Shown: positions 1 to 64,000 of the stretch, piece by piece
Numbering within the stretch: the first letter of the stretch is position 1
How the letters are laid out: each line of letters opens with the position of its first letter
Origin: Leadbettera azotonutricia ZAS-9
GTDB taxonomy: Bacteria > Spirochaetota > Spirochaetia > Treponematales > Breznakiellaceae
Direction of reading: 5' to 3'
NCBI RefSeq assembly: GCF_000214355.1
Contig: NC_015577.1
Coordinates: forward strand, 1,535,121 to 1,599,120
DNA length: 64,000 nt
Translations under genes and position numbers: made by a program
The notes under the pieces: generated by a model
What the model was told of the DNA's origin: nothing
The model's database searches: none
What the model saw: the letters and a program-made list of their open reading frames with translations, nothing else

Positions 1-120
1 AAAAGCCTTAATCTGGAATACGCTTCTGCTGAAGATGTCCCTACCTGTGAAGAGGAACAGAGGGCATTGAGCCTGGCAGAAGAAAAATTCGCCTCCCCCG
101 AGTGGCTGCGCCGCCGCTGA
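1..120 (+). CDS. C-terminal end of an unidentified protein (partial)
   Basis: The first frame is open from the window edge to a TGA at 118-120 and gives about 39 residues rich in Glu and Ala, ending in three arginines. It is not enough to name a family. The next gene starts about 40 bases later on the same strand, so it may share a transcript. The upstream part lies outside the window. Confidence 0.5.
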   Translation, partial: KSLNLEYASAEDVPTCEEEQRALSLAEEKFASPEWLRRR

Positions 121-161
121 CGCCTGTTGCTGGATGCGCTCATTTTCATTATACTAGGATC

Positions 162-1145
162 ATGTACCGCAGATTCATTCTTTTATGTATTTGCTTTCTT
201 CCCTTTTCCCTGCTTCACGCCCAGGAGAATCCTGCCCCTTTGCAGGAAGATGAAATTTCTGCCTTCCCCCTGGCTCTGATTCTCGAAACCTCAAAAACCG
301 GCGCTTCAGGTTCATTCTGGCGTCCCAATTGGCCTCCTGAGCTGTCCCCCGATGCATTCAGGGCGCAAGGCGCGTCCATGAGCGGAATTTCCTTTACCCT
401 TGGGGATGTCCAATATAAAGCCCGATGGAATGACGAAGGATTTGTCACTGATTTCCCCTGTTTTCTTGAGGACGGATTGGTCCAGGTGTCTATCAAATAC
501 AATGCCCCCCGGATAAAGGAAATCACCCTTGCTTTTCAAAACGGGGACTCAGCCAAAGAGCCGGCGGAGCTGGAAGTCATGGAATACGACGGTGATGCCC
601 CTTCCCTTGTCAGGGTGAATCAGGGGGGCCTGTACTCCTTTGTCCTCATGCGTTGGGGGGTAAGTCTTATTTCCGAAGCCTGGTTTGACCAGGATGGGAA
701 CGCCCTGGCGGGTTATGAATACCAGGTTTCGACAGAGCCTTTTTCACGAATCAGGAGCTATGAGCGTATGTCGGATCAGGGCAGCGAAGAGACCATCATT
801 GATTATGACAGCCGTTCCCTGGTTACAGGGATCAGCGGCGCAGGGGGGAATTTCTCGGTTCATTATTTCCACGGCGATCTCCCCCGCTACTGGGAGCTTG
901 AGCCTGCAGGATCGGCTGCAAGCCATTATTCCCTCCAGTGGGACGAAAGCGGTTTTCTGGTGAGGCTTTCGGGCGCTGTGGATGGCGAAGGCGAGGTCGT
1001 GGACAGCCGTTACGAGTATGACTTTGACTCCCAAGGCAACTGGATTGCCAGGCGGGAAATCAAAATGGTTCGCCGTTTCGGCTTGTTGAGCCCTGTCCGG
1101 GGCTCTGTAACGAGCCGTATACTTGAATACAAGGATGGCGAATGA
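162..1145 (+). CDS. exported hypothetical protein
   Basis: The protein is about 327 residues. The ATG at 162 is chosen over the earlier in-frame GTG at 102 because translation then begins with a short positive N-terminus (MYRRF) and a hydrophobic stretch ending near HAQ, a typical signal peptide of about 20 residues. The mature part has no family I can name; its C-terminal half has several Tyr/Asp-rich strands that resemble YD-type repeats (for example TIIDYDSR and YEYDFDSQG), which suggests a beta-rich periplasmic or outer-membrane-associated protein. Its stop overlaps the start of the next gene by 4 bases, so the two are translationally coupled. Confidence 0.7.
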   Translation: MYRRFILLCICFLPFSLLHAQENPAPLQEDEISAFPLALILETSKTGASGSFWRPNWPPELSPDAFRAQGASMSGISFTLGDVQYKARWNDEGFVTDFPCFLEDGLVQVSIKYNAPRIKEITLAFQNGDSAKEPAELEVMEYDGDAPSLVRVNQGGLYSFVLMRWGVSLISEAWFDQDGNALAGYEYQVSTEPFSRIRSYERMSDQGSEETIIDYDSRSLVTGISGAGGNFSVHYFHGDLPRYWELEPAGSAASHYSLQWDESGFLVRLSGAVDGEGEVVDSRYEYDFDSQGNWIARREIKMVRRFGLLSPVRGSVTSRILEYKDGE

Positions 1146-1411
1146 GCGAATCGGTTGAATGGCGGGACATCCTGTACGATAAGACTCTTGAGCAGGAGCT
1201 TACCGGTTTAAAGCGCCGCCGTGAATCCGATCCTCTCTGCAGGGTAGAGGATATTGAAGGGGTGCTTCAGCACCTCTATATCATGGATGGCGCCGACTGG
1301 TACGGCCGGGGCTGTGTGCAGGATATTACCATGGCGGCGACTATAGCCGCCTATGAACATTATATTGCCGAATGGAAGCTGGAAAACCAAACGGCAGCAA
1401 GGAGTTCTTGA
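1142..1411 (+). CDS. small hypothetical protein
   Basis: An 89-residue soluble protein whose ATG sits in an ATGA overlap with the preceding exported-protein gene. It has no signal peptide or membrane segment. It is rich in charged residues and predicted mainly helical, with a central motif DWYGRGCVQDITMAA. I do not recognise a family. The tight packing between the exported protein and the prolyl isomerase that follows argues for a real gene in one operon. Confidence 0.65.
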   Translation: MSESVEWRDILYDKTLEQELTGLKRRRESDPLCRVEDIEGVLQHLYIMDGADWYGRGCVQDITMAATIAAYEHYIAEWKLENQTAARSS

Positions 1412-1412
1412 T

Positions 1413-1691
1413 ATGGAATGGCGGGCCAGTCACATTTTGGTAAAAGATCGCTCCCGGGCGGAGGATATTTTAAAAAAAATCAAGCAGGGGGGCTCCTTTG
1501 AGTCCCTGGCAAGGGAATTTTCAACCTGTCCCTCAAAGTCGTCCGGCGGCGACCTGGGCTGGTTTGGGCCCGGCAAGATGGTAGCCCCCTTTGAATCGGC
1601 AGTGAAACGCCTTTCGCCGGGTTCTGTGGGGGATGTGGTGCAGACACAGTTCGGCTACCATATCATTAAGTGCACCGGCCGCAAAGATTAA
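1413..1691 (+). CDS. parvulin-type peptidyl-prolyl cis-trans isomerase
   Basis: A 92-residue stand-alone PpiC/rotamase domain. The start at 1413 has a good ribosome site (AAGGAG) just upstream; an earlier in-frame ATG at 1353 would lie inside the previous gene. Family hallmarks are all present: ASHILVK at the N-terminus, FESLAREFSTCPS, GGDLGWFGPGKMV and the C-terminal FGYHIIK. There is no signal peptide, so it acts in the cytoplasm like E. coli PpiC rather than as a periplasmic SurA/PrsA chaperone. The known reaction is cis-trans isomerisation of Xaa-Pro bonds. It is the third gene of a likely four-gene transcript. Confidence 0.9.
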   Translation: MEWRASHILVKDRSRAEDILKKIKQGGSFESLAREFSTCPSKSSGGDLGWFGPGKMVAPFESAVKRLSPGSVGDVVQTQFGYHIIKCTGRKD

Positions 1692-1743
1692 GCGCCAGTG
1701 GCTGTTGTCTTGAAAATTTTCGCTATAGGGTGTGTAATAGGGT

Positions 1744-3000
1744 ATGGCAGCCAAAGAAACGGATTTTAAATCCATAATTGAGCTTGATTCGGAATTGAAC
1801 CGGATTCAGGATTTTGACCTCCTTCTCGAAAGGATACTTTTTGAAGCCAGAAAGGTAGTCCATGCGGACGCCGGTACTATTTATGTGCGGGAAGTGGTGG
1901 AAGAGGGAGGCCAGACAGTTGAAAGACTGGCGTTTAAATATTCCCACAATGAAACCCTGCAGAAGAAACTTCCCGCCGGGCAAAAGCCTGTCTCTTCGTT
2001 TTTTACGGTTCCCATAAACGATAAGACCATTTCAGGCTACTGCGCTTTTACCCGCAAGATGGTGAATGTCAGCGATGCCTATAATCTTCCCGCCGGGGTT
2101 CCCTATTCCTTTGGCAGTTCCTTTGATCAGAAAATCGGATACAAAACCACTTCCATCCTGGCCGTCCCCCTGGTTACCGCCGAAGGCCGCCTTTTGGGGG
2201 TTATCCAGATCCTCAATTCCAAAGACAAGCACGGCAATACCATACCTTTCTCCGTGAGCGACGAATTCGTCATCAGCCACTTTGCGGCCAATGCTACCAC
2301 CGCCCTGGAACGGGCCAATATGACACGGGCCATGATCCTCAGGATGATACGCATGGCCGAGCTTAGGGACCCCAAGGAAACAGGCACCCATGTCAGCCGC
2401 GTTGCAGGCTACGCCGTGGAGATTTACGATCGCTGGGCTTTCCACCGGGGCGTCAGCGTGACAGAACGCGAAAGATTCCGCGACACTTTTAAGATTGCTT
2501 CCATGCTCCACGATGTGGGAAAGGTTGCAATCTCGGATGTCATTTTGAAGAAACCAGGCCGCTTCACCCCTGAAGAATACCTTGTCATGCAGCACCACAC
2601 GATTTACGGGGCCGGCCTTTTTGACGACCCCCTCTCCGCTATGGATAACATAGCCTGCGATATAGCCCTGACCCACCATGAAAATTGGGATGGCACAGGC
2701 TATCCCGGCTGGGTCGATCCCAATTCGGGCAAGATCCTCAAAACAGGCCCCGATGGCAAAGCCCTGGGCCGCAAGGGCGAAGAGATCCCCCTCACAGGCC
2801 GCATAGTTGCCATTGCCGATGTCTTTGACGCCCTTTGCTCCAGGCGGGTCTACAAGGAGCCCTGGTCAGAGGAGCAGGTCCTTACAGAGCTCCGCAACCT
2901 GGCAGGCACCAAATTCGATCCCGAACTCATGGATATTTTCTTTGAAATACTTCCAAGCATCAAGCAGATCCAGAGCCTGTACCCCGAGACGAAAGAGTAA
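1744..3000 (+). CDS. GAF domain HD-GYP phosphodiesterase
   Basis: A 418-residue cytosolic protein. Residues about 1-190 form a GAF sensor domain; the rest is an HD-GYP domain with the metal-binding HD pair in MLHDVGK, then the HHENWDGTGYPGW motif and IADVFDAL. The family degrades cyclic di-GMP (or related dinucleotides), so this is expected to lower c-di-GMP in response to a GAF ligand or to a partner protein. Between the GYP motif and the conserved IPLTGRIVAIADVFDAL stretch there is an insertion of about 20 residues compared with the two REC-HD-GYP proteins at 43-50 kb. The gene converges on yaiI with only 12 bases between them. Confidence 0.9.
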   Translation: MAAKETDFKSIIELDSELNRIQDFDLLLERILFEARKVVHADAGTIYVREVVEEGGQTVERLAFKYSHNETLQKKLPAGQKPVSSFFTVPINDKTISGYCAFTRKMVNVSDAYNLPAGVPYSFGSSFDQKIGYKTTSILAVPLVTAEGRLLGVIQILNSKDKHGNTIPFSVSDEFVISHFAANATTALERANMTRAMILRMIRMAELRDPKETGTHVSRVAGYAVEIYDRWAFHRGVSVTERERFRDTFKIASMLHDVGKVAISDVILKKPGRFTPEEYLVMQHHTIYGAGLFDDPLSAMDNIACDIALTHHENWDGTGYPGWVDPNSGKILKTGPDGKALGRKGEEIPLTGRIVAIADVFDALCSRRVYKEPWSEEQVLTELRNLAGTKFDPELMDIFFEILPSIKQIQSLYPETKE

Positions 3001-3012
3001 AGCTTTTGCACA

Positions 3013-3483
3013 TCAGGCTTTATTCAGCCTCGTAAGCTCCTTGTCAAAGCTGTCGGCAAAAGCCTTGAGTTCCCTTTTGCCATAGGCGGGGGAGCGTTCC
3101 ATCCCGAGGCCGCTTCGCGCGAGATCCACCATAAAATCCCTTAAGGAACGGAGCTCGCGGATATTTTCGGCAGTGTAAATACGCCCCCTGTCGTCGAGGA
3201 CGCTTATCCCCTTTTCCACAAGCCGTTCCGCAAGGGGTACATCCCGGGTAACAGCGAGATCGCCTGCAGCGGCAAGCTCTACAATGCGGTTGTCGGCAGA
3301 ACCTTCCCCTGGGGGGCAGAGTTCCATTACAGCCAAGGGGCTTGAGTCTCCGTCTGCAAGGGCTATGCCCGGTATCAGGCGGTTCGCGGCGAATATTGCC
3401 TGGATGTTTCTTTTTGCCGATGAACGGAGGATCAGGGCCCTCGCCTGGGCGGGGCAAGAATCCGCGTCCACCAGAATTTTCAT
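3013..3483 (-). CDS. yaiI: YaiI/YqxD family protein (UPF0178, DUF188)
   Basis: A 156-residue protein that starts with KILVDADSCP, the signature of the UPF0178/DUF188 family, and carries the conserved VTRDVPLAERLV block of this PIN-like fold. The Asp residues in VDAD and TRDVPLA are those that would bind metal in a PIN nuclease, but the family has no settled biochemical role. Its ATG overlaps the TGA of the zapA/manA fusion (TGATG), so it is the last gene of the infC operon and is translationally coupled to the fusion. Confidence 0.88.
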   Translation of the reverse strand: MKILVDADSCPAQARALILRSSAKRNIQAIFAANRLIPGIALADGDSSPLAVMELCPPGEGSADNRIVELAAAGDLAVTRDVPLAERLVEKGISVLDDRGRIYTAENIRELRSLRDFMVDLARSGLGMERSPAYGKRELKAFADSFDKELTRLNKA

Positions 3484-5135
3484 CAGCCTTCTCCGGGTTC
3501 TTCTTTTTCGCCGATGCCCGCCGCGTAAGCTGTGTAATTGCCCGAGAAGCTCAGGCCCCGGAGGGCGGAACTTGCGGGTATAAAGGCGGATTCGCCCTTG
3601 TTTAAAATGACAGTATTACGCTTAACGTTGTCCGCAATATGAAGCTCACCGTCAGTAACAATGATAATTGACGGGCCTTTTTCATTATAGGTAATTTCAC
3701 TGTTGGCGCTATTGCTGTTTTTGTAACAGCCAAGGGCAAATTCCCTTGCCGGGGTGGGGAACCTAAAAAAAGCCGGGGTATTGCCGGCATCGGTTCCGGC
3801 AGGTTTAAGAATCACGGGCTTAAAGGGGGAGAATTTAAGGACCCTGAAAAGTTCCTTGATGTCGATGTGCTTGGGCGTGAGCCCCCCCCGGAGCACGTTG
3901 TCCGAATTCGCCATGAGTTCTACCCCCAGGCCGTAAATATAGGCATGGAGGACGCCCGCAGGCAGGTAAACAGCCTCGCCTGGCTTGAGATCTATGAGGT
4001 TCAGGTAGAGGGGGGCTATTACCGCCGGATCATTGGGGTAAAGCTCGGCAAACCATGAAATAAATTTCCATTCATCAGCATATTCCGGGTATTCCTGATC
4101 CAGTTTCTGGCTCTTTGCATAGGCACTCAGTTCCTGTCTGGTTCCGGGGCCCATGTCAAAAAGGCTCGAGAGAAAGCTCTTGAGGGGGTTCTCCCCGTCC
4201 ATGGCTATCAGCGATGCAATAAGGGAATTGAGCCCTGTTTTTAGGCTTTGAGGGGCGCCCCTAGAAAAAATATCCAAAAGTTTTTTGATTTCGTCGCTGC
4301 TCCTGAAGCCGCACATGGCGGTAAAGGGGGTCAGGGCACAGATGATCTCGGGCTTGTGGTTGGGATCTTTATAATTGCGGTTCGGCGCCTTGAGATCGAT
4401 GCCTTCAAAGTTTTCCCTGTCAAAGCCGTCTTTGGCCTGATCCATGTTGGGGTGGACCTGTATGGAAAGGGGTTTCCCTGCTGCGAGAATTTTAAAGAGG
4501 AAGGGGAGGGCTCCGAAATCTTTTGCCCCTTCTTCCCCGAGAGTATTGACAGGATCGCCGGAAATAATTTGAGAGAGCAGGGGGGAAGCTGCCTCCTGAT
4601 CCCCGTCAGCAATACAGGACGGCCCCTCGGGGTGCACACCCATCCAGAGTTCAGCCCAGGGCGCACGGGAGATATTCCGCTGCCCCAAAAGTTCCGGTAT
4701 CCATTTGGGCGAACCCCATTCATAATATTTTACCGCGTTTTTCAGTTTGAGGATGCCGGGTCTTGCATTAACAGGGGGGGCGGCAGCCGGCGCTTCATCA
4801 GTTGACGGAACCTCTATAGGTTTATTGACAGCAGTCTGCCCTTCTTCCCCCAGCGCATGATCCAGCCGCGAAATCAGGTTGAGGGCCAGGGTTTCAATCT
4901 CATGGCTTTCAATTTCAAAGGAACTGATATGGCGCGCTTTCTCAGCTTCGTCGCAAAGAAGAAAGCCTGTGAGTATGGCGATTTTTAGGGGGTCTTTAAG
5001 GCCGGTGGATTTCCCGGTAGCTTCAATCGCTTTGGTATAGGTATCAAGAAGCCTGTCAAGATAATCCTGTTCTTCATCCGCAGATATGGAAATGGAGGTT
5101 CCCAGGATTTCGATGCGCAGATCGTTTTTCGGCAT
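3483..5135 (-). CDS. ZapA-like domain fused to class I mannose-6-phosphate isomerase
   Basis: A 550-residue protein with two unrelated parts. Residues 1-95 match the ZapA family: an N-terminal LRIEILGTSISI strand pair, then a helix with a conserved LKIAILTGFLLCDEAEKAR block and a following coiled helix. After a Pro/Ala-rich linker (about 100-125) comes a type I phosphomannose isomerase (about 126-550): zinc ligands in QVHP (226-229), NHKPEI (259-264) and the YLPAGVLHAY region are present, as are CGFR and NSDNVLRGG. Class I isomerases interconvert fructose 6-phosphate and mannose 6-phosphate; ZapA stabilises FtsZ rings. The usual manA length is 300-420 residues, so the isomerase is complete. 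There is no stop or frameshift at the join. It follows a ZapB-like gene by 4 bases. Confidence 0.85.
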   Translation of the reverse strand: MPKNDLRIEILGTSISISADEEQDYLDRLLDTYTKAIEATGKSTGLKDPLKIAILTGFLLCDEAEKARHISSFEIESHEIETLALNLISRLDHALGEEGQTAVNKPIEVPSTDEAPAAAPPVNARPGILKLKNAVKYYEWGSPKWIPELLGQRNISRAPWAELWMGVHPEGPSCIADGDQEAASPLLSQIISGDPVNTLGEEGAKDFGALPFLFKILAAGKPLSIQVHPNMDQAKDGFDRENFEGIDLKAPNRNYKDPNHKPEIICALTPFTAMCGFRSSDEIKKLLDIFSRGAPQSLKTGLNSLIASLIAMDGENPLKSFLSSLFDMGPGTRQELSAYAKSQKLDQEYPEYADEWKFISWFAELYPNDPAVIAPLYLNLIDLKPGEAVYLPAGVLHAYIYGLGVELMANSDNVLRGGLTPKHIDIKELFRVLKFSPFKPVILKPAGTDAGNTPAFFRFPTPAREFALGCYKNSNSANSEITYNEKGPSIIIVTDGELHIADNVKRNTVILNKGESAFIPASSALRGLSFSGNYTAYAAGIGEKEEPGEG

Positions 5136-5139
5136 GGGC

Positions 5140-5652
5140 CTAGAAAATATCCAGCTCCCCGCTGTCTATCTCTGTCTCGTCTTCGTTGTCCTCAAGATCG
5201 TCCGGTTCATCTTCGATGAGTTCGGCAACTGGAGGGGCAGGCGGCTGTGCCGCGGGTTTGGGCTCTGCGGGCTTTGGCACAGGCGGCTTCACCGCAGACT
5301 CTGCGGGGGACTTCACCGGAATTTCTGCTTTAGGCGCAGATTCTGCGGGTTTAGACGCCCCGGATTTTGCCTGGGCAGGAGGCTTTTTTGCTGAACCTTC
5401 GTCCCGGCTTATGGCCGTTTCCACGGCGTCTTCGAACTGGTTGAGCCTGTCGAGGGCGGAAAGGACTCCGTCCTCGATGCGGCTCTGCTCTTCTTTGAAC
5501 TCCTGGATCAGGATCTCAAGCTCGTCAATCCGCTTCTGATAGGAATCCAGCTTCCCCTTGAGGAGGAAATTTTCATCCGTCACCTTTTTGACAATATCAA
5601 TGGCTTTGGTGATCTTGGTTTCAAGCAGCTTGACCTGCTCCAGGGTTACCAT
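5140..5652 (-). CDS. coiled-coil protein, ZapB-like
   Basis: A 170-residue protein. Residues 1-80 form an unbroken heptad-rich coiled coil (LEQVKLLETKITKAIDIV onward), followed by a low-complexity Ala/Pro/Lys tail and an acidic C-terminus ending SGELDIF. The coil pattern and its position directly before a ZapA domain suggest a cell-division factor of the ZapB kind, but sequence identity to ZapB cannot be judged here. Its start codon lies in TAGCATG, right after the rplT stop, which implies translation re-initiation from the ribosomal protein gene. Confidence 0.7.
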   Translation of the reverse strand: MVTLEQVKLLETKITKAIDIVKKVTDENFLLKGKLDSYQKRIDELEILIQEFKEEQSRIEDGVLSALDRLNQFEDAVETAISRDEGSAKKPPAQAKSGASKPAESAPKAEIPVKSPAESAVKPPVPKPAEPKPAAQPPAPPVAELIEDEPDDLEDNEDETEIDSGELDIF

Positions 5653-5653
5653 G

Positions 5654-6013
5654 CTAGGCGTCCAGTGCCGCTTTTGCTTTCGCCACTACGGCCTTGAAAG
5701 CGCCTTTGTCTTCGATGGCCATGTTGGACAGGGCTTTCCGGTTGATTTCGATGCCCGCCTTGTTAAGGCCGTCTACCAACCGGGAGTACGAAAGACCTTC
5801 GTCCCTGCAGGCAGCGTTGATCCTGATGATCCAGATGCGGCGGAAATCGGCCTTCCGGTCGCGGCGATCCCTGTAGGCGTAGAAAAGGCCCTTGGTAACC
5901 GCGTCTTTGGCGACTTTGTAGTTCGAATGCCTGCGGCCCCAATAGCCTTTGGCAAGCTTGAGTATCTTTTTGCGGTGGTTCTTGCGTTTTGAACCGTCAA
6001 CTGCTCGTGACAT
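5654..6013 (-). CDS. rplT: 50S ribosomal protein L20
   Basis: A 119-residue, very basic protein with the whole L20 pattern: a long basic N-terminal arm ([19 protein letters not shown]), [24 protein letters not shown] and the C-terminal [15 protein letters not shown] block. It binds 23S rRNA early in 50S assembly. It is third in the conserved infC-rpmI-rplT order. In E. coli and B. subtilis L20 (or an L20-binding leader) represses this operon; the leader here is short (see the promoter entry), so that control is not demonstrated. Confidence 0.97.
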
Positions 6014-6031
6014 GTACTGCTCCCTTTTTTC

Positions 6032-6232
6032 TTAGCCGTAGGGCAATAAGTGCTTTCTGATAACCGCTACATTGTCCTTGGACAAAATACCGGCATGGCG
6101 GAGATTCCGCTTCCGTTTGGTGGACTTCTTGGTCAGGATATGGCGCAGGTTCTGTTTCTTGTACTTCACCTTGCCGGTTCCGGTAAAGGAATAGCGCTTG
6201 GCCGCGCTCTTCTTTGTCTTCATCTTGGGCAT
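6032..6232 (-). CDS. rpmI: 50S ribosomal protein L35
   Basis: A 66-residue basic protein with the L35 signature: [20 protein letters not shown] at the start and a C-terminal LPYG, with the [16 protein letters not shown] segment between. Length equals the family norm (64-66). It lies between infC and rplT with 18-base gaps on both sides, the order found across bacteria. Confidence 0.97.
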
Positions 6233-6250
6233 ATCAAACCTCTATTAAAA

Positions 6251-6787
6251 TTAGGCCCCCGCCTTGGCGGCGCCTTTTGATTTGGGGCTCAGCACCATGG
6301 ACATGAACCGGCCTTCCATGGCCGGAGGCTTGTCCATGACATATTCCCCCTCGATCCTTGCTAAAACATCCTTGAGGACATCCAAACCAAGCTCGGTATG
6401 GGCAAGCTCCCGGCCCCTGAAACGGACCGTAACCTTGACCTTGTTGCCTTCTGCCAAAAATTCCTTCACATGCTTTGATTTGAAATCAAGATCATGCTCA
6501 TCGATTTTCGGCTGCATGCGGATTTCCTTAAGCTTCAGCAGTTTCTGCTTCTTCTTGGAATCCCGCACTTTCTTTTCATTCTCGAATTTGAACTTGCCGT
6601 AATCCAGTATTTTGACTACCGGGGGGACTGCGGTTGGGGCGACTTCCACCAGATCCAAACCTTGTCCCTTGGCGAGTTCGAGAGCTTCCAGGGTAGACAT
6701 AATGCCCTGCTGTTCCCCCTCATCCCGAATGAGGCGGACTTCACGCACCCGAATCTGTTCATTAATCCGTAAATCCTTTTCCGACAA
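6251..6787 (-). CDS. infC: translation initiation factor IF-3
   Basis: A 178-residue protein with both IF-3 domains: the N-terminal [16 protein letters not shown] block and the C-terminal [18 protein letters not shown] and [12 protein letters not shown] blocks. IF-3 binds the 30S subunit and checks start-codon/initiator-tRNA pairing. The start codon is TTG at 6787-6785, preceded by a strong GAGGAGG four bases away. Non-AUG starts are the rule for infC in many bacteria (AUU in E. coli), where they allow IF-3 to lower its own synthesis; the TTG here may serve the same purpose. First gene of a six-gene operon. Confidence 0.96.
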
Positions 6788-6862
6788 CTGGCCTCCTCGT
6801 CTGATCCTTTAGGGATCTCTGTGTACGGCTCCACGGGGCGGGAACCGATCACTTGAGCCTGT

Positions 6863-6892
6863 ATTATACCAAATATTGATAGACTTTGTCCA
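6863..6892 (-). promoter_or_regulatory. sigma-70 type promoter of the infC operon
   Basis: On the minus strand, TGGACA (6892-6887) is followed after 18 bases by a perfect TATAAT (6868-6863). The expected transcript starts near 6856, giving a leader of roughly 70 bases before the infC TTG. No other promoter as good lies inside the operon, whose genes are spaced by 0-18 bases. Confidence 0.75.
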
Positions 6893-6949
6893 TAGTCTTG
6901 CGCAGGGCGGACCTTGCTTTCTTCCGCTTTGCCATGCTAGGGTAAGGCC

Positions 6950-7564
6950 ATGAGCCTCTTTTGCCTGCTTTGGATGCCTTTGTTTTATCTTTTTTGGCGC
7001 ACCATAGCCAAGGAAAATGCCAGTTCCGGCGGCGTCTGGGCTTTGCTGCTGGGCAGCATCGTGGCCCTTGTGCAGTTTTTCCTGGGCAATTTGGTGAAAG
7101 TCGGAGGCTTCGGCCTCTCGCGCTGGGTAAGCGCCTGTATAGATATCATAACCCTGCCGGCGATCCTGCCCCTTTTGGTCTACCTGGCCCTGATTTTGAC
7201 CAAAGCCCTTTCAGGGCCTGTGGACTTTGCCAATTTCGCCTTGCTTTGGCTTATCCCAGGGGCCGCAATCAGGGCTGTAAGCTGGAGCGCGGGGAATGAT
7301 CCCACCCTTTTGGTGCTGGCGCCCCTCCTCTGGACAGCAATCGCCGTAGGGGTATCCTTCTTCATCAACCTGTTTTTAAGGTTCTTCCGCTGGTATGTGA
7401 TAGCCCCCTGCGGGCTCTTTATCCTGGCCCTGCCCTTTACCGCCGCCACCTCCTGGTGGGCCTTTTCCTCCCAGATATTTTCCTATGGGATGCTGTTCCT
7501 CTTTATATCGTTCATCCCCCTCATTGTTTCGATGGTGCTTTCGCTTGTGGATCTGAGGAGATAG
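6950..7564 (+). CDS. polytopic membrane protein, unknown function
   Basis: A 204-residue very hydrophobic protein with about six predicted membrane segments (starting SLFCLLWMPLFYLFW, and including a Trp/Phe-rich block near residues 150-185). No family motif is recognised. Its last 44 bases overlap, tail to tail, the 3' end of the PTS-kinase fusion gene on the other strand. It starts about 60 bases from the infC promoter, transcribed divergently. Confidence 0.65.
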   Translation: MSLFCLLWMPLFYLFWRTIAKENASSGGVWALLLGSIVALVQFFLGNLVKVGGFGLSRWVSACIDIITLPAILPLLVYLALILTKALSGPVDFANFALLWLIPGAAIRAVSWSAGNDPTLLVLAPLLWTAIAVGVSFFINLFLRFFRWYVIAPCGLFILALPFTAATSWWAFSSQIFSYGMLFLFISFIPLIVSMVLSLVDLRR

Positions 7565-10466
7565 GGCCAATTCCAAGATGGCTGCTGAGCGCCGCCATCA
7601 CTTCGTTTGTGACCAGCGGTTTTCCCACATGGCCGTTCATCCCTGCCGCAAGGCAGCGCTCGATATCCTCGCGGAACACATTGGCAGTCATTGCGATTAT
7701 GGGAACGTGTTTTTCGGATCCTTCGAAAGCGCGGATTTGGCGGGTGGCCTCGTAACCGTCCATCTCGGGCATCTGCACATCCATGAAAATCAAATCGTAG
7801 CGATCAGGGTTCGCAGTAAAGCGTTCCACCGCCTGCCTGCCGTTTTCCGCGCAGTCCATCGCGACACCGGTAGGCTCCAGCAGCGCGAGCAGTATCTCCC
7901 GGTTGATTTCCACGTCCTCTGCCAGGAGGATATGAAAGCTGCCAAGGCTCCCGTCGGGAATAGAAACTGTTGCAGTTTCAACGGCCTCTATGGGTTTCCC
8001 TTCTTTGACAGCGATGGTAAAGGTAAAGACGGAACCCTTGCCGGGCTCCGACTCTATCCATATCCGCCCTCCCATGAGTTCCACGATGCGCTTCGAGATG
8101 GCAAGCCCAAGCCCGGTACCGCCGAATTTGCGGGAAGTGCTGCTGTCGGCCTGCTCGAAGGAGGTGAATAATTTTTCCTGCTGGGCTTTTTCTATACCGA
8201 TTCCTGTATCAGAAACAGCTATCCGGATTATGCAGGCGCCGTTTTCCATTTCTGCGCAATCGGCTTCAAGGCTGATGCTTCCGCCCTCGGGGGTAAACTT
8301 AACGGCGTTGGAAAGCAGGTTTACAATTACCTGGGTAATCCTCTGATCGTCTCCCAGGAGGAACGGGGGAATACGTTCGTCGATCCGCACTGCAAAATGC
8401 TGTCCTTTTTCCCTGAAGCGGAAACCCGTGACTGTCTGGACTTTTTGGATCATCTTTTTAAAATCAAAATCTATAATCGAAAGCTCAAGTTTTCCTGCTT
8501 CGATCTTTGACATATCAAGGATATCGTTGATTACCCCCAAAAGATGGGCCGATGCCTCATCAATCTTGTCCAGGGCGTAATCCTTCTTTTTAACATCGCT
8601 GCTCTTCTTTGCGATGGCAGTCATGCCGATGATGGCATTCATGGGTGTGCGCATCTCGTGGCTCATATTGGTAAGAAAGGCGCCCTTGGCTCTGCTGGCA
8701 TTGATCGCTTCTTCCCTTGCGTGGTGCAGTTCCGAAACATCGTTCATTACGATTACAACGCCCCTGCAAACACTGTCCTGTTCTTCGGCCAGGGTAATGG
8801 TAAGCTGGAACACTGTCTCTGTCCCGTTGTTGAGCATGACCTTCTCTTCGAAGTCAACGGGTTCCAGGTTTGCCAGCACCCCAAGGCAGCGCTTGAGAAT
8901 ATCATTAGTCCAGGAATCGGGCATGGCCTGGGAAAAAATTTCTTTTAGTGAAAGGCCCGTCATCTCCTGAACATCCTTAAAACCCAGCAATGCCGCAGTC
9001 TTTTCGCTGCCCTGGAGAAAACGCATTTCCAGATCCAGCATGAAGGTAACCCCGGGGGTGTTCTTCAAAAGGGAGTGCTCGTTCTTTTTGATCGAGTCGA
9101 GAAGATCATTGACCAGCACTTGGGAGATGGCGCCGACTTCCCCTGCGCCGGTTTTTCCGGCACGGATCATCTCGCCGTAGCTTGCGTTGAAACGGTATCT
9201 GCGCAGCCGTTCAGCCAAATGGACAAAGGGAAGGTATATGCAGAAACCCACGGCGAGATTGAAGAGCTGCATAAGGCTTCCGGCGATTGAGCCCGAAGCG
9301 ACATAGCCGGAGATAAGCATCGGGGTGGTCCATTCCGCCGCGTCCCCGCTTACCGGAAGTATCCCGAGACGCACCGCCCCCCAGGATATCACGGTGAGGA
9401 CCAGGGGCGAAGCGATAAAAGGGATGAAATAGATTGGATTCAGCACAATAGGTATGCCGAAAAGCAGAGGTTCGTTGATATTGAAAATAGCGGGGAACAG
9501 CGAAATCTGGGCGATACGCCGGTTGCTGTTTTGCCCGCGAACCGCAAAGAGGGCAATGAGCAGGGACAGGGTATTCCCGGCGCCTCCCATGGAGATATAG
9601 GTATCAAAAAAGGTTTTGGTGAAAATGAAAGGCGCTTTTTCTCCCAGGGCAATGGCCGCCTGGTTTGCCTCCATGGCGGGAATGTAGAGCTCGGTCATTA
9701 CCGGTTCAAGGGCATTGGCCCCATGGATGCCGAAAAACCAGAGCAGATTCCGGGCAAGATTATACAACAGCGCAGTCGGCAGGGTGTTGCCCATGTCTTT
9801 AAAAGGAAGGGAGATAGCCCGATAGATAAGGGCATGGATATCCTGGTATCCCAGGGATGTCATGAAGATCTTGAGAAATGAAAAAACCGAAAAGGTAAGC
9901 ATCGACGGAACCAGGGCAGCGAAAACATAGGTGATCGTGATCCCCGCGTCTTCGGAAATAAAATTCAGCCTGAGCCGGCGGATGCGGTAGAAACGCAGGA
10001 AAAGCTCCGAAGAAATGATGCTCACCACAATGCCCAAAAAGAGGCCGTTTACCCCCACCCAGTTGTAGGGGATTGCCCAGTCCAGGGCTGATGACTCGGT
10101 GAGAAGGAGCAGGCAGCAGAACGAGAGGAGCCCGGAGATAACCGGGTGCACCGCGTCCTGGGGGTTTTTGAGGTTCCATCGCTCAACGATGCTGTAACCG
10201 ATGGAAAAGGCCATCACCGGGGAAAGCACCGCCAATGTGCCATTCCAGATAGTGCCGCCAAAAGTCCGCCAGCCCTCGCCGAAAATGCGCAGCATAAGCT
10301 CCTGGTAGATCGGGACGGGGAAGTTGTTGATCAGAACCGCCGCTGCCCCGGCGATGACCACCGGCAGGCTTAAAGTTAGGGCAGTGCGTATAATGGAAAG
10401 TTTTTCGGAATTAGCGATTTTGATCCAAAAGAATACGAAGGATTTTGCATAGCTTCCCTTTGTCAT
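7521..10466 (-). CDS. PTS EIIC (lactose/cellobiose type) - PAS - histidine kinase - receiver fusion
   Basis: A 981-residue protein. Residues 1-430 are a complete EIIC permease of the lactose/cellobiose type: about ten membrane segments, FFGIHGANALEP (His248), the GGAGNTLSLL block and FNINEPLLFGIP (Glu332), the positions used for sugar binding in this family. About 470-580 is a PAS domain; 585-820 a HisKA/HATPase kinase with His603 in SHEMRTP, the N box (NLLSNAVKF), DTGIGI and GGTGLGLAIS; 845-965 a receiver with Asp896 in FMDVQMPEMDG. No EIIA or EIIB domain is present and none is encoded nearby. Inference: a sugar permease turned into a sensor that drives a phosphorelay. No HPt partner adjoins it, but the HPt-bearing kinases at 44-53 kb could be downstream relays. 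Confidence 0.93.
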   Translation of the reverse strand: MTKGSYAKSFVFFWIKIANSEKLSIIRTALTLSLPVVIAGAAAVLINNFPVPIYQELMLRIFGEGWRTFGGTIWNGTLAVLSPVMAFSIGYSIVERWNLKNPQDAVHPVISGLLSFCCLLLLTESSALDWAIPYNWVGVNGLFLGIVVSIISSELFLRFYRIRRLRLNFISEDAGITITYVFAALVPSMLTFSVFSFLKIFMTSLGYQDIHALIYRAISLPFKDMGNTLPTALLYNLARNLLWFFGIHGANALEPVMTELYIPAMEANQAAIALGEKAPFIFTKTFFDTYISMGGAGNTLSLLIALFAVRGQNSNRRIAQISLFPAIFNINEPLLFGIPIVLNPIYFIPFIASPLVLTVISWGAVRLGILPVSGDAAEWTTPMLISGYVASGSIAGSLMQLFNLAVGFCIYLPFVHLAERLRRYRFNASYGEMIRAGKTGAGEVGAISQVLVNDLLDSIKKNEHSLLKNTPGVTFMLDLEMRFLQGSEKTAALLGFKDVQEMTGLSLKEIFSQAMPDSWTNDILKRCLGVLANLEPVDFEEKVMLNNGTETVFQLTITLAEEQDSVCRGVVIVMNDVSELHHAREEAINASRAKGAFLTNMSHEMRTPMNAIIGMTAIAKKSSDVKKKDYALDKIDEASAHLLGVINDILDMSKIEAGKLELSIIDFDFKKMIQKVQTVTGFRFREKGQHFAVRIDERIPPFLLGDDQRITQVIVNLLSNAVKFTPEGGSISLEADCAEMENGACIIRIAVSDTGIGIEKAQQEKLFTSFEQADSSTSRKFGGTGLGLAISKRIVELMGGRIWIESEPGKGSVFTFTIAVKEGKPIEAVETATVSIPDGSLGSFHILLAEDVEINREILLALLEPTGVAMDCAENGRQAVERFTANPDRYDLIFMDVQMPEMDGYEATRQIRAFEGSEKHVPIIAMTANVFREDIERCLAAGMNGHVGKPLVTNEVMAALSSHLGIGPISSDPQAKAPSKQ

Positions 10467-10494
10467 ATTATAATTATATAGGTATATTGCATAT

Positions 10495-10536
10495 TTTCAT
10501 ATACAGCGCAGAGGGATGCGATTGCTGTATATGAAA
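10495..10536. promoter_or_regulatory. 13-bp perfect inverted repeat upstream of the PTS-kinase gene
   Basis: TTTCATATACAGC (10495-10507) is repeated inverted as GCTGTATATGAAA (10524-10536) with 16 bases between. It lies 29 bases upstream of the PTS-kinase ATG and 17 bases from the aldolase terminator. The arms are AT-rich and there is no T tract, so an operator for a dimeric regulator fits better than a terminator. No cognate regulator gene is adjacent. Confidence 0.5.
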
Positions 10537-10552
10537 GGAGAATCATTCTTCC

Positions 10553-10588
10553 ATAAAAAAACCGCAAAAGCCATCGGCTCCTGCGGTT
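10553..10588 (-). terminator. rho-independent terminator of the aldolase gene
   Basis: Read on the minus strand, AACCGCAGGAGCC, a 3-base loop and GGCTTTTGCGGTT form a 13-bp stem (two G-U pairs) followed by a run of seven T. It lies about 30 bases after the fructose-bisphosphate aldolase stop. Confidence 0.85.
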
Positions 10589-10619
10589 CCCTGTTCAAGC
10601 TAAATGATTCTTTTAAATC

Positions 10620-11618
10620 TTACGCCTGTCCGGCTGACCCAAGCACGTCCGTATTCTTGTGGGCATAGAGCTTTTTGAGCTCGTCACGGGCGGGGCCCAG
10701 GTATTTGCGGGGATCGAACTCGTCGGGCTTTTCCGTAAAGACCTTGCGGATGGCCGCTGTCATGGCAAGACGGCCGTCGGAATCAATATTGATCTTGCAA
10801 ACGGCGCTCTTGGCGGCTTTGCGGAGCTGCTCTTCGGGGATGCCTACTGAATCGGTCAGCTTGCCGCCGTATTTTTCAATTTCTTTGACATACACAATCG
10901 GCACCGACGAAGAACCGTGGAGGACAATCGGGAAGCCCGGGAGCTTCTTTTCGATTTCCGCGAGTACTTCAAAGGCCAGGGGGGGCGGAATGAGGATGCC
11001 TTCGGCATTGCGGGTGCACTGCTCGGGCTTGAATTTCTGCCGGCCATGGCTGGTGCCGATGGAGATGGCAAGCGAATCGACCTTGGTTTTGCCGACAAAG
11101 TCCTGCACTTCTTCGGGCTTGGTATAGTGGGATTCCTCGGCGGCTACATCGTCTTCGACACCGGCGAGCACGCCGAGTTCGCCTTCAACGGTGACATAGT
11201 CTTTCTGGGAATGGGCAAATTCGCAGACTTTCTTGGTGAGGGCCACGTTTTCATCGTAGGAAAGGCTTGAGCCGTCGATCATCACTGAGGAAAAGCCGGT
11301 TTCGATGCAATCCTTGCAGAGTTCAAAGCTGTCGCCGTGATCCAGGTGCAGCACAATCGGAATGTCGAAGCCCAGCTCATGGGCATATTCCACCGCGCCC
11401 CGGGCCATATTCTTGAGCAGGTTCTTGTTGGCGTACTTGCGGGCGCCTGAGGACACCTGGAGGATTACGGGGGATTTGGTTTCCACGCAAGCCTGGATGA
11501 TAGCCTGCATTTGCTCCATGTTGTTAAAATTATAGGCAGGTATAGCGTAGCCGCCTTTTACTGCCTTTGCAAACAGATCCTTGGTATTTACGAGGCCTAA
11601 TTCTTTGTAACTAGTCAT
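10620..11618 (-). CDS. fba: class II fructose-1,6-bisphosphate aldolase
   Basis: A 332-residue protein with the class II aldolase core: AIPAYNFNNMEQ, the zinc-binding VLHLDHGDSFE block, GFSSVMIDGSSLSYDENV, VEGELGVLAG, IGTSHG and a second VLHGSSSVP segment. It splits fructose 1,6-bisphosphate into dihydroxyacetone phosphate and glyceraldehyde 3-phosphate in glycolysis and needs zinc. The ATG has AAGGAG six bases upstream. The gene is a single transcription unit with its own promoter and terminator. Confidence 0.97.
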   Translation of the reverse strand: MTSYKELGLVNTKDLFAKAVKGGYAIPAYNFNNMEQMQAIIQACVETKSPVILQVSSGARKYANKNLLKNMARGAVEYAHELGFDIPIVLHLDHGDSFELCKDCIETGFSSVMIDGSSLSYDENVALTKKVCEFAHSQKDYVTVEGELGVLAGVEDDVAAEESHYTKPEEVQDFVGKTKVDSLAISIGTSHGRQKFKPEQCTRNAEGILIPPPLAFEVLAEIEKKLPGFPIVLHGSSSVPIVYVKEIEKYGGKLTDSVGIPEEQLRKAAKSAVCKINIDSDGRLAMTAAIRKVFTEKPDEFDPRKYLGPARDELKKLYAHKNTDVLGSAGQA

Positions 11619-11648
11619 GTAGTGCTCCTTGAGAATAATATGGTCTTA

Positions 11649-11677
11649 ATTCTATTGGAAGGAGCCTCCTTGGTCAA
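11649..11677 (-). promoter_or_regulatory. promoter of the aldolase gene
   Basis: On the minus strand TTGACC (11677-11672) and TAGAAT (11654-11649) are 17 bases apart. The transcript would begin about 20-25 bases before the fba ATG, leaving just room for its ribosome site. The -35 hexamer overlaps the TTG start codon of the divergent gene. Confidence 0.65.
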
Positions 11678-12617
11678 GAAGCGTTTTTTTCCCCTCATTG
11701 CCATTCTAGTATTGGCAATAGTTTTTGCCGGGATCTTCATGCTCAGATCCCCTGTAATCATAGTGGAGGATTCTTCATTTTCTCTTCTATATGGAAGCCT
11801 GCGTGCCAGGTTTGTCCAGGCCGGGGTTTCCCTGCGCCTTGGAAGAAGGGTCCTGAGGGCGTCAGTTTCCGAAAGCGCTGGTTCCGATGTAATTGCCCTG
11901 GGAATAAGGGCTTATTCGGAGGGGGGCTTCGCCGGAATTTCCCCCTATGCGGCTCTTTTCCCTTATAGGTATGCTGAAGCGGCCAGGCGCTATAAGGCGG
12001 AATCCCCCGGAGTGAAGGTCCTGCTGCTTGAAGGGCGCGTCCGCGGCCCAAGGCCGGCAGAGGAAGGGGATGTTCCTCTTTTGTTCGCTACAGATACCAG
12101 GGCGGATTTTTATCGCGCCGGGCTCATTGCGGCCGGGCTTGTGGGGGGTACCGAGGAGGGCATCATGGTTTTTCAGGACGGGACCATGAATAGCGAGGAC
12201 AGGGAAGCTTTTATCGAGGGCCTCAGAGCCCAGGGTTTTGAAAAGAACCCCAGTTATTTGAGCATTAACGCCGATAATTCTGCCTGGCAGAACATAGGCT
12301 GCGTGGTCATTAATGGCCCTGCTGCCCATTTTTTTGAAAAAAACCTCAAGATCCCGGTCATTCTCTTTACCTGGGCTGATCCAGGGGTGACACCCTGGGG
12401 GGTAAAGGCGATTTTTGACGATTCCCCCTGGGCCTTGGCTGTAGAGGCGGTTAGAGCAGCCGAGGCTGCCCAGGCCACCCAAGATCCCCAGGCCCCTCAG
12501 CATCTCCCTTCCCGGATCATCTTTCCCTCGAAACGCATAGAAGACAAGGAACGTGCCGATTCGCTGAAAAAGCTCGCAAAAGAAGCATACATCGGTAAAA
12601 CCGGGGATAATCTTTAA
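11670..12617 (+). CDS. exported protein with periplasmic-binding-like features
   Basis: About 315 residues from a TTG at 11670, chosen because AAGGAG lies five bases upstream and the protein then begins with VKKRFF and a hydrophobic anchor. An ATG at 11622 would fall on the fba start. The body (residues about 25-315) alternates strand and helix in the way of type 1 periplasmic-binding proteins, with LLFATDTRADFYRAGLIAAGLVGG and VPLLF/IPVILFTWADPG, and resembles BMP/LacI-type folds, but no signature settles the ligand. No ABC permease is adjacent. It may be a membrane-anchored sensor or lipoprotein-like receptor. Confidence 0.6.
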   Translation: MVKKRFFPLIAILVLAIVFAGIFMLRSPVIIVEDSSFSLLYGSLRARFVQAGVSLRLGRRVLRASVSESAGSDVIALGIRAYSEGGFAGISPYAALFPYRYAEAARRYKAESPGVKVLLLEGRVRGPRPAEEGDVPLLFATDTRADFYRAGLIAAGLVGGTEEGIMVFQDGTMNSEDREAFIEGLRAQGFEKNPSYLSINADNSAWQNIGCVVINGPAAHFFEKNLKIPVILFTWADPGVTPWGVKAIFDDSPWALAVEAVRAAEAAQATQDPQAPQHLPSRIIFPSKRIEDKERADSLKKLAKEAYIGKTGDNL

Positions 12618-12717
12618 AAAAAGGTGAAGAATTTTGCAAAAAAACCAGCCCAAATGGCAGGATCAGCCGATAATGCAATAAACCCCTGCGGCACTTGAAA
12701 GAATCGTTTTTAATGGT

Positions 12718-12746
12718 TTGACAAAACTGCCGTAAGGAAATATAAT
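12718..12746 (+). promoter_or_regulatory. consensus sigma-70 promoter of the flaA pair
   Basis: TTGACA (12718-12723) and TATAAT (12741-12746) are both perfect and separated by exactly 17 bases, 45 bases before the first flaA ATG. In known treponemes flaA is read by the housekeeping sigma factor while core flagellins use sigma-28; this promoter fits that. Confidence 0.88.
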
Positions 12747-12790
12747 GCATGTTAGGCACTTTTCCCAAGGATTGGACAAAGGAGTATGGG

Positions 12791-13576
12791 ATGAAACAGG
12801 GTAGTTTCAGGGTATTAAGCTTGGCAATGGGCTTGATTCTCATGGCAGGGATAGCCGTATTTTCAGCTTTTGGGGATGAGAATACTGTAGATTATGCAGC
12901 GATAGTCATCGATACTTTCGATGGCAACACCAACCACGAATGGACTGTAGGCAGCAAAACCTATAGTTACGATTTTATCTGGAAGCTCGATGCCAGTAAA
13001 TTCGCCACCAAAACCGAGGACGATGCGTTTCCCAAGCTGACGTATGTCCCTTCATGGCCTATGGCTGTTTTCGGGGCCAATAGGGACGGTAAGGATCTGA
13101 AAAGCATAGGCATCTGGGGCAAATTCGACCGCCGGGGCTATAACTGGGTGGATCTTTACCCGGCAACCGGGGAGGGCGACGACCAGGAAGCCTTCGAAAT
13201 CCCCATACCGGGCAGGATTTCCTATCTCGATATGTGGGTATGGGGCGCAAACCTCAATTACTACCTCGAAGCCTATGTCAGGGATTATAACGGAGTGGTT
13301 CACAACATTTACGTGGGCAACATTGGGTTTCAGGGCTGGAAGAACATGAGGGTAGCTGTCCCCAACAATATCCGCCAGTCGAAGCGCATACTTCCCAGGC
13401 TTGCGGGGCTGACCTTCGTAAAATTCCGGATTTGGACCACCCCCCTCGAAAGGGTAGACAACTTCTATGTCTATATTGATCAGTTCAAGGTGTTAACCGA
13501 TACCTTTGAATCCCTCTACGATGGCGATGAGCTGGCCGATCCTGAAAGGGTTCAGGAATTCTGGGCCAATAATTAA
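12791..13576 (+). CDS. flaA: periplasmic flagellar filament sheath protein FlaA
   Basis: A 261-residue protein; the ATG at 12791 has an AAAGGAG site and gives a clear signal peptide (SLAMGLILMAGIAVFSAFG). The mature protein shows the FlaA pattern: VIDTFDG near the N-terminus, a WVDLYPATG segment, ISYLDMWVWGANLNYYLEAYVRD, GFQGWKNMRVAVP and a C-terminal FYVYIDQFKVLTD. FlaA coats the FlaB core of spirochaete periplasmic flagella. It heads a two-gene operon behind a consensus promoter. Confidence 0.9.
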   Translation: MKQGSFRVLSLAMGLILMAGIAVFSAFGDENTVDYAAIVIDTFDGNTNHEWTVGSKTYSYDFIWKLDASKFATKTEDDAFPKLTYVPSWPMAVFGANRDGKDLKSIGIWGKFDRRGYNWVDLYPATGEGDDQEAFEIPIPGRISYLDMWVWGANLNYYLEAYVRDYNGVVHNIYVGNIGFQGWKNMRVAVPNNIRQSKRILPRLAGLTFVKFRIWTTPLERVDNFYVYIDQFKVLTDTFESLYDGDELADPERVQEFWANN

Positions 13577-13587
13577 GGAGGCTTAAG

Positions 13588-14313
13588 GTGAAACGCTTAT
13601 TAATCATATCAATATTCCTTCTGGCGGCCGGGTTTGTTTTCGCCCAGCAGTCCACAGAAGTTGGCTCTCCCGATGCCGACAGGATCGGGATTGATGCTGC
13701 CCAGCAGCTTCTCAAAGAAGTCTCGGTAGACAAGTTCGAAAAAGACGGCTACTGGAAGTCCACCATGTCCCCGGACGATGGCTATGTGACCACCAGGCTC
13801 TTTGCGGGCGGCCCTCTTGGCAAAGAACCCCTCAAAGACGAGGAAGGCCTGGACATTCCGGACAAATATGTCCTCGGTTCCAGGGTGGACTTTATCCACC
13901 GGGGCTATACCAGCTTCACCCTTTATCCTATCAGGCCCATCCCCATAGAGGGTATCACCAAGACCGTATCGGTTTGGGTAGTAGGCCGTAACTATAACCA
14001 TGAACTCAAGCTCCTTCTGGAAGACTTTTTCGGCAGGCCCTATGAGCTCTACATAGGGAAGCTCAATTTCCAGGGCTGGAAAAAGCTCACTGTGGCCATT
14101 CCTCCCCAAGCCGAGGACGGCGTAAACGGCATAGTTCAGAGGAATTACCATTACAATAACCAGCTTGGTCTCAAGATCACGGGTTTCCGTATTGATGTGG
14201 ATCCCTGGGAGGCTTACGGATCGTACTATATCTACCTCGACGACCTCAGGGCGGTGACGGATCTCTTCGCAGAAGACAGCCGCGATCCTGATGATATGCT
14301 GGACGCTTGGTAG
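13588..14313 (+). CDS. second FlaA-family flagellar sheath protein
   Basis: A 241-residue paralogue of the preceding protein, begun at a GTG with AAGGAGG nine bases upstream. It has its own signal peptide (LLIISIFLLAAGFVFAQ) and shares the order of motifs with FlaA: VSVDKFE, FTLYP, SVWVVGRNYNHELKLLLED, NFQGWKKLTVAIP and YYIYLDDLRAVTDLF. Two FlaA proteins are usual in Treponema, where they vary sheath composition. Eleven bases separate it from the first flaA, so both come from one mRNA, ended by the hairpin at 14335. Confidence 0.88.
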   Translation: MKRLLIISIFLLAAGFVFAQQSTEVGSPDADRIGIDAAQQLLKEVSVDKFEKDGYWKSTMSPDDGYVTTRLFAGGPLGKEPLKDEEGLDIPDKYVLGSRVDFIHRGYTSFTLYPIRPIPIEGITKTVSVWVVGRNYNHELKLLLEDFFGRPYELYIGKLNFQGWKKLTVAIPPQAEDGVNGIVQRNYHYNNQLGLKITGFRIDVDPWEAYGSYYIYLDDLRAVTDLFAEDSRDPDDMLDAW

Positions 14314-14334
14314 AACACAAGATTTTTTGGCCCT

Positions 14335-14391
14335 AAAGGCGAATAAGAGGAAGAAGGATTATTTCTTTTTCCCTTTATTCGCCTTTTTTTT
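14335..14391. terminator. bidirectional terminator between flaA operon and convergent genes
   Basis: AAAGGCGAATAA (14335-14346) pairs perfectly with TTATTCGCCTTT (14375-14386), followed by a T tract on the plus strand. The 28-base loop includes the stop codon of the minus-strand gene, so on that strand the hairpin forms at the very 3' end of the mRNA, with the A-rich coding end as its complement. Confidence 0.75.
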
Positions 14392-15072
14392 GCTTTTTTG
14401 GTAGAGATATGAGTTTCCCTGTTTTCCTATGCGGGTTACCAAACTCATGCGGGTCAGGGTGTAGAGGGTTTTTTGGGCCAGGGTCGTGTTTATTTTGGTT
14501 TTTTGGGCAAAATCCTTTACGGTGAAGGTGTCTTCCTCATCGTAGGGGATGAATCGGGCATAGTCCTTAATGGAAGAAAGGATGATAGAAGAGTGCCACG
14601 CGGACAGGGATTTGTCGGCTATGGTTGCTTTTTTGCGGCGCCAGGAGCCTTTTCCGTCGTCTATGCGTTTTTCGTTTATGTCTATGAGGGCCAACTCTAT
14701 AGTCAGGTTCTTGACGAGCGGGAGTTCCGGGGCATAGAGGAGAACTTTGAAGATGTCCCAGGGGCTGCCTTTGCGGGGGCTTTTGCGGCTGCGGAGGCAT
14801 GTGCCCTTGGTGTCATATAACTCTATGGTTTTCTGCAAAACTATGGGGTGGATAATGCGGAGTTTGTTTTTTTTGGCCAGGGCTTTGGCTTTTTCTTTGA
14901 GGGGGCCGAAACTTCCGGTCTGGACCTCGATGAGTTCGCCTTCTTCGGTCCTGGCATCGCAGACATAATCGCCTATGGGGGCTTCTGTTTGGCCCCCTTC
15001 GCCTCCATAGCGGAATTTGAGCATACGGTGAAGGCTCGATTCCTTTCGGGTGCCTATGCTATCTGCGGACAT
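14359..15072 (-). CDS. hypothetical protein, nuclease-like core plus winged-helix-like C-terminus
   Basis: About 237 residues from ATG 15072 (an earlier start at 15093 would deepen the overlap with the upstream gene). Near residues 25-70 the order GDYVCDA, then ELIEVQTGSFG, then a Lys-rich helix, looks like a PD-(D/E)xK nuclease core with E-x-Q in place of E-x-K. Residues about 165-225 (FTVKDFAQKTKINTTLAQKTLYTLTRMSLVTRIGKQGN) look like a winged helix. The C-terminus is Lys-rich (KKKANKGKKK), fitting nucleic-acid binding. No named family is recognised. It overlaps the upstream gene by 14 bases. Confidence 0.6.
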   Translation of the reverse strand: MSADSIGTRKESSLHRMLKFRYGGEGGQTEAPIGDYVCDARTEEGELIEVQTGSFGPLKEKAKALAKKNKLRIIHPIVLQKTIELYDTKGTCLRSRKSPRKGSPWDIFKVLLYAPELPLVKNLTIELALIDINEKRIDDGKGSWRRKKATIADKSLSAWHSSIILSSIKDYARFIPYDEEDTFTVKDFAQKTKINTTLAQKTLYTLTRMSLVTRIGKQGNSYLYQKSKKKANKGKKK

Positions 15073-15355
15073 ATTCCAGCAGTTCGTCGGCACTCATAAG
15101 CTCCAGAAAGTGACGGGTCTCGGTTCCCCCCTTGTAGTCCCTGGAGCTTACACGGGCGACTTTGAAGGCTATCATCTTATTGGTGGAAAGGGGCAGGGGC
15201 AGGGGGTTGCCGTTCACATCCACAATCTGGTTCAGCGAGAGCCTGCCTTGAACTTCCTGGGTGTCCCCTTCGGGGTAAACGATGAAATAATCTTCCATGA
15301 ACATGGCAAAAGCATAGCCAAAGTTGCTTTTTGAGGCAAGGACCGCACGTGGCAC
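15059..15355 (-). CDS. small hypothetical protein
   Basis: A 98-residue protein starting at a GTG (15355) with no clear ribosome site; an internal ATG at 15304 is a possible alternative start. The central part (DYFIVYPEGDTQEVQGRLS, then VDVNGNPLPLPL) suggests a small beta-rich fold. The family is unknown to me. It overlaps the start of the nuclease-like gene, so the two probably work together. Confidence 0.55.
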   Translation of the reverse strand: MPRAVLASKSNFGYAFAMFMEDYFIVYPEGDTQEVQGRLSLNQIVDVNGNPLPLPLSTNKMIAFKVARVSSRDYKGGTETRHFLELMSADELLEYVRR

Positions 15356-15440
15356 GTACGGATCGGGCTTTGTTCTTTACGTCTGTATAGTAACAAGAAA
15401 AAAAACGTCTACTATTCATAATTTTTTCTGCTTCTTTCTC

Positions 15441-15471
15441 TTGACTACAAATTTAACTTAATGAATACTAT
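15441..15471 (+). promoter_or_regulatory. likely promoter of the mraZ division cluster
   Basis: TTGACT (15441-15446) is followed by TACTAT (15466-15471) after 19 bases, with an alternative AATACT at 17 bases. The start point would be about 45 bases before the mraZ ATG. This is the only good promoter seen ahead of the long plus-strand run to fliJ. Confidence 0.5.
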
Positions 15472-15487
15472 AAAGTGTGTTGAATCG

Positions 15488-15522
15488 TGGTAAATCTTAG
15501 GGATTTATAGGAAAAGGTGGGA
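15488..15522 (+). promoter_or_regulatory. possible MraZ-box repeats
   Basis: Four short G-rich blocks, TGGTA (15488), AGGGA (15499), AGGAA (15509) and TGGGA (15518), are spaced 11, 10 and 9 bases apart. MraZ is known to bind arrays of TGGGN spaced by about one helical turn. The last block overlaps the mraZ ribosome site, so bound MraZ would sit in the 5' leader. Only one of the four matches TGGGN exactly. Confidence 0.35.
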
Positions 15523-15975
15523 ATGGAACTTAAGACCGGCACATATGAAAGCACTCTCGATGACAAAGGCCGGGTAAGTGTGCCTGCCCGCCTTAGGGAA
15601 AGGTATCCCGGCGAACTGGTCATCACCTGGGGTTTCCAGCCCTGCGCGTGGATAATGACTCCCGAAGTGTGGGAGAAGGTTTCCGGTAAGCTCATGGGTT
15701 CCGACGCTATTTCCGAAGACGAGGGGCACCTCCTTGAGTATCAGCACATTGTTCAGGCCCAGGTGGTGGAATTGGACAAGGCCGGGCGCATAGCAATACC
15801 TGCGACCATCAGGCGCTACGCCAAGCTGACCAAGGATTGCCTGGTGATTAGCGCGGAAAACCGCCTTGAAATCTGGGATGCTGAATACTTCTACACCTAT
15901 CTTGAGGAAAACAAGCCGGTGATGCAAGAAGCCAGGAAGAAGATGGGTTCTTTAAGGCTCTTTAAATTGGACTAG
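15523..15975 (+). CDS. mraZ: MraZ transcriptional regulator
   Basis: A 150-residue protein with the two tandem SpoVT-AbrB-like halves of MraZ: ESTLDDKGRVSVPARLRERY and VVELDKAGRIAIPATIRRYA, each containing the DxKGR-type turn. The ATG at 15523 is preferred to the GTG two codons before it because AAGGTGG is then properly spaced. MraZ represses the division (dcw) cluster by binding repeats upstream of its own gene. Confidence 0.95.
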   Translation: MELKTGTYESTLDDKGRVSVPARLRERYPGELVITWGFQPCAWIMTPEVWEKVSGKLMGSDAISEDEGHLLEYQHIVQAQVVELDKAGRIAIPATIRRYAKLTKDCLVISAENRLEIWDAEYFYTYLEENKPVMQEARKKMGSLRLFKLD

Positions 15976-15994
15976 GGAAAAAGGAAAGGATTGG

Positions 15995-16939
15995 ATGGAA
16001 GCGGTACACACTCCGGTTCTGCTGGAGGAGACAGTCCAGTATCTCGGCCCCAGGAAAGACGGGGAACTCCTGGTCGATGCCTCCCAGGGCGAAGGAGGCC
16101 ACAGCCTCGAATTCCTTTCGCGCTTTCCGGAGCTTAGGGTCATCGGGCTGGACGCTGATCCTGCCATACAGGAGATAGCCAGGGAACGGCTCAAGGGTTT
16201 CGGGGACAGGGTGCAGCTTTACAATTGCTGGTCCCATGCCTTTTTTGCCGAGTACCCTTCGGAGCTCAAGAGGCCCGACACTATCCTGATAGACCTGGGG
16301 GTGAGCCTCTTCCATTACGAGAAGGGCGGCAGGGGCTTCAGTTTCCGTTACGACGAGCCTTTGGACATGAGAATTGATACATCCACGGGCCTGAGCGCCG
16401 GGGAGCTTGTTTCCAGGCTTTCTGAAAAGGATCTGGCAGACCTTTTGTACAAAAACGCCGAGGAGCGGTATTCGCGGCGTATAGCCAAAGCCATTGCCGA
16501 AGCCAAGGCTGGCGGGGCTATTGCGAGTTCTGCGGTGCTTTCCGAGATAGTGGAGAGGGCTGTTCCTCCGGCCTATAGGCATGGGCCGGTGCATCCTGCC
16601 ACAAAGACCTTCCAGGCTCTGCGGATTGCGGTCAATGGAGAGCTTTCCAAGCTGCCCGATTTGCTTGAAGGCGCTTTGAGGGTCCTTGAGCCAGGCGGAA
16701 GGCTGGGGGTGATAAGCTTTCATTCTCTGGAAGACAGGATTGTGAAAAACTTTTTTAGGGAGAAGAACAAAGACTGTATCTGTCCCCCGGAAGAGCCGAT
16801 ATGTAGGTGTGGAGGGCAACGAGTGGTAACTCTTCTCTCCCGTAAGGGTATTCCTCCCAGGGAGGAAGAAATCCGCATGAATCCGCCGTCCAGGAGCGCG
16901 AGACTCAGGGTCGCAGAAAAAATTTTAGACGAGGTTTGA
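15995..16939 (+). CDS. rsmH: 16S rRNA (cytosine-1402-N4) methyltransferase RsmH
   Basis: A 314-residue protein with all RsmH/MraW blocks: HTPVLLEETVQYL at the N-terminus, DASQGEGGHS as SAM motif, LIDLGVSLFHYEKGGRGFSFRYDEPLDMR, HPATKTFQALRIAVNGEL and VISFHSLEDRIVKNFF. It methylates N4 of C1402 in 16S rRNA using S-adenosylmethionine. A cysteine-rich stretch (DCICPPEEPICRC) follows the SLEDR motif, as in many family members. Second gene of the division cluster. Confidence 0.97.
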   Translation: MEAVHTPVLLEETVQYLGPRKDGELLVDASQGEGGHSLEFLSRFPELRVIGLDADPAIQEIARERLKGFGDRVQLYNCWSHAFFAEYPSELKRPDTILIDLGVSLFHYEKGGRGFSFRYDEPLDMRIDTSTGLSAGELVSRLSEKDLADLLYKNAEERYSRRIAKAIAEAKAGGAIASSAVLSEIVERAVPPAYRHGPVHPATKTFQALRIAVNGELSKLPDLLEGALRVLEPGGRLGVISFHSLEDRIVKNFFREKNKDCICPPEEPICRCGGQRVVTLLSRKGIPPREEEIRMNPPSRSARLRVAEKILDEV

Positions 16940-16942
16940 AAA

Positions 16943-17218
16943 ATGAAGCGGTATTGGCTTGTTTACTTTATTGTGCTCACTATCCCCCTTCTTCTGGGCT
17001 TGATCGCCTGGCAGTCTTCCCGGTATTCGGATCTGGAAAAGGAAGTCAGGACCCTTGAGGCAGTCCAGGAGGATTGGGTGGAGAGCAACAAGCGGCTGAT
17101 TGCGGGGATAGCCGTTCTGTCTTCTTCCGAGAGGATAGAGAATATCGCCATTCACGATTTGAGGCTTGACAAAATTGAGCCTGAAGATGTCCTGCAAGTC
17201 AGGATAGCAAGGAAGTAG
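16943..17218 (+). CDS. ftsL: FtsL-like division protein
   Basis: A 91-residue bitopic protein: short cytosolic start (MKRYW), one membrane helix (residues about 5-22) and a coiled-coil periplasmic part (SRYSDLEKEVRTLEAVQEDW) ending in a segment like the FtsL/DivIC tail (SERIENIAIHDLRLDKIEPEDVLQV, split over residues 56-85). Identification rests on shape and place between rsmH and murF. No ftsI follows, unlike the usual order. Confidence 0.8.
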   Translation: MKRYWLVYFIVLTIPLLLGLIAWQSSRYSDLEKEVRTLEAVQEDWVESNKRLIAGIAVLSSSERIENIAIHDLRLDKIEPEDVLQVRIARK

Positions 17219-17230
17219 GGAGCAGGATCG

Positions 17231-18664
17231 ATGGACCACCTTGAGACTTTTAGCGAATTGTCCCAGGCAATAGGAGCCCGTCTTTTCCCGGAAGAAATTC
17301 CGGCGGGAGGGAGGACAGGCTTCTCGTCGGTGGTTATCGATTCGCGGGCTGCGATTGAGGGATCGCTGTTTGTTTCCCTTGTCGGGGCCAGCCAGGACGG
17401 GCATCTTTACCTAGAGGATGCTTTTAAGGCCGGGGCGGCCGGGGCTATGGTGGCAAGGTCCAGGCTGGGCTTCGCATCCCTGGGCATTATGCGGATCGCT
17501 GAAAAATACTGCAGGACCCTGGTGATCGTGGATGATACGCTCAAGGGGCTTCAGGACGCTGCCCGTTCTTACCTTGCGAAATTCCCCAGGCTTCTTAAAA
17601 TCGGCATTACCGGATCTTCGGGGAAAACCACCACCAAAGAAATTGCTGCTGCGATAATCGGCCGGGAAAAGAGGGTGATCATGAATAGCGGCAACCTCAA
17701 TTCAGAGACGGGCCTTCCTTTGTCTGTTTTTCAGGTAAGAGAGGACCATGAAGTGGGGATTTTCGAAGCCGGCATGAACCGCAGGGGGGAGATTGCAGAA
17801 CTCGCCAGTGTGCTTAATCCCGGCATTGCGATTATCACTAACATTGGTTCTGCCCATATCGGTATTCTCGGCAGCAAGAGGGCTATAGCTGAAGAGAAAA
17901 AAAATATTTTTTCACAATTCAAGGGCAATGGCATTGCCCTTATTCCTTCTGATGATGAATACCGTGATTTCCTCTCCGATGGAGTCAAAGGCAAAGTCCT
18001 TTACTACGGGGCTGACAGTTTTACTGAACTCCGGGGCATTGCAAGCCTTGGCCTTGACGGGACTGAAATCAATTGGGCGGGCGAAACATCCCGCTTCAGC
18101 CTGCCGGGAAATTTCAACTTGAAAAATGCCTTCGCGGCGATTGCCATTGCCCGTGAGGTTCATATAAGCGATGAAGCTATACGCAAGGGCCTCGAATCGG
18201 TAAAGCCCCTGTTCGGCAGGGGCGAAATAATCCAGGGTAGTACCACAGTAATACGGGATTGCTACAATTCAAACCCCGAAAGCCTCGAAGCTGCGGTGGA
18301 ATTTTGCGACAGCATTGATTGGCCGGGGCGCAGGGTTTACGTTATTGGTTCCATGCTTGAGCTGGGGGAAACGTCAGAGGAAGCCCATCGTTGCATTGGG
18401 AAGGTTTTGGCTTCTTCGTTGGCGGAAAAAGTGTTTCTTTATGGTTCCGAAACAGAAACCGCAGCGGCAGTGTTGGCTTCCAGGGCATTTCCCTTTTTCC
18501 ATACCGACAGGATGGAAGATCTTGAAGGGGCTCTGGAGAATTATCTGCGTCCGGGAGATTTGGTGCTTCTCAAAGGTTCAAGGGGCTGCGCCCTGGAACA
18601 GCTTACGGATATGCTTGCAGGAAAAGCTGAATGCTGCACCGCAGGGGGCATACATGTTTCTTGA
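17231..18664 (+). CDS. murF: UDP-N-acetylmuramoyl-tripeptide--D-alanyl-D-alanine ligase
   Basis: A 477-residue Mur ligase. The N-terminal domain holds VVIDSRAAIEGSLFVSLVG; the ATP loop is GITGSSGKTTTKEI (residues about 120-133); NSGNLNSETGLPL and FEAGMNRRGEI follow, then NPGIAIITNIGSAHI and a C-terminal domain with RDCYNSNPESLEAAV. It adds D-Ala-D-Ala to the UDP-MurNAc-tripeptide in the cytosol. Its last 11 bases overlap the mraY start. Confidence 0.97.
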   Translation: MDHLETFSELSQAIGARLFPEEIPAGGRTGFSSVVIDSRAAIEGSLFVSLVGASQDGHLYLEDAFKAGAAGAMVARSRLGFASLGIMRIAEKYCRTLVIVDDTLKGLQDAARSYLAKFPRLLKIGITGSSGKTTTKEIAAAIIGREKRVIMNSGNLNSETGLPLSVFQVREDHEVGIFEAGMNRRGEIAELASVLNPGIAIITNIGSAHIGILGSKRAIAEEKKNIFSQFKGNGIALIPSDDEYRDFLSDGVKGKVLYYGADSFTELRGIASLGLDGTEINWAGETSRFSLPGNFNLKNAFAAIAIAREVHISDEAIRKGLESVKPLFGRGEIIQGSTTVIRDCYNSNPESLEAAVEFCDSIDWPGRRVYVIGSMLELGETSEEAHRCIGKVLASSLAEKVFLYGSETETAAAVLASRAFPFFHTDRMEDLEGALENYLRPGDLVLLKGSRGCALEQLTDMLAGKAECCTAGGIHVS

Positions 18665-19727
18665 ATTTATCTACCCACTGGTGAAATTTTTCACCCCCCT
18701 GAATGTGTTTCAGTACCTCACCTTTAGAAGCGCTTATGCTGCCCTTACCACATTGCTCATATGCTTTATCTTCGGTCCCGGGATCATCGAGGCGTTGAAA
18801 CGTCTTAAGGTAAACCAGTCTATCAGGGAAGACGGACCCGCGACTCACCTTAAAAAAAGCGGTACTCCTACCATGGGGGGTATTTTTATTATTCTTTCTG
18901 TCATTGTTTCCATGGTACTCTGGATGGATCTGGGAAGCGCAAAAGTTTGGCTTACCTTGGGCGCTTTTGGGGCTTTCGGCCTTATTGGTTTTATTGACGA
19001 CTACCTGAAAGTTGCCAAACATAATTCTGACGGCCTTCCCGCATGGGCAAAACTTGCCGGCCAGTTTGCCATAGCAATAGCAGTAATGATAATACTCTAT
19101 GCATCCGGCGGGGATACTGCCCTTTATATTCCTTTCTTCAAAAATGCCGTTATAGATTTGGGCGTGTTTTGGATACCCTTTGGGGTAATACTGATAGTTG
19201 GCGAATCAAACGCGGTGAATTTTTCTGATGGCCTTGACGGCCTATTGGCAGGATTACTGATACTTGTGTTTATTACCCTTACTATCCTTACGTATCTTTC
19301 GGGACGCACGGATTATTCCTCTTACCTGGGTATTCCTTATATAAAGGAAGCCGGAGAGCTTACAGTTTTCTGCCTTGCGGCTGTTGGGGCTTGCATAGGT
19401 TTTCTCTGGTTTAACGCCCACCCTGCCGATGTTTTTATGGGGGATGTGGGAAGCCTTTCCCTTGGCGGGGTGATTGCGGTTATTTCTCTTATCATTAAAA
19501 AAGAAATACTCATACTCATTATTGGCGGGGTTTTTGTCCTGGAGATCGCTTCGGTGGTCATACAGGTGGCTTCATATAAATTAAGGAAGAAGAGGGTGTT
19601 TAAAATGGCGCCCCTTCACCATCATTTTGAATTGTCCGGGTGGGCGGAGACCAAGGTGGTCATACGCTTCTGGATTTTAGGAGGGCTGTTTGCGATCATC
19701 GCGCTTTCAACGCTGAAGATCCAGTAA
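18654..19727 (+). CDS. mraY: phospho-N-acetylmuramoyl-pentapeptide-transferase MraY
   Basis: A 357-residue membrane enzyme. The reading frame is open far upstream inside murF, but the ATG at 18654 gives the normal N-terminus (MFLEFIYPLVKFF) and length. Motifs: GPATHLKKSGTPTMGG, FIDDYLKV (the catalytic Asp pair), NAVNFSDGLDGL, FMGDVGSLSLGG and MAPLHHHFE. It makes lipid I from undecaprenyl phosphate and UDP-MurNAc-pentapeptide at the inner membrane. Confidence 0.97.
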   Translation: MFLEFIYPLVKFFTPLNVFQYLTFRSAYAALTTLLICFIFGPGIIEALKRLKVNQSIREDGPATHLKKSGTPTMGGIFIILSVIVSMVLWMDLGSAKVWLTLGAFGAFGLIGFIDDYLKVAKHNSDGLPAWAKLAGQFAIAIAVMIILYASGGDTALYIPFFKNAVIDLGVFWIPFGVILIVGESNAVNFSDGLDGLLAGLLILVFITLTILTYLSGRTDYSSYLGIPYIKEAGELTVFCLAAVGACIGFLWFNAHPADVFMGDVGSLSLGGVIAVISLIIKKEILILIIGGVFVLEIASVVIQVASYKLRKKRVFKMAPLHHHFELSGWAETKVVIRFWILGGLFAIIALSTLKIQ

Positions 19728-19737
19728 CAGGAATGAT

Positions 19738-20895
19738 ATGAGTCAATTCGACACAGAAACAAGACATTTGAAGCAGCCTGCGGATCATATCCTCATTGCC
19801 AGCATACTGCTCCTCACGGGGCTGGGGCTTGTGACCCTCCATTCGTCTTCCTATGGTTTTGCAGAACGCTTCAAGGGCGATGGCCTGTATTTTTTCTCCC
19901 GCCAGATTGTTCTTGCCGCCGCAGGGTTGGTGCTTTTCTTTATTGCTTCCAATATGAAACTGGATCTCTTGAGAAAGATGATAGGGTTTCTGGTACTGGG
20001 AACAATTCTGCTCTGCATACTTACCTTTATCCCGGGCGTTGGGGTTTCCAAGAACGGCGCTTCCAGGTGGATACACTTTGGTTCTTTTACCTTTCAGCCT
20101 TCGGAATTGGTTAAGCTTGTGCTGCCCCTTTATCTGGCCCATTTATTTGATAAAAAAGGCGACGATATTGACCGGTTCTCCAAGGGCATACTTCCCCCGG
20201 TGATGATGACAACGCTTTTCGTTTTCCTCATTTATCTGCAAAACAATTTTTCTACCGCTATGTTTATTGTGCTTAACGTGCTCATCATTTTTTATTTTGC
20301 AGGGGTCAGGTTCAGGTATTTCTTTTCCGCTATAGTCATTCTTGCTCCAATATCCTTCCTCCTTATTGCTACCAAGGAGCACAGGTTCAGGAGGGTGATG
20401 AGCTTCTTCTTCCCCGAAATGGATCCTTTGGGGGCAGGCTACCAGGTACGGTCTTCGGTACGCTCGGTGAGTTCCGGGGGTTTCTGGGGCAAGGGCCTGG
20501 GCCTGGGGACAAGAAAAATCGCATCGGTCCCTGAAATTCATTCGGACTTTATTTTTTCAGCCTATGCCGAGGAATCGGGGTACCTGGGAATACTGCTTTT
20601 TGCGCTCCTTTTTGCGGTTTTTGCGTTCCGGGGTTATTCTTCGGCTATGGGGAACGAAAAGACTTTTCCAAGGCTTTTGGGCCTGGGACTGGTGACTATG
20701 GTGATTACACAGACCCTGCTTAATATCACGGTAGTGGCTGGATCTTTGCCCGCCACAGGTGTTCCCCTGCCTTTCTTTTCCGCCGGGGGATCTTCGCTCG
20801 CGACAACACTGATCATGGCAGGGTTAATTGTAAATATTTCAAAAACCCGGAATGTTCCTTCTTTTGCGGGAAATACTGCAAGGACGGAGGTGTAA
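19738..20895 (+). CDS. ftsW: FtsW, SEDS-family septal glycan polymerase
   Basis: A 385-residue polytopic protein of the SEDS family: NGASRWIHFGSFTFQPSE, QNNFSTAM, the large extracytoplasmic loop with GAGYQVRSSVRSVSSGGFWG, HSDFIFSAYAEESG and TGVPLPFFSAGGSS. FtsW polymerises lipid II at the septum together with a class B penicillin-binding protein; no such protein gene is encoded in this window. The gene begins 10 bases after mraY, with a weak AGGAA site. Confidence 0.96.
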   Translation: MSQFDTETRHLKQPADHILIASILLLTGLGLVTLHSSSYGFAERFKGDGLYFFSRQIVLAAAGLVLFFIASNMKLDLLRKMIGFLVLGTILLCILTFIPGVGVSKNGASRWIHFGSFTFQPSELVKLVLPLYLAHLFDKKGDDIDRFSKGILPPVMMTTLFVFLIYLQNNFSTAMFIVLNVLIIFYFAGVRFRYFFSAIVILAPISFLLIATKEHRFRRVMSFFFPEMDPLGAGYQVRSSVRSVSSGGFWGKGLGLGTRKIASVPEIHSDFIFSAYAEESGYLGILLFALLFAVFAFRGYSSAMGNEKTFPRLLGLGLVTMVITQTLLNITVVAGSLPATGVPLPFFSAGGSSLATTLIMAGLIVNISKTRNVPSFAGNTARTEV

Positions 20896-20896
20896 A

Positions 20897-21715
20897 ATGG
20901 CAGGGGAATATATGTACACTGAAGAGGCGGCAGCCCAGGCAGCGCCTTCCCGGCTTGAGAAGGGCCTAAAATGGTTCATACTCGCTGCCTGCATTGCGGT
21001 AGGCGCGGAACTGGTTTGGCTTTTGGGGATTACGCCCTTTATGCCTTTCTCCAAGGTCAATGTAAGCGCAGCGGAGGGCCTCAGCAGGGAAAGCCTTCTC
21101 GCTTATGCCGGTGTAAGCAGTCAGTCGTCGTTTATCTCGTTAAATGCGCGGACATCTGAAAAAGCCCTCAGGGCCCTGCCGCAGATAGAAAGCGCGTTTG
21201 TGTTCAAGCATTTCCCTGACAAGCTCGAAATAGTCCTCAAAGGCCGCGAGGCCGCAGCCGTTGCCTTTGCAAGCCTTAAGGGAAAGATGGTTCCGGTGTT
21301 TTTCGATTCCCATGGGATAATTTTCAGAATTGGCCATGAAGGAAAAGCGGATGCTTCCGCTGAACTGCCTGTGATCTCGGGCCTCGTGATAGAAGAGCCT
21401 TATCCGGGTATGAGGCTTCCTGCCATGTTCAATTCTTTGTTCCAGCAATTGGATACCCTGCGCATCAAGACGCCTGAACTTTTGGCTGCTGTTTCTGAAA
21501 TAAAAATCAACCGCAAGTCCTTTGACGGTTTTGATTTAATACTCTATCCTATACATAAACAGATAAGGGTTCGCCTTTCGGAATTGAACCAGGATCTGCT
21601 CCGCTACACCCTCCTCATGGCGGATGTGTTGGCAGCAAGGGAACCTGGGATTAATTTTATTGATTTTCGCTCGGGAATGGCGTCATATACCTTAAAGGAG
21701 GCTTCCTCTGAGTAA
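20897..21715 (+). CDS. ftsQ: FtsQ/DivIB division protein
   Basis: A 272-residue bitopic protein with ATG 20897 just after the ftsW stop and an ACGGAGG site. A membrane helix lies at about residues 28-48, then a POTRA-like domain (FSKVNVSAAEGLSRESLLAYAGV), LPQIESAFVFKHFPDKLEIVL and a beta domain. These match the FtsQ/DivIB shape; position between ftsW and ftsA supports it. Its 3' end contains the ribosome site for ftsA. Confidence 0.88.
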   Translation: MAGEYMYTEEAAAQAAPSRLEKGLKWFILAACIAVGAELVWLLGITPFMPFSKVNVSAAEGLSRESLLAYAGVSSQSSFISLNARTSEKALRALPQIESAFVFKHFPDKLEIVLKGREAAAVAFASLKGKMVPVFFDSHGIIFRIGHEGKADASAELPVISGLVIEEPYPGMRLPAMFNSLFQQLDTLRIKTPELLAAVSEIKINRKSFDGFDLILYPIHKQIRVRLSELNQDLLRYTLLMADVLAAREPGINFIDFRSGMASYTLKEASSE

Positions 21716-22961
21716 CGAAGACGTGATAGTCGGCCTGGACATAGGCACGACAAAAGTCTGCGCCGTAATTGGCGAGCGCAATGAAGAAACCGGAAAACTC
21801 GAAATAACCGGCGTCGGCGTTGCGCCTTCAACAGGGTTGAAAAAAGGCGTGGTGGTCAATATCGAAGCCACCCTCAAATCGATTTCATCTGCTGTCGAGG
21901 CTGCTGAAATGATGAGCGGCCGCGAGGTGAAATCCTGCTGGGCCGGCATAGGCGGAAGCCATATAGACGGCGTCAATTCCCGGGGCGTTGTGGCAGTTAC
22001 AGGCCGCAACCGCGAGACCAGGGAAATTGGCAAAGAAGACGTGGACAGGGTTCTGGAAGCTGCCAGGGCTGTGGTAATCCCCATGGACAGGCAAATACTC
22101 GAAGTGATACCCCAAAATTATATTGTAGATGATCAGAAGGGCATAAAAGATCCCCTGGATATGATAGGCGTACGCCTTGAAGCCGAAGTGCATATTATCA
22201 CCTGTTCTGTTACAGGGGGCCAAAATCTCATTAAGTGCGTTAACCGTGCTGGATTCAAGGTTAACGGGCTTTTGCTCCAGTCCCTTGCGGCAGGGCATGC
22301 AGTCCTTTCGGAAGAAGAAAAAGATTTGGGCGTAGCCCTCATAGATCTTGGAGGGGGTACTACCGATGTATTGGTTTACCTTGACGGTGCTCCCTATTCC
22401 AGCATTACTATTCCTGCCGGGGGCGCCCAGGTTTCGAGCGACATCTCCATACTGAAAAAGATTCCTTTTGATTATGCTGAAAAAATCAAAACCGAAGTGG
22501 GCTGCTGCTGGGCTCCTTTCCTTGAAGAAAACGGCGACATACTTATTCCCGGTGTCGGGGGCCGCCCACCCCAGCCTATACCCAGGATGGATATACTGGA
22601 AGTGATACAGCCCAGAATGGAAGAGATTTTCAAAATGGTAAAAGAAAAGCTCGGCAAGCTTCCCCTGAACAGGCCCCTGGGCGCAGGGATAGTGATTACC
22701 GGGGGAGGCGCCGAACTTTTAGGCGCGGCTGAATTAGCATCTCATATATTCCGCCTTCCTGTGCGGGTGGGCAAGCCCAGGCTTTCGGGAGGGCTTGTTG
22801 AAGAATGCCGGAGCCCTGCGTTTTCCACTGTTGTGGGCCTTGTTCTTGAAGGGTTTGACCGTGAAGGCGTTACTGTTTCGGGACCTGAAAGCCATCCCCG
22901 CGAAAAAAGCGAACCGGTGGTAGGAAAATTGATCGATTGGCTGAAAAGGGAATTTTTTTAA
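21708..22961 (+). CDS. ftsA: FtsA, actin-like membrane tether of FtsZ
   Basis: About 417 residues. The first standard start in frame is GTG at 21723, but it lies 21 bases from the only ribosome site (AGGAGG, 21696-21701). A CTG at 21708 is six bases from that site and adds residues reading SNED before VIVGLDIGTTKVC, which is why 21708 is used here. Motifs: GLDIGTTKVCAVIG and LIDLGGGTTDV (ATP binding), ITGGGAELLG, and a C-terminal amphipathic helix (KLIDWLKREFF) that anchors FtsA to the membrane. It overlaps the ftsQ stop by 8 bases. Confidence 0.93.
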   Translation: MSNEDVIVGLDIGTTKVCAVIGERNEETGKLEITGVGVAPSTGLKKGVVVNIEATLKSISSAVEAAEMMSGREVKSCWAGIGGSHIDGVNSRGVVAVTGRNRETREIGKEDVDRVLEAARAVVIPMDRQILEVIPQNYIVDDQKGIKDPLDMIGVRLEAEVHIITCSVTGGQNLIKCVNRAGFKVNGLLLQSLAAGHAVLSEEEKDLGVALIDLGGGTTDVLVYLDGAPYSSITIPAGGAQVSSDISILKKIPFDYAEKIKTEVGCCWAPFLEENGDILIPGVGGRPPQPIPRMDILEVIQPRMEEIFKMVKEKLGKLPLNRPLGAGIVITGGGAELLGAAELASHIFRLPVRVGKPRLSGGLVEECRSPAFSTVVGLVLEGFDREGVTVSGPESHPREKSEPVVGKLIDWLKREFF

Positions 22962-23008
22962 AACCCCAGGGAGGGGCAAAAACAAATAAAGTGATTTGGG
23001 AGGGGATG

Positions 23009-24217
23009 ATGAACGTTGAAGTACTCGAAGAAATGGAAGCCCAGCAAAGGTTGGACGAACAGCCGGTAAAAATTGTAGTGGTGGGCACAGGCGGCGGCGG
23101 CGGAAATGCGATAAACGGCATGATACGCCGGGGCATTAAGGGTGTTAAGTTCATTGCTGTCAATACTGATAGCAGGGATCTTGTCAAGAACAGAGCGGAC
23201 GTCAAACTCCAGATAGGCGCCAAGCTTACTTCGGGCAGGGGTGCGGGCGGAAAGCCTGAAATTGGGGAAAGAGCAGCCATCGAAAGCGAAGCCGAGATCC
23301 GCGACGTTTTTAAAGACGCCAATATGGTGTTTGTTACTGCGGGAATGGGCGGCGGTACCGGTACCGGTTCTGCCCCGGTTATTGCCCGCATCGCCAAAGG
23401 TCTGGGTGCCCTTACCGTTGGCGTAGTTACCAAACCTTTTGATTTTGAATTCGAGCACCGTATGAACCATGCAGAAGAGGGGATACTCAAACTCAGGGAA
23501 GCGGTGGATTCCCTCATTGTAATACCCAATCAAAGGCTATTGAATAATACTGACAGGGGCATTTCGATTCTCGACGCCTTTGCTACAGCTGACAATGTGC
23601 TTTTCCAGGGTGTGCAGGGTATTTCTGATATCATCATCGAAACCGGGATTATCAATATAGACTTTGCAGATGTAGAGGCGGTAATGAAAAATCAGGGCGA
23701 CGCCCTTATGTCCATTGGGTACGGCGCGGGGGAGAACCGCGTTATGGACGCAATTTCGAGCGCCATGGACAATCCCCTTCTTGAAGAGACCCAGATTAAA
23801 GGTGCCAAGAAAATGCTCGTCAATGTCGCCGGAAACAGGAATCTTTCCATGGTGGAGTACAACGAAATAATTGGGCATATCACCAAAGATATTGATCCAA
23901 AAGCCGAAGTTTTTACCGGCCTTTATATCGATGACTCGATGGAAGACAGGATCAGGGTTACGGTTATTGCTGCAGGTTTTGGAAAATCATCTGATAAACC
24001 CGAGGCAGCAGTGTCCGAGATGGATAATGAACCCAAGGGGGAAACTGTAAGCCCGGAAGAATATGAAAGGTTTAGCGGCCAGGGCTCTGTTGAACCCAGC
24101 ATACCATATCGCGGCGTCGGGGTCCTTCCTTATAGGGATTCGAAGTACGCAGATGACGACCTTGATATTCCCCCTATCATCCGCTATCACGATTTTACCA
24201 AGACAGCGGCAAATTAA
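23009..24217 (+). CDS. ftsZ: FtsZ, tubulin-like division GTPase
   Basis: About 402 residues. ATG 23009 is favoured over ATG 23006 because GGGAGG then has a five-base gap. The GTPase motifs are VGTGGGGGNAINGM, the tubulin signature AGMGGGTGTGSAPVIA, and the NADFAD-type synergy loop written here as NIDFADVEAVM. A variable linker leads to the C-terminal DIPPIIRYHDF, which fits the conserved peptide that binds FtsA. Forms the Z ring. Four to five genes later the run turns to DNA processing. Confidence 0.97.
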   Translation: MNVEVLEEMEAQQRLDEQPVKIVVVGTGGGGGNAINGMIRRGIKGVKFIAVNTDSRDLVKNRADVKLQIGAKLTSGRGAGGKPEIGERAAIESEAEIRDVFKDANMVFVTAGMGGGTGTGSAPVIARIAKGLGALTVGVVTKPFDFEFEHRMNHAEEGILKLREAVDSLIVIPNQRLLNNTDRGISILDAFATADNVLFQGVQGISDIIIETGIINIDFADVEAVMKNQGDALMSIGYGAGENRVMDAISSAMDNPLLEETQIKGAKKMLVNVAGNRNLSMVEYNEIIGHITKDIDPKAEVFTGLYIDDSMEDRIRVTVIAAGFGKSSDKPEAAVSEMDNEPKGETVSPEEYERFSGQGSVEPSIPYRGVGVLPYRDSKYADDDLDIPPIIRYHDFTKTAAN

Positions 24218-24224
24218 GGAAGCC

Positions 24225-25157
24225 ATGGATAAGCATGCCCTGCTGGAAAGCTACTATTCCCGGCTCATTGCCCTTGAACGCCGGGCCCCTCTCACCGCCG
24301 AAACCTATCGTTTCGAGATACGCCGTTTCCTCGACTGGGCGGAGAAAGAGAAGCTTTCGGTAGAGGATGCTGAATCCGCCATGGGAAAACCTTTGGAGTT
24401 TCCCGATGTAAACCGTTATCTGGATCACCGCCGCGCGGACGACGGCATAGATTCAAGATCGGTGGCAAAGGCAATTTCGGCACTGCGTTCTTTTTTTCGC
24501 TTCCTTGTGGATGAGAGAATCAGGAACGACAACTGCATTTCCCTTTTGGAGCTTCCCCACAAGAAAATGCGGCTTCCGGCGGTGCTGAAGAAGGGCGAAG
24601 CGGACAAGCTTCTGAGCCTTATTGACATCAGTACCCCCCTGGGTTTGCGGAACAGGGCGCTCTATGGACTCATCTATTCCGCAGGGCTTCGAATTTCTGA
24701 AGCGGTTTCCCTTAATATCCAGGATCTTGTTCTTGCCGAAGGGCTTGCACGGGTAAGGGGCAAAGGCGATAAAGAAAGGCTCGTGGTATATGGCCCGGAT
24801 TCAATAATGTGGCTCAGGCGTTATATTGAAGAAGTAAGGCCGCTGCTTTTAAAACAGCGCCACAGCTCCGCGCTTTTTGTAAGCGCCAGGGGAAAGAGGC
24901 TTTCGCGGAAAGGAATCTGGAAAAATTATGTTGCCCTGGCTGAGCAGGCAGGGATCAGCACCAAGCTCCATACCCTAAGGCACACTTTTGCTACTGAACT
25001 TCTCTCCGGCGGCGCCGATCTCCGCTCGGTGCAGGAACTCCTGGGCCATGCTGATTTATCCACCACCCAGATCTATACCCATGTGGACGTTTCCCTCCTC
25101 AGGGAAAGCCACCGCCGATTTCTTCCTAAACTAAAGGAATTGGGACATGAAAATTAA
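24225..25157 (+). CDS. tyrosine recombinase, XerC/XerD type
   Basis: A 310-residue protein from ATG 24225 with AAGGAAG upstream; the frame is open earlier inside ftsZ, but that part is not a recombinase. It has an N-terminal SAM-like domain (about 1-110) and the full catalytic set: Arg in SAGLRISEAVSL, Lys in GKGDKERLVV, HTLRHTFATELL, and LLGHADLSTTQIYTHV with the Tyr nucleophile. Length and motifs match XerD, which resolves chromosome dimers at dif with XerC. A second such gene lies at 28998, so the pair may be encoded in one cluster. Confidence 0.93.
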   Translation: MDKHALLESYYSRLIALERRAPLTAETYRFEIRRFLDWAEKEKLSVEDAESAMGKPLEFPDVNRYLDHRRADDGIDSRSVAKAISALRSFFRFLVDERIRNDNCISLLELPHKKMRLPAVLKKGEADKLLSLIDISTPLGLRNRALYGLIYSAGLRISEAVSLNIQDLVLAEGLARVRGKGDKERLVVYGPDSIMWLRRYIEEVRPLLLKQRHSSALFVSARGKRLSRKGIWKNYVALAEQAGISTKLHTLRHTFATELLSGGADLRSVQELLGHADLSTTQIYTHVDVSLLRESHRRFLPKLKELGHEN

Positions 25158-25893
25158 AAAAGAAGTTCTTGTAGGGCTGACAGTAATAGGAATAATCATC
25201 ATTGGTTTTATCGTCCTGATTAATTTCCAGGCGAATAAGGGCAGGCGTGAATTGGCTTCCCGCATCATAAGCCTGGGAAACGGAGGCCCTCCTGAAACTA
25301 TCGAGGGGCTTAAGGAAGCCATAACCGCCTATGAAAAGCAAATAGAGCTTTATGTGAAGGATGCTGCCCAGACCGGGGTTTATTGGAAGATTCTTGCCAC
25401 CAGGCTTCAGGAAAAGGGCCTTCACAATGAAGCCCTCGAAGCCCTGGAGCATGCCATTTACTATAACCCCGAGGACGCTGTTCTTCATTACCTTACAGGT
25501 TTGTCCGCGGCCATTGTTGCAAAAACCCATCATAATTTTACAGGCATTGAAAATCCCGAAAGAGACAGGCTCTATGCCCTGGCTGAAGAAGCTTATCTCA
25601 GTTCGCTAAAGATAGATGAAAAGTATCTGCGGCCCCGTTATGCCCTGGGTGTTCTCTATGTGTTCGAACTTGACCGGCCCCAGGATGCAATTCCCCTTAT
25701 GGAACGGTATCTCGATTTTTCAACCAACGATGTGGATGCTATGTTCGTACTGGCCCGGGCTTGTTTTGAAGTCAGCGATATGGAACGGTCGCTGGCACTT
25801 TATGATATGATTATTTCCGTTGCCAGGGATGAGGATAAAAGGCGGGAAGCCCAGAATAACAGGCAGGTGGTTATGGGGCGCCTTTATGGCTAA
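25147..25893 (+). CDS. membrane-anchored TPR protein
   Basis: A 248-residue protein with one N-terminal membrane helix (VLVGLTVIGIIIIGFIVLI) and tetratricopeptide-like helical pairs, for example EKGLHNEALEALEHAIYYNP and the segment around PRYALGVLYVFELDRPQDAI. Such proteins act as scaffolds for protein complexes in the envelope. It overlaps xer by 11 bases and dprA by 8 bases, so it is co-translated with both. No specific function is recognised; its place next to the division genes suggests an envelope role. Confidence 0.75.
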   Translation: MKIKKEVLVGLTVIGIIIIGFIVLINFQANKGRRELASRIISLGNGGPPETIEGLKEAITAYEKQIELYVKDAAQTGVYWKILATRLQEKGLHNEALEALEHAIYYNPEDAVLHYLTGLSAAIVAKTHHNFTGIENPERDRLYALAEEAYLSSLKIDEKYLRPRYALGVLYVFELDRPQDAIPLMERYLDFSTNDVDAMFVLARACFEVSDMERSLALYDMIISVARDEDKRREAQNNRQVVMGRLYG

Positions 25894-26839
25894 CAGGGGG
25901 CTTCTGGATTTTATAATAGGCCGTATTCCCGGCCTCAAGGGGGAAGACGCAAAAAAACTTTCCCTTGAATTTGACTGCGAAAGGGATTTGACATTGCTTT
26001 CCCAAAGGGATCTGGAAGCGCGTCTTGGCCATAAATTGGGGCATGCGGCGTGGACTATGGCAGATATTTGCACCATGGCAGGGAAGGATGAAGCTGGCGC
26101 GCAGCAGAGGGGAATTTCGACAGTGGGCATAAGGGATGGAAGCTATCCGCCCCTGCTCAGGGAAATCTTCGATCCTCCGGCTCTGCTTTTTTACCGGGGA
26201 AAGCTTCCCGCTTCCGACAAGCCCATGGCGGCAGTGGTGGGTACGAGGCGGCCTTCGTCGGGGGCGGCAGCCCAGGCCTATTCCCTTGGCCGTGAATTGG
26301 GGAGTGCGGGGTTTCCTGTGGTTTCGGGCCTTGCCCTGGGGATTGACGCCCTGGCTCATAGGGGAAATATTGAAGGTGGGGCTTCGACTGTCGCGGTTCT
26401 GGGTTCAGGGCTCGACAATGTGTACCCCTCATCGAACCGGGGGCTTGCAAGGCGCATCCTTGAGGCAGGGGGCTGTCTCTTGAGCGAGTATCCTCCGGGA
26501 ACCAAACCGATGAGGTGGAATTTTCCTGCCAGAAACCGTATCATTTCAGCTCTTGCCCGGGGAGTTGTGATAGTGGAGGCGCCGGAAAGATCAGGCGCCT
26601 TGATTACAGCAAGTTTTGCATTGGAACAGGGAAGGGATCTTTGGGTTGCTTCATCGGGGTTTAATTCCCTTTTGGGAAAGGGGACAGCCAAATTGGCCGA
26701 AGATGGGGCAAAGGTGATTGGCTCAGCCCGGGATATTTTGGATGAATGGGGTTTTATGAATGAAATCCCGGCGGATGACGCCCAGGGGCCTGCCCTTGCC
26801 GGAGATCTTGCCAGAAGTTTGAACATCAAATTGTGCTAA
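25886..26839 (+). CDS. dprA: DNA-processing protein DprA
   Basis: A 317-residue protein from ATG 25886. The Rossmann-like DprA core is clear: VVGTRRPSSGAAAQAYSL, VVSGLALGIDALAHRGN, TVAVLGSGLDNVYPSSNRGL, LLSEYPPGTKP, FPARNRIISALARGVVIVEAPERSGALITA and LEQGRDLWVASSG. It loads RecA on incoming single-stranded DNA in transformation. Its usual neighbour is topA, as here. Whether this organism is competent cannot be said from the window. Confidence 0.95.
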   Translation: MANRGLLDFIIGRIPGLKGEDAKKLSLEFDCERDLTLLSQRDLEARLGHKLGHAAWTMADICTMAGKDEAGAQQRGISTVGIRDGSYPPLLREIFDPPALLFYRGKLPASDKPMAAVVGTRRPSSGAAAQAYSLGRELGSAGFPVVSGLALGIDALAHRGNIEGGASTVAVLGSGLDNVYPSSNRGLARRILEAGGCLLSEYPPGTKPMRWNFPARNRIISALARGVVIVEAPERSGALITASFALEQGRDLWVASSGFNSLLGKGTAKLAEDGAKVIGSARDILDEWGFMNEIPADDAQGPALAGDLARSLNIKLC

Positions 26840-26854
26840 AATGAGGAACATTAC

Positions 26855-26878
26855 ATGGATGTAAAAGAAAAAAAGTGA
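26855..26878 (+). promoter_or_regulatory. short leader ORF ending in an A_AAA_AAG slippery site before topA
   Basis: An ATG at 26855 has a good ribosome site (GAGGA at 26843-26847, about seven bases upstream) and reads MDVKEKK before a TGA at 26876-26878. The last codons give A AAA AAG (26869-26875) in phase, the classic -1 slippery heptamer. A -1 shift there continues exactly into the topA frame at GTG 26875, which itself has no ribosome site. Either real frameshifting, re-initiation, or a one-base sequence difference joins them. Confidence 0.5.
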
Positions 26879-29001
26879 AGAAAGAGAAGAAGCCGAAAAA
26901 AGAAAAAAAGTACCTTGAGAAGAAGACCCTGGTGATAGTGGAGTCTCCTGCCAAGGCTAAAACCATAGAAAAGTATCTGGGACCCAGCTATATAGTAAAG
27001 GCGTCCATGGGGCATCTCATTGACCTTCCCAAATCACGCCTTGCCATTGATGTGGAGAAAAATTTTGAGCCTGAATATATTACTGTCAGGGGAAGGGCAA
27101 AACTTTTAAAAGAACTCCAGGGGGATGCAAAAAAAGCTGAAACAGTGCTGCTGGCAAGCGATAATGACCGGGAAGGGGAGGCCATTGCCTGGCATCTCAG
27201 AAATGCCATCACCGCAAAGACAGACAAGGTTCCCATTCAGCGCATCAGTTTTAATGAGATCACCCCCCAGGCGATTAAAGACGCAGTCGCCCATCCCGCT
27301 GCCATTGATGAATTTAAAGTAAACGCCCAAAAGGCAAGGCGTGTTTTGGATCGCCTTGTGGGTTATAATCTTTCCCCTCTGCTCTGGAAAAAAGTGAAGA
27401 ACGGGCTTTCGGCAGGAAGGGTGCAATCCGTAGCCCTGCGCCTTATCTGCGAAAGGGAAAAAGAAGTCGAATCTTTTATCCCTGAGGAATACTGGACCCT
27501 GGAAGCGGACTTCAAAGTCGGCAAGTCTTCTTATACAGCCCAGCTTGTTTCATGGAAGGATGCCAAGCCCGAGCTTAAAAGCGAAGCTGAAGTAAATGCC
27601 ATTATCGATATTATCAAAAATGGCGAATGCGTGGTTTCCGATGTGCGGGAAACTGACAAATCTGTTAAGCCCAAGCCGCCCTTTACCACGTCCCAGCTTC
27701 AGCAGACTGCCGCAAACCGCCTGGGTTTTACCAGCAAGAAGACCATGCAAATAGCCCAGCAGCTTTACGAAGGCGTGAACATGGGGAGTTCCCGCATAGG
27801 CCTCATTACCTATATGCGCACCGATTCTGTGCGTATTTCCCAAACTGCTTTGGACGAAGTCCGCGAATGGATAGGAAAAAATTTCCCCAAGGAGCTCCCC
27901 GAAAAAATCGTGGAATATGCGGTCGGGAAAAAGGCCCAGGATGCCCATGAGGCCATACGCCCCACTTATGTTAGCTATGCTCCTGATGATGTGAAGGAAC
28001 ACCTTACCCGGGATCAGCTTCGCCTCTATTCGATAATCTGGGAACGTTTTGTGTCCAGCCAGATGAACAATGCCAAAACCAGGACTGTCAGCGCCGACAT
28101 CAAGGCAGGTGACGGCATTTTCCGCATTGCGGGCACCAAGATCATCGAAAAAGGTTTTTACCAGGTGATGAAGGTTCTTTCGTCAAGGGACGAAAAAGGC
28201 AGCTCCTACCCTGCGCTTAAAAAGGGCGACAAGGTGAAGGTGGACGACTTCAGGCCCGAGCAGCATTTTACCCAGGGCCCTGCCCGTTTTACCGATGCTT
28301 CCATTGTGAAGACTCTGGAAGAAAAAGGCATTGGCCGTCCTTCGACATACGCCCCCATTATCTCGGTGCTTCTGGATCGCTACTACGTGGTGCGTTCCAA
28401 CAAGCAGCTGGTTCCTACTGTTTTGGGAAGGCTTATCAACGATATGCTGGTGGATAATTTTCCCAATGTAGTGGACGCAGGCTTTACTGCCTCCATGGAA
28501 ACCAAGCTCGACGAGGTAGAAGAGAATACAATAAATTGGCCCGATATGATCCGCGATTTCTGGGATCCCTTTATAGATCGGGTGGATGAAGTAGGGAAAA
28601 ACCTTGAATCCCAAAAAGGTTCTTTGGACGAACCCACCGACAAAGTGTGCGAAAAATGCGGCAAGCCCATGATGAAAAAACTTGGCCGGTTCGGTTATTT
28701 CCTCGCCTGCTCGGGTTTCCCCGAGTGCCGCAACACCAAATCCATACCTCTTGCAAAATGCCCCAAGTGCGGGGGTGATGTGGTTGCCCGCAAAACCAAG
28801 GGCAGGGGCAAGGAATTCTACGGCTGCACCAATTACCCAGACTGCGATTTTATCAGCCATTTTAAACCTTTAAATCAGGTTTGCCCAAAATGCGGCCAGT
28901 TCATGGTCGAAAAATACGACAAGAAGAACGGCAACCATAAAGCCTGCATCAATCCTGAGTGCGATTATCTCCATTCCAGTGAGGAAGAAGAAGAAAAATG
29001 A
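26875..29001 (+). CDS. topA: DNA topoisomerase I
   Basis: A 708-residue type IA topoisomerase counted from GTG 26875; a start at ATG 26855 by frameshift would add seven residues. The basic N-terminus leads to TLVIVESPAKAKTIEKYLG (TOPRIM), LASDNDREGEAIAWHL, SAGRVQSVALRLI and the active-site Tyr in GLITYMRTDS. The C-terminus holds three zinc-ribbon modules with Cys pairs (about residues 590-700). It relaxes negative supercoils. It overlaps the next xer gene by 4 bases (ATGA). Confidence 0.96.
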   Translation: MKKEKKPKKEKKYLEKKTLVIVESPAKAKTIEKYLGPSYIVKASMGHLIDLPKSRLAIDVEKNFEPEYITVRGRAKLLKELQGDAKKAETVLLASDNDREGEAIAWHLRNAITAKTDKVPIQRISFNEITPQAIKDAVAHPAAIDEFKVNAQKARRVLDRLVGYNLSPLLWKKVKNGLSAGRVQSVALRLICEREKEVESFIPEEYWTLEADFKVGKSSYTAQLVSWKDAKPELKSEAEVNAIIDIIKNGECVVSDVRETDKSVKPKPPFTTSQLQQTAANRLGFTSKKTMQIAQQLYEGVNMGSSRIGLITYMRTDSVRISQTALDEVREWIGKNFPKELPEKIVEYAVGKKAQDAHEAIRPTYVSYAPDDVKEHLTRDQLRLYSIIWERFVSSQMNNAKTRTVSADIKAGDGIFRIAGTKIIEKGFYQVMKVLSSRDEKGSSYPALKKGDKVKVDDFRPEQHFTQGPARFTDASIVKTLEEKGIGRPSTYAPIISVLLDRYYVVRSNKQLVPTVLGRLINDMLVDNFPNVVDAGFTASMETKLDEVEENTINWPDMIRDFWDPFIDRVDEVGKNLESQKGSLDEPTDKVCEKCGKPMMKKLGRFGYFLACSGFPECRNTKSIPLAKCPKCGGDVVARKTKGRGKEFYGCTNYPDCDFISHFKPLNQVCPKCGQFMVEKYDKKNGNHKACINPECDYLHSSEEEEEK

Positions 29002-29906
29002 CAATTTTAACCGAGAAAATACAGGAATACCTCGATTATCTCAGGGTTGTGCGCGGCGTGTCCGAGCGCACCCTCAAGGCATACAACAATGATCTTGAGC
29101 ATTTTTCCGCATATTGCTCCAATCACGGTTTTATTCCCGAAACTGCCGATCCCCAGGGGGTACGTCTTTTCATCTCAGACTTAAGCGCTGAAGGCATTGC
29201 CTCGGTAAGCGTGAACCGCGCCCTTTCCTCCATCAGGGGTTTTTACCGCTACCTGGTGCGCTTTGGCTACAGAACAGATGATCCTGCGGATCTTCTTCGA
29301 AACCTTAAAACTCCCAGGACACTGCCGGCCTTCCTCTTTGAAACAGAGATGGCACAGTTCTCGGAGCTTCCCGATACTGCCGGCATTCTGTGGCCCGAAA
29401 GGGACAAGGCAGTAATACTCACCATGTATTCAGGGGGGCTTCGTATTTCAGAATTGGTTGAACTGTCGCTAAAAACCATGGAACGGGATCTGTCAGGAGC
29501 GCGCATTATAGGCAAGGGCGATAAAGAAAGGACGGTCTTTTTCTCTGATGAAGCCAAAGAGGCTCTTGCATCTTACCTTCCGGTGCGTAAAGCGCGTATA
29601 AAGGCTGAACACCCCACAGACCGTCTCTTTGTAAACCGCAAAGGGGAACCTATCTCAATTCCCGGTATACGCTGGATTATCGGCAAATATGCGGAACGTT
29701 CCGGGCTGGGTAAAAATATACACCCTCATTCCCTACGCCACAGTTTCGCTACCCATCTTGTAAATTCGGGCTGCGATGTAAGGGTAGTACAGGAACTGCT
29801 GGGCCATGCCAGTATTAGTACTACACAGCGTTACACTCACGTAGATACTGAGCGTTTAAAGAAAGTATATGCAAAGGCGCATTCACAGGGGAGAAAAAAA
29901 CAATGA
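28998..29906 (+). CDS. xerC: tyrosine recombinase XerC
   Basis: A 302-residue protein with the N-terminal domain ([19 protein letters not shown]) and all catalytic residues: Arg in [12 protein letters not shown], Lys in [23 protein letters not shown], and [16 protein letters not shown] with the Tyr. The topA-xerC-hslV-hslU order is the same as in many Firmicutes, which favours XerC over XerD. It overlaps both topA (4 bases) and hslV (4 bases). No att sites or other signs of a mobile element are near. Confidence 0.94.
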
Positions 29907-30454
29907 GCAAAGAAAGAGCAAAGATACGCAGTACCACTGTTCTTGCTGTCCGGCGTGACGGCAAAGTGGCCATGGCAGGGGATGGCCAGGTTACCATGGG
30001 CGAAACAGTGATGAAGAACAACGCAAAAAAAGTGCGCCGCCTCATGGATGGAAAAGTCCTTTGCGGTTTTGCAGGGGCCACTGCCGACGCATTTACCCTT
30101 TTTGACCGTTTCGAGGCCAAGCTTAAGGAATATTCGGGCGATCTTGCCAGGGCTGCTGTCGAGCTTGCCCGGGACTGGCGCACCGACAGGGCCCTGAGGC
30201 GCCTCGAAGCCCTGCTCCTTGTGGCGGACATACACAAGACCCTGCTTATCTCGGGCACAGGGGATGTGATAGAGCCTGCTGAAGATGCTTTGGCTATAGG
30301 TTCAGGCGGCAACTACGCCTACGCCGCCGCCCTGGCTTATCTCGACGGCTCGAAACTTTCGGCAAAGGAAATTGCTGAGAAAAGCCTTAAAATCGCGGGC
30401 AGCATCTGTATCTATACCAACGGGCAGATCACCCTGGAAGAATTGGAAGCTTAG
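29903..30454 (+). CDS. hslV: ATP-dependent protease subunit HslV
   Basis: A 183-residue proteasome-like peptidase. The mature N-terminal Thr would be that of [20 protein letters not shown] after removal of a nine- to ten-residue leader; [17 protein letters not shown] and the [19 protein letters not shown] block match the family. It forms hexamers capped by HslU. ATG follows GGGGAGA; four-base overlap with xerC. Confidence 0.96.
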
Positions 30455-30463
30455 GAGTTTTTA

Positions 30464-32029
30464 ATGGAAGAGAAGAATACAGCCGAAAACAGCGAAATCA
30501 ACAAAAATCTGGATAAGCTAACTCCCAGGGAAATTGTGCTTGAACTGGATAAGTACATCGTAGGCCAGAAGAAAGCCAAGCGGGCAGTGGCGGTAGCCTT
30601 GCGAAACCGCATACGCCGCCTCAAAATAAGCGCGGAAATGCGCGAGGATGTGACCCCCAAAAATATCCTCATGATTGGCCCTACAGGTGTCGGCAAAACT
30701 GAAATCGCCCGCCGCCTTGCGCGGCTTGCCAATTCGCCATTCATCAAAGTGGAAGCCACCAAGTACACAGAAGTAGGCTATGTGGGCCGGGACGTGGAAT
30801 CCATGATCCGGGATCTTATGGCAGCCGGTGTCCAGATGGTAAAGCAGGAGATGCAGGAGACTGTTACCACAGAAGCTGCAAAAAGAGCCGAAGACGCCCT
30901 GCTGGATCTCCTCCTTCCGGGTACGGGCAAGAAGCCCAAGGCCGAAAAGCCCCAGCCGGTTGTCAAGCCCATGGGCAGTTTTTCAATCCCCAATGGCAAC
31001 GGGGGGCCGGGGCCTTCGTTCATGGGCACTGCCATTCAAATTGGAATCCCTGTGAACCGCACTCAGGAGGATGCAATCGAGCCTCCCGAAGAAGTTCCCT
31101 CCGGGGAAAATGCCCAAAGCGCTGAAAAGGAAAGCCCCAATAAGGCAGGTTCGGAAACCCGTGAAAAATTCCGCGCCATGCTCAGGGACGGGAAACTCGA
31201 AGACAAGACCGTGGAGATCACCGTAAACCAGAACCCCCAGTTCCCTGCCTTCGAAATGATGGGTGGCGGCATGGAGGACATCGAATCCAGCCTTTCGGGG
31301 ATAGCCGGGTTTTTCGGCGGCAACAAGAAAAAGAAAGTTGTCACCGTCAAAAGGGCCAGGGAGATACTCATTGCCGAGGAGTCTGAAAAACTCATCGACA
31401 GAGACAGGGTGAGCGACGAAGCCCGCCAGAGGGTGGAAGAGACCGGCATAGTTTTCATCGACGAAATTGACAAGATCGCAGTCAAGGGCGACAGGGGCGG
31501 CGGCCCCGATGTATCCCGGGAAGGCGTGCAGCGGGACATTCTCCCCATAGTTGAAGGGGCCACGGTGAACACCAAATGGGGGCCTGTCAACACGGACCAC
31601 ATACTTTTTGTGGCTGCCGGAGCTTTCAATATTGCCAAGCCTTCGGATCTCATCCCCGAGCTTCAGGGGCGCTTCCCCCTTCGGGTGGAGCTGGATTCCT
31701 TGGGCAAGGATGATTTCCTCCGCATCCTCACGGAACCCAAAAATGCCCTCACCAAGCAGTATGTGGAGCTTTTGGCCACAGAAAACGTGGAGATCGAGTT
31801 CACTCCGGAGGCAGTGGAGCATCTTGCAGCCCTGGCCGCAGAGGTCAATACAAGGCTCGAAAACATAGGCGCCAGACGTCTCCATACGATAATGGAGGCT
31901 CTTTTGGAAGAACTTTCCTTCGAGGCTCCTGATATTGCCCCTGCAAAGGTGCCAATAACCGTGGAATATGTAAACGAAAAGCTCTCAAGCCTCGTAAAAG
32001 ACCAGGATTTGGGGAGGTATATCCTGTGA
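30464..32029 (+). CDS. hslU: ATP-dependent protease ATPase subunit HslU
   Basis: A 521-residue AAA+ unfoldase: TPREIVLELDKYIVGQ, Walker A in GPTGVGKTEIARRLA, Walker B in IVFIDEIDKIA, and the C-terminal DLGRYIL tail that docks into HslV. Most HslU proteins have about 440-460 residues. The extra length is in the I domain (residues about 150-245), where a Pro/Gly/Glu-rich low-complexity stretch is inserted. Nine bases after hslV. Confidence 0.95.
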   Translation: MEEKNTAENSEINKNLDKLTPREIVLELDKYIVGQKKAKRAVAVALRNRIRRLKISAEMREDVTPKNILMIGPTGVGKTEIARRLARLANSPFIKVEATKYTEVGYVGRDVESMIRDLMAAGVQMVKQEMQETVTTEAAKRAEDALLDLLLPGTGKKPKAEKPQPVVKPMGSFSIPNGNGGPGPSFMGTAIQIGIPVNRTQEDAIEPPEEVPSGENAQSAEKESPNKAGSETREKFRAMLRDGKLEDKTVEITVNQNPQFPAFEMMGGGMEDIESSLSGIAGFFGGNKKKKVVTVKRAREILIAEESEKLIDRDRVSDEARQRVEETGIVFIDEIDKIAVKGDRGGGPDVSREGVQRDILPIVEGATVNTKWGPVNTDHILFVAAGAFNIAKPSDLIPELQGRFPLRVELDSLGKDDFLRILTEPKNALTKQYVELLATENVEIEFTPEAVEHLAALAAEVNTRLENIGARRLHTIMEALLEELSFEAPDIAPAKVPITVEYVNEKLSSLVKDQDLGRYIL

Positions 32030-32078
32030 GATTAAACTCAGCCCGGGAAATGCCGATGATTGAAGATGGGAGAATGCA

Positions 32079-32501
32079 ATGATCGTAAACAACAGCTTTT
32101 CTAAAACCGTAGACCTGCTTCACCGGGGCATGGACGCAAGTTCCATCCGGGGAGCCGTGATCGCCAACAATATAGCCAACGCAGGGGTGCCCAACTTCAA
32201 GCGATCCAATGTGAATTTTGAGAGCGAGCTTAAACGGGCATTGGACACGGAAAAGCAGAAGCCCGCCCTGGAGCTGCGCCTGACCAATCCCAAACACATT
32301 TCCGATTGGGAACCCAGGAACTACCAGGATGTTGATGTAAGGCGGGTGCTGGATTATGTAACCACCGAGAACGCCAACGGCAACAATGTGAACGCCGAAG
32401 AGGAATTCAACCTGGCCCTGGAAAACCAGCTCAGGTACATGCTCATGGCCAATGCAACGACCTTCGAGTTCAGCCAGATCAATATGGTATTAAGGGGATA
32501 G
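32079..32501 (+). CDS. flgB: flagellar proximal rod protein FlgB
   Basis: A 140-residue rod protein with the N-terminal rod-family signature (RGAVIANNIANAGVPNFKR) and a C-terminal amphipathic helix (LENQLRYMLMANATTFEFS). GGGAGA precedes the ATG. It begins the flagellar part of the run, 49 bases after hslU. FlgB joins the rod to the MS ring through FliE. Confidence 0.94.
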   Translation: MIVNNSFSKTVDLLHRGMDASSIRGAVIANNIANAGVPNFKRSNVNFESELKRALDTEKQKPALELRLTNPKHISDWEPRNYQDVDVRRVLDYVTTENANGNNVNAEEEFNLALENQLRYMLMANATTFEFSQINMVLRG

Positions 32502-32507
32502 TAAACT

Positions 32508-32969
32508 ATGGGACTTTTTACATCGATTAACATAGCTTCTTCGGGAATGTCGGCCGAAAGAACCAGAGCCGATGTCATCGCCGATAACATCGCCAACGCT
32601 TCCACCACCCGCACTGCGGAAGGCGGCCCCTACAGGAGGAGCCGCGTCGTGATGCGCCCCAGGGTGGACAGCCCTTACTGGCGTTCGCCTTTCCTGCCCG
32701 AAGGCATGGACAACGGCATAGGCCAGGGTGTTAGGGTCGCGGAGATTCAAAAGGATTATGCCGCCGAGAACAAGCTTGTGTATGATCCTACACACCCTGA
32801 CGCCATCACGACCGGGCCCAGGCAGGGTTACGTGGAGATGCCCAATGTGGACATCGTTACGGAAATGGTGGATATGATTGCCGCTTCACGGGCTTATGAA
32901 GCCAATGCATCCATTATTGAAGGCGCCAAGTCCATGTTTACACGGGCTTTGGAAATTGGAAACAGGTAG
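32508..32969 (+). CDS. flgC: flagellar proximal rod protein FlgC
   Basis: A 153-residue rod protein: SINIASSGMSAERTRADVIADNIANAST at the N-terminus and the C-terminal GYVEMPNVDIVTEMVDMIAASRAYEANASI block typical of FlgC. Six bases after flgB. Confidence 0.95.
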   Translation: MGLFTSINIASSGMSAERTRADVIADNIANASTTRTAEGGPYRRSRVVMRPRVDSPYWRSPFLPEGMDNGIGQGVRVAEIQKDYAAENKLVYDPTHPDAITTGPRQGYVEMPNVDIVTEMVDMIAASRAYEANASIIEGAKSMFTRALEIGNR

Positions 32970-32995
32970 CTAATTAATTCTTTTGGGAGGGAATT

Positions 32996-33382
32996 ATGAC
33001 CATATACAGACCTGAATTGACGGGCTTGGGCAAAATGCCGGATCTGCCCCTTAAAGTGACTCACCCGTACCACATGGTTTCCGAGTCGGAAGATTTTCTT
33101 GCGGAAGGGGGAAAAATTTCCAACCTGGGAAAACAAATCGGCGCGGAAGCAGTAATACGCTCGGGCACTTTCGAAGACGCTATGCTTGGCGCCCTGGACA
33201 AGGTGAGCGCCGCCCAGCAGTTTTCGTCGGACCTTGCCCAGCGGGCCATAATCGATCCTGATTCTGTGGATATCCATGACATCACCATAGCCCAGGCAGA
33301 AGCGAGCATGTCTTTGAACATAACAAGAAACGTTTTGAACCGTATCGTTCAAAGCTGGAAAGATATAATAAATACGAGGTAA
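32996..33382 (+). CDS. fliE: flagellar hook-basal body protein FliE
   Basis: A 128-residue protein. The C-terminal part (SFxxxL-type: FEDAMLGALDKVSAAQQFSSD, then IHDITIAQAEASMSLNITRNVLNRIVQSW) is FliE, which links the rod to the MS ring. The N-terminal 45 residues are longer than in enterobacteria. GGGAGGG lies nine bases before the ATG. Confidence 0.93.
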   Translation: MTIYRPELTGLGKMPDLPLKVTHPYHMVSESEDFLAEGGKISNLGKQIGAEAVIRSGTFEDAMLGALDKVSAAQQFSSDLAQRAIIDPDSVDIHDITIAQAEASMSLNITRNVLNRIVQSWKDIINTR

Positions 33383-33416
33383 TAGACAACTATTGCCTAT
33401 TCTTTGGGAGGGGAAT

Positions 33417-35120
33417 ATGGATTGGCTTAGAAAGATTCTTACACAGGTTGGAAGCCTTTGGGGCAAATGGTCTTTGGTTCAGAAGATCATACTCGTGGGC
33501 ATAGTCGCTGTCGTTGGCATAGGGATTGCAGCCATGGTATCGGTGTCTTCAACGCCCACCATGGTGTCTGTAATAGACGCGCCCATCAGGGATGAAGCTG
33601 CCAGGGACAGGATCCTCACCAGGATCAACGAAGAAGGGATAAAGGCAACTGTTACCGCCGCAGGGGTGGTTCAGGTCGCTGATGACAAGACCGCGCAGAG
33701 AATACGAGGCATACTCATCAGGGAAGACCTTATCCCCCAGGGAACAGACCCCTGGGCCATCTTCGACAGGGAACGCTGGACCATCACCGACTTTGAAAGG
33801 AATGTAAATCTCCAGCGGGCCATCAGGCAAATGGTAACCGATCATATCCAGGCCCTGGATGATGTAGACAGGGCCGATGTTACCATTGTCCTTCCCAAGG
33901 ATGAGCTTTTCCTGTCGGAACAAAATCCGGTAACTGCCAGTGTTATTATTACTCCCAAGCCGGGCAGCGATATTATACAAAACCGCAAAAAAATTGAGGG
34001 AGTACAAAAACTCCTCAAGTTCGCTATTGAAGGCCTTAAAGATGATAATATCACTATTACCGATCAGACAGGATTAATACTGAATGATTTTGCAGGCCTT
34101 GCGGAATGGGACAGGCTTACCCGCATAGAACGGGAAAATAAAATGATACGCACCCTGGAAACCCAGTACCGGGCCGTCGTGCTTCAGTCTTTGCAAAAAA
34201 CATTTACCGACGACAGGGTGAGGGATCTCAATCTCAAGATAGATATGGATATGTCCCAGAAAGCCATAGCCACCGAAGAATTTTTCCCCATCACCATAAA
34301 GCCACGTACCCCTGGATCTCCTTATGACGATTCCCAGCTTGTGGAATCCATCAAACGCTCGGAAGCCACTTCTTCCACCAAATGGGCAGGCACGGGTTTC
34401 AACCCCGAAGGGCCCGCAGGCGTGGAAGGCCAGACCCCTCCCGCCTATAAGGATATGTCCAACCTCTACGGGAAAGTGGAACAGGAAACTGCCAAAATCA
34501 ACAACGAGATCAACAGCCGCAAGACCCAGGAAGAACGCAGCCCCAGCATAGACCGGGTGACAGTGTCCGTGAATATCGACGGAACCTGGAAATGGAAGTA
34601 TGATGAAAAACGCAACCCCGTGATCGCGGCGGATGGTTCCATAGAGCGGGAATATACCCCGGTGGCCCCTGAAATTCTCAGGGCTGCCCAGAGCCTGGTT
34701 CAGAATTCCGTAGGATACAGCGCAGCCAGGGGTGACAATGTAACGGTACAGAACATACAGTTCGACCGTTCCAAACAGTTCCAGGACGAGGACGCTGCAT
34801 ACTTCAGGCAAAAGCAGATGCAGACCACTATTATGGTCTTCCTCTCGGGGCTGGCAATACTGCTCATCGCGTTCATCCTGTTCAGGACTATCTCCAGGGA
34901 GATAGAACGCAGGCGGAGGCTTGAAGCTGAAGAAAGGGCCCGGCGCGAGGAAGCCCTTCGCCAGCAGGCACTTATGCAGGCGGAAGAAGAAGGGATGGAT
35001 GTGTCCATCTCTGTGGAAGAGAGGACCCGCATGGAACTTCTGGAAAGCGTGGCCAATATGGCCAAAGAACATCCCGAAGATGTGGCCCAGCTCATCCGTA
35101 CCTGGCTTTTGGAGGAATAA
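33417..35120 (+). CDS. fliF: flagellar MS-ring protein FliF
   Basis: A 567-residue membrane protein from ATG 33417 (GGGAGGGG upstream). Two membrane helices frame the periplasmic ring-building domains: one near residues 22-45 and one near 475-495 (MVFLSGLAILLIAFILF). A YscJ-like region includes VQVADDKTAQRIRGIL and RAIRQMVTDHIQALDDVDRADVTIVLP. The cytosolic C-terminus ends in a FliG-binding helix (EDVAQLIRTWLLEE). Confidence 0.95.
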   Translation: MDWLRKILTQVGSLWGKWSLVQKIILVGIVAVVGIGIAAMVSVSSTPTMVSVIDAPIRDEAARDRILTRINEEGIKATVTAAGVVQVADDKTAQRIRGILIREDLIPQGTDPWAIFDRERWTITDFERNVNLQRAIRQMVTDHIQALDDVDRADVTIVLPKDELFLSEQNPVTASVIITPKPGSDIIQNRKKIEGVQKLLKFAIEGLKDDNITITDQTGLILNDFAGLAEWDRLTRIERENKMIRTLETQYRAVVLQSLQKTFTDDRVRDLNLKIDMDMSQKAIATEEFFPITIKPRTPGSPYDDSQLVESIKRSEATSSTKWAGTGFNPEGPAGVEGQTPPAYKDMSNLYGKVEQETAKINNEINSRKTQEERSPSIDRVTVSVNIDGTWKWKYDEKRNPVIAADGSIEREYTPVAPEILRAAQSLVQNSVGYSAARGDNVTVQNIQFDRSKQFQDEDAAYFRQKQMQTTIMVFLSGLAILLIAFILFRTISREIERRRRLEAEERARREEALRQQALMQAEEEGMDVSISVEERTRMELLESVANMAKEHPEDVAQLIRTWLLEE

Positions 35121-35123
35121 AGA

Positions 35124-36185
35124 ATGGCGAAATTAGCGCCCGGCTCTACGACATCCGCATCAGGCGGAAAGGGCAAAAAAGGGAAAAATGAATATACTGG
35201 CCGGCAAAAAGCGGCCATATTCCTCGTTACCATAGGATCTGAAATCTCTGCCGAGATTTTCAAGTATCTGCGGGAAGATGAAATTGAAACCCTCACCTTC
35301 GAAATTGCCCGGCTTGAAACCATAGATTCAGAACAGAAGGACGCCATCCTGCAGGAGTTCCAGGAGCTCATGATGGCGAACCAGTTCATCTCCACAGGCG
35401 GTATCGACTATGCCAGGGAGCTGCTGGAAAAATCATTGGGCAGCCAGAAAGCAATAGACATCATCAACCGCCTTACTTCGAGCCTTCAGGTGCGGCCCTT
35501 CGATTTTATACGCCGTACCGATCCGGCTCATCTTTTGAACTTTATCCAGCAGGAACATCCCCAGACCATTGCGCTTATTCTTGCCTATCTGGAACCCAAC
35601 AAGGCGTCCGTTATTTTGCAGAACCTTCCCCACGAAGTGCAGAGCGATGTGGCCCGCAGAATTGCTACCATGGATCGTACCAGCCCCGAAGTTCTCCGCG
35701 AAGTTGAACGGGTGCTGGAGAAGAAGCTTTCCACCCTGTCCAGCGAAGACTACACCACAGCCGGCGGCGTCGAGAGCATCGTCGAGATTCTCAACCTTGT
35801 TGACCGTGCTTCGGAAAAGCAGATCATCGAAGCCCTGGAAGACGAAGACCCCGAACTTGCGGAAGAGATCAAGAAGCGCATGTTCGTGTTCGAAGACATC
35901 GTCATGCTGGATGACCGGGCCATACAGAAGGTTATGCGGGAAGTGGATTCCCAGGAACTTGCCAAAGCCCTCAAGAGCGTGGACACCGAAGTGCAGGACA
36001 AGATTTTCAGGAATATGTCCAAACGCGCGGCGGGTATGCTCAAGGAAGATATGGAGTACATGGGCCCTGTACGTTTGAAAGACGTAGAAGAAGCCCAGCA
36101 GAAGATAGTCTCCATTATCAGGCACCTGGAGGACACCGGCGAAATCGTGGTCGCAAGATCCGGCGAAGACGAACTTGTAGTATAA
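35124..36185 (+). CDS. fliG: flagellar motor switch protein FliG
   Basis: A 353-residue protein with three FliG domains: N-terminal GRQKAAIFLVTIG, the middle EHPQTIALILAYLEPNKASVIL with its EHPQ motif, and the C-terminal charged helix (DRAIQKVMREVDSQELAKAL) that meets the stator. Its first ~25 residues are a Gly/Lys-rich extension. The ATG is two bases after fliF. Confidence 0.97.
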   Translation: MAKLAPGSTTSASGGKGKKGKNEYTGRQKAAIFLVTIGSEISAEIFKYLREDEIETLTFEIARLETIDSEQKDAILQEFQELMMANQFISTGGIDYARELLEKSLGSQKAIDIINRLTSSLQVRPFDFIRRTDPAHLLNFIQQEHPQTIALILAYLEPNKASVILQNLPHEVQSDVARRIATMDRTSPEVLREVERVLEKKLSTLSSEDYTTAGGVESIVEILNLVDRASEKQIIEALEDEDPELAEEIKKRMFVFEDIVMLDDRAIQKVMREVDSQELAKALKSVDTEVQDKIFRNMSKRAAGMLKEDMEYMGPVRLKDVEEAQQKIVSIIRHLEDTGEIVVARSGEDELVV

Positions 36186-36195
36186 GGAAAAAAAC

Positions 36196-37155
36196 ATGGC
36201 GAAAGCGGTTTATAGGCCCGGGGAGCTGGAGCTCCTGGATAAAAAAATTATTCTCGATCCTCCCACCTCCTTTCCGGAACTGGCCCATTTGGCGCCGGTG
36301 GAGGAGGATCTCGAAGAGATCCCTGAAGAGATCGATGAATATTCGGGCCCTACCGCCGACGATCTGCGCCGCGAGGCCGAAGCCTTCAAGGAACAATGGG
36401 AGTCCGAAAAGGAAGCCATGGTACGATCCGCCAGAGTCGAGGCCGACAGGATCATCAAAGAAGCCGAAGAGGCTGCTTTTAAGGAAGTTAAGCGTAAAAC
36501 TGACGAGGCCCAATCGCTTAAACGCCAGGCCCAGGACGAAGCAGATAAAATCGTCGCCGAAGCCAATGAAAAGGCCCGCCAAATCGAAACCGATTCCCGT
36601 GCTGCCTTTGAAGCAGAAAGAAAAGAAGCCGAGGAGCGGGGCAGGGAAGCGGGCAGGGAAACAGGGTTCTCCGAGGGCAAAGCAGAAGTTGAACGCCTTG
36701 TGCAGCGTACTCAAACAGTGCTCGAACGGGCCCAGGATAAACGCGCAGAAATACTTGCGGAATCGGAACAGGAAATTATAGACCTGGTGCTCCTCATTAC
36801 CCGGAAAGTAGTAAAAGTAATAACTGAAAACCAGCGCAATGTGATCATCTCCAATGTGGTGCAGGCCCTGCGCAAAGTCAAAGGCAGGGGCAATATCATT
36901 ATCAAGGTGAACATGGCGGATGTAAAACTTTCTACTGATCATATCAAAGACTTTATTGCAATGGTGGAAGGCGCAAAGTCCATCCAGGTAGTGGAAGATT
37001 CCACGGTAGATCAGGGAGGCTGCATCATCGAAACTGACTTCGGTGAAATCGACGCCAGGATTTCGAGCCAGCTTGCGGAACTCGAAACCAAGATCCTCGA
37101 AATTTCCCCCATCAAGGCCAAAGCAAAAACCCAGGCTATTAACGAAGGAGCATAA
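36196..37155 (+). CDS. fliH: flagellar export regulator FliH
   Basis: A 319-residue protein with a long charged, Ala/Glu/Lys-rich coiled coil in the middle (residues about 55-180) and a C-terminal FliH/YscL domain (ITRKVVKVITENQRNVIISNVVQAL, VEDSTVDQGGCIIETDFGEIDARI). It binds FliI and regulates the export ATPase. It is longer than E. coli FliH (about 230). Confidence 0.92.
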   Translation: MAKAVYRPGELELLDKKIILDPPTSFPELAHLAPVEEDLEEIPEEIDEYSGPTADDLRREAEAFKEQWESEKEAMVRSARVEADRIIKEAEEAAFKEVKRKTDEAQSLKRQAQDEADKIVAEANEKARQIETDSRAAFEAERKEAEERGREAGRETGFSEGKAEVERLVQRTQTVLERAQDKRAEILAESEQEIIDLVLLITRKVVKVITENQRNVIISNVVQALRKVKGRGNIIIKVNMADVKLSTDHIKDFIAMVEGAKSIQVVEDSTVDQGGCIIETDFGEIDARISSQLAELETKILEISPIKAKAKTQAINEGA

Positions 37156-37158
37156 GCC

Positions 37159-38619
37159 ATGCCAGCCCTTATGGAAATTGGACACTCCGCCGAGATCCGC
37201 CAGGATCGCGGTTTCCCTCCGGATATAATAAAAAAATACCTCGAAACTACCGAAAGCATCGACCCCATTAAATGCATAGGCCGCATCAGCAAAGTCCAGG
37301 GCCTTCTTATAGAAAGCCGGGGCCCCCAGGCTATCATAGGCGAAATATGCCGCATCGAAGCGCCGAAAGGCGCAGGTCTCATACGGGCGGAAGTGGTGGG
37401 CCTTAGGGGCGACACAGTCCAGCTCATGGCATACGATGAAACCGACGGCCTTGAGATAGGCGCCAGGGTAGTCGCGTCAGGTACGCGCCTTGAAGTGGCT
37501 GTTTCCAACAAACTCCTTGGCCGTGTCCTCGATCCCCTTGGGCATCCGGTTGATGGCAAGGGCAATATCGAATCCCCGGTGCATTATCCGGCCCTTGCCA
37601 ATCCTCCTGACCCTTTGAAGCGCAGGCGCATCACCGAGCGCATCAGTACCGGCGTGCGCGCAATTGATGGTATGCTCGCGGTGGGCCGGGGCCAGCGGCT
37701 TGGCATTTTTGCAGGTACCGGTGTTGGCAAGTCCACACTCCTTGGCATGATTGCCAGAAACACTAACGCTGATGTCAATGTCATTGCCCTGATCGGCGAA
37801 CGGGGCAGGGAAGTGAACGATTTTATCGAAAACGATCTTGGCCCCAACGGCCTGGCCCGCAGCGTCATTGTGGTAACCCCTTCCAATTCTCCTCCCCTGG
37901 CGCGGCTTCGCGGGGCTTATACAGCTACCGCAGTGGCCGAATATTTTAGGGATCAGGGCCTGGATGTGATGCTCCTCTTTGACTCCGTAACCCGCTTTGC
38001 CAGGGCCCAGCGTGAAATAGGCCTTGCCACAGGCGAGCCCCCCGCAACCCGGGGCTTTCCCCCCTCCATGTTTGATTCCATGCCCAAGCTCCTTGAACGC
38101 TGCGGTACTTCGGACCGGGGAACCATCACGGGCTTTTATACCATACTGGTAGACGGCGATGACATGGACGAGCCTGTCGCGGACACCGTGCGGGGCATAC
38201 TGGACGGGCATATTGTCCTGTCCCGCAGCCTTGCGCAGCGTTACCATTACCCGGCCATCGATATCCTTAACAGCATTTCCCGTCTTTCGACTGCGGTGTC
38301 TGGGTCCGAAACCAAAAAAGCAGTGGGAATTATCCGCCGCCTCATGGCCGATTATGCTGATTCCGAGGATCTTATCAATGTGGGCGCTTACAAACAGGGA
38401 TCAAATCCAAAAATAGACGAGGCCATAGCCAAGCGTGACGCCCTTGAGAATTTTTTCATTCAGAATGTGGATGATAAGTCTTCCATAGTTGACACCCTCA
38501 ATGCATTGGGAAAAATCGCCGGTGTTGAAATCCCCGAAAGCGAAATGGAAGTGTTCCTGCCCAAGATGGTTTTTTCGATGAATAACAATGAAGACGCGGA
38601 ATTCCAGGGCAATGCATGA
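37159..38619 (+). CDS. fliI: flagellum-specific export ATPase FliI
   Basis: A 486-residue F1-type ATPase: Walker A GIFAGTGVGKSTLLG, the ALIGERGREVNDFI block, VMLLFDSVTRFARAQREIGLATGEPP and FDSMPKLLERCG. It energises flagellar type III export. Its end overlaps fliJ by 4 bases. Confidence 0.97.
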   Translation: MPALMEIGHSAEIRQDRGFPPDIIKKYLETTESIDPIKCIGRISKVQGLLIESRGPQAIIGEICRIEAPKGAGLIRAEVVGLRGDTVQLMAYDETDGLEIGARVVASGTRLEVAVSNKLLGRVLDPLGHPVDGKGNIESPVHYPALANPPDPLKRRRITERISTGVRAIDGMLAVGRGQRLGIFAGTGVGKSTLLGMIARNTNADVNVIALIGERGREVNDFIENDLGPNGLARSVIVVTPSNSPPLARLRGAYTATAVAEYFRDQGLDVMLLFDSVTRFARAQREIGLATGEPPATRGFPPSMFDSMPKLLERCGTSDRGTITGFYTILVDGDDMDEPVADTVRGILDGHIVLSRSLAQRYHYPAIDILNSISRLSTAVSGSETKKAVGIIRRLMADYADSEDLINVGAYKQGSNPKIDEAIAKRDALENFFIQNVDDKSSIVDTLNALGKIAGVEIPESEMEVFLPKMVFSMNNNEDAEFQGNA

Positions 38620-39059
38620 AGCGCTTTTCATTTAACCTTGAAAAAGTCCTGACCCTCCGCAAATTCGCCGAACAGGAAGCGAAGATTGAATTAGGCAGGG
38701 CAGTGGGTGTGCTTTCGGAAATCGAGAGGCATATTGTCTCTGTCGCTCAAGAACGGTTTATTGCAGCCAGTAATCAATTCTCCCCCGAAAACAGCGCAGC
38801 CATGATCCAGCAGTATATGTTCTATTTACTCAGGCTGGACGCAACAAGGGATCAGCTTTTAAAGGATGCCGCCCAGGCCGAATTGAAAGTTGAGCAGGCC
38901 CGTGAAGTTTTCCTGGAAGCTTCCCGGGATCGTAAAGTCCTGGACAAGCTTAAAGAAAAACGCGCAGCGGAATACCGCAAAGAAATGCTCGATGCGGAAG
39001 GCAAGGCCCTCGACGATATAGCCTCGGGAAGGCTGGCGAGACAGCTTGCGGATGCTTAG
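38616..39059 (+). CDS. fliJ: flagellar export chaperone FliJ
   Basis: A 147-residue, almost fully coiled-coil protein (KRFSFNLEKVLTLRKFAEQE at the start). Place after fliI and ATGA overlap define it, since FliJ proteins are poorly conserved in sequence. It is the last gene of the long plus-strand run; 63 bases later the convergent nucleoside kinase ends. Confidence 0.88.
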   Translation: MKRFSFNLEKVLTLRKFAEQEAKIELGRAVGVLSEIERHIVSVAQERFIAASNQFSPENSAAMIQQYMFYLLRLDATRDQLLKDAAQAELKVEQAREVFLEASRDRKVLDKLKEKRAAEYRKEMLDAEGKALDDIASGRLARQLADA

Positions 39060-39122
39060 GGGTAAATTTAAGGCAAGCCTCAGGGCATGTTGATTTTGTA
39101 TGCGCCGGCCTGCTTCACTCCC

Positions 39123-40793
39123 TTAATACTTGAATTCGCTGTCCCCGATAAACTCCCGCAGGATGCTCTGCCCCGGCACATACTGGGGCGGTATGGGCGT
39201 AAAGTTTTCGAGGAACGAGAGGAGCCGCATGGCTTCCGAGTATTCCTTTTGGCCGGGCTTTACCGAATGGAGCAATGGCTCGGCGTAGAATTTCAGTACT
39301 GCAAGTTCGTAATCCAAAGCCGAATTGAAGGCTGCGTCCGCGTGATTCTGGAACGGGAAAATATGCTTCTTTTCGCCCCGCTGAACAGAATGCCACATCT
39401 GGAACGTGCGCTCCGCGCCGGCGCCCCGGAATTGGTTGTCCCTTACCATGCGGCGGATCAGGCGGTTGTCGCTTGTGGGAATGCGGTTGTGGTCGTCAAG
39501 GTTAAGCTGGGTCAGGGCCGAGACATAAAGCTTGAATTTGGTTTCCCGTTTTATCTGTGGGGTAAGGGCATCGTTGAGTCCGTGTATGCCTTCGATGACA
39601 AGCATGGTCCGCCTTCCCAGGCGTATTTTCCTGCCCCCTGTTTCCTTGCGCCTTCCCGATTTAAAGTCGAAGACAGGCAGGGTGATTTCTTCCCCCGCAA
39701 GGCAGGCCAGAAGCTGTTCATTGAGGTAGGGGATGTCCAGCGCTTCCAGGCACTCGTAGTCGGGTTCGCCCTTTTCGTCCAGGGGGGTCTTGTCGGTCCC
39801 TACATAATAGTCGTCCAGGGAAATGGCAATGGGCTCTATGCCCATTACTTTGAGGGCAATGGAAAGCCGCTTGGCAGTGGTGGTCTTGCCGGAGCTTGAC
39901 GGGCCTGCTATGAGGACAGCCCTGACAATGTCTTTTCTCTCGTAGATCCTGTCGGCGATCTCGGCAAGCTTTTTTTCCTGGAAAGCTTCGGCAATGCGGA
40001 TATATTCCCTGATGCCTCTTTCGGCGATCAATCTGTTGAGCTGCCCTACAGAGTGGACACCGACAATGCGGCCCCACTTTTTATATTCGTTGTAGACATT
40101 GAAAATTTTTGGGCTGTCCTCAAAGGGCTCTATCCTTGAACCCTCGCCTGTGGCGGGGAAACGGAGGAGGAAGCCTTCCTGGTATGCCATGAGTTCAAAG
40201 GCTTTAAGGAGGCCTGTCCCCGGCACAAGGGGCGCAATATAAAGATCGATAAAATCTTTGCACTGGTTCACCATTACTTTTGATTCGTTCCTGCCCTCAA
40301 GGAGCAGGGCTGTGTCGTTCTGGCGTTTGTTCCTAAAATGCTCAAGGGCATCGGCATAGGCCATATAATGGCAGGAGATAGGCAGATCCTCTTTTGCCAA
40401 ATCTTTCATTCTGTTTTCGAGGTTTTTAACTTCATCAATGCCGGGCTGCTTGCCCTCGTTAAAAGTATAATAAAAGCTGTGTCCCAGTGAATGTCCTACA
40501 TAGAGGCTGCGTTCCGGGAAGAGCTCCCGGGCAGCTACTGCCAAAAGAAACGCCAGGGAGCGGCGGTAAAGGGCGACCCCCTCGTTTTCTTCCAGAAGCA
40601 CAGGCTCAAGTACCGCGTTTGTTTCGAGCCTTGCCCTTAAGGGAAGAATTTCGTTATTGGCCTTAACAGCAACCAAAGGCCCTGAAAGCACACCGAATTG
40701 GGAAACCAGATCTTCAACAGGAACCCCATAAGGGCAGCTTATAATCTTGTCGTCTGAGCCAGAACTTCTGATGCGTATTTCCAAATCCTGCAT
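39123..40793 (-). CDS. nucleoside (uridine) kinase with TGS/ThrRS-like N-terminus
   Basis: A 556-residue protein in three parts. Residues 1-65 resemble a TGS domain; 80-210 resemble the editing domain of threonyl-tRNA synthetase (YVGHSLGHSFYYTF with the HxxxH pair at 101-105); 285-490 is a uridine kinase/phosphoribulokinase domain with the P-loop GPSSSGKTTTAKRL near 297-310 and ISLDDYYV. This composite is known in several bacteria as a nucleoside kinase; the role of the tRNA-synthetase-like part is unclear. It follows pncB by 23 bases and may belong to the NAD salvage transcript. Confidence 0.85.
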   Translation of the reverse strand: MQDLEIRIRSSGSDDKIISCPYGVPVEDLVSQFGVLSGPLVAVKANNEILPLRARLETNAVLEPVLLEENEGVALYRRSLAFLLAVAARELFPERSLYVGHSLGHSFYYTFNEGKQPGIDEVKNLENRMKDLAKEDLPISCHYMAYADALEHFRNKRQNDTALLLEGRNESKVMVNQCKDFIDLYIAPLVPGTGLLKAFELMAYQEGFLLRFPATGEGSRIEPFEDSPKIFNVYNEYKKWGRIVGVHSVGQLNRLIAERGIREYIRIAEAFQEKKLAEIADRIYERKDIVRAVLIAGPSSSGKTTTAKRLSIALKVMGIEPIAISLDDYYVGTDKTPLDEKGEPDYECLEALDIPYLNEQLLACLAGEEITLPVFDFKSGRRKETGGRKIRLGRRTMLVIEGIHGLNDALTPQIKRETKFKLYVSALTQLNLDDHNRIPTSDNRLIRRMVRDNQFRGAGAERTFQMWHSVQRGEKKHIFPFQNHADAAFNSALDYELAVLKFYAEPLLHSVKPGQKEYSEAMRLLSFLENFTPIPPQYVPGQSILREFIGDSEFKY

Positions 40794-40816
40794 GGTAACC
40801 CCTTTAGTGTATTGTT

Positions 40817-42265
40817 TTACAGATCCCCTAAGTAATTCTTAATCAATTCAAGCTTGAGGGATCTCAGCCTGCTTGAGATGGACACTTTGTAAATATGGGG
40901 ATTGAGCAAACGCTTGTAACTTTGATCCAGCGAATCAAGCCCTTTGCGCACATTGGCGCGTATATCGTACAGCGAAGGCTCTTCGCCTATTGTCTTGCCC
41001 TTTTCAAGCCGCTTCCTGAGCAGCGGCTCGGCGCTTCCCTCGACTGTGTGGGAAAAGTGCCGGTAGTCGGACGCGGGATGCCAGAAGGAATAGGTTTTCC
41101 CTTTTTCGATCAGGTCTGGCGCTTCCCCTTCTTCAAGGGTGAGCACATCCGCAATGCATAAGCCCTGTTTGTCGTAAATACGCCAAACCTGCTTGATCCC
41201 GGGGTTGGTGGTTTTTTCGGGGTTGTCAGAAAATTTAATCGCGGCTTCGAGAATGCCTTGCTTGTTCTGTCGCGCCGCCAATTTATAAACACCCGGGAAA
41301 GCAGCCTCGCTGCCCCCTGTAACCATTTGGGTTCCCACGCCCCATACATTGATAGGCGCTTTTGCATCGGTGAGGGTCTGTATAATGGATTCGTCCAGAT
41401 CATTGGAAACAGAAATTGCCGCGTCCGGAAAGCCTGCCGCATCGAGCGCTTTGCGCACTTCTACCGACAGGTAGTGAATGTCCCCTGAATCAAGGCGCAC
41501 GCCGAAATTCTTTCCTTTGGCTGCCAGCTTCTTTCCCACTTTTATGGCATTCAGGACGCCGCTCTTTAAGGTGTCGTAGGTGTCGATGAGGAAAATGGTT
41601 TTGTCCGGATAAATATCGGCGTAAGCCTGGAAGGATTCTTCCTCGCTGGGAAAGGCCATGATCCAGGAATGGGCCATAGTCCCCAAAACGGGGATGCCGA
41701 ATTCCCTGCCCGCCAACACATTGGAAGTACCTACCGCCCCACCTATGTAGGCTGCCCTCGAAGCAGAGACCGCTCCGTCAGGCCCTTGCGCCCTGCGGAG
41801 GCCGAATTCCATGACAGAGCCTTTTCCCGAGGCAAGCCAAACACGGGCGGTTTTTGTGGCAATCAAACTCTGGAAATTCACGGTATTGAGAATAAGGCCC
41901 TCAATGATTTGGCATTCTATGAGGCCCCCGTCCACCCTGATAAGAGGTTCGTGGGGGAAGACGGCAGAACCTTCGTTTATTGCCCATAGATCCCCTTCAA
42001 AATGAAATTCTTTGAGGTATCCCAGAAAAGCCTCTTCAAATAACCCGAGGCTTCTTAAGTAGTTTATGTCCTCTTCGGAATAGGAATAGTCCTTGAGCTT
42101 TTTCAAAAGCGAGCCAATGCCTGCGAAAATCGAAAAGCCCCCTCCAAATGGATTGCGGCGGAAAAACATTTCGAACACAGCCCTGGTGTCCATTTTCTTT
42201 TTCCAATAACCCTGGGCCATGGTGAGCGAATAAAAGTCCGTAAACAGCGCCGATGTATGGGTCAT
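40817..42265 (-). CDS. pncB: nicotinate phosphoribosyltransferase
   Basis: A 482-residue enzyme: LFTDFYSLTMAQGYWKK at the start, FEMFFRRNPFGGGF, EFGLRRAQGPDG, GTMAHSW, FGVRLDSGDI and GVGTQMVTGG. It converts nicotinate and PRPP to nicotinate mononucleotide in NAD salvage. Its ATG overlaps the pncA stop by 4 bases, so the two steps nicotinamide to nicotinate to NaMN are encoded together. Confidence 0.95.
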   Translation of the reverse strand: MTHTSALFTDFYSLTMAQGYWKKKMDTRAVFEMFFRRNPFGGGFSIFAGIGSLLKKLKDYSYSEEDINYLRSLGLFEEAFLGYLKEFHFEGDLWAINEGSAVFPHEPLIRVDGGLIECQIIEGLILNTVNFQSLIATKTARVWLASGKGSVMEFGLRRAQGPDGAVSASRAAYIGGAVGTSNVLAGREFGIPVLGTMAHSWIMAFPSEEESFQAYADIYPDKTIFLIDTYDTLKSGVLNAIKVGKKLAAKGKNFGVRLDSGDIHYLSVEVRKALDAAGFPDAAISVSNDLDESIIQTLTDAKAPINVWGVGTQMVTGGSEAAFPGVYKLAARQNKQGILEAAIKFSDNPEKTTNPGIKQVWRIYDKQGLCIADVLTLEEGEAPDLIEKGKTYSFWHPASDYRHFSHTVEGSAEPLLRKRLEKGKTIGEEPSLYDIRANVRKGLDSLDQSYKRLLNPHIYKVSISSRLRSLKLELIKNYLGDL

Positions 42266-42909
42266 AGTATTTCTTTTGAATCAAAGATGAGGACGTCCGC
42301 GGCTTCAAGGGATTTGAAAGCCCCTTCTATGGAACCTTCGGGATATCCAACCCCCCTGACCGCATCCCTTAAAACGATAGTATGAAAGTTCAGCCTGGCT
42401 GCATCCAAAGCGCTGTAAAGCACGCAATAGTCGGTCGCAAGCCCGCCTATGACTACAGTTTTTATGCCCAGGTTTTTCAGGAACCCTTCAAGGCCTGTGG
42501 AAGTTTCTTGGTCATTTTCAAAAAATGCCGAATAGGAATCGAGGCTTTCCCTAAAACCCTTGCGCAGTATGAGGCTGACAGGCGATAAATCCAATTCTTT
42601 ATGGAAGCATGCGCCTGCGCTGCCCTGCACGCAATGTGCCGGCCAAAGCAACTGCCCTTTAGTTTCAGGGAGGTCAATGCTATCGCCGGGCTTTTTTCCC
42701 GTATGGGAAGCCGCAAATGATACATGGTTTTCAGGGTGCCAGTCCTGGGTAGCGACGACATGCCCGCTATGAGAGGCGAACAATCCGGCCAGATTGTTAA
42801 GGGGCTTTACCACTTCATTGCCCTGGGCCACTGCCAAAGCTCCGCCGGGGCAGAAGTCGTTCTGCACATCAATTTCGATGAGAACCGAAGCTGAAAAATC
42901 AATATTCAT
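42262..42909 (-). CDS. pncA: nicotinamidase
   Basis: A 215-residue isochorismatase-fold hydrolase. ATG 42909 follows a GAGG site. Catalytic triad: Asp in EIDVQNDFCPGG, Lys in LILRKGF and Cys in GLATDYCVLYSALDA; the metal-binding VATQDWHPENHVSF is complete. It deaminates nicotinamide to nicotinate. First gene of the pncA-pncB-kinase unit with a promoter just upstream. Confidence 0.95.
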   Translation of the reverse strand: MNIDFSASVLIEIDVQNDFCPGGALAVAQGNEVVKPLNNLAGLFASHSGHVVATQDWHPENHVSFAASHTGKKPGDSIDLPETKGQLLWPAHCVQGSAGACFHKELDLSPVSLILRKGFRESLDSYSAFFENDQETSTGLEGFLKNLGIKTVVIGGLATDYCVLYSALDAARLNFHTIVLRDAVRGVGYPEGSIEGAFKSLEAADVLIFDSKEIL

Positions 42910-42929
42910 GCCATACCTCAATATCACAT

Positions 42930-42957
42930 AGTATAGCCGGAAACCTGTGTTTTACAA
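42930..42957 (-). promoter_or_regulatory. promoter of the pncA-pncB unit
   Basis: On the minus strand TTGTAA (42957-42952) and TATACT (42935-42930) are 16 bases apart, giving a transcript start about 14 bases before the pncA ATG. Confidence 0.55.
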
Positions 42958-42959
42958 GA

Positions 42960-42979
42960 GCGGCTCCTTTCGGAGCCGC
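42960..42979 (-). terminator. GC-rich hairpin after the REC-HD-GYP gene
   Basis: GCGGCTCC and GGAGCCGC form a perfect 8-bp stem with a four-base loop (GAAA when read on the minus strand). It lies about 43 bases after the REC-HD-GYP stop. The T tract is weak on the minus strand (TCTTGT) and better on the plus strand, so it is an imperfect terminator. Confidence 0.5.
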
Positions 42980-43022
42980 AAGGCATTTTTAAATAAACTT
43001 TATTAATTGCAATAATTGATAA

Positions 43023-44123
43023 TCAAGCCGCCGTCGTGTCAGCCCAAATTTTGCCGTTCTGTTTCGAGATTGCAGCGAACTCTGGGGCCAGCCTGTAGAA
43101 CACTTCTACCAGGGTCGGATCAAAGTGGGTACCTGAACCCTTGTAGATTATTTCTTCAGCCTCGGTACAGCTCATGGGTTGTTTATAGGGCCTATGTGCA
43201 GTGAGGGCATCATACACATCAGCAATAGCCATGAGCCTTCCCTGGAGGGGAATTTCTTCCCCTTTGAGGCCTCGGGGGTATCCCGAACCATCCCACTTTT
43301 CGTGGTGGGTCCCTGCAAAGATCTTTGCGTTTTCAAGAAAGTCGTTCTTCTTTGACATGAGCATTATGGACTGTATGGCTTCTTCGCCTTTTATGGCGTG
43401 CTGCTTCATGATTTCGAATTCTTCGGCCGTGAGCCTTCCGGGTTTATTCAATATCGTATCGCTGATGGCTATCTTCCCTACATCATGGAGCTGGGAAGAG
43501 GAGATAAAGAATTCCATGTTAAATGATGAGACCTCTTTCCAGTAAATTTTATTGATCCGAAGATCGTTCACCAGGGATTTAAGATAATTCTGGGTACGCT
43601 CAATATGGCCTCCGGTTATGTCGTCCTTGAATTCTACCATTTCCACTACTGTTTGGACTATGGAATTTTGCAATTCCATAATATCCTTGGTTTTTTCTTT
43701 GACCATGGACTGGAGATTGAGATTGAAATCTTCAAGTTCCTTTTTCTGAGAATCCATGAGGAGATGGTTCTGTATGCGCTTGATCAAAAGCGGGGGCGAA
43801 AAAGGCTTGGATATATAATCCACAGCCCCCAGGTTAAGGCCTTCAAGCTCGCTTCCGGGATCGCTGAATGAGGTGAGAAAGATTACCGGGATATCCATTG
43901 TCACCGGATCGGCTTTAAGTTTTTTAATCACATCATAACCGCTCATGCCGGGCATCTCAATATCCAGCAGTATGAGCGAAGGATCTATTTTTTCCAGAAT
44001 ATCAAAGAGCTTTTCTCCCGATGGGATGGTAAACACATTGTAAATGTTCTTAAGGACATTTTTGCCAACACTAAGATTGGACGGATTGTCATCTACAAGT
44101 AGAATTGCTTTTTTGTCATTCAT
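43023..44123 (-). CDS. receiver - HD-GYP response regulator (copy 1)
   Basis: A 366-residue protein. Receiver at 1-120: VDDNPSNLSVG and phospho-acceptor Asp54 in LLDIEMPGMSG, with KPF near 105. A coiled linker follows, then HD-GYP at about 150-350: SQLHDVGKIAISD, HHEKWDGSGYPRGL and IADVYDALTAHRPYK. HD-GYP domains hydrolyse c-di-GMP; phosphorylation by the upstream hybrid kinase probably sets the activity. Closest relative in the window is the protein at 49610-50713, with the same layout. It follows the kinase by 11 bases. Confidence 0.92.
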   Translation of the reverse strand: MNDKKAILLVDDNPSNLSVGKNVLKNIYNVFTIPSGEKLFDILEKIDPSLILLDIEMPGMSGYDVIKKLKADPVTMDIPVIFLTSFSDPGSELEGLNLGAVDYISKPFSPPLLIKRIQNHLLMDSQKKELEDFNLNLQSMVKEKTKDIMELQNSIVQTVVEMVEFKDDITGGHIERTQNYLKSLVNDLRINKIYWKEVSSFNMEFFISSSQLHDVGKIAISDTILNKPGRLTAEEFEIMKQHAIKGEEAIQSIMLMSKKNDFLENAKIFAGTHHEKWDGSGYPRGLKGEEIPLQGRLMAIADVYDALTAHRPYKQPMSCTEAEEIIYKGSGTHFDPTLVEVFYRLAPEFAAISKQNGKIWADTTAA

Positions 44124-44134
44124 AATGAACTTCC

Positions 44135-46942
44135 TTATAAATTTCCTGATAATTTTTCCTGAATTTGTTCAAATTCAGAAAGCTCGATTTGTTCCCGCAG
44201 CCAGGATACAAGATCTGGCTGGGATTCATAATCATATTTCGAAAGCTCCTCCATGGCTTTATCCAATTCAGTCATATCATAGGACTCGGCTGCCTCGCGT
44301 ATCCGTTCGAGAATTTTACCGTCCGGAGCGGCTTTTTTGCTTCTGCTGAATTGTTGATCTATTTGATCCAATAACATGTTGAGGCGGTCTATGAACGCCT
44401 TTGTATTGAGTATGAATACCTCATTTTGTTTTTCGATATATTCTGTGTCCCCCTTTTTGGCTGCCGTTTCGAGTTCTTCTGCTTTTTTCCCCGTTTCTTC
44501 GGCAGCAATTGCATAGCTTGAACCTTTTATCCCATGCACGGTGATGCGGTAGAGATTTAAATCCCCCTTTGCATTTTCTGCCAGCACATTAAGCAGATCC
44601 AATGTGCTGGACGCATAGGTTCTGACAGTTTCGAGCCATATTTCTCCATCCCCGAAACGTTCCAGGGCCTTCGTAAAGTCGATCCCTTCGGCCATGTGCG
44701 CCTGAAGGAAAGCTGTGATTTCCGAAATGCCCGCCGCCTTTTCCGGTATGTCCTGAGTCTGTCTGAGTTTTTTTTCATATTCTTTGTCCCTTACCCAGTG
44801 GTTGACTGCTTCGTCCATCCTGCGGATATCTATGGGTTTTGTGAGGAAGCTTTGGAAGCCGTTCTTGAGGAACATCTCCTCATTGCCGTGAATGGCATTG
44901 GCGGTAAGGGCAATGATGGGTACAGTTTTTGCATATTCTGTTCCGATTTCGTTCCTGATGATATGCACAGTTTCAACACCATCCATTCCTGGCATCATGT
45001 GATCCATAAAGACGGCATTGTATATAACCTTTTGCTCCTTTATGGCGTCAATGGCTTTGTATCCCGAATTTACACAGTCAACAACCATGCCATAAGGTTT
45101 AAGCATTCCCTTGGCCACATCCAGGTTTGTAAGCACATCATCCACTACCAGCACCCGGGCATAGGGTATAAATGCCCTTATCTGGCCGGTGTTTTTATCC
45201 CTTCTGCTTTCGATATATTTGAACTTTTTGAGATTGTCCGCTACTTCTTCGCCAATGGGCACATCATTGACATAGCCCTGTGGAATTCTGAAGCTGAAGC
45301 TGCTGCCTATGCCGTATATGCTTTCAGCTTTGATTGTGCCGCCCATCATTTCCGAAAGGCGTTTGCTTAAAGCAAGGCCCAGGCCTGTCCCTTCAATATT
45401 ACGGTTGCGCTTAATATCGGCCCGCATATAATCGGTAAAGAGTTTTGTCAGATCTTCTTCTTTAATGCCCTGACCGGTATCGCTGACAGTCGCTTCCAGC
45501 CAAACCTTCTCCCCTTCGTTTTGGCAGCGTATTTTAAGCGTAACACTGCCTTTGTTTGTATATTTAAACGCATTGCTGAGGAAATTATTAAAAAGCTGCT
45601 TAATGCGCAGCTCATCCCCCTTGAGCTTTGATGGAAGGTCGGCTTCAATATCAAGGTTAAAAACAATCGGTTTACTGCCGATACGCATGATGTTAAGGAT
45701 AATCGTATCGTTGATAAGGCTGGGCATATCGTAATTGTTTTCGAGGAGTTCAAACTTGCCGGACTCGATTTTGGAAATATCCAGGATATCGTTGATAAGC
45801 CCCAGGAGGGTAACGCCCGAAGTATATATTTTTTCCAGGTTTCCTATGGTTTCACCGGGTATGGTTTTATCTTCTTTTCCAAGCTCAAGCTCGGAGAACC
45901 CTATAATGGCATTGAGTGGCGTCCTCATCTCATGGCTCATATTCGCCAGGAAGCTGCTTTTGGCTTCGGAAGCTGCTTCCGCATCGGATTTCAATTCTGC
46001 GAGAATCTTGTTTTGCTCGTTTATTTTATCAAAGGGCCTGGCAATGAGCCCTGCGGTAATGATGGCCGCAATTAAGCCCAGTGCTACTACGATTTCGCCG
46101 ACCAAGGTCAAATTATCCCTGGCATGGGCAGCAGGGCTTTCTGAAATGGGGGAGACTACGCCCAATGACCAATTATTGCTGCCTTTGATTGCTGAATATG
46201 CGGAAATTCTGAGTATTCCTTGAAACATGTACCGTCTTACCCCGCTGCCACCCTGGAGCATAAGAGTAAAAAAGTTTCCCACCTCTTTGAAACTTGGAGA
46301 ATTTTGCCCCGCTTCAATGTAATTGTATCTGTCGAGGACGGCGTTCTGGTCGGGATGGGCTATGAAATTCCCTTCATTGTCTATAACGAAGATATAGCCC
46401 GAATCCCATATTTTGAAATTGGCAACCAGATTATTGAAATATAAGGCCGGAAGGGTGGCGCAGAGTATACGTCCTCCGTGCAGGGGGGTTAGGATACGTA
46501 TAACAAGCTGTTCATTAATGCCTATTTCAGCTGTGGAAATGAGTGTTTCTCCTGCGAGGGCTCTTTGGGCATTGGATGATTGAAGATAATTATTATCCAG
46601 AATGGTTTCGCCCCAGGATACAAAGGGGCCATTTTGATCCAAAATCATCAGGGAAAAATAGTTATTGTATTCCGCTTCGGTCTTGAGAATTTGAGTGAGG
46701 GTTACTTCATCTTTATAGATATCATCTTCAATAATCTGGGCTGCAATGAGGATTCCGTCCTTTGCCTTTTCTATCTCTGATGAGACAAGGCTCGAGGCGA
46801 TGCTGGCGGCAAGGCTCATGTCATTTTCCATGGTGGAGAGGAGGTGCTGGTTGCTGAAATGGACGCCCACAGCAGTGCTGGTAATGGCAATCCCCAGAAC
46901 GATAAGCATGATGACCAAAAAGATTTTAAACTTTATAGACAT
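44135..46942 (-). CDS. hybrid sensor histidine kinase with HPt (copy 1)
   Basis: About 935 residues from ATG 46942, which has GGAG six bases upstream (the ATG at 46954 has none). Layout: membrane helix near 5-25, periplasmic dCache-like sensor to about 270, second helix near 280-300, HisKA with the His of SHEMRTP near 337, HATPase (NNFLSNAFKYTN, DTGQGI, GTGLGLALS), a receiver with Asp in FMDHMMPGMDG, and a C-terminal HPt domain with the His of ITVHGIKGSS. It can thus run a full His-Asp-His relay on to the REC-HD-GYP partner encoded next. Confidence 0.93.
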   Translation of the reverse strand: MSIKFKIFLVIMLIVLGIAITSTAVGVHFSNQHLLSTMENDMSLAASIASSLVSSEIEKAKDGILIAAQIIEDDIYKDEVTLTQILKTEAEYNNYFSLMILDQNGPFVSWGETILDNNYLQSSNAQRALAGETLISTAEIGINEQLVIRILTPLHGGRILCATLPALYFNNLVANFKIWDSGYIFVIDNEGNFIAHPDQNAVLDRYNYIEAGQNSPSFKEVGNFFTLMLQGGSGVRRYMFQGILRISAYSAIKGSNNWSLGVVSPISESPAAHARDNLTLVGEIVVALGLIAAIITAGLIARPFDKINEQNKILAELKSDAEAASEAKSSFLANMSHEMRTPLNAIIGFSELELGKEDKTIPGETIGNLEKIYTSGVTLLGLINDILDISKIESGKFELLENNYDMPSLINDTIILNIMRIGSKPIVFNLDIEADLPSKLKGDELRIKQLFNNFLSNAFKYTNKGSVTLKIRCQNEGEKVWLEATVSDTGQGIKEEDLTKLFTDYMRADIKRNRNIEGTGLGLALSKRLSEMMGGTIKAESIYGIGSSFSFRIPQGYVNDVPIGEEVADNLKKFKYIESRRDKNTGQIRAFIPYARVLVVDDVLTNLDVAKGMLKPYGMVVDCVNSGYKAIDAIKEQKVIYNAVFMDHMMPGMDGVETVHIIRNEIGTEYAKTVPIIALTANAIHGNEEMFLKNGFQSFLTKPIDIRRMDEAVNHWVRDKEYEKKLRQTQDIPEKAAGISEITAFLQAHMAEGIDFTKALERFGDGEIWLETVRTYASSTLDLLNVLAENAKGDLNLYRITVHGIKGSSYAIAAEETGKKAEELETAAKKGDTEYIEKQNEVFILNTKAFIDRLNMLLDQIDQQFSRSKKAAPDGKILERIREAAESYDMTELDKAMEELSKYDYESQPDLVSWLREQIELSEFEQIQEKLSGNL

Positions 46943-46999
46943 ATTTAACTCCATAGAAACTTTCGTTCAGTATACTATGGACTTCCATATGAAGAGCAG

Positions 47000-47017
47000 A
47001 AAACACCCAAAAGGGTG
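47000..47017 (-). terminator. small terminator after the MalT-like regulator gene
   Basis: On the minus strand CACCC, a TTTT loop and GGGTG are followed by TTTTCTGCTCTT. It lies in the 122-base gap between the regulator stop and the copy 1 kinase start, so the copy 1 pair may have its own promoter in that gap. Confidence 0.5.
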
Positions 47018-47064
47018 ATTATCTTGAAAATTTGCAATTTCTTTGGATTTTTTCTCTTATATAC

Positions 47065-49608
47065 TTATTTTTCAGGCTTCAGGATTCCAAGGTTGAGGGC
47101 GATGCGAACTGCCGCGGCCCTGTTGGAAGCTCCCAGTTTTGCATAAATACGCTTAATAATGCTCTTAATAGTGTTAATGGAGAAATTGCAGTCAATAGAG
47201 ATTTCTTCTGCCGTAAGCCCCTGGTAGATCCCGATCAGGACTTCATGTTCCCGCCTGGAGAATTCGACTGCAATTCCAGGGCCCTTGTTTGTCTGGGACC
47301 AGTAGTGCTTGACCACAATTGCGATGCGCTTGCTGTAGGCGGAACCTGAAAGCCGCATCCTTTCCAGGGTTTCATTATCGATTTTTGTTTTCATGGATGC
47401 CTGGGCAGCTTCGGCTATGGCCTTCATGTCCCTCCCCAGCTCGGTAAAGGGCATATAAAAACCATTGGGCTTTGCCAGATTCCAGGCTTCCTCAAGGCAG
47501 GCAAAACTAGCTTCTTTCTCGCCCAGCTTGAAACGGCAGGCAGCTTCCAGGGCTTTTAATTCTATACGGCCCAGGGCAAAGATATGGAGGCCGGAATTGG
47601 CATGGCTTTCGAGGGCTGCAATGGCGGACGGGAATTCCTGGGCTGCAAAATAGTATTTGGCTTTTACCAAAATCTCCATCCCAAAGACCAGGGTATTGAG
47701 ATCGCTTTCTTCAAAACTGTTTTTAAGCCACGAAGCGAATTGGGTAAGCTGGCCTGTCTGCGCAAGGAACCAGCCCATGAGTATATCGTAATCCGTGTGG
47801 CGGTTAAGATAATCGGCTTTGTCAAGCTGAGCCTTTACCTGATCCCAGAGGGTGCTGAGTTTTTCATAATCCCCCCGGTTAAGATAAATCCTCATAAGGT
47901 AGAAGAAGGCGCGGTTTTCGATTTCATATTGGAATTTTTGATGCGCCTTACCCAGGGCTTTTAGTATCCACTCTTCAGCCTTGAGCAAATCCCCCTTGAA
48001 AAAAGAAAACTCCCCACGGGCAAGATCGTCATACCCATAATATGATCCGCCCAGGCCCTTGAACAAAAGGGGTATCATCTTTGAATAAGCTTCGATGCAG
48101 GCTTCCATGATTCCCTTTTCATGGCTGTAAACCCTGAGAATATAGCAGCCCATGGGCGCTACCGAGAGGGGAGGCGTCAGGGCAAAGTGGCAGCGCTCCG
48201 CGTGGAAGGAACCTTTTTCATACCATTTGATAAAATTAAAATCGCCATTAAGGGCGCCTTCCAGCTTGGCGATATTCCCCCGGATAAAATAAGCCCCCGA
48301 AAGCGCCCATTCAATTGACGGGCTGGGAGGAAGGCTTTCAAACTTTTTTATGTTTGTTTCAACTTCAATTTTGGCTTCATCGAACCTCTGAAGGCAGGTG
48401 AGGAGCCACGCACGGAAAACCAGGGTCTCGGGAACCCTGTCATAAATATCCCGGGGCGCCCTATCAATTATTTCCAGGAATATTCTGCCTGTGGATTCGG
48501 GGATTGTGAAGGGAATTCCGGAAAACATGGAATTGATAATTCCCATATAGTCACCGGCTTTTTCGTAGTAATAGATAGCATTGAGTTTGCGGTTATTGGC
48601 GGTGCACCATGAAGCCGCAATAAGCCATATCCCCTTTTTTTCTTCATCGCTGATTTCATCTGTTAAAGTGTTGAGATATTCCAAAAGCAGGTTATGGATG
48701 TGGTAGTTATCTGTGTAAGAGTCATAATATATAAAGGAGCCTATGGCTTCCATTTCCGCCAGGAGTTTGTCATCACCGCCAATCAGGGGAAGCAGGGTCC
48801 TGGGCTGCCGTTCTAAAAGGCTCACCTTGATGAGAAATTTTCTGAGCCTCGGCGATATAGCCGAAATGATCTGGCTCTCTATCAATTTAAAAACATTTGC
48901 CCTGGTCGCCTGAGGTATATAACCGGCGCCCGCAGGAAGGTGCTTGAGGTTGAGGCCTGCAAGATGTATGGCTAATGCCCAGCCTTCAGTTTCTTTATAA
49001 ATGGATTCGGCAGTTGCCGGATCAAGGTGTATACTCTGAATATGGAAATATTCAAGCATCTCGTCAATCGAGAACCTGAGATCTTCCTCGGTAATTTTTG
49101 CCTGAAGCCCCTTGGATTCAAATGCCATAAGGTTAATGGGTATTTGGGTGCGCGATATTAGTATAGAGGTGATATTCGGGAAAGGGGTACTAATGGATCT
49201 TTCAATGAATCGCAGCACATCCCTGTTTTTAAGAAGGTGAAAATCATCATAGACAAAGATGTATTTATTATTGGGGTGCACATCCCGTTCCGGAATGCGT
49301 ATATAATTTCCAAACTGCCTCATGGTGGAAGGAAAGCTCATCCTGGCCAAATCTTCAGCTGTATGTTTGTTCTGTATCTCCATAGCCTCAATAAAATCTT
49401 CCCAAAATTGTTCACCCGCATTGTCCCGTTCGGAAAGCTGGAACCAAAAAAGGTTGACATTGAGTTTATGGATAAATGAATAAATCGCCTGGGTTTTACC
49501 ATAGCCTGTACCCGCAGTTACAGTTACTAAAGGGAATTTAACTGCGTTTTCAAGAAACTTGTCAATTTGAGGCCTTTCAAGATAAGGCTGGTTTCCCACC
49601 CCTCTCAT
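47065..49608 (-). CDS. MalT-type LuxR-family transcriptional regulator
   Basis: About 847 residues from ATG 49608, placed in TAGCATG right after the copy 2 HD-GYP stop. The N-terminal STAND NTPase has the P-loop TAGTGYGKTQ (about 31-40) and Walker B YIFVYDDFHLL; a long helical repeat (TPR/MalT-like) region follows; the C-terminal 60 residues are a LuxR helix-turn-helix (FSRREHEVLIGIYQGLTAEEISI, then KRIYAKLGASNRAAAV). Such ATP-dependent activators respond to a small inducer. Neither maltose genes nor an obvious target other than the flanking signalling genes are near. Confidence 0.9.
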   Translation of the reverse strand: MRGVGNQPYLERPQIDKFLENAVKFPLVTVTAGTGYGKTQAIYSFIHKLNVNLFWFQLSERDNAGEQFWEDFIEAMEIQNKHTAEDLARMSFPSTMRQFGNYIRIPERDVHPNNKYIFVYDDFHLLKNRDVLRFIERSISTPFPNITSILISRTQIPINLMAFESKGLQAKITEEDLRFSIDEMLEYFHIQSIHLDPATAESIYKETEGWALAIHLAGLNLKHLPAGAGYIPQATRANVFKLIESQIISAISPRLRKFLIKVSLLERQPRTLLPLIGGDDKLLAEMEAIGSFIYYDSYTDNYHIHNLLLEYLNTLTDEISDEEKKGIWLIAASWCTANNRKLNAIYYYEKAGDYMGIINSMFSGIPFTIPESTGRIFLEIIDRAPRDIYDRVPETLVFRAWLLTCLQRFDEAKIEVETNIKKFESLPPSPSIEWALSGAYFIRGNIAKLEGALNGDFNFIKWYEKGSFHAERCHFALTPPLSVAPMGCYILRVYSHEKGIMEACIEAYSKMIPLLFKGLGGSYYGYDDLARGEFSFFKGDLLKAEEWILKALGKAHQKFQYEIENRAFFYLMRIYLNRGDYEKLSTLWDQVKAQLDKADYLNRHTDYDILMGWFLAQTGQLTQFASWLKNSFEESDLNTLVFGMEILVKAKYYFAAQEFPSAIAALESHANSGLHIFALGRIELKALEAACRFKLGEKEASFACLEEAWNLAKPNGFYMPFTELGRDMKAIAEAAQASMKTKIDNETLERMRLSGSAYSKRIAIVVKHYWSQTNKGPGIAVEFSRREHEVLIGIYQGLTAEEISIDCNFSINTIKSIIKRIYAKLGASNRAAAVRIALNLGILKPEK

Positions 49609-49609
49609 G

Positions 49610-50713
49610 CTACGCCTTCTGTTGTTGCCTAAGCATAAGGTTTGTTTTTTCAGTATTGTCCCTGAAAAGGGGCGCAAGATCGTCCAGAAGATCCACCAGG
49701 ACCGGATCGAAATGCTGTCCCTTTCCTTCCCGTATAATGCCTATAGCCTCGTCATGGCTCATTGCTTTTTTATAGGGCCGTTCGGAAATGAGGGCGTCAT
49801 ACACATCGGAAATAGCCATGAGCCTTCCCTGGAGGGGAATATCCAGACCCTTGAGCCCTCTCGGATAGCCTGAACCGTCCCATTTTTCATGGTGGGCGCC
49901 TGCAAAAATTTTCGCGTGCTTCAGAAAATCATTTTCACTCGTGGTGCGCATGATTGCTTCTATTGCCTCTTCTCCATAGATGGCATGCTTTTTCATGATT
50001 TCGAATTCTTCAGGCATAAGCTTGCCGGGCTTGTTGAGTATGGTATCGCTGATGCGGATTTTTCCTACATCGTGAAGGGGGACAGAGGCGATGAGGAATT
50101 CAAAATTCCAGAGCGATACATCCTCCCAATAAATTCTGTCGCTAAAGATTTTTTTCAGCATGATTTCTACATAACCCTGGGTGCGTTCTATGTGGCCCCC
50201 TGTCGTCTCGTCCCGGAATTCGACCAGTTCCGTCATGGTTATGAGAATGGAATTTTGCAGCTTCACCACCTGGCGGGTTTTATCCTCAACTTTTTTCTGG
50301 AGGTTGTCGTTGTAATCCTTGAGCTCTTTCTTTTGAGCTGCCATGAGGAGGTGGATCTCGATGCGCTTCAGGAGCAGGGGAGGGGAGAAGGGCTTGGCGA
50401 CATAGTCTATGGCGCCCAGGCTTAAACCTTCAAGCTCGCTCCCGGAGTCGTTCCAGGAAGTGAGGAAAATCACAGGGATTTCTTCATATTTCGGGTTCGT
50501 TTTGAGGATTTTTATCACCTCATAGCCTGACAATTCAGGCATTTCTATATCCAGGAGTATGAGATCAGGGGTAACCTTTTCGAGCATAGCGAAGAGCTTT
50601 TCCCCGGAGAGCAGGGGATATACATCGTATTTATCCTTCAGCATGGTTTTGCCCGCATTCAGGTTGATTGGGTTGTCATCAACCAGCATTATTGTTTTTC
50701 TGCTCTTCTCCAT
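49610..50713 (-). CDS. receiver - HD-GYP response regulator (copy 2)
   Basis: A 367-residue paralogue of the 43023-44123 protein with the same domain order: receiver (VDDNPINLNAG, Asp in LLDIEMPELSG), linker with KTRQVVKLQNSI, HD-GYP (VPLHDVGKIRISD, HHEKWDGSGYPRGL, ISDVYDALISERPYK). In the conserved SDVYDAL it has Ser where copy 1 has Ala. It starts 3 bases after the copy 2 kinase stop and its end touches the MalT-like regulator start, tying c-di-GMP turnover to that regulator. Confidence 0.92.
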   Translation of the reverse strand: MEKSRKTIMLVDDNPINLNAGKTMLKDKYDVYPLLSGEKLFAMLEKVTPDLILLDIEMPELSGYEVIKILKTNPKYEEIPVIFLTSWNDSGSELEGLSLGAIDYVAKPFSPPLLLKRIEIHLLMAAQKKELKDYNDNLQKKVEDKTRQVVKLQNSILITMTELVEFRDETTGGHIERTQGYVEIMLKKIFSDRIYWEDVSLWNFEFLIASVPLHDVGKIRISDTILNKPGKLMPEEFEIMKKHAIYGEEAIEAIMRTTSENDFLKHAKIFAGAHHEKWDGSGYPRGLKGLDIPLQGRLMAISDVYDALISERPYKKAMSHDEAIGIIREGKGQHFDPVLVDLLDDLAPLFRDNTEKTNLMLRQQQKA

Positions 50714-50716
50714 GTT

Positions 50717-53566
50717 TCATCCTTTCTTAAGTTTTTCGCTGATAGTGTCGAATTCCGAAGTGTCAGCCTGTTCCCTGAGCCAGGATACAAGCTCGCCATC
50801 GGATTCATAGGAATACTGTTCCAGCATCTCCAATGCCTTGTCCAGATCCTGCATATTGTATGAGGCAGCTGCCTTGTAAATTTCTTGAATAATTTCCGGG
50901 TCCGGAGCGGGCTTTTTTGGTTTGTTTGATAATACCTTCGCTTTATTGATTAATTCTATAAATTCGTCTATTAGTTTTGCTGTCAAAGCAATAAAAGCAG
51001 AAGTCTCATTTCGCAGTATTTCCACGTTTTTATCCCTAGCGGCTTTTTCCAGTTTTTCAGCCACATCCCCCGCTTTATCCGCGGAAATACTGCGGCTGGC
51101 GCCTTTTATGCCGTGGACAGTAATGCGGTATGTATTGAGTTTTTCTTCGGCTATTTCCCCTGCGGAAATGGTTTTCAATTCTTCCAGCATGGCGGGGATA
51201 TTTTTGATATATGAAACGACCGCTTCGAGCCATGATTCGCCGTCCCCGAACCGTTCCAGGGCTTTTACTATGTCCACCCCCTCTATAGGGTTTTTCAGAA
51301 GAAAAGTTTTAACGGTTTCATCTTTTTCCCCGTCCCTCATATCAAGGCCGCCAGGGGCGGTTTCAGGAATGCCCTGGGTTTGGCGCAGCTCTTTTTCGTA
51401 ATCCTTGTCCCGTACCCAGCGGTTGATAGCTTCATTGAGCTTGATAATATCAATGGGCTTGGTGAGGAAAGCCTGGAACCCGTTGTTAAGGAACATCTCT
51501 TCGTTGCCAAGTATTGCATTGGCAGTAAGGGCGATAATGGGAACCGACCGGGCATAATCGCTGTCAATTTCATTGCGGATAATTCGCACTGCTTCTATGC
51601 CGTCCATGCCGGGCATCATATGATCCATGAAGACCGCATTGTATTTGGGGTCCCCGCTGCGTATACGGTCTATGGCAGACTGGCCGCTGCTCACGCAATC
51701 TATAGTCAAGCCGTACCTCTTGAGCATACCCCGGGCTACATCCAGGTTAGTGTTTACATCATCCACTACAAGCACCTTTGCGTAAGGTATATAAGCCTGG
51801 GCAATTTTCTTGTTTCTGTCCCTGCGCCCCAGGGCATACTGGAAAGCTTTAAGATTATCCGCTACTTCGTTTCCTATAAGCACATCGGTGACATAGCCCT
51901 GGGGTATCCATGCCTTAAAAACGCTTCCCTTGTTGTATTCGCTGGTTGCGGAAAGGTGGCCGCCCATCATTTCAATTAAGCGTTTTGTAATGGGGAGGCC
52001 CAGGCCAGTGCCTTCGATCTTGCGGTTGCTGTTGGTGTCCACCTGGCTGTAATTTTCAAAAATGGTGTTCATGTCTTCACTCTTGATGCCTATGCCAGTA
52101 TCGGAAACTGTAATTTCCATCCAAACTGTATCTTTTTCCAGTGTTTCTGCCTTATGTTCACAGCGAATGCTGAGGATTACTTTTCCTTCTTTTGTATACT
52201 TAAAGGCATTGGAAAGGAAATTATTGAGTATTTGTTTTATCCTGAGTTCGTCGCCGAAAAGTTTGCTGGGAAGCTTTCCGTCGATATCAAGCTCGAAGGT
52301 GATGGGCTTGCTTCCTTTGCGCACAATGTTCAGCACCACCGTATCGTTGATGAGGCTGGGAAGATCGTACTCGACAGGGATAAGGACAAACTTCCCGGAT
52401 TCAATTTTGGAAATATCAAGGATGTCGTTGATAAGACCGAGAAGGGTAAGGCCCGAGGTGTAGATCTTTTCAAGACAGTCCTGGGAATCGCCGCTCATCC
52501 CTTCATTTTTTCCCATTTCCAGTTCTGAAAAGCCAATGATGGCGTTTAGGGGGGTCCTCATTTCATGACTCATATTGGCAAGGAAATTGCTCTTCGCCTC
52601 GGAGGCAGATTCAGCCACCACCTTGAGTTCTCCAAGAGTCTTGTTTTGAATATTCAATTGTTCAAAGGGGAGGGCAATGCTTTTCGCCGCAAACAGCGCA
52701 GCTATAAATCCAAGCCCCAGCACCACCGCTCCCGCAAGGAGGAGGCTGAATTGAACCTGCCTTACCGGGCTTTCGGATACTGGTGAAATAGCTGCCAGGG
52801 ACCAGCCCCCCGAATTCGCAATGGGCGTGTACGCCGCAATACGCATTTTCCCCGAAAGGCTGTATTCCTGTATCCCGCTTTCACCCTCAAGCATTGCGTT
52901 AATCACGGGGATCGCAGGACGCATGGCCGGATCAGCTTTTATTCTGTCCATAAAAGTCCGGTGGGCAGCGACCTCTTCAGAGTCCACGTTGGCGACTGTG
53001 TACCCCTTGTTGTCAAGGGCAAATATATAACCTGTATTCCAGATGCGAAGATCTTCAAGTATATTGTTGAAATACAGGGCCGGAAGGGTTGCGCAGAGTA
53101 TGGAGCCTTCCAGGGGTGTAATAATGCGGAATACCAGCTGTTCTCCAATCCCCCGTTCGGTGGTGGTGACAAAGGTCTCTCCTGCCAATGCCCGCCTTCC
53201 GTAACTGGTGTCTAAAAATGAATTGTCCAGCATGGTCTCGCCCTGAACCAGGAAATATTCTCCCTTTCCCATAATAACCACGGAAAGGAAATGGTTTTTT
53301 TCCCTTTGTTTTTCCAGGATCTCCAATATCTCTTTTTCGTTTTCCGCAGATTCTATCCTGTCCGCTGCCGCCTCTATCTGCTCCCTGAGCCTGTCCAATT
53401 CGATAGCCATCATGCGGCTCGCGATTTTTGCAACCAGGGTCATATCGCTTTCCATAATGCTGACCATGCTCTTCCGGCTTGAATAGATACCTATCCCTAT
53501 ACCAGTAGCGGCAATAGCCAGCACTATGGCGGAAATAATGAAGATGGCTTTAAGCCTGACGGACAA
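50717..53566 (-). CDS. hybrid sensor histidine kinase with HPt (copy 2)
   Basis: A 949-residue paralogue of the copy 1 kinase, begun at a TTG (53566) with GGGAGA upstream. Membrane helix near 8-28, dCache-like sensor (LPALYFNNIL is shared with copy 1), second helix near 278-297, His334 in SHEMRTP, HATPase (NNFLSNAFKYTKEG, DTGIGI, GTGLGLPIT), receiver Asp in FMDHMMPGMDG, and HPt His in ITVHGIKGAS. The sensor halves differ more than the kinase halves, which suggests different ligands feeding similar outputs. Confidence 0.93.
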   Translation of the reverse strand: MSVRLKAIFIISAIVLAIAATGIGIGIYSSRKSMVSIMESDMTLVAKIASRMMAIELDRLREQIEAAADRIESAENEKEILEILEKQREKNHFLSVVIMGKGEYFLVQGETMLDNSFLDTSYGRRALAGETFVTTTERGIGEQLVFRIITPLEGSILCATLPALYFNNILEDLRIWNTGYIFALDNKGYTVANVDSEEVAAHRTFMDRIKADPAMRPAIPVINAMLEGESGIQEYSLSGKMRIAAYTPIANSGGWSLAAISPVSESPVRQVQFSLLLAGAVVLGLGFIAALFAAKSIALPFEQLNIQNKTLGELKVVAESASEAKSNFLANMSHEMRTPLNAIIGFSELEMGKNEGMSGDSQDCLEKIYTSGLTLLGLINDILDISKIESGKFVLIPVEYDLPSLINDTVVLNIVRKGSKPITFELDIDGKLPSKLFGDELRIKQILNNFLSNAFKYTKEGKVILSIRCEHKAETLEKDTVWMEITVSDTGIGIKSEDMNTIFENYSQVDTNSNRKIEGTGLGLPITKRLIEMMGGHLSATSEYNKGSVFKAWIPQGYVTDVLIGNEVADNLKAFQYALGRRDRNKKIAQAYIPYAKVLVVDDVNTNLDVARGMLKRYGLTIDCVSSGQSAIDRIRSGDPKYNAVFMDHMMPGMDGIEAVRIIRNEIDSDYARSVPIIALTANAILGNEEMFLNNGFQAFLTKPIDIIKLNEAINRWVRDKDYEKELRQTQGIPETAPGGLDMRDGEKDETVKTFLLKNPIEGVDIVKALERFGDGESWLEAVVSYIKNIPAMLEELKTISAGEIAEEKLNTYRITVHGIKGASRSISADKAGDVAEKLEKAARDKNVEILRNETSAFIALTAKLIDEFIELINKAKVLSNKPKKPAPDPEIIQEIYKAAASYNMQDLDKALEMLEQYSYESDGELVSWLREQADTSEFDTISEKLKKG

Positions 53567-53650
53567 AATTTCTCCCTTTTTTGGCCATTTTTTTATAATG
53601 TAGTATTTCCTTCCGGTAAAATCAAGAGAAGTTTTAAGGGTATTAAAAAT

Positions 53651-53722
53651 TTAGTTAATGTTAATCTCCAATACCCTCGCGGTTTTTCCTTTCATGTCGA
53701 TTTCATGAAGCGTTATATCCAT
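53651..53722 (-). CDS. possible 23-residue peptide upstream of the copy 2 kinase
   Basis: An ATG at 53722 with AAGGA about eight bases upstream reads 23 codons (MDITLHEIDMKG...) and stops at 53651, 84 bases before the kinase start. It could be a leader peptide or the remnant of a longer gene. Composition is compatible with coding but the length gives little proof. Confidence 0.25.
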   Translation of the reverse strand: MDITLHEIDMKGKTARVLEININ

Positions 53723-53780
53723 GTTTGTTTTCCTTAACTCATAGAAGAATAAAATGATAAAAGAGGTTTTTCAAGGGTTA

Positions 53781-53809
53781 TTGACTTTTTTTGATATTTG
53801 GGGTATAAA
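53781..53809 (+). promoter_or_regulatory. tRNA promoter
   Basis: TTGACT (53781-53786) and TATAAA (53804-53809) are 17 bases apart, with the -10 box ending 18 bases before the tRNA. Confidence 0.75.
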
Positions 53810-53827
53810 AATCATCACCGTTAATTC

Positions 53828-53901
53828 GGGCCTTTAGCTCAGTTGGTTAGAGCTGCGGACTCATAATCCGTCGGTCCCCGGTTCAAGTCCAGGAAGGCCC
53901 A
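53828..53901 (+). tRNA. tRNA with CAU anticodon, probably tRNA-Ile2 (lysidine type)
   Basis: A 74-base cloverleaf: acceptor GGGCCTT/AAGGCCC (7 bp), TA, D stem GCTC/GAGC, anticodon stem GCGGA/TCCGT around the loop CTCATAA, variable CGGTC, T stem CCCGG/CCAGG (one C-A mismatch), discriminator A. The anticodon CAU fits methionine or, if C34 becomes lysidine, isoleucine (AUA). Base pairs C4-G69 and C5-G68 are those described as positive TilS determinants in E. coli tRNA-Ile2, so isoleucine is favoured over elongator Met. No CCA is encoded. Confidence 0.88.
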
Positions 53902-53917
53902 TAAAAGAAACCGCAAT

Positions 53918-53940
53918 AATTCCTTATATAGTAAGGAATT
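53918..53940. repeat. 9-bp inverted repeat after the tRNA
   Basis: AATTCCTTA and TAAGGAATT flank a five-base loop, 16 bases after the tRNA. No T tract follows; it may still help end the tRNA transcript or protect its 3' end. Confidence 0.4.
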
Positions 53941-54072
53941 ACAGTTTAGAAACCTGAAACTACCGAAAAAGTCGGCCCCCCCGGTTTTTTCGTGGCGAGG
54001 GTACATACCCAATTATAAGATTTAATAATCACAAGGGACACGAAGAAGAGCTCGCTTGCGCGGGGAAGGGAA

Positions 54073-54147
54073 ATGATTACGGAGGAGCAGGAGAAAATTG
54101 CCAAAAAAGTACAGGATTGTGCCTATGATACTGACCTTCGTGGTTAA
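54073..54147 (+). CDS. possible short ORF or gene remnant (24 residues)
   Basis: ATG 54073 follows GGGGAAGGG and reads MITEEQEKIAKKVQDC... to a TAA. The charged helical composition looks protein-like, but length prevents any assignment. It may be the start of a decayed gene. Confidence 0.25.
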   Translation: MITEEQEKIAKKVQDCAYDTDLRG

Positions 54148-54372
54148 ATTCTTCTTGCTTCCTGTTGCGGGTCAGTTTAGGGTTTTGCCGAGGGAAATCA
54201 CGTTGCTGGGTCGTCCTGGTTTATACGTTCCGGTCTTGACATCCCTCCGAAAGTAGAGCCACGGACTCATAGTCCCACGCTTCGATTGTTTCCGGGAAAA
54301 GAGGCTTTTATCGTTTAAAACAAGTTATGCGATATACCACCTAAACGTTATTGTAAAATATTGCCGAAATAA

Positions 54373-54510
54373 ATTCTTTTAGAATATTATATAGTACAAA
54401 TACTATGTGCTTTTTTAATTTTCGGTTTTGTAAATGTTTGTTATGCTTCATCATCGGTAATGCAAAATGCCGCAGAAGTAATTGCCTATGGAAGGGCAGT
54501 AAAATTCAAA
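54373..54510 (+). pseudogene. possible remnant of a small secreted protein gene
   Basis: A frame open from a TAA at 54370-54372 to TAA at 54508 has a hydrophobic stretch (IVQILCAFLIFGFVNVCYA) like a signal peptide, then about 21 residues. No ATG, GTG or TTG precedes the hydrophobic part, so if real it has lost its start. It ends 25 bases before the strong 54535 hairpin. Confidence 0.25.
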
Positions 54511-54534
54511 TAAAATATACATGGTGGAACGAAA

Positions 54535-54579
54535 TACGCTCAACTGCGCATTTTTTTTAAAAGTGCGCAGTTGAGCGTA
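54535..54579. repeat. 16-bp perfect inverted repeat with T8 loop
   Basis: TACGCTCAACTGCGCA (54535-54550) and its exact complement (54564-54579) enclose a 13-base loop containing eight T and four A. No T tract follows the stem, so it is not a standard terminator. It could be a transcript barrier, a recombination site or an end of a lost element. Confidence 0.75.
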
Positions 54580-54646
54580 GTCGGAAATATTCACTATTTT
54601 ATCCCATAAAGAATGATTTATTGGAAAAACATTATTGACAAAGGAA

Positions 54647-54675
54647 TTGACGCAATATAATTTCCGATATAGAAT
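54647..54675 (+). promoter_or_regulatory. promoter-like site before the disrupted small gene
   Basis: TTGACG (54647-54652) and TAGAAT (54670-54675) are 17 bases apart. A second pair, TTGACA (54635-54640) and TATAAT (54656-54661), both perfect but 15 bases apart, overlaps it. Either could read into the IS element. Confidence 0.4.
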
Positions 54676-54735
54676 TAATTTATTACCTATAGGGGAGGCA
54701 TTCGTTGGAATTGGAAACCTAATAGGTGAAATATG

Positions 54736-54749
54736 GGCTTATTATATAA
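54736..54749 (+). repeat. left direct repeat of the IS insertion site
   Basis: GGCTTATTATATAA directly before the IS left end; an identical copy follows the right end at 56153-56166. Fourteen bases (15 counting a shared T) is long for an IS3-family target duplication, which is usually 3-5 bases. Confidence 0.8.
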
Positions 54750-54824
54750 TGTCCTGCCCACGTTGAACTTGCCGAAAAGAAGCTAAGCATATAAGGTAGT
54801 AACAACAAGCCCGAGGAGAGGAAT

Positions 54825-55136
54825 ATGGGCAGAAGAAAGCGGTACAGTCCTGAGCAGAAGGTGAACATCCTGCGGGAGGTTCTGGAAGAGGGCAAGACGA
54901 TGAGCGAGGCGGCGGCCAAGTACGAGATCCACCCGAGCATGATCCTGGCCTGGAGGAAACAGCTCTTCGAGGGGGCGCTCAATCTCTTTGAGATCAAGCG
55001 CACAGACATAACCGAGAAGGCGCAGGGGAAGAAGTCCAAGGCGTTGGAAGCCAAGATAGCGGAGAAGGACAACGTCATAGCGGAGCTGGCCCAGGAAGTC
55101 CTGGAGCTAAAAAAAAAGAGAGTTGGCCAGAGTTAG
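54825..55136 (+). CDS. IS3-family transposase OrfA
   Basis: A 103-residue protein: an N-terminal helix-turn-helix (RRKRYSPEQKVNILREVLEE, YEIHPSMILAWRKQ) for binding the IS ends and a C-terminal leucine-zipper helix (AKIAEKDNVIAELAQEVLEL). GGAGAGGA precedes the ATG. It ends in a poly-A frameshift site. Confidence 0.93.
   Translation: MGRRKRYSPEQKVNILREVLEEGKTMSEAAAKYEIHPSMILAWRKQLFEGALNLFEIKRTDITEKAQGKKSKALEAKIAEKDNVIAELAQEVLELKKKRVGQS
55109..55118 (+). promoter_or_regulatory. programmed -1 frameshift site between OrfA and OrfB
   Basis: Nine A followed by G (55109-55118) give A_AAA_AAA and A_AAA_AAG in the OrfA frame. After a -1 shift the frame stays open through 55148 into OrfB, so a fused OrfAB transposase of about 415 residues can be made, as known for IS3. 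Confidence 0.75.
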
Positions 55137-55147
55137 GGACAAGCAAG

Positions 55148-56101
55148 ATGAGCCTCGAGAAACGGCAGTTGATAGAGCGGGAGGTGCGGCGCCTTTGCCT
55201 AAAGACCGGCATAGCCATGCTGACCCTGGCAGGCTTCGCCGGGGTGCCGGAACGCACCTGGAGGGAATGGCAGGCACGGCGCAACCAGGAGACGAGGCAT
55301 AACGGGCATATACCCCGGGAGCATTGGCTGACCCCTGCCGAAACAGAGGCCATCGTTGCGTACTGCCAGAGCCGGATGAAGCTTGGATACCGGGTGTTGT
55401 GCTGGCAGATGGTAGACGAGGATGTGGCGGCGGCATCCCCCTCCAGCGTCTACAACGTGCTGAAACGCAGCGGCTTGACGAAGAAGTGGGCAGAACTGGC
55501 CGAGGAGAAGAAAAAAGGGTTTGACCAGCCTCAAGGGGTACACGAACATTGGCATATTGATTTTTCATACATCAGGATTGACGGGGCCTTTTATTATTTC
55601 ATCAGCGTTCTTGACGGATACAGCCGGATGATCCTGGGCTGGGACTTATGCCGGAACATGGACGGGCTTAATGCGGAGATTCTCATCTCCCGGACGCATG
55701 AAAGACACCCGGAGGCCAGGCCGCGCATTATCAGCGACAACGGCGGCCAGTTTGTTTCGAAAGACTTTCGTGATTTGATAATGCTTCTTGAGCTGGAACA
55801 AACATTTACCGCCCCGGCGCATCCGCAGAGCAACGGCAAACTCGAACGCTTCCACCGGACATTCAAAACCGAGCATGTGAGGCAGGCTGCTTATTTCGGC
55901 TATGAAGATGCCAAAGCCAGGATGGGCCGCTGGATAAAATATTACAACGAAAAGCGGCTCCACGGCTCGATTTATTATTTAAGTCCCCTTGATGTTTTTG
56001 AGGGGAGGACTTATATTCGTCTTGCAGAGCGCAGACAAAAACTGCATTCTGCATATATTCAAAGACAGAGCTACTGGCAAAATCAAAATGCCGGACTCTG
56101 A
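55148..56101 (+). CDS. IS3-family transposase OrfB (DDE integrase)
   Basis: A 317-residue rve-type protein: HTH_21-like N-terminal part (CQSRMKLGYRVLCWQMV), then HIDFSYI (first Asp), ISDNGGQFVS (second Asp) and, exactly 35 residues later, GKLERFHRTFK (Glu). The spacing D(35)E is that of active IS3 enzymes. Ends 51 bases before the IS right end. Confidence 0.94.
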   Translation: MSLEKRQLIEREVRRLCLKTGIAMLTLAGFAGVPERTWREWQARRNQETRHNGHIPREHWLTPAETEAIVAYCQSRMKLGYRVLCWQMVDEDVAAASPSSVYNVLKRSGLTKKWAELAEEKKKGFDQPQGVHEHWHIDFSYIRIDGAFYYFISVLDGYSRMILGWDLCRNMDGLNAEILISRTHERHPEARPRIISDNGGQFVSKDFRDLIMLLELEQTFTAPAHPQSNGKLERFHRTFKTEHVRQAAYFGYEDAKARMGRWIKYYNEKRLHGSIYYLSPLDVFEGRTYIRLAERRQKLHSAYIQRQSYWQNQNAGL

Positions 56102-56152
56102 ACTAGCTTATATGCTCCTTCAAAAAACGGCAAGTTCGGCTTGGGCAATACA

Positions 56153-56166
56153 GGCTTATTATATAA
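56153..56166 (+). repeat. right direct repeat of the IS insertion site
   Basis: GGCTTATTATATAA directly after the IS right end, identical to 54736-54749. Confidence 0.8.
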
Positions 56167-56240
56167 TATATGGTGTTATCGAAATATTAATAACTGTTTT
56201 TATAGTAATAACAGCAATAAAATGGCCAAAAAAATAAAGC

Positions 56241-56362
56241 AATCAACAACCTCGCCGCAGAGCGGACGAGGTATGTTGTTCTCATAAGGTATTGCATTCG
56301 GGATTTAATACTTTTTTAACCGCCGCAAGTGGCAGGGTATTAAATCCCTCAGCACGAATAAA
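56241..56362. repeat. 122-bp structured repeat, copy A
   Basis: Nearly identical to 56720-56842. It contains two hairpins. First: AACAACCTCG...CGAGGTATGTTGTT around CCGC-AGA-GCGG. Second: GGGATTTAATAC pairs perfectly with GTATTAAATCCC around a GC-rich inner stem. It begins three bases after the stop of the disrupted small gene and ends five bases before the stop of the orphan gene on the other strand. Confidence 0.85.
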
Positions 56363-56367
56363 TATCT

Positions 56368-56640
56368 TTAGACAGTCCTAAAGACTCTTTCAATGTCATC
56401 AAGTACAGGTTCAGGCCGAATATCTTTAAATATGTCTTGCGCTTCCTTCTCGGATATTTCGTCGAAATCCGGACCTCCGCCGTAGACCATATTACCCTCC
56501 ATTTGAGAATAAGTCTGCGGCGCACAGTTCCATTTTTTTTCTTCTTCAAGAAAAAGTACCATGACATTGCTTTTGGGGCGGGCTGCGACAAGCATTCCGC
56601 CACCCGCTTTAAGCCAGAAGAATTTTACTTCTCTTTCCAT
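56368..56640 (-). CDS. orphan hypothetical protein between the two 122-bp repeats
   Basis: A 90-residue protein whose ATG (56640) has AGGAAG five bases upstream. It starts MEREVKFFWLKAGGGMLVAARP, includes a Cys at residue 39, a Gly-rich turn (MVYGGGPDFDE) and an acidic helical C-terminus (DDIERVFRTV). No family is recognised. It is bracketed by the two repeats and lies downstream of the radical SAM gene in the same orientation. The ribosome site and codon pattern support a real gene. Confidence 0.6.
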   Translation of the reverse strand: MEREVKFFWLKAGGGMLVAARPKSNVMVLFLEEEKKWNCAPQTYSQMEGNMVYGGGPDFDEISEKEAQDIFKDIRPEPVLDDIERVFRTV

Positions 56641-56719
56641 AAAAACTTCCTATTATAGTATTCAAATATGGACTATTCTTTTTTGGTATGTCAATATCAT
56701 TAAAAAGATACTGCCAACA

Positions 56720-56842
56720 AATCAACAACCTCACCGCAGAGCGGACGAGGTATGTTGTTCTCATAAGGTATTGCATTCGGGATTTAATACTTTTTTAACC
56801 GCCGCAAGCGGCGGGGTATTAAACCCCTCAGCACGAATAAAT
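56720..56842. repeat. 122-bp structured repeat, copy B
   Basis: Second copy, 479 bases from the first. Some differences change pairing: the inner stem here is a perfect CCGCCGC/GCGGCGG, while one G-C pair of the first hairpin is lost (CCTCA). It ends six bases before the radical SAM stop codon on the minus strand, the same geometry as copy A next to the orphan gene. Confidence 0.85.
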
Positions 56843-56848
56843 TCCCTT

Positions 56849-57988
56849 TTAGTCGTGCTGAGGGAAATGATTTTGCACGGTTTCCAGAAGGGCTTCCAGG
56901 CATTTGTCCAGGAACATTTTATAGCCGCACACTACGCCATTTTCGCCGTAGTACATGGTGTTGCGCATGCGCTTGCAGCCGCCGTGACAGGCTTGCAGGT
57001 ATTTGCAATTGATGCAGACAGAAGGGGTGCCCCGCTCTTCCAGCAAAAAGCTTCTATTCCTTTCGGTTTCAAATAGTTGGCTCAAAGTGCTTTCCGTAAG
57101 GTTTCCCAGGTTCCAGCTGTCGAGCGCATAGAAGTCGCAGGGGTATACGCTGCCATCGGCCTCTACCGCATACTGGGTATGGCATCTGCCATTTATCCCG
57201 CAGAAGGAGGGGATGGCCTTAAGGAACCAGTTGGCTGTATCGTCAAAGAATTTTATGCTCACATAATGGCCGGTTTGCAGTTCCTGACGCCAGAGGGTAA
57301 AGAGCTGCATATAAAATTTGGCGAAACGGGCAGGCTTAAGCGTATTCCCGCGCTGGTTTGCAGGAATCGCCGAGCCCGCTGTTCCCAAATTCTCAAGGCA
57401 GGGAATGAACTGGATAAAGTCGATTTTTTCCTGCAGGATGAAACGCCAAACCTTGTCGGCATGATCGGCAAGCTCATTGGTCAGTACGCAGAGCATGTTG
57501 TATTCCACTCGGTAATCTTCCAGCAGTTTCTTTGCCCTTAGCAGCCTTTCCCAGGTACCGTGCCCCTCCGTGTCAACCCGGTTCCGGTCATGGAAGCGCA
57601 GGCTGCCGTCTATGGAAAGCCCCACCAATACCTGGTGCTGCTTAAAAAATAGCGCCCAGTTCTCATCAAGAAGTATGCCGTTGGTCTGAAAAGCATACTG
57701 TATCGCCGCATTGCGGTTTTCACAGTATGCATCCGCCAATCCCATGAAGTCCTGAAACCACTCAAGGCCCGCAAGGGCCGGTTCGCCGCCCTGAAAGGCT
57801 ATGGTCAGCGCATCCTTATCTTCTACATCTTTGAACAGGTTTTCCAGCAGTTTTGCTGCAGTTTTTTCAGTCATGATCCCGTAGGATCTGACATGCCGCA
57901 TGGAGCTTATATCCGCATAGAAACAGTACTTGCACCGCAAATTGCACAGTGAGGAAGCAGGTTTGATAAGCAGGGAAAGCTGTTTCAT
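56849..57988 (-). CDS. radical SAM/SPASM enzyme, anaerobic sulfatase-maturase-like
   Basis: A 379-residue protein. Radical SAM cluster motif in SSLCNLRCKYCFYAD (CxxxCxxC), AFQGGEPALAG, and a SPASM domain with Cys in SFCGINGRCHTQ, YPCDFY, CINCKYLQACHGGCKRMRN and CGYKMF, the pattern of anaerobic sulfatase-maturating enzymes that make formylglycine. No sulfatase lies in the window, so a peptide-modifying role is also possible. It follows the M19 dipeptidase by 12 bases. Its last codons form one arm of a 12-bp inverted repeat with the adjacent structured repeat. Confidence 0.88.
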   Translation of the reverse strand: MKQLSLLIKPASSLCNLRCKYCFYADISSMRHVRSYGIMTEKTAAKLLENLFKDVEDKDALTIAFQGGEPALAGLEWFQDFMGLADAYCENRNAAIQYAFQTNGILLDENWALFFKQHQVLVGLSIDGSLRFHDRNRVDTEGHGTWERLLRAKKLLEDYRVEYNMLCVLTNELADHADKVWRFILQEKIDFIQFIPCLENLGTAGSAIPANQRGNTLKPARFAKFYMQLFTLWRQELQTGHYVSIKFFDDTANWFLKAIPSFCGINGRCHTQYAVEADGSVYPCDFYALDSWNLGNLTESTLSQLFETERNRSFLLEERGTPSVCINCKYLQACHGGCKRMRNTMYYGENGVVCGYKMFLDKCLEALLETVQNHFPQHD

Positions 57989-58000
57989 TGATAGCAGCAG

Positions 58001-58978
58001 CTATCCCAAAATATCGGTCATTACCCGCAGGGTGTTTTTCCAGGCGATTCTTTCTATCTCATCGTCGGTGAAGCCGTCGCGGCTGAACTGGTCAAAGAGG
58101 AGGGGGAGATCCTGGACTTTTCCAATTTCCAATTCTCCCTCAATGCCGTCAAAATCGCTGCCCAGGCCAACGCAGTCTATGCCCCCAATCTTTTTAATGT
58201 ATTTAGCGTGGGCCGAGATCAGGGCAGCGGTATTTTTTTTGCATTCAATATCAGCATTGAGGAATTGGGCAGCAAAATTGAGGCCGGTAACACCACCTGC
58301 ATCGGCCAATAGTTTTATCTGTTCGTCCGTGAGGTTGCGCTGATGGGGGCTTAAGGTATAGCTGTTGGAATGGGAAGCCACAAAGGGTTTTTTGCTTAAT
58401 TCGGCTACATCGAAGAAGCCGCCCGCAGAAATATGAGAAACATCTATTATTATGCCAAGTTCATTCATGCAGAGTATTGCTTCCTTCCCAAAGGGTTTAA
58501 GGCCCTTGGCCATCTCTGTCTTGTCCAGCGAATTGGGAAAGCCAAAACAGTTTTCGCCGTTCCATGTAAGGGTGATAAGGCGTATGCCTTTTTGATGCCA
58601 GGCGTCGAGGTTTTCGAGTCTGCCCGCAATGGGGCGTCCATCCTCGAAGCTAAGGATGGCGCTTGTTTTTCCGGCTTTTGAATTTTTGACCACGTCGTTC
58701 CCTGTAAGGGCCTGGGCTATACTATCGCTGTGCCGAACCAGGGCATTCTCAAAAACCTTGAGACAGTACGCGATATATTCATCATCAGGAAATTGCCCGC
58801 CGGCATTGGCAAAAGAGTCTGATCCCGGGCCGGGCATGAAGATTGCGAAAAACTGTGCCATGGCCCCGTATTCTTTGAGCCTTTTAATGTCCAGCATGGT
58901 GTCGGTGGTAAAAATATCTTCCCGTTTTTTCTGATACGCTGTCATGAGGGTATCGCAGTGCATGTCGATAAATTTCAT
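58001..58978 (-). CDS. membrane dipeptidase (peptidase family M19)
   Basis: A 325-residue zinc dipeptidase of the renal dipeptidase type: FIDMHCDTLM (HxD), SFEDGRPIAG (bridging Glu), IIDVSHISAGG, PFVASHSNSYTLS with the metal-binding His, and CVGLGSDFDGIEG. No signal peptide, so it is cytosolic, cleaving dipeptides, perhaps including D-residues from peptidoglycan turnover. It heads the two-gene unit with the radical SAM enzyme and is divergent from the DUF4091 gene. Confidence 0.92.
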   Translation of the reverse strand: MKFIDMHCDTLMTAYQKKREDIFTTDTMLDIKRLKEYGAMAQFFAIFMPGPGSDSFANAGGQFPDDEYIAYCLKVFENALVRHSDSIAQALTGNDVVKNSKAGKTSAILSFEDGRPIAGRLENLDAWHQKGIRLITLTWNGENCFGFPNSLDKTEMAKGLKPFGKEAILCMNELGIIIDVSHISAGGFFDVAELSKKPFVASHSNSYTLSPHQRNLTDEQIKLLADAGGVTGLNFAAQFLNADIECKKNTAALISAHAKYIKKIGGIDCVGLGSDFDGIEGELEIGKVQDLPLLFDQFSRDGFTDDEIERIAWKNTLRVMTDILG

Positions 58979-59018
58979 GGTTCAAGTATAGAGCTAATAC
59001 CCCGCACCAGGCAAGTTG

Positions 59019-59047
59019 TTTACAACAATAATCCTAAACCCTATACT
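59019..59047 (+). promoter_or_regulatory. promoter of the DUF4091 gene
   Basis: TTTACA (59019-59024) and TATACT (59042-59047) are 17 bases apart. The -10 box ends six bases before the ATG at 59054, so the transcript would start at or next to the start codon, and there is no ribosome site: a leaderless mRNA is expected. Confidence 0.6.
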
Positions 59048-59053
59048 ATATAT

Positions 59054-60772
59054 ATGAGCGATTATGATTTCTTCTTGACAGATTCCCTCGAAAAGGTTCT
59101 GCCTGTGGCAAGGCCCCGCTGCATTGAAGACGGAAAATCAATTCCTGTTTTCCCCGGGACAATTCCCGCAGTGCAGCTTGTTTATGCAAAAAACAGGGGC
59201 GAAAAACGCGCTTTTATGCCGCTTCCCTTTTCAATTGAGGTAGAAGGCGCTCCGGTCAGGGCAGAATGCCGTTCCGTGGAACTTGTTCCGGTTGATTTTC
59301 CCTCCAACGAAAAAACAGACGAAGGCTATATTACCCATGATCCGGCCATGTTGCCGGATCTTTTGGTGCCTCTCAACGAAGGAAAAATAATCCCCCAGAC
59401 CAATCAGTACAATGCGGTGTGGATTGAATTCCCCGGCATCACTGCCTCGCAGAAGGGCAAGCACAATGTGAAGATTGTCATCAAATCCGATGACAAAATA
59501 GTGTTCGGCAATGGTGATGAATTCAGGGTTCCTGAAAACGCGCAATACAAGACCTGCCTTAATCTTACCCTGGATGTATTGGGCGAGACCCTCCCTGCCC
59601 AAACCCTGCTCCATACCCAGTGGTTTCACGCCGACTGCCTTGCAAGCTATTACCGCGTTGTTCCCCTTGGCGAAGAACACTGGAAAATCATCGACGCTTT
59701 TATCGAACCCATGATGAGCCGTTACGGCATCAATACCCTGCTTACTCCGGTGTTTACTCCGCCTTTGGACACTGCCTATGGAACCGAGCGCCTTACGGTA
59801 CAGCTTGCGGATATCGCAAAACAAGGCGATGTCTACACATTCGGTTTTGAGAAACTTGAACGCTGGTGCAGGATAAGCAAAAAGCACGGTATCACTCACC
59901 TGGAAATTGCCCATCTCTTTTCCCAATGGGGCGCCAAGTATACGCCCAAGATCATGGCAAAAGAAAACGGGATGGAAAAAAAGATCTTCGGTTGGGATGT
60001 TCCTTCCGACAGCCCCGAATACCGGAAATTCCTGGAACAGTTTTTGCCTGCTTTAAGAACGGCCTGCGCCCAATTCGGTTATGACAAGGAGCACACCATA
60101 TTCCATGTGTCTGACGAACCTCATGGAGACGGACAGATGGAAAATTACAGAAAAGCCAAAGCCCAGATTGCGGATCTCGTGGAAGGCAGCCTCATTGTTG
60201 ACGCGTTGAGCGATTTTAATTTTTACAAGCAGGGGCTTGTTGAACATCCGGTGCCGGCAAACGACGCCATTACCCCCTTCCTTGAGGCAGGGATAAAAAA
60301 CCTTTGGGTGTATTACTGCGTGGGCCAAAGCCGCCGTGTACCCAACCGCTTTATCGCCCTTCCTTCTCCCCGTACCCGGGCCATGGGGGTGCTTATGTAT
60401 CTTTACAATATAGCAGGCTTCCTCCAGTGGGGTTACAATTACTACTATTCTGCCCTATCCAAAAGCCTCGTCGATCCGTACTTAAAAACCGGGGGGCTGA
60501 AGGACTGGCCTGGGGGTGATCCCTTCCTGGTGTATCCGGGGGCGGATGGCAAACCGGTTTCGTCAATTCATGCGGAAGCGCACCGCGAAGGCCTCGAAGA
60601 CATGAGGATACTTGCCCTTGCGGAAACGATAAAGGGGAGGGACGCGGTGCTGAAAATAATCAACGAAGGCTTTGAAGGGACTATGACCTTCTTTCATTAT
60701 CCCCTTGAAGCTTCGTACTATACTGAATTAAGGGAGAAAATCGCGGCATTGATTCGAGAATCAATACGATAA
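59054..60772 (+). CDS. DUF4091 (glycoside hydrolase-like) protein
   Basis: A 572-residue protein. The C-terminal half has the DUF4091 pattern: FHVSDEPHGDGQMENYRKAK, then LWVYYCVGQSRRVPNRFIALPSPRTRAMGVLMY, FLQWGYNYYYS and GGDPFLVYPG, ending with a helix that includes HREGLEDMRILAL. An N-terminal beta domain precedes it. The family is thought to act on glycans, but its substrate is not established. No signal peptide. Seven bases before the OmpA-family gene. Confidence 0.82.
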   Translation: MSDYDFFLTDSLEKVLPVARPRCIEDGKSIPVFPGTIPAVQLVYAKNRGEKRAFMPLPFSIEVEGAPVRAECRSVELVPVDFPSNEKTDEGYITHDPAMLPDLLVPLNEGKIIPQTNQYNAVWIEFPGITASQKGKHNVKIVIKSDDKIVFGNGDEFRVPENAQYKTCLNLTLDVLGETLPAQTLLHTQWFHADCLASYYRVVPLGEEHWKIIDAFIEPMMSRYGINTLLTPVFTPPLDTAYGTERLTVQLADIAKQGDVYTFGFEKLERWCRISKKHGITHLEIAHLFSQWGAKYTPKIMAKENGMEKKIFGWDVPSDSPEYRKFLEQFLPALRTACAQFGYDKEHTIFHVSDEPHGDGQMENYRKAKAQIADLVEGSLIVDALSDFNFYKQGLVEHPVPANDAITPFLEAGIKNLWVYYCVGQSRRVPNRFIALPSPRTRAMGVLMYLYNIAGFLQWGYNYYYSALSKSLVDPYLKTGGLKDWPGGDPFLVYPGADGKPVSSIHAEAHREGLEDMRILALAETIKGRDAVLKIINEGFEGTMTFFHYPLEASYYTELREKIAALIRESIR

Positions 60773-60779
60773 TCAAAAT

Positions 60780-61979
60780 ATGAAGAAACACATCCTTTTT
60801 CTGCTGCTGCCATTTCTTGTTATTGCGGCTTTTCCTGTCAGCGCCGATCAGTTTGCCTATAAGCACAAGGCTGGCGACAAATACCGCATCATTTCCACGG
60901 TAAACGAGGATGTGTATATAGACCGCAGGCTGAGCCATAAAGCAGAGATCATCAACCGCATTGCTGTGGATGTCGTGGCAGTCGTGAACAATAAAGGCGG
61001 GCACAAAGCGGTTTTTCAGACTGCCGAAAAAGCAACCGGCACTGCGGCGGGCAGGGGCTTTCAATGGTCAAGGGAATATCAATCCGAATTTGACAGAAAC
61101 CCCCAAGGCTATCTTGACATAGATGCAAAGTATTTTATGCCTGTGGTGAGAAACGTGCCGGTCTTCCCGGACAAGGATCTTAAGCCCGGCGAGACCTGGA
61201 CCGCCGAAGGCCATGAAATGCATGACTTCAGGGACAGTTTCGGCATCGCCGAACCCTACCGTATCCCCTTTACTGCAAACTACACTTTCCTGGGGACCCG
61301 CGAGTGGAAAGGGAAAACATATCCTGCATTTTCGGTTTCTTACCGCATCTTTGCTGAACCTGCCGCAGTGCAGGGAAGAACCTGGCCCAGGCGCATTCTT
61401 GGCTCGTCGGATCAGACGGTTTATTGGGATTCTGATTTGGGGCAGGCCGCGGCCTACGAAGAGCATTTCCGCATGGTCTTCGACCTTTCCGACGGCAGGA
61501 TCGTGGAATACCGGGGCAGGGCGAATGCGGAGATTGTCGAAGCCCCGGCTATGGATAAAGAAAAAATCGCGTCTGAAATTGCGAATGAAATAGCCCAGAT
61601 TCCGGATGCCACTGTACGTGTTGTAGATGAAGGCGTAACGATTTCTCTCGAAAACATCCAGTTTGAACCTGATTCCGCGGTTTTGCGTCAGTCTGAGCGG
61701 GGAAAACTCGACCGTATTGCTTCCATTTTAAGCCGTTATCCCGAGCGGGATATACTGGTCGGGGGGCATACAGCCCTGGCAGGGACTGCGGAGATGAGGA
61801 GCCAGCTTTCCGCAGAAAGGGCGGGGGCAGTTGCAGAGTACCTCATAAGCAAAAAGGTGAGAGCGGCCGACAGGGTAGTGGTTCAGGGCTATGGCGCCGA
61901 AAGGCCCCTGGGGGACAACCGCACCGAGGCGGGCCGCCAGAGGAACAGGCGGGTTGAGATCACTATACTTGAAAATTAA
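60780..61979 (+). CDS. OmpA-family outer membrane/periplasmic protein
   Basis: A 399-residue protein with an N-terminal signal peptide (KKHILFLLLPFLVIAAFPVSA), a beta-rich central part (about 22-270) of unknown type, and a C-terminal OmpA peptidoglycan-binding domain (about 285-399): IQFEPDSAVLRQSERGKL, GHTALAGTAEMRSQLSAERA, YGAERPLGDNRTEAGRQRNRRVEI. The Asp/Arg pair that binds diaminopimelate is written here as ALAGT...NRR; the usual TD of GHTD is AL, so peptidoglycan binding may be weakened. Co-directional with DUF4091. Confidence 0.85.
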   Translation: MKKHILFLLLPFLVIAAFPVSADQFAYKHKAGDKYRIISTVNEDVYIDRRLSHKAEIINRIAVDVVAVVNNKGGHKAVFQTAEKATGTAAGRGFQWSREYQSEFDRNPQGYLDIDAKYFMPVVRNVPVFPDKDLKPGETWTAEGHEMHDFRDSFGIAEPYRIPFTANYTFLGTREWKGKTYPAFSVSYRIFAEPAAVQGRTWPRRILGSSDQTVYWDSDLGQAAAYEEHFRMVFDLSDGRIVEYRGRANAEIVEAPAMDKEKIASEIANEIAQIPDATVRVVDEGVTISLENIQFEPDSAVLRQSERGKLDRIASILSRYPERDILVGGHTALAGTAEMRSQLSAERAGAVAEYLISKKVRAADRVVVQGYGAERPLGDNRTEAGRQRNRRVEITILEN

Positions 61980-62007
61980 TAGCATTTCATAGTAATATTA
62001 ATTACTC

Positions 62008-63240
62008 ATGAATTATTCAAACCCGGCTAACCTTGCAGTTCTGGCGTGTCCCGGCGGTGAAATGTTTGCCGACGAGGTTGTGAATCATCTTAAGAAAGGG
62101 TATAAGCGGATTTTCGAAAAAATGTCCGCCGAGCTGGCCAAGCGCTACAGCCAGGATATTAATTATATTGCCAACAGGATCAACTTCATCAACGATGTTG
62201 TCAGCCCTGCGCATCATTCCCAGGGGAATATCGAAAAATTCCGGGCCCCCCATATCAAGGTTCCGGCCCGTTTTACCTGTTTTCCCAACGGGGAGATCAA
62301 GGCGGAAATACTCGAATCCATACGGGGTAAGGATATCTACATAGTCCAGGATGTTGAAAACCACTACCCTGTAAGCTTCAATGACGGAGACCTCAAAAAG
62401 GCCCTTTCGGTGAATGATCACCTCATGACTATGTTCGTTACAGTGGATGCTGCCAAACAGGCCGGCGCGGACCGCATCACCCTGGTAACGCCTGTCTATC
62501 CCTATTCCCGCCAGCACAAGGCCAAAGGCAGGGAAGGGCTTACCGCTTCCCGTGTAGGGAAGATAATGGAATTCCTTGGGGTGAACCGCATCATTACCCT
62601 GGACATTCATTCCCGGGAAATTGGCAATTCTTTTAACTGCATGCGCCTCGAAAATCTCCATGCCAGCTACCAGATCATCAGGGCGCTTTCCCATCTGCCC
62701 GGGGTTCTCTGCGATGATTTTGTGGTGGTGTCCCCGGACACTGGCGCTGTTGACCGGAATAAATTTTATGCCACCGCCCTTAAGAAACCGCTGGCCCTGC
62801 TTTACAAAGAGCGGGATTATTCCAAGGTTAGCCGGAATGCCCTTGAAAACAACATTGCGGAAATTAAGCTTTTGGGCAATGTAAGGGACAAGACTGTTTT
62901 TATGGCCGATGATATGCTTGGCACAGGCGGCACCCTTCTTAAGAACATGAAATTCCTCAAGGAACAAGGCGCGGGAAAGGTGATCTGTTCTGTAAGCCTT
63001 CCGCTTTTTTCGGGAGAAGCAATCAAGTATTTTGACGAGGCTTACAAGGAAGGGCTTTTTTATCGCATTATCGGGACTAATGCGGTGTACCAGGAAGATA
63101 TTATTACCCGCGAATGGTACATCAGCGTCAATATTACCCGGCTTTTTGCGCAGACCATAAGCCGTCTTCACCAGGGGCTTTCGCTAAGCTCCCTTTTGGA
63201 CAACCGGGATGTAATTGTAAAACTGTTGGCGGATAATTGA
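62008..63240 (+). CDS. prs: ribose-phosphate pyrophosphokinase-like protein (long form)
   Basis: A 410-residue protein with the PRPP synthetase core: FPNGEIKAEIL, VTPVYPYSRQHKAKGREGLTASRVG, ITLDIHSREIGNSF, VVVSPDTGAVDRN and the PRPP-binding VFMADDMLGTGGTLL. It makes PRPP from ribose 5-phosphate and ATP, feeding nucleotides and NAD (pncB uses PRPP). It is about 90 residues longer than typical Prs, with an N-terminal stretch before the FPNGE motif. Confidence 0.85.
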   Translation: MNYSNPANLAVLACPGGEMFADEVVNHLKKGYKRIFEKMSAELAKRYSQDINYIANRINFINDVVSPAHHSQGNIEKFRAPHIKVPARFTCFPNGEIKAEILESIRGKDIYIVQDVENHYPVSFNDGDLKKALSVNDHLMTMFVTVDAAKQAGADRITLVTPVYPYSRQHKAKGREGLTASRVGKIMEFLGVNRIITLDIHSREIGNSFNCMRLENLHASYQIIRALSHLPGVLCDDFVVVSPDTGAVDRNKFYATALKKPLALLYKERDYSKVSRNALENNIAEIKLLGNVRDKTVFMADDMLGTGGTLLKNMKFLKEQGAGKVICSVSLPLFSGEAIKYFDEAYKEGLFYRIIGTNAVYQEDIITREWYISVNITRLFAQTISRLHQGLSLSSLLDNRDVIVKLLADN

Positions 63241-63259
63241 AAACATAAGAGGTTTTTTC

Positions 63260-63916
63260 GTGGAAATTTATAATTTGCCAAAAGAAACCAAAGCCCTCAT
63301 TTTTGATATGGATCTTACCCTTTACACCTGCCCTGCCTACGGCAAAAATCAGATTGACAATCTCATCGCAATCCTGGGGAAGCAGCAGGGGAAAAATTTT
63401 GGGGAAATGAACAAAGAAATAGAAGCAAGGCGAAAATCCTGGGCTGCTTCCCATGGCGGAAAGAAGCCTTCGTTGAGCAATTTGTTCCTCGAATTTGGCG
63501 TGACAATGGATGAGAATGTGAAATGGAGGGAAGAAGCCTGCGAGCCCGAAAAATATCTTTCTCCTGACGCAAAGCTTAAAGAAACCCTCAAAACCCTTTC
63601 GACCCTTTTTCTGCTTGGAGTGGTGACCAATAATCCTGTATCCGTTGCCGAAAGGACACTCCGCTCTCTGGGGGTGGAAGATTGTTTTGCCGCATTGGTG
63701 GGCCTCGATACCTGCATGATCCCAAAACCCCACAAATTGCCCTTTGCAAAAATGTCGGAACTATTGAGTATAGATCCAAAAGCCTGCGTCTCCATAGGCG
63801 ACCGTTACGATATTGATATTGGACTCCCTCTTGAAATGGGCATGGGCGGAATTCTTGTGGACGGGGTAGAAGATGTGTATGAATTGCCGGGTATTTTAAA
63901 AGGCGGTAAATTATGA
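63260..63916 (+). CDS. HAD-family phosphatase
   Basis: A 218-residue hydrolase begun at a GTG 19 bases after prs. Motif I is FDMDLTLYTCPAY (DxD), motif II VVTNNP, and the C-terminal CVSIGDRYDIDIGLPLEMGM holds the last Asp pair. It resembles pyrimidine 5-prime nucleotidase-like HAD enzymes. Overlaps the next gene by 4 bases (ATGA). Confidence 0.85.
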   Translation: MEIYNLPKETKALIFDMDLTLYTCPAYGKNQIDNLIAILGKQQGKNFGEMNKEIEARRKSWAASHGGKKPSLSNLFLEFGVTMDENVKWREEACEPEKYLSPDAKLKETLKTLSTLFLLGVVTNNPVSVAERTLRSLGVEDCFAALVGLDTCMIPKPHKLPFAKMSELLSIDPKACVSIGDRYDIDIGLPLEMGMGGILVDGVEDVYELPGILKGGKL

Positions 63917-64000
63917 GTAAGGCTAAAACTTTGATACCGGAAATTTTTGGCGGGCTTCTTGCGGAAATTTGCCTTTATACTCCTCTGGCCAAAGAGCGGC
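63913..64000 (+). CDS. start of an unidentified protein (partial)
   Basis: ATG 63913 overlaps the HAD stop (ATGA) and the frame stays open to the window edge: MSKAKTLIPEIFGGLLAEIC.... Too short to name. Confidence 0.55.
   Translation, partial: MSKAKTLIPEIFGGLLAEICLYTPLAKER

Follow-up and report, generated by a model that had tools for sequence, protein, structure and literature searches.

A ZapA–mannose-6-phosphate isomerase fusion in Leadbettera azotonutricia and its recurrence within one spirochaete family

Introduction

A single reading frame in the 64,000-nucleotide stretch of the Leadbettera azotonutricia ZAS-9 genome analysed here (the window) joins the cell division protein ZapA to class I mannose-6-phosphate isomerase, ManA. 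The locus raises three questions: whether the two proteins are really made as one, how such a gene could have come about, and whether its existence means that sugar phosphate metabolism and Z-ring assembly are coupled, as a preliminary description of the sequence had proposed. The features of the locus are collected in Table 1.

Table 1. Features of the zapA-manA fusion locus (positions are those of the window)
Feature	Position	Strand	Basis
ZapA-ManA fusion gene	3483..5135	minus	550 aa, single frame, ATG to TGA
ZapA domain, residues 1-95	4851..5135	minus	PF05164, model, PDB fold matches
Interdomain linker, residues 96-127, Pro/Ala/Glu-rich	4755..4850	minus	pLDDT and codon scan
Class I mannose-6-phosphate isomerase domain, residues 128-550	3486..4754	minus	PF20511, TIGR00218, fold match
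ZapB-like coiled-coil gene	5140..5652	minus	PF06005, E 7.5e-9
rplT	6013..5654	minus	name from reading translation
rpmI	6232..6032	minus	name from reading translation
infC	6787..6251	minus	name from reading translation
YaiI/YqxD-family (DUF188) gene	3013..3483	minus	PF02639, E 1e-26

Results and Discussion

The fusion gene

The coordinates and the single 550-residue frame given in the preliminary description are correct; the gene is read from 5135 to 3483, and the frame contains no internal stop. ZapA-ManA is a genuine fusion, one protein with two domains. The combination goes beyond chance, since both halves exceed curated cut-offs and Pfam matches are present across the expected rows of alignment A2: ZapA in all 32 ZapA-bearing rows, fused and separate, and PMI in all 31 PMI-bearing rows.

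From residue 2 to residue 149 a codon scan found no in-frame ATG, GTG or TTG, which leaves the fusion as the only form in which this gene can yield full ManA. Any separate ManA would miss its first twenty or more residues, and a free enzyme translated from an internal start was rejected for the window locus. The genome is a single contig of 3,855,671 bases, 99.99% complete, which encodes a single ZapA and a single type I PMI; a second copy of either was thus rejected as well. No description of a ZapA-ManA fusion, or of a spirochaete ZapA, came up in the open-access literature. The domain fusion is real, its evolutionary origin is clear, and it has apparently not been described before.

The ZapA half

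The first 95 residues had been assigned to ZapA. Indeed, PF05164 matches residues 7-74 with 31.6 bits against a gathering cut-off of 23.8, and the domain extends to about residue 95. AlphaFold models residues 1-95 as beta-beta-alpha-alpha followed by a third helix of low confidence. The preliminary description had allowed that the N-terminal domain might turn out to lack a ZapA fold. The best nine PDB fold matches returned by Foldseek for the ZapA model are all ZapA proteins, from Geobacillus, Klebsiella, E. coli and Pseudomonas (probability 0.77-1.00, TM about 0.46-0.59, E values only about 0.01 and none below 0.001), which supports a ZapA fold for the modelled domain. Profile comparison to solved ZapA sequences is weak, with E 0.026 at best. 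As helix 3 and the linker are modelled with low confidence, tetramerisation of the ZapA half is a prediction only.

Two positions that touch FtsZ in the complex solved for K. pneumoniae (PMC12216130) are conserved: Gly12 never varies, and Ser14 hardly does. Read by eye, the Asn60 contact of Gram-negative ZapA with FtsZ is not evident in the ZapA half; nor is an equivalent of the Phe2 hook evident in FtsZ, whose start codon in the window is uncertain. The gene for this FtsZ, whose identity TIGR00065 confirms, occupies approximately 22937..24217 of the window. It belongs to a run of division genes at 19738-24217, about 18 kb from the fusion, which were named from their translations as FtsW-like, FtsQ-like, FtsA and FtsZ.

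The divergence of this half from solved ZapA, together with the lack of an evident Asn60 contact, could be taken to mean that it has lost FtsZ binding and merely oligomerises ManA. We regard such a loss as very unlikely: this is the sole ZapA of the genome, it retains both Gly12 and Ser14, its gene adjoins zapB, and it is constrained like unfused ZapA.

The linker and the ManA half

The Pro/Ala linker noted earlier is present, and it forms a low-confidence stretch at about 97-125 in the AlphaFold model, with pLDDT below 50 at 97-115. What follows it had been called a complete class I ManA, and the searches agree: the domain runs from residue 128 to about 540, NCBIfam TIGR00218 (manA) matches residues 128-522 with 254 bits against a cut-off of 116, and Pfam PMI_typeI_cat matches residues 128-278 (E 1e-32). 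PF01238, a 48-position model, gave no match; PF20511 is the informative one. The modelled half matches the fold of Salmonella PMI 3h1w with E 1e-41 and TM 0.92 on the target, so that the AlphaFold modelling of both halves suggested in the preliminary description yielded a ZapA fold and a ManA fold.

Residues Q226, H228, E263 and H397 (zinc ligands), K261 and R416 are identical in 133 of 133 zapA-linked ManAs, fused or separate. Their roles in zinc binding and, for K261 and R416, in catalysis are those known for the Salmonella enzyme, several mutants of which are among the fold matches. Both halves of the fused pairs are under purifying selection similar to that on separate pairs (dN/dS 0.13-0.28 where computable, with dS high in several). 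Judged by sequence, both halves look functional, and we infer isomerase activity and FtsZ binding as predicted properties of the protein.

Neighbouring genes

The ZapB-like gene (read from 5652 to 5140) ends 4 nt before the ATG of the fusion, as the preliminary description had it, and its PF06005 score of 36.4 bits is above the gathering cut-off of 31.5. Coiled-coil families match loosely, so that this score is no more than suggestive of ZapB identity. A gene of this kind adjoins zapA in nearly all linked loci.

Further upstream and in the same direction lie rplT, rpmI and infC. Consensus scanning placed a promoter-like site ahead of infC, at 6892-6863; from rplT to the beginning of the fusion gene it detected nothing like a terminator on the minus strand. 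With one promoter-like site ahead of infC, the infC-rpmI-rplT-zapB-fusion genes are likely to form a single transcription unit. At the other end, the stop codon of the fusion and the ATG of the YaiI-family gene share one base (minus-strand TGATG, window 3481-3485), suggesting translational coupling of these two genes.

Distribution of the fusion

Our sample comprised 150 ManA loci of the order, 138 of them in the window's family. Of these 138 loci, 127 have zapA immediately before manA, as a separate gene in 109 and fused in 18. The remaining 11 lack a zapA nearby, in some cases because the contig ends. The zapB-zapA-manA cluster is therefore conserved in the window's family, across about 45 genera. 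The 18 fused loci come from 12 genera, all within this family.

The preliminary description had proposed searching spirochaete genomes for the same fusion, and 17 other genomes do carry this architecture. The same source had named a frameshift or base error as the finding that would split the protein back into two genes. A small change can join such neighbours, and an error of this kind could lie behind some fusions met in a single MAG, such as G293. At the window locus, an artefact of sequencing or assembly was rejected and its probability is negligible, since the fusion is found in other genera and is common to six related genomes of four genera. In addition, candidate starts at the junction are gone in 12 of the 18 fused loci, the window's included.

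Among the matches listed for a phylum-wide sample of 393 genomes there is no full-length fusion outside the window's family; rarer fusions may lie beyond the matches listed. Scanning the named genome contigs with the window protein gave four distant ManA loci, all unfused. In f5, another family of the order (L142 and L150), manA lies just 3' of a DinG-like helicase gene, the end of which overlaps the manA open frame in one of the two loci. The N-terminal ManA extensions seen there were rejected as fusions, being open frame that overlaps the helicase gene. Six members of the sister family f3 have separate adjacent genes. These loci (L089, L112, L114, L129, L140 and L147) carry zapB, zapA and manA next to each other and group inside the tree of the window's family near g4/g6, a placement that may reflect either horizontal transfer or a shared ancestral cluster.

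Repeated changes between fused and separate states

The tree of ZapB, ZapA and ManA calls for 7 changes between the fused and the separate state, no fewer than 5 of them forced by starred branches, and the 60-row mixture-model tree likewise needs 7 changes. A single fused clade, and with it one origin of the fusion, was rejected (AU p 2e-7). The fused and separate states have thus been exchanged at least 5 and probably 7 times, counts that do not separate fusion from fission. All six genomes of the window's own clade, which spans four genera, have the fused form; identity to the window protein is 47-64%.

How easily could such genes join? Where zapA and manA are separate, a gap of -4 to +3 nt is frequent. 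In 20 of the 109 separate pairs, roughly one in five (e.g., L005, L006, L019, L023, L027 and L029), the two genes already share a frame. Some of these pairs are divided by little beyond a stop codon and represent states one step away from fusion. The fused G293 and its separate sister G341 differ by a one-base gap and altered bases at the former stop and start; the G293 fusion is recent, and as the genome is a draft, an error could be involved. Linkers of the fused forms range from 7 to about 60 residues and have no conserved sequence.

Tight packing, the G293–G341 comparison and the unconserved linkers all fit a neutral course of events, in which overlapping co-translated genes join by loss of a stop or a small frame change, the protein termini tolerate the joining, and no functional effect follows, possibly with the halves separated again by proteolysis. 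This is a serious rival and a real possibility, which we nevertheless hold to be somewhat improbable as the full account. The control pair zapB-zapA is packed as tightly and is fused in 0 of 131 loci, and the fused state has been kept through a clade of four genera in spite of the divergence within it.

The most probable account

We consider it probable that the window encodes a two-domain protein in which both halves do their ordinary jobs and which arose by the joining of neighbouring genes. The basis of this account, as far as it can be read from the DNA, is the single frame, both predicted folds, intact catalytic residues, sole copies, the lack of an internal start and the recurrence of the fusion. 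The ZapA half would oligomerise and bind FtsZ, and the ManA half would interconvert fructose 6-phosphate and mannose 6-phosphate. Loss of the stop and start between adjacent co-translated genes of the zapB-zapA-manA cluster would have produced the fusion several times in the family.

Mechanically the arrangement is plausible, as ZapA tolerates C-terminal additions well and ZapA-GFP is in wide use. On FtsZ, ZapA assembles into dimers and tetramers (PMC12216130, PMC12754632), so ManA would be carried there at a fixed stoichiometry, all class I ManA of the cell sitting on ZapA oligomers in a 1:1 ratio. Since ManA is made only as a fusion with ZapA, we expect it to be found during part of the cell cycle at the Z ring or close to it. 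This account predicts an active enzyme, binding to FtsZ, localisation to the septum and an uncleaved chain; the linker could be cleaved. Neither regulation of division by ManA activity nor selection for the fusion is claimed.

Is sugar phosphate metabolism coupled to division?

Both neutral joining and selection for metabolic coupling accept the anatomy given above and differ on its meaning. According to the latter, the fusion and the operon exist so that fructose-6-P/mannose-6-P flux, placed or sensed at the Z ring, tunes division to nutrients or feeds septal envelope synthesis, much as UgtP does with UDP-glucose. The zapB-zapA-manA linkage is long-lived, and it is the same pair in the same order that has been fused repeatedly, as opposed to zapB-zapA. 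Precedents exist in UgtP for division and in ManA for wall, shape and chromosome segregation. A weak match to the guanylyltransferase part of bifunctional GMP_PMI, below the family cut-off, hints faintly that ManA may feed GDP-mannose. We nonetheless judge selected coupling to be unlikely. With 109 of the 127 linked loci keeping two separate genes, physical fusion is dispensable, manA sits at another place in several members of the family, and the tolerance of ZapA for C-terminal additions can explain recurrence without selection. The conserved operon speaks for some benefit of co-expression; the separate majority speaks against a need for fusion.

The preliminary description was right about the fusion, about both domains and about the neighbouring ZapB-like gene, and the proposed link between sugar phosphate flux and the Z ring stays a conjecture. 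It is a testable hypothesis, made a little more plausible by the linkage and the at least 5 changes of state and weakened by the prevalence of separate genes. The statement that ZapA and ManA have no reported link needs correction: manA mutants of B. subtilis have defects in cell wall, shape and chromosome segregation (PMC2940726, reviewed in PMC8270655), an effect that does not run via ZapA or FtsZ.

We may also speculate, at rather long odds, that a spirochaete lineage has wired sugar phosphate isomerisation to the Z ring. ManA activity or the level of mannose/fructose-6-P would then determine, through the ZapA-borne enzyme, when or where the cell divides or makes its septal envelope, and repeated fusion would be the signature of selection.

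Whatever its meaning, the locus links the long-open question of how nutrient state relates to bacterial division to a natural test set: close relatives that have zapA and manA fused or separate in the same operon. Comparison of fused and separate species would give a direct view of whether septal placement of an enzyme matters. It also illustrates that co-translated neighbours can become a protein fusion several times within one family.

Comparison with known systems

The N-terminal half resembles known ZapA (PF05164; E. coli, K. pneumoniae, P. aeruginosa, Geobacillus/B. subtilis) in the family match over the cut-off, the beta-beta-alpha-alpha order, Gly12/Ser14 and the ZapB-like neighbour. 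It differs in being joined by a linker to an enzyme, in showing no evident Asn60 contact and in a last helix interrupted by a variable stretch. The C-terminal half resembles Salmonella PMI (3h1m/2wfp; TIGR00218) over the whole domain, including the zinc ligands and the catalytic Lys and Arg, at 36-37% identity, and differs from it by the N-terminal ZapA domain and by having no start codon of its own. Its identity to the solved B. subtilis PMI (1qwr) is just 17%.

B. subtilis ManA catalyses the same reaction, and its loss disturbs wall, shape and chromosome segregation (PMC2940726); unlike the window protein, it is unfused and has no tie to ZapA. Another metabolic enzyme of B. subtilis, the UDP-glucose-linked UgtP, acts on FtsZ (PMC8270655). 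UgtP itself is an unfused glucosyltransferase that inhibits FtsZ. The two would be alike if localisation of the fusion affects division, that is, if sugar metabolism is placed at the Z ring.

Follow-up and report, generated by a model that had tools for sequence, protein, structure and literature searches.

A spirochaete family of short structured repeats, very probably non-autonomous IS200/IS605-type elements, with natural covariation of guide and target

The window analysed here, a stretch of 64,000 nucleotides from the genome of Leadbettera azotonutricia ZAS-9, carries two direct copies of a 123-nt repeat at positions 56241-56363 and 56720-56842, which are 97% identical and lie 479 nt apart. 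A small orphan ORF is situated between the copies, the ORF of a radical SAM protein follows the second copy, and an insertion sequence lies on the other side of the first (Table 1). The orphan ORF matched no Pfam or NCBIfam family, and in a search of 194 genomes its sole match apart from itself was weak (34% identity, E 2.7e-4), 2/194 genomes in all; nothing links it to the repeat, and it is not a carried cassette. The rve-type insertion sequence has a further copy, 99.6% identical, within 436-451 kb of the genome. It was rejected as a partner of the repeat: its border at about 56152 lies 89 nt away from the element, and nothing connecting the two was found. The sequence likeness of the two copies ends at the borders of the element and the two sites have nothing beyond the repeat in common; a duplicated segment of 479 bp was therefore also rejected.

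Regarding structure, RNA folding of copy 1 gave a z of -5.5 on either strand, with 0/200 shuffles equally stable, and copy 2 gave z values of -3.8 and -4.2, again with 0/200 shuffles equally stable in each case. On the minus strand, each copy forms two hairpins. The two near-identical structured repeats of the original prediction, with their two hairpins per copy, are therefore real. Their position close to the stop codons of minus-strand genes also holds for both copies in the window, although the distances had been given as 5-6 nt, whereas the 122-nt match ends 5 nt from the stop of the 90-residue ORF and 7 nt from that of the radical SAM ORF. At 56848-56864 (plus strand TTTAGTCGTGCTGAGGG), the final codons of the radical SAM gene adjoin copy 2 and match the inverted left end of the element; they are perhaps what remains of a second, opposite insertion, which would now make up the 3' end of that gene.

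Table 1. Features at the repeat locus, in window coordinates.
Feature	Position	Strand	Remark
rve-type insertion sequence, two ORFs	54736..56152	+	separate neighbour
Copy 1, element proper (very probable PATE), 116 nt	56242..56357	-	
RE hairpin of copy 1	56244..56278	-	RE terminates in TTGAT (56242-56246)
LE long hairpin of copy 1	56300..56348	-	guide base x (A) at 56341
CL (TTTAT), left cleavage/target site flanking copy 1	56358..56362	-	variable base y at 56360
Orphan ORF of 90 aa, located between copies 1 and 2	56368..56640	-	neighbour, outside the element
Copy 2, element proper (very probable PATE), 116 nt, TCGTGCTGAGGGG...GGTTGTTGAT	56721..56836	-	borders by analogy with the congener empty site
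RE hairpin of copy 2, one bulged T	56723..56757	-	RE terminates in TTGAT (56721-56725)
Long left-end (LE) hairpin of copy 2, enclosing an inner hairpin	56779..56827	-	guide base x (A) at 56820
CL (TTTAT), left cleavage/target site flanking copy 2	56837..56841	-	variable base y at 56839
Radical SAM/SPASM protein, similar to anaerobic sulfatase maturase	56849..57988	-	neighbour; below NCBIfam cut-offs

When read on the minus strand, the repeat is composed of the target TTTAT, followed by TCGTGCTGA and a long left hairpin tipped by a second hairpin; a linker then leads to a right hairpin, which has a single bulged T, and to a terminal TTGAT. The element starts with TCGTG directly after the TTTAT target; its ends, TCGTG.. 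and ..TTGAT, form no terminal inverted repeats, and palindromes are present near both termini. The covariation analysis proposed earlier as a check came out in favour of the stems: in alignment A2, comprising 21 sequences, 92.5% of the cells were standard pairs, compared with 35-52% when the partners were slid, and 13 of the 32 pairs changed on both sides, a value reached by 0/500 shuffles. The tip of the left hairpin differs in length between subfamilies (e.g., L014, L022, L042), and in L014, L015, L017, L022, L024, and L042 it bears an extra hairpin of varying, mostly self-complementary sequence.

The repeat is not limited to the two copies in the window, the case that would have spoken against the original prediction. 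A BLAST search (E <= 1e-4) of the ZAS-9 genome, one contig of 3,855,671 bp, yielded 27 matches in 26 places on both strands, with two of the rows representing parts of one copy, and a covariance model yielded 28 matches in the same genome (E <= 0.01), 37 in genome G059, and 21 in genome G036. Nine of the ZAS-9 copies are identical across 114 nt, from TCG to TTGAT. Among relatives, BLAST identified the repeat in 26 of 58 genomes, ZAS-9 counted in, while the covariance model, for which up to 12 candidates were scored in each genome, identified it at E <= 1e-8 in 79/291 genomes and 26/82 genera of the order. The right-end pattern occurred in at least 120 stretches of one-genome-per-species contigs, and all 80 of those listed were titled Treponema or another spirochaete; the family occurs in oral, rumen, and gut treponemes. 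No match to the element was obtained in 50,697 phage and 72,556 plasmid records, nor to the right-end pattern in viral contigs, and carriage by phages or plasmids was therefore rejected. Across 103 elements, the length ranged from 107 to 154 nt, which is too short for a transposase gene.

The borders of the element were read from one locus at which filled and empty sites could be compared. Genome G086 carries the element there, whereas in its congeners G071, G039, and G089 the element is absent and both flanks are contiguous; in a fourth congener, G036, the element is absent and other DNA is in place. With a slash marking each junction, the empty site of G071 reads TTTATTTAT/TTTTTTTCTC and the filled site of G086 reads TTTATTTAT/TCGTG...TTGAT/TTTTTTTCTC. 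It follows from these junctions that the element was inserted exactly 3' of a TTTAT already present, that the target was not duplicated, and that TTGAT is the element's own. Tandem junctions of the form TTGAT/TCG were found at L009, L021, L051, L190, and L224, and at L205 an element is inserted at the TTTAT that terminates a decayed tnpA element.

When considering the enzyme, the Y1 transposase model PF01797 had 0 matches in the ZAS-9 genome and none in the repeat-rich genomes G036, G039, G047, G025, and G015; it had matches in 10 of the 20 genomes tested. At E <= 1e-10, a Y1 TnpA family was present in 41/291 genomes of the order, not all of which have element-like ends. The tnpA relatives that have them share the layout of the element, with TTTAT/T...GGTTTAATACCC-hairpin on the left and xATACC-hairpin-GG..TTyAT/T on the right. 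An exact donor was not found among the tnpA elements; the closest ones share the layout, GGTTTAATACCC, and the ATACC motifs but do not have the TCGTG start. TnpB-type models gave weak, mostly sub-threshold matches in 4/20 genomes, where BLAST for the element ends returned nothing.

Each repeat is very probably a 116-nt non-autonomous element of the IS200/IS605 type (PATE, palindrome-associated transposable element), which a Y1 TnpA would move in trans. The borders, the target rule, the covarying hairpins, the guide pairing, and the tnpA relatives were observed directly, whereas we infer the enzyme, the timing of movement, and the circular intermediate. In the inferred scheme, a Y1 (HUH) TnpA, supplied in trans, would bind both hairpins on the lagging-strand template and cut after CL and CR, whereupon the single strand would circularise and the resulting circle would reinsert behind a pentanucleotide pairing with the guide. 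The element is not an autonomous member of IS200/IS605 because it contains no tnpA, and it is filed as a PATE on the features that define PATEs. Since the ZAS-9 genome has no Y1 TnpA gene today, its copies were probably stranded after the loss of TnpA or mobilised by a transient carrier, and the spread of identical copies through genomes now devoid of a Y1 transposase calls for an explanation. The previous picture of a structured repeat at stop codons gives way to that of a mobile element whose single-strand mechanism is open to testing. Genome G012 (L094-L101) contains a separate family of elements about 120 nt long, whose two cleavage sites are both TTTAT (TTTAT/TCCTTTGGGG..GGGGATTTTTAT/T); 22 PF01797 matches were found in that genome.

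According to PMC5934647 and PMC6006769, the cleavage sites of IS608 are recognised via base pairing with a guide located 5' of each hairpin. For this reason, one guide position at the left hairpin, x in xATACC, was compared with y, the central base of the TTyAT flank. The two bases were complementary in 96 of 103 distinct two-ended elements (A-T 85, C-G 7, G-C 4), guide base A going with TTTAT, C with TTGAT, and G with TTCAT, while seven elements break the pairing (A-G 4, C-T 1, A-A 1, G-T 1). Expressed as distinct combinations of genus, x, and y, 28/34 were complementary. Permutations matched neither the 96/103 (0/20000) nor the 28/34 (0/20000), with relatedness within genera lying outside the permutation model. 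The 103-element count leaves out 60 regex hits in which no right end could be recognised; these include non-element hits, more A-T elements, and further agreeing cases (the second unit of L051, L115, L202, L224, L225), as well as exceptions (L111, L153, L207, L212, L230, and L049, in which a left end is fused to a right hairpin). In the tnpA elements, the RE guide and the RE site paired as G-C in 10 cases, A-T in 3, and C-G in 2, versus a single G-T; this count comprises the 16 correctly picked of 36 tnpA rows, L113 and L115 being mis-picked among 18 candidates, and the other 18 rows, many of them other IS200 types, having no RE site picked.

The fold-back arm that holds the guide in the spirochaete element is absent in the autonomous relatives and could gate guide exposure. 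On balance, we lean slightly towards a reading in which natural target choice drifts via single guide-base changes, independent lineages having moved from TTTAT to TTGAT or TTCAT, in combination with such an arm-borne guide. If true, this would represent a spirochaete-wide natural counterpart of engineered IS608 retargeting, with which the natural covariation of guide and target fits. Because the left-flank targets are read from host DNA, the collection constitutes a natural experiment on guide-directed targeting in IS200/IS605.

Orientation along the chromosome was analysed relative to the replication origin, which was taken from sampled GC skew in ZAS-9 and G059 and assumed at base 1 in G036. 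The skew of ZAS-9 and G059, sampled at 20 places per genome, was noisy, but positive values prevailed over the first contig half and negative values over the second. By contig half, the elements were oriented 12+/3- versus 4+/9- in ZAS-9 (p = 0.020) and 11+/6- versus 6+/14- in G059 (p = 0.050), with a combined p of 0.0012, while G036 exhibited no orientation bias (1+/3- versus 7+/10-); the three genomes together gave p = 0.004. The bias in the complete genomes ZAS-9 and G059 has the direction expected of a top strand located on the lagging-strand template, and is moderate evidence for a preference that G036 does not show.

Gene context was evaluated by a simple longest-ORF rule for 55 elements with 700-nt flanks, of which 4 lay within ORFs and 1 had no right neighbour. 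The 50 classified elements had convergent neighbours in 18 cases, co-directional neighbours in 26, and divergent neighbours in 6, and the excess of convergent over divergent placements (p = 0.023) indicates a bias to gene 3' ends. This placement is a bias and no rule: 32/50 elements are not situated between convergent genes, and the suggestion of a 3' UTR RNA that always follows stop codons was not upheld. A structured RNA or a bidirectional terminator under selection at the 3' ends of genes would account for the strong folding, for the convergent placements, and for the window copies lying directly behind stop codons, but we consider it improbable as the primary identity of the repeat in view of those 32 elements and the 4/55 within ORFs, of Rfam searches of the region that returned chance-level matches only and no family at the gathering score, of the empty site in congeners, and of a covariation that reaches flanking DNA outside the hairpins. 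A secondary role as RNA or terminator is possible for copies after their insertion.

More improbable still are repeats of the REP/REPIN type, spread by a domesticated TnpA(REP) (RAYT). According to PMC6006769, these are likewise short, palindromic, non-autonomous intergenic repeats, presumably moved by a Y1 enzyme of the same HUH superfamily, with a guide 5' of the hairpin. In contrast, no Y1 enzyme was found in the ZAS-9 genome, the spirochaete element has two distinct hairpins in one direct orientation, TTNAT sites, and IS200-like tnpA relatives bearing both ends, the GTAG guide given in that source was not seen in it, and a RAYT gene flanked by its hairpins was not found in the genomes searched.

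An integron-like gene cassette with the repeat as its recombination site, another option of the original prediction, is very unlikely. The orphan and one repeat do form a 479-bp unit and three close pairs in ZAS-9 share their orientation, but most copies are scattered on both strands with no array in the ZAS-9 genome, the orphan has its near-isolated distribution and was not found with the repeat elsewhere, the integron-integrase model scored below its cut-off in ZAS-9 and G059, and the empty-site junction fits IS200/IS605 and not site-specific cassette insertion. The same model passed in 3/3 genomes of genus g37 (G086:C1:1873290-1874237, L434; G071; G036). The earlier label of a MITE-like element is apt in spirit, the repeat being short, multi-copy, gene-less, and very probably mobile, of the IS200/IS605-derived type that lacks terminal inverted repeats. 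A MITE in the classical sense, bounded by terminal inverted repeats, is just as unlikely as the cassette, and so is a local duplication: the ends of the element are not inverted repeats, the filled/empty pair revealed no target duplication, and the window copies lose similarity at the element borders.

When compared to described systems, the spirochaete element, as a very probable IS200/IS605-type PATE, resembles the PATEs of Haloquadratum walsbyi (PMC3119063), which likewise lack terminal inverted repeats, carry palindromes close to their termini, leave the target unduplicated, are too short for a transposase, and have IS605-type-related ends and core-deleted copies. It differs from them in belonging to another domain of life and in its unrelated sequence, and the spirochaete family has an order-wide spread and a measurable covariation of guide and target. 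With IS608 and ISDra2, whose targets are TTAC and TTGAT, respectively (PMC5934647 and PMC6006769), it has in common the subterminal hairpins, the guide 5' of the hairpin, a second structure in LE, insertion 3' of a short target, and possibly a lagging-strand preference, the spirochaete element showing an orientation bias in 2/3 genomes. Unlike IS608 and ISDra2, it contains neither tnpA nor tnpB, its TTTAT, TTGAT, and TTCAT targets vary among copies together with the guide, and its LE guide sits within a long fold-back arm.

The kind of element is known (PATE), and the family is apparently new. A literature search whose coverage mostly excluded subscription journals found, among the titles listed, neither the element family, its spread in spirochaetes, nor natural guide/target covariation; no publication joined IS200, IS605, Treponema, and MITE, and none on Treponema azotonutricia combined repeat and genome.

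A decayed right-end half-element (L020:1501-1561; ZAS-9 2406707-2406767; E 5.6e-12) is located in frame in murE (L020:718-2430; TIGR01085), where it encodes approximately 26 residues of a loop; 7/7 aligned relatives have a shorter loop at this place. Rickettsia palindromic elements inside genes reportedly encode an in-frame protein segment, as with this MurE half-element. Unlike those elements, the spirochaete case concerns one decayed half-element in one gene, and the family is otherwise mainly intergenic.
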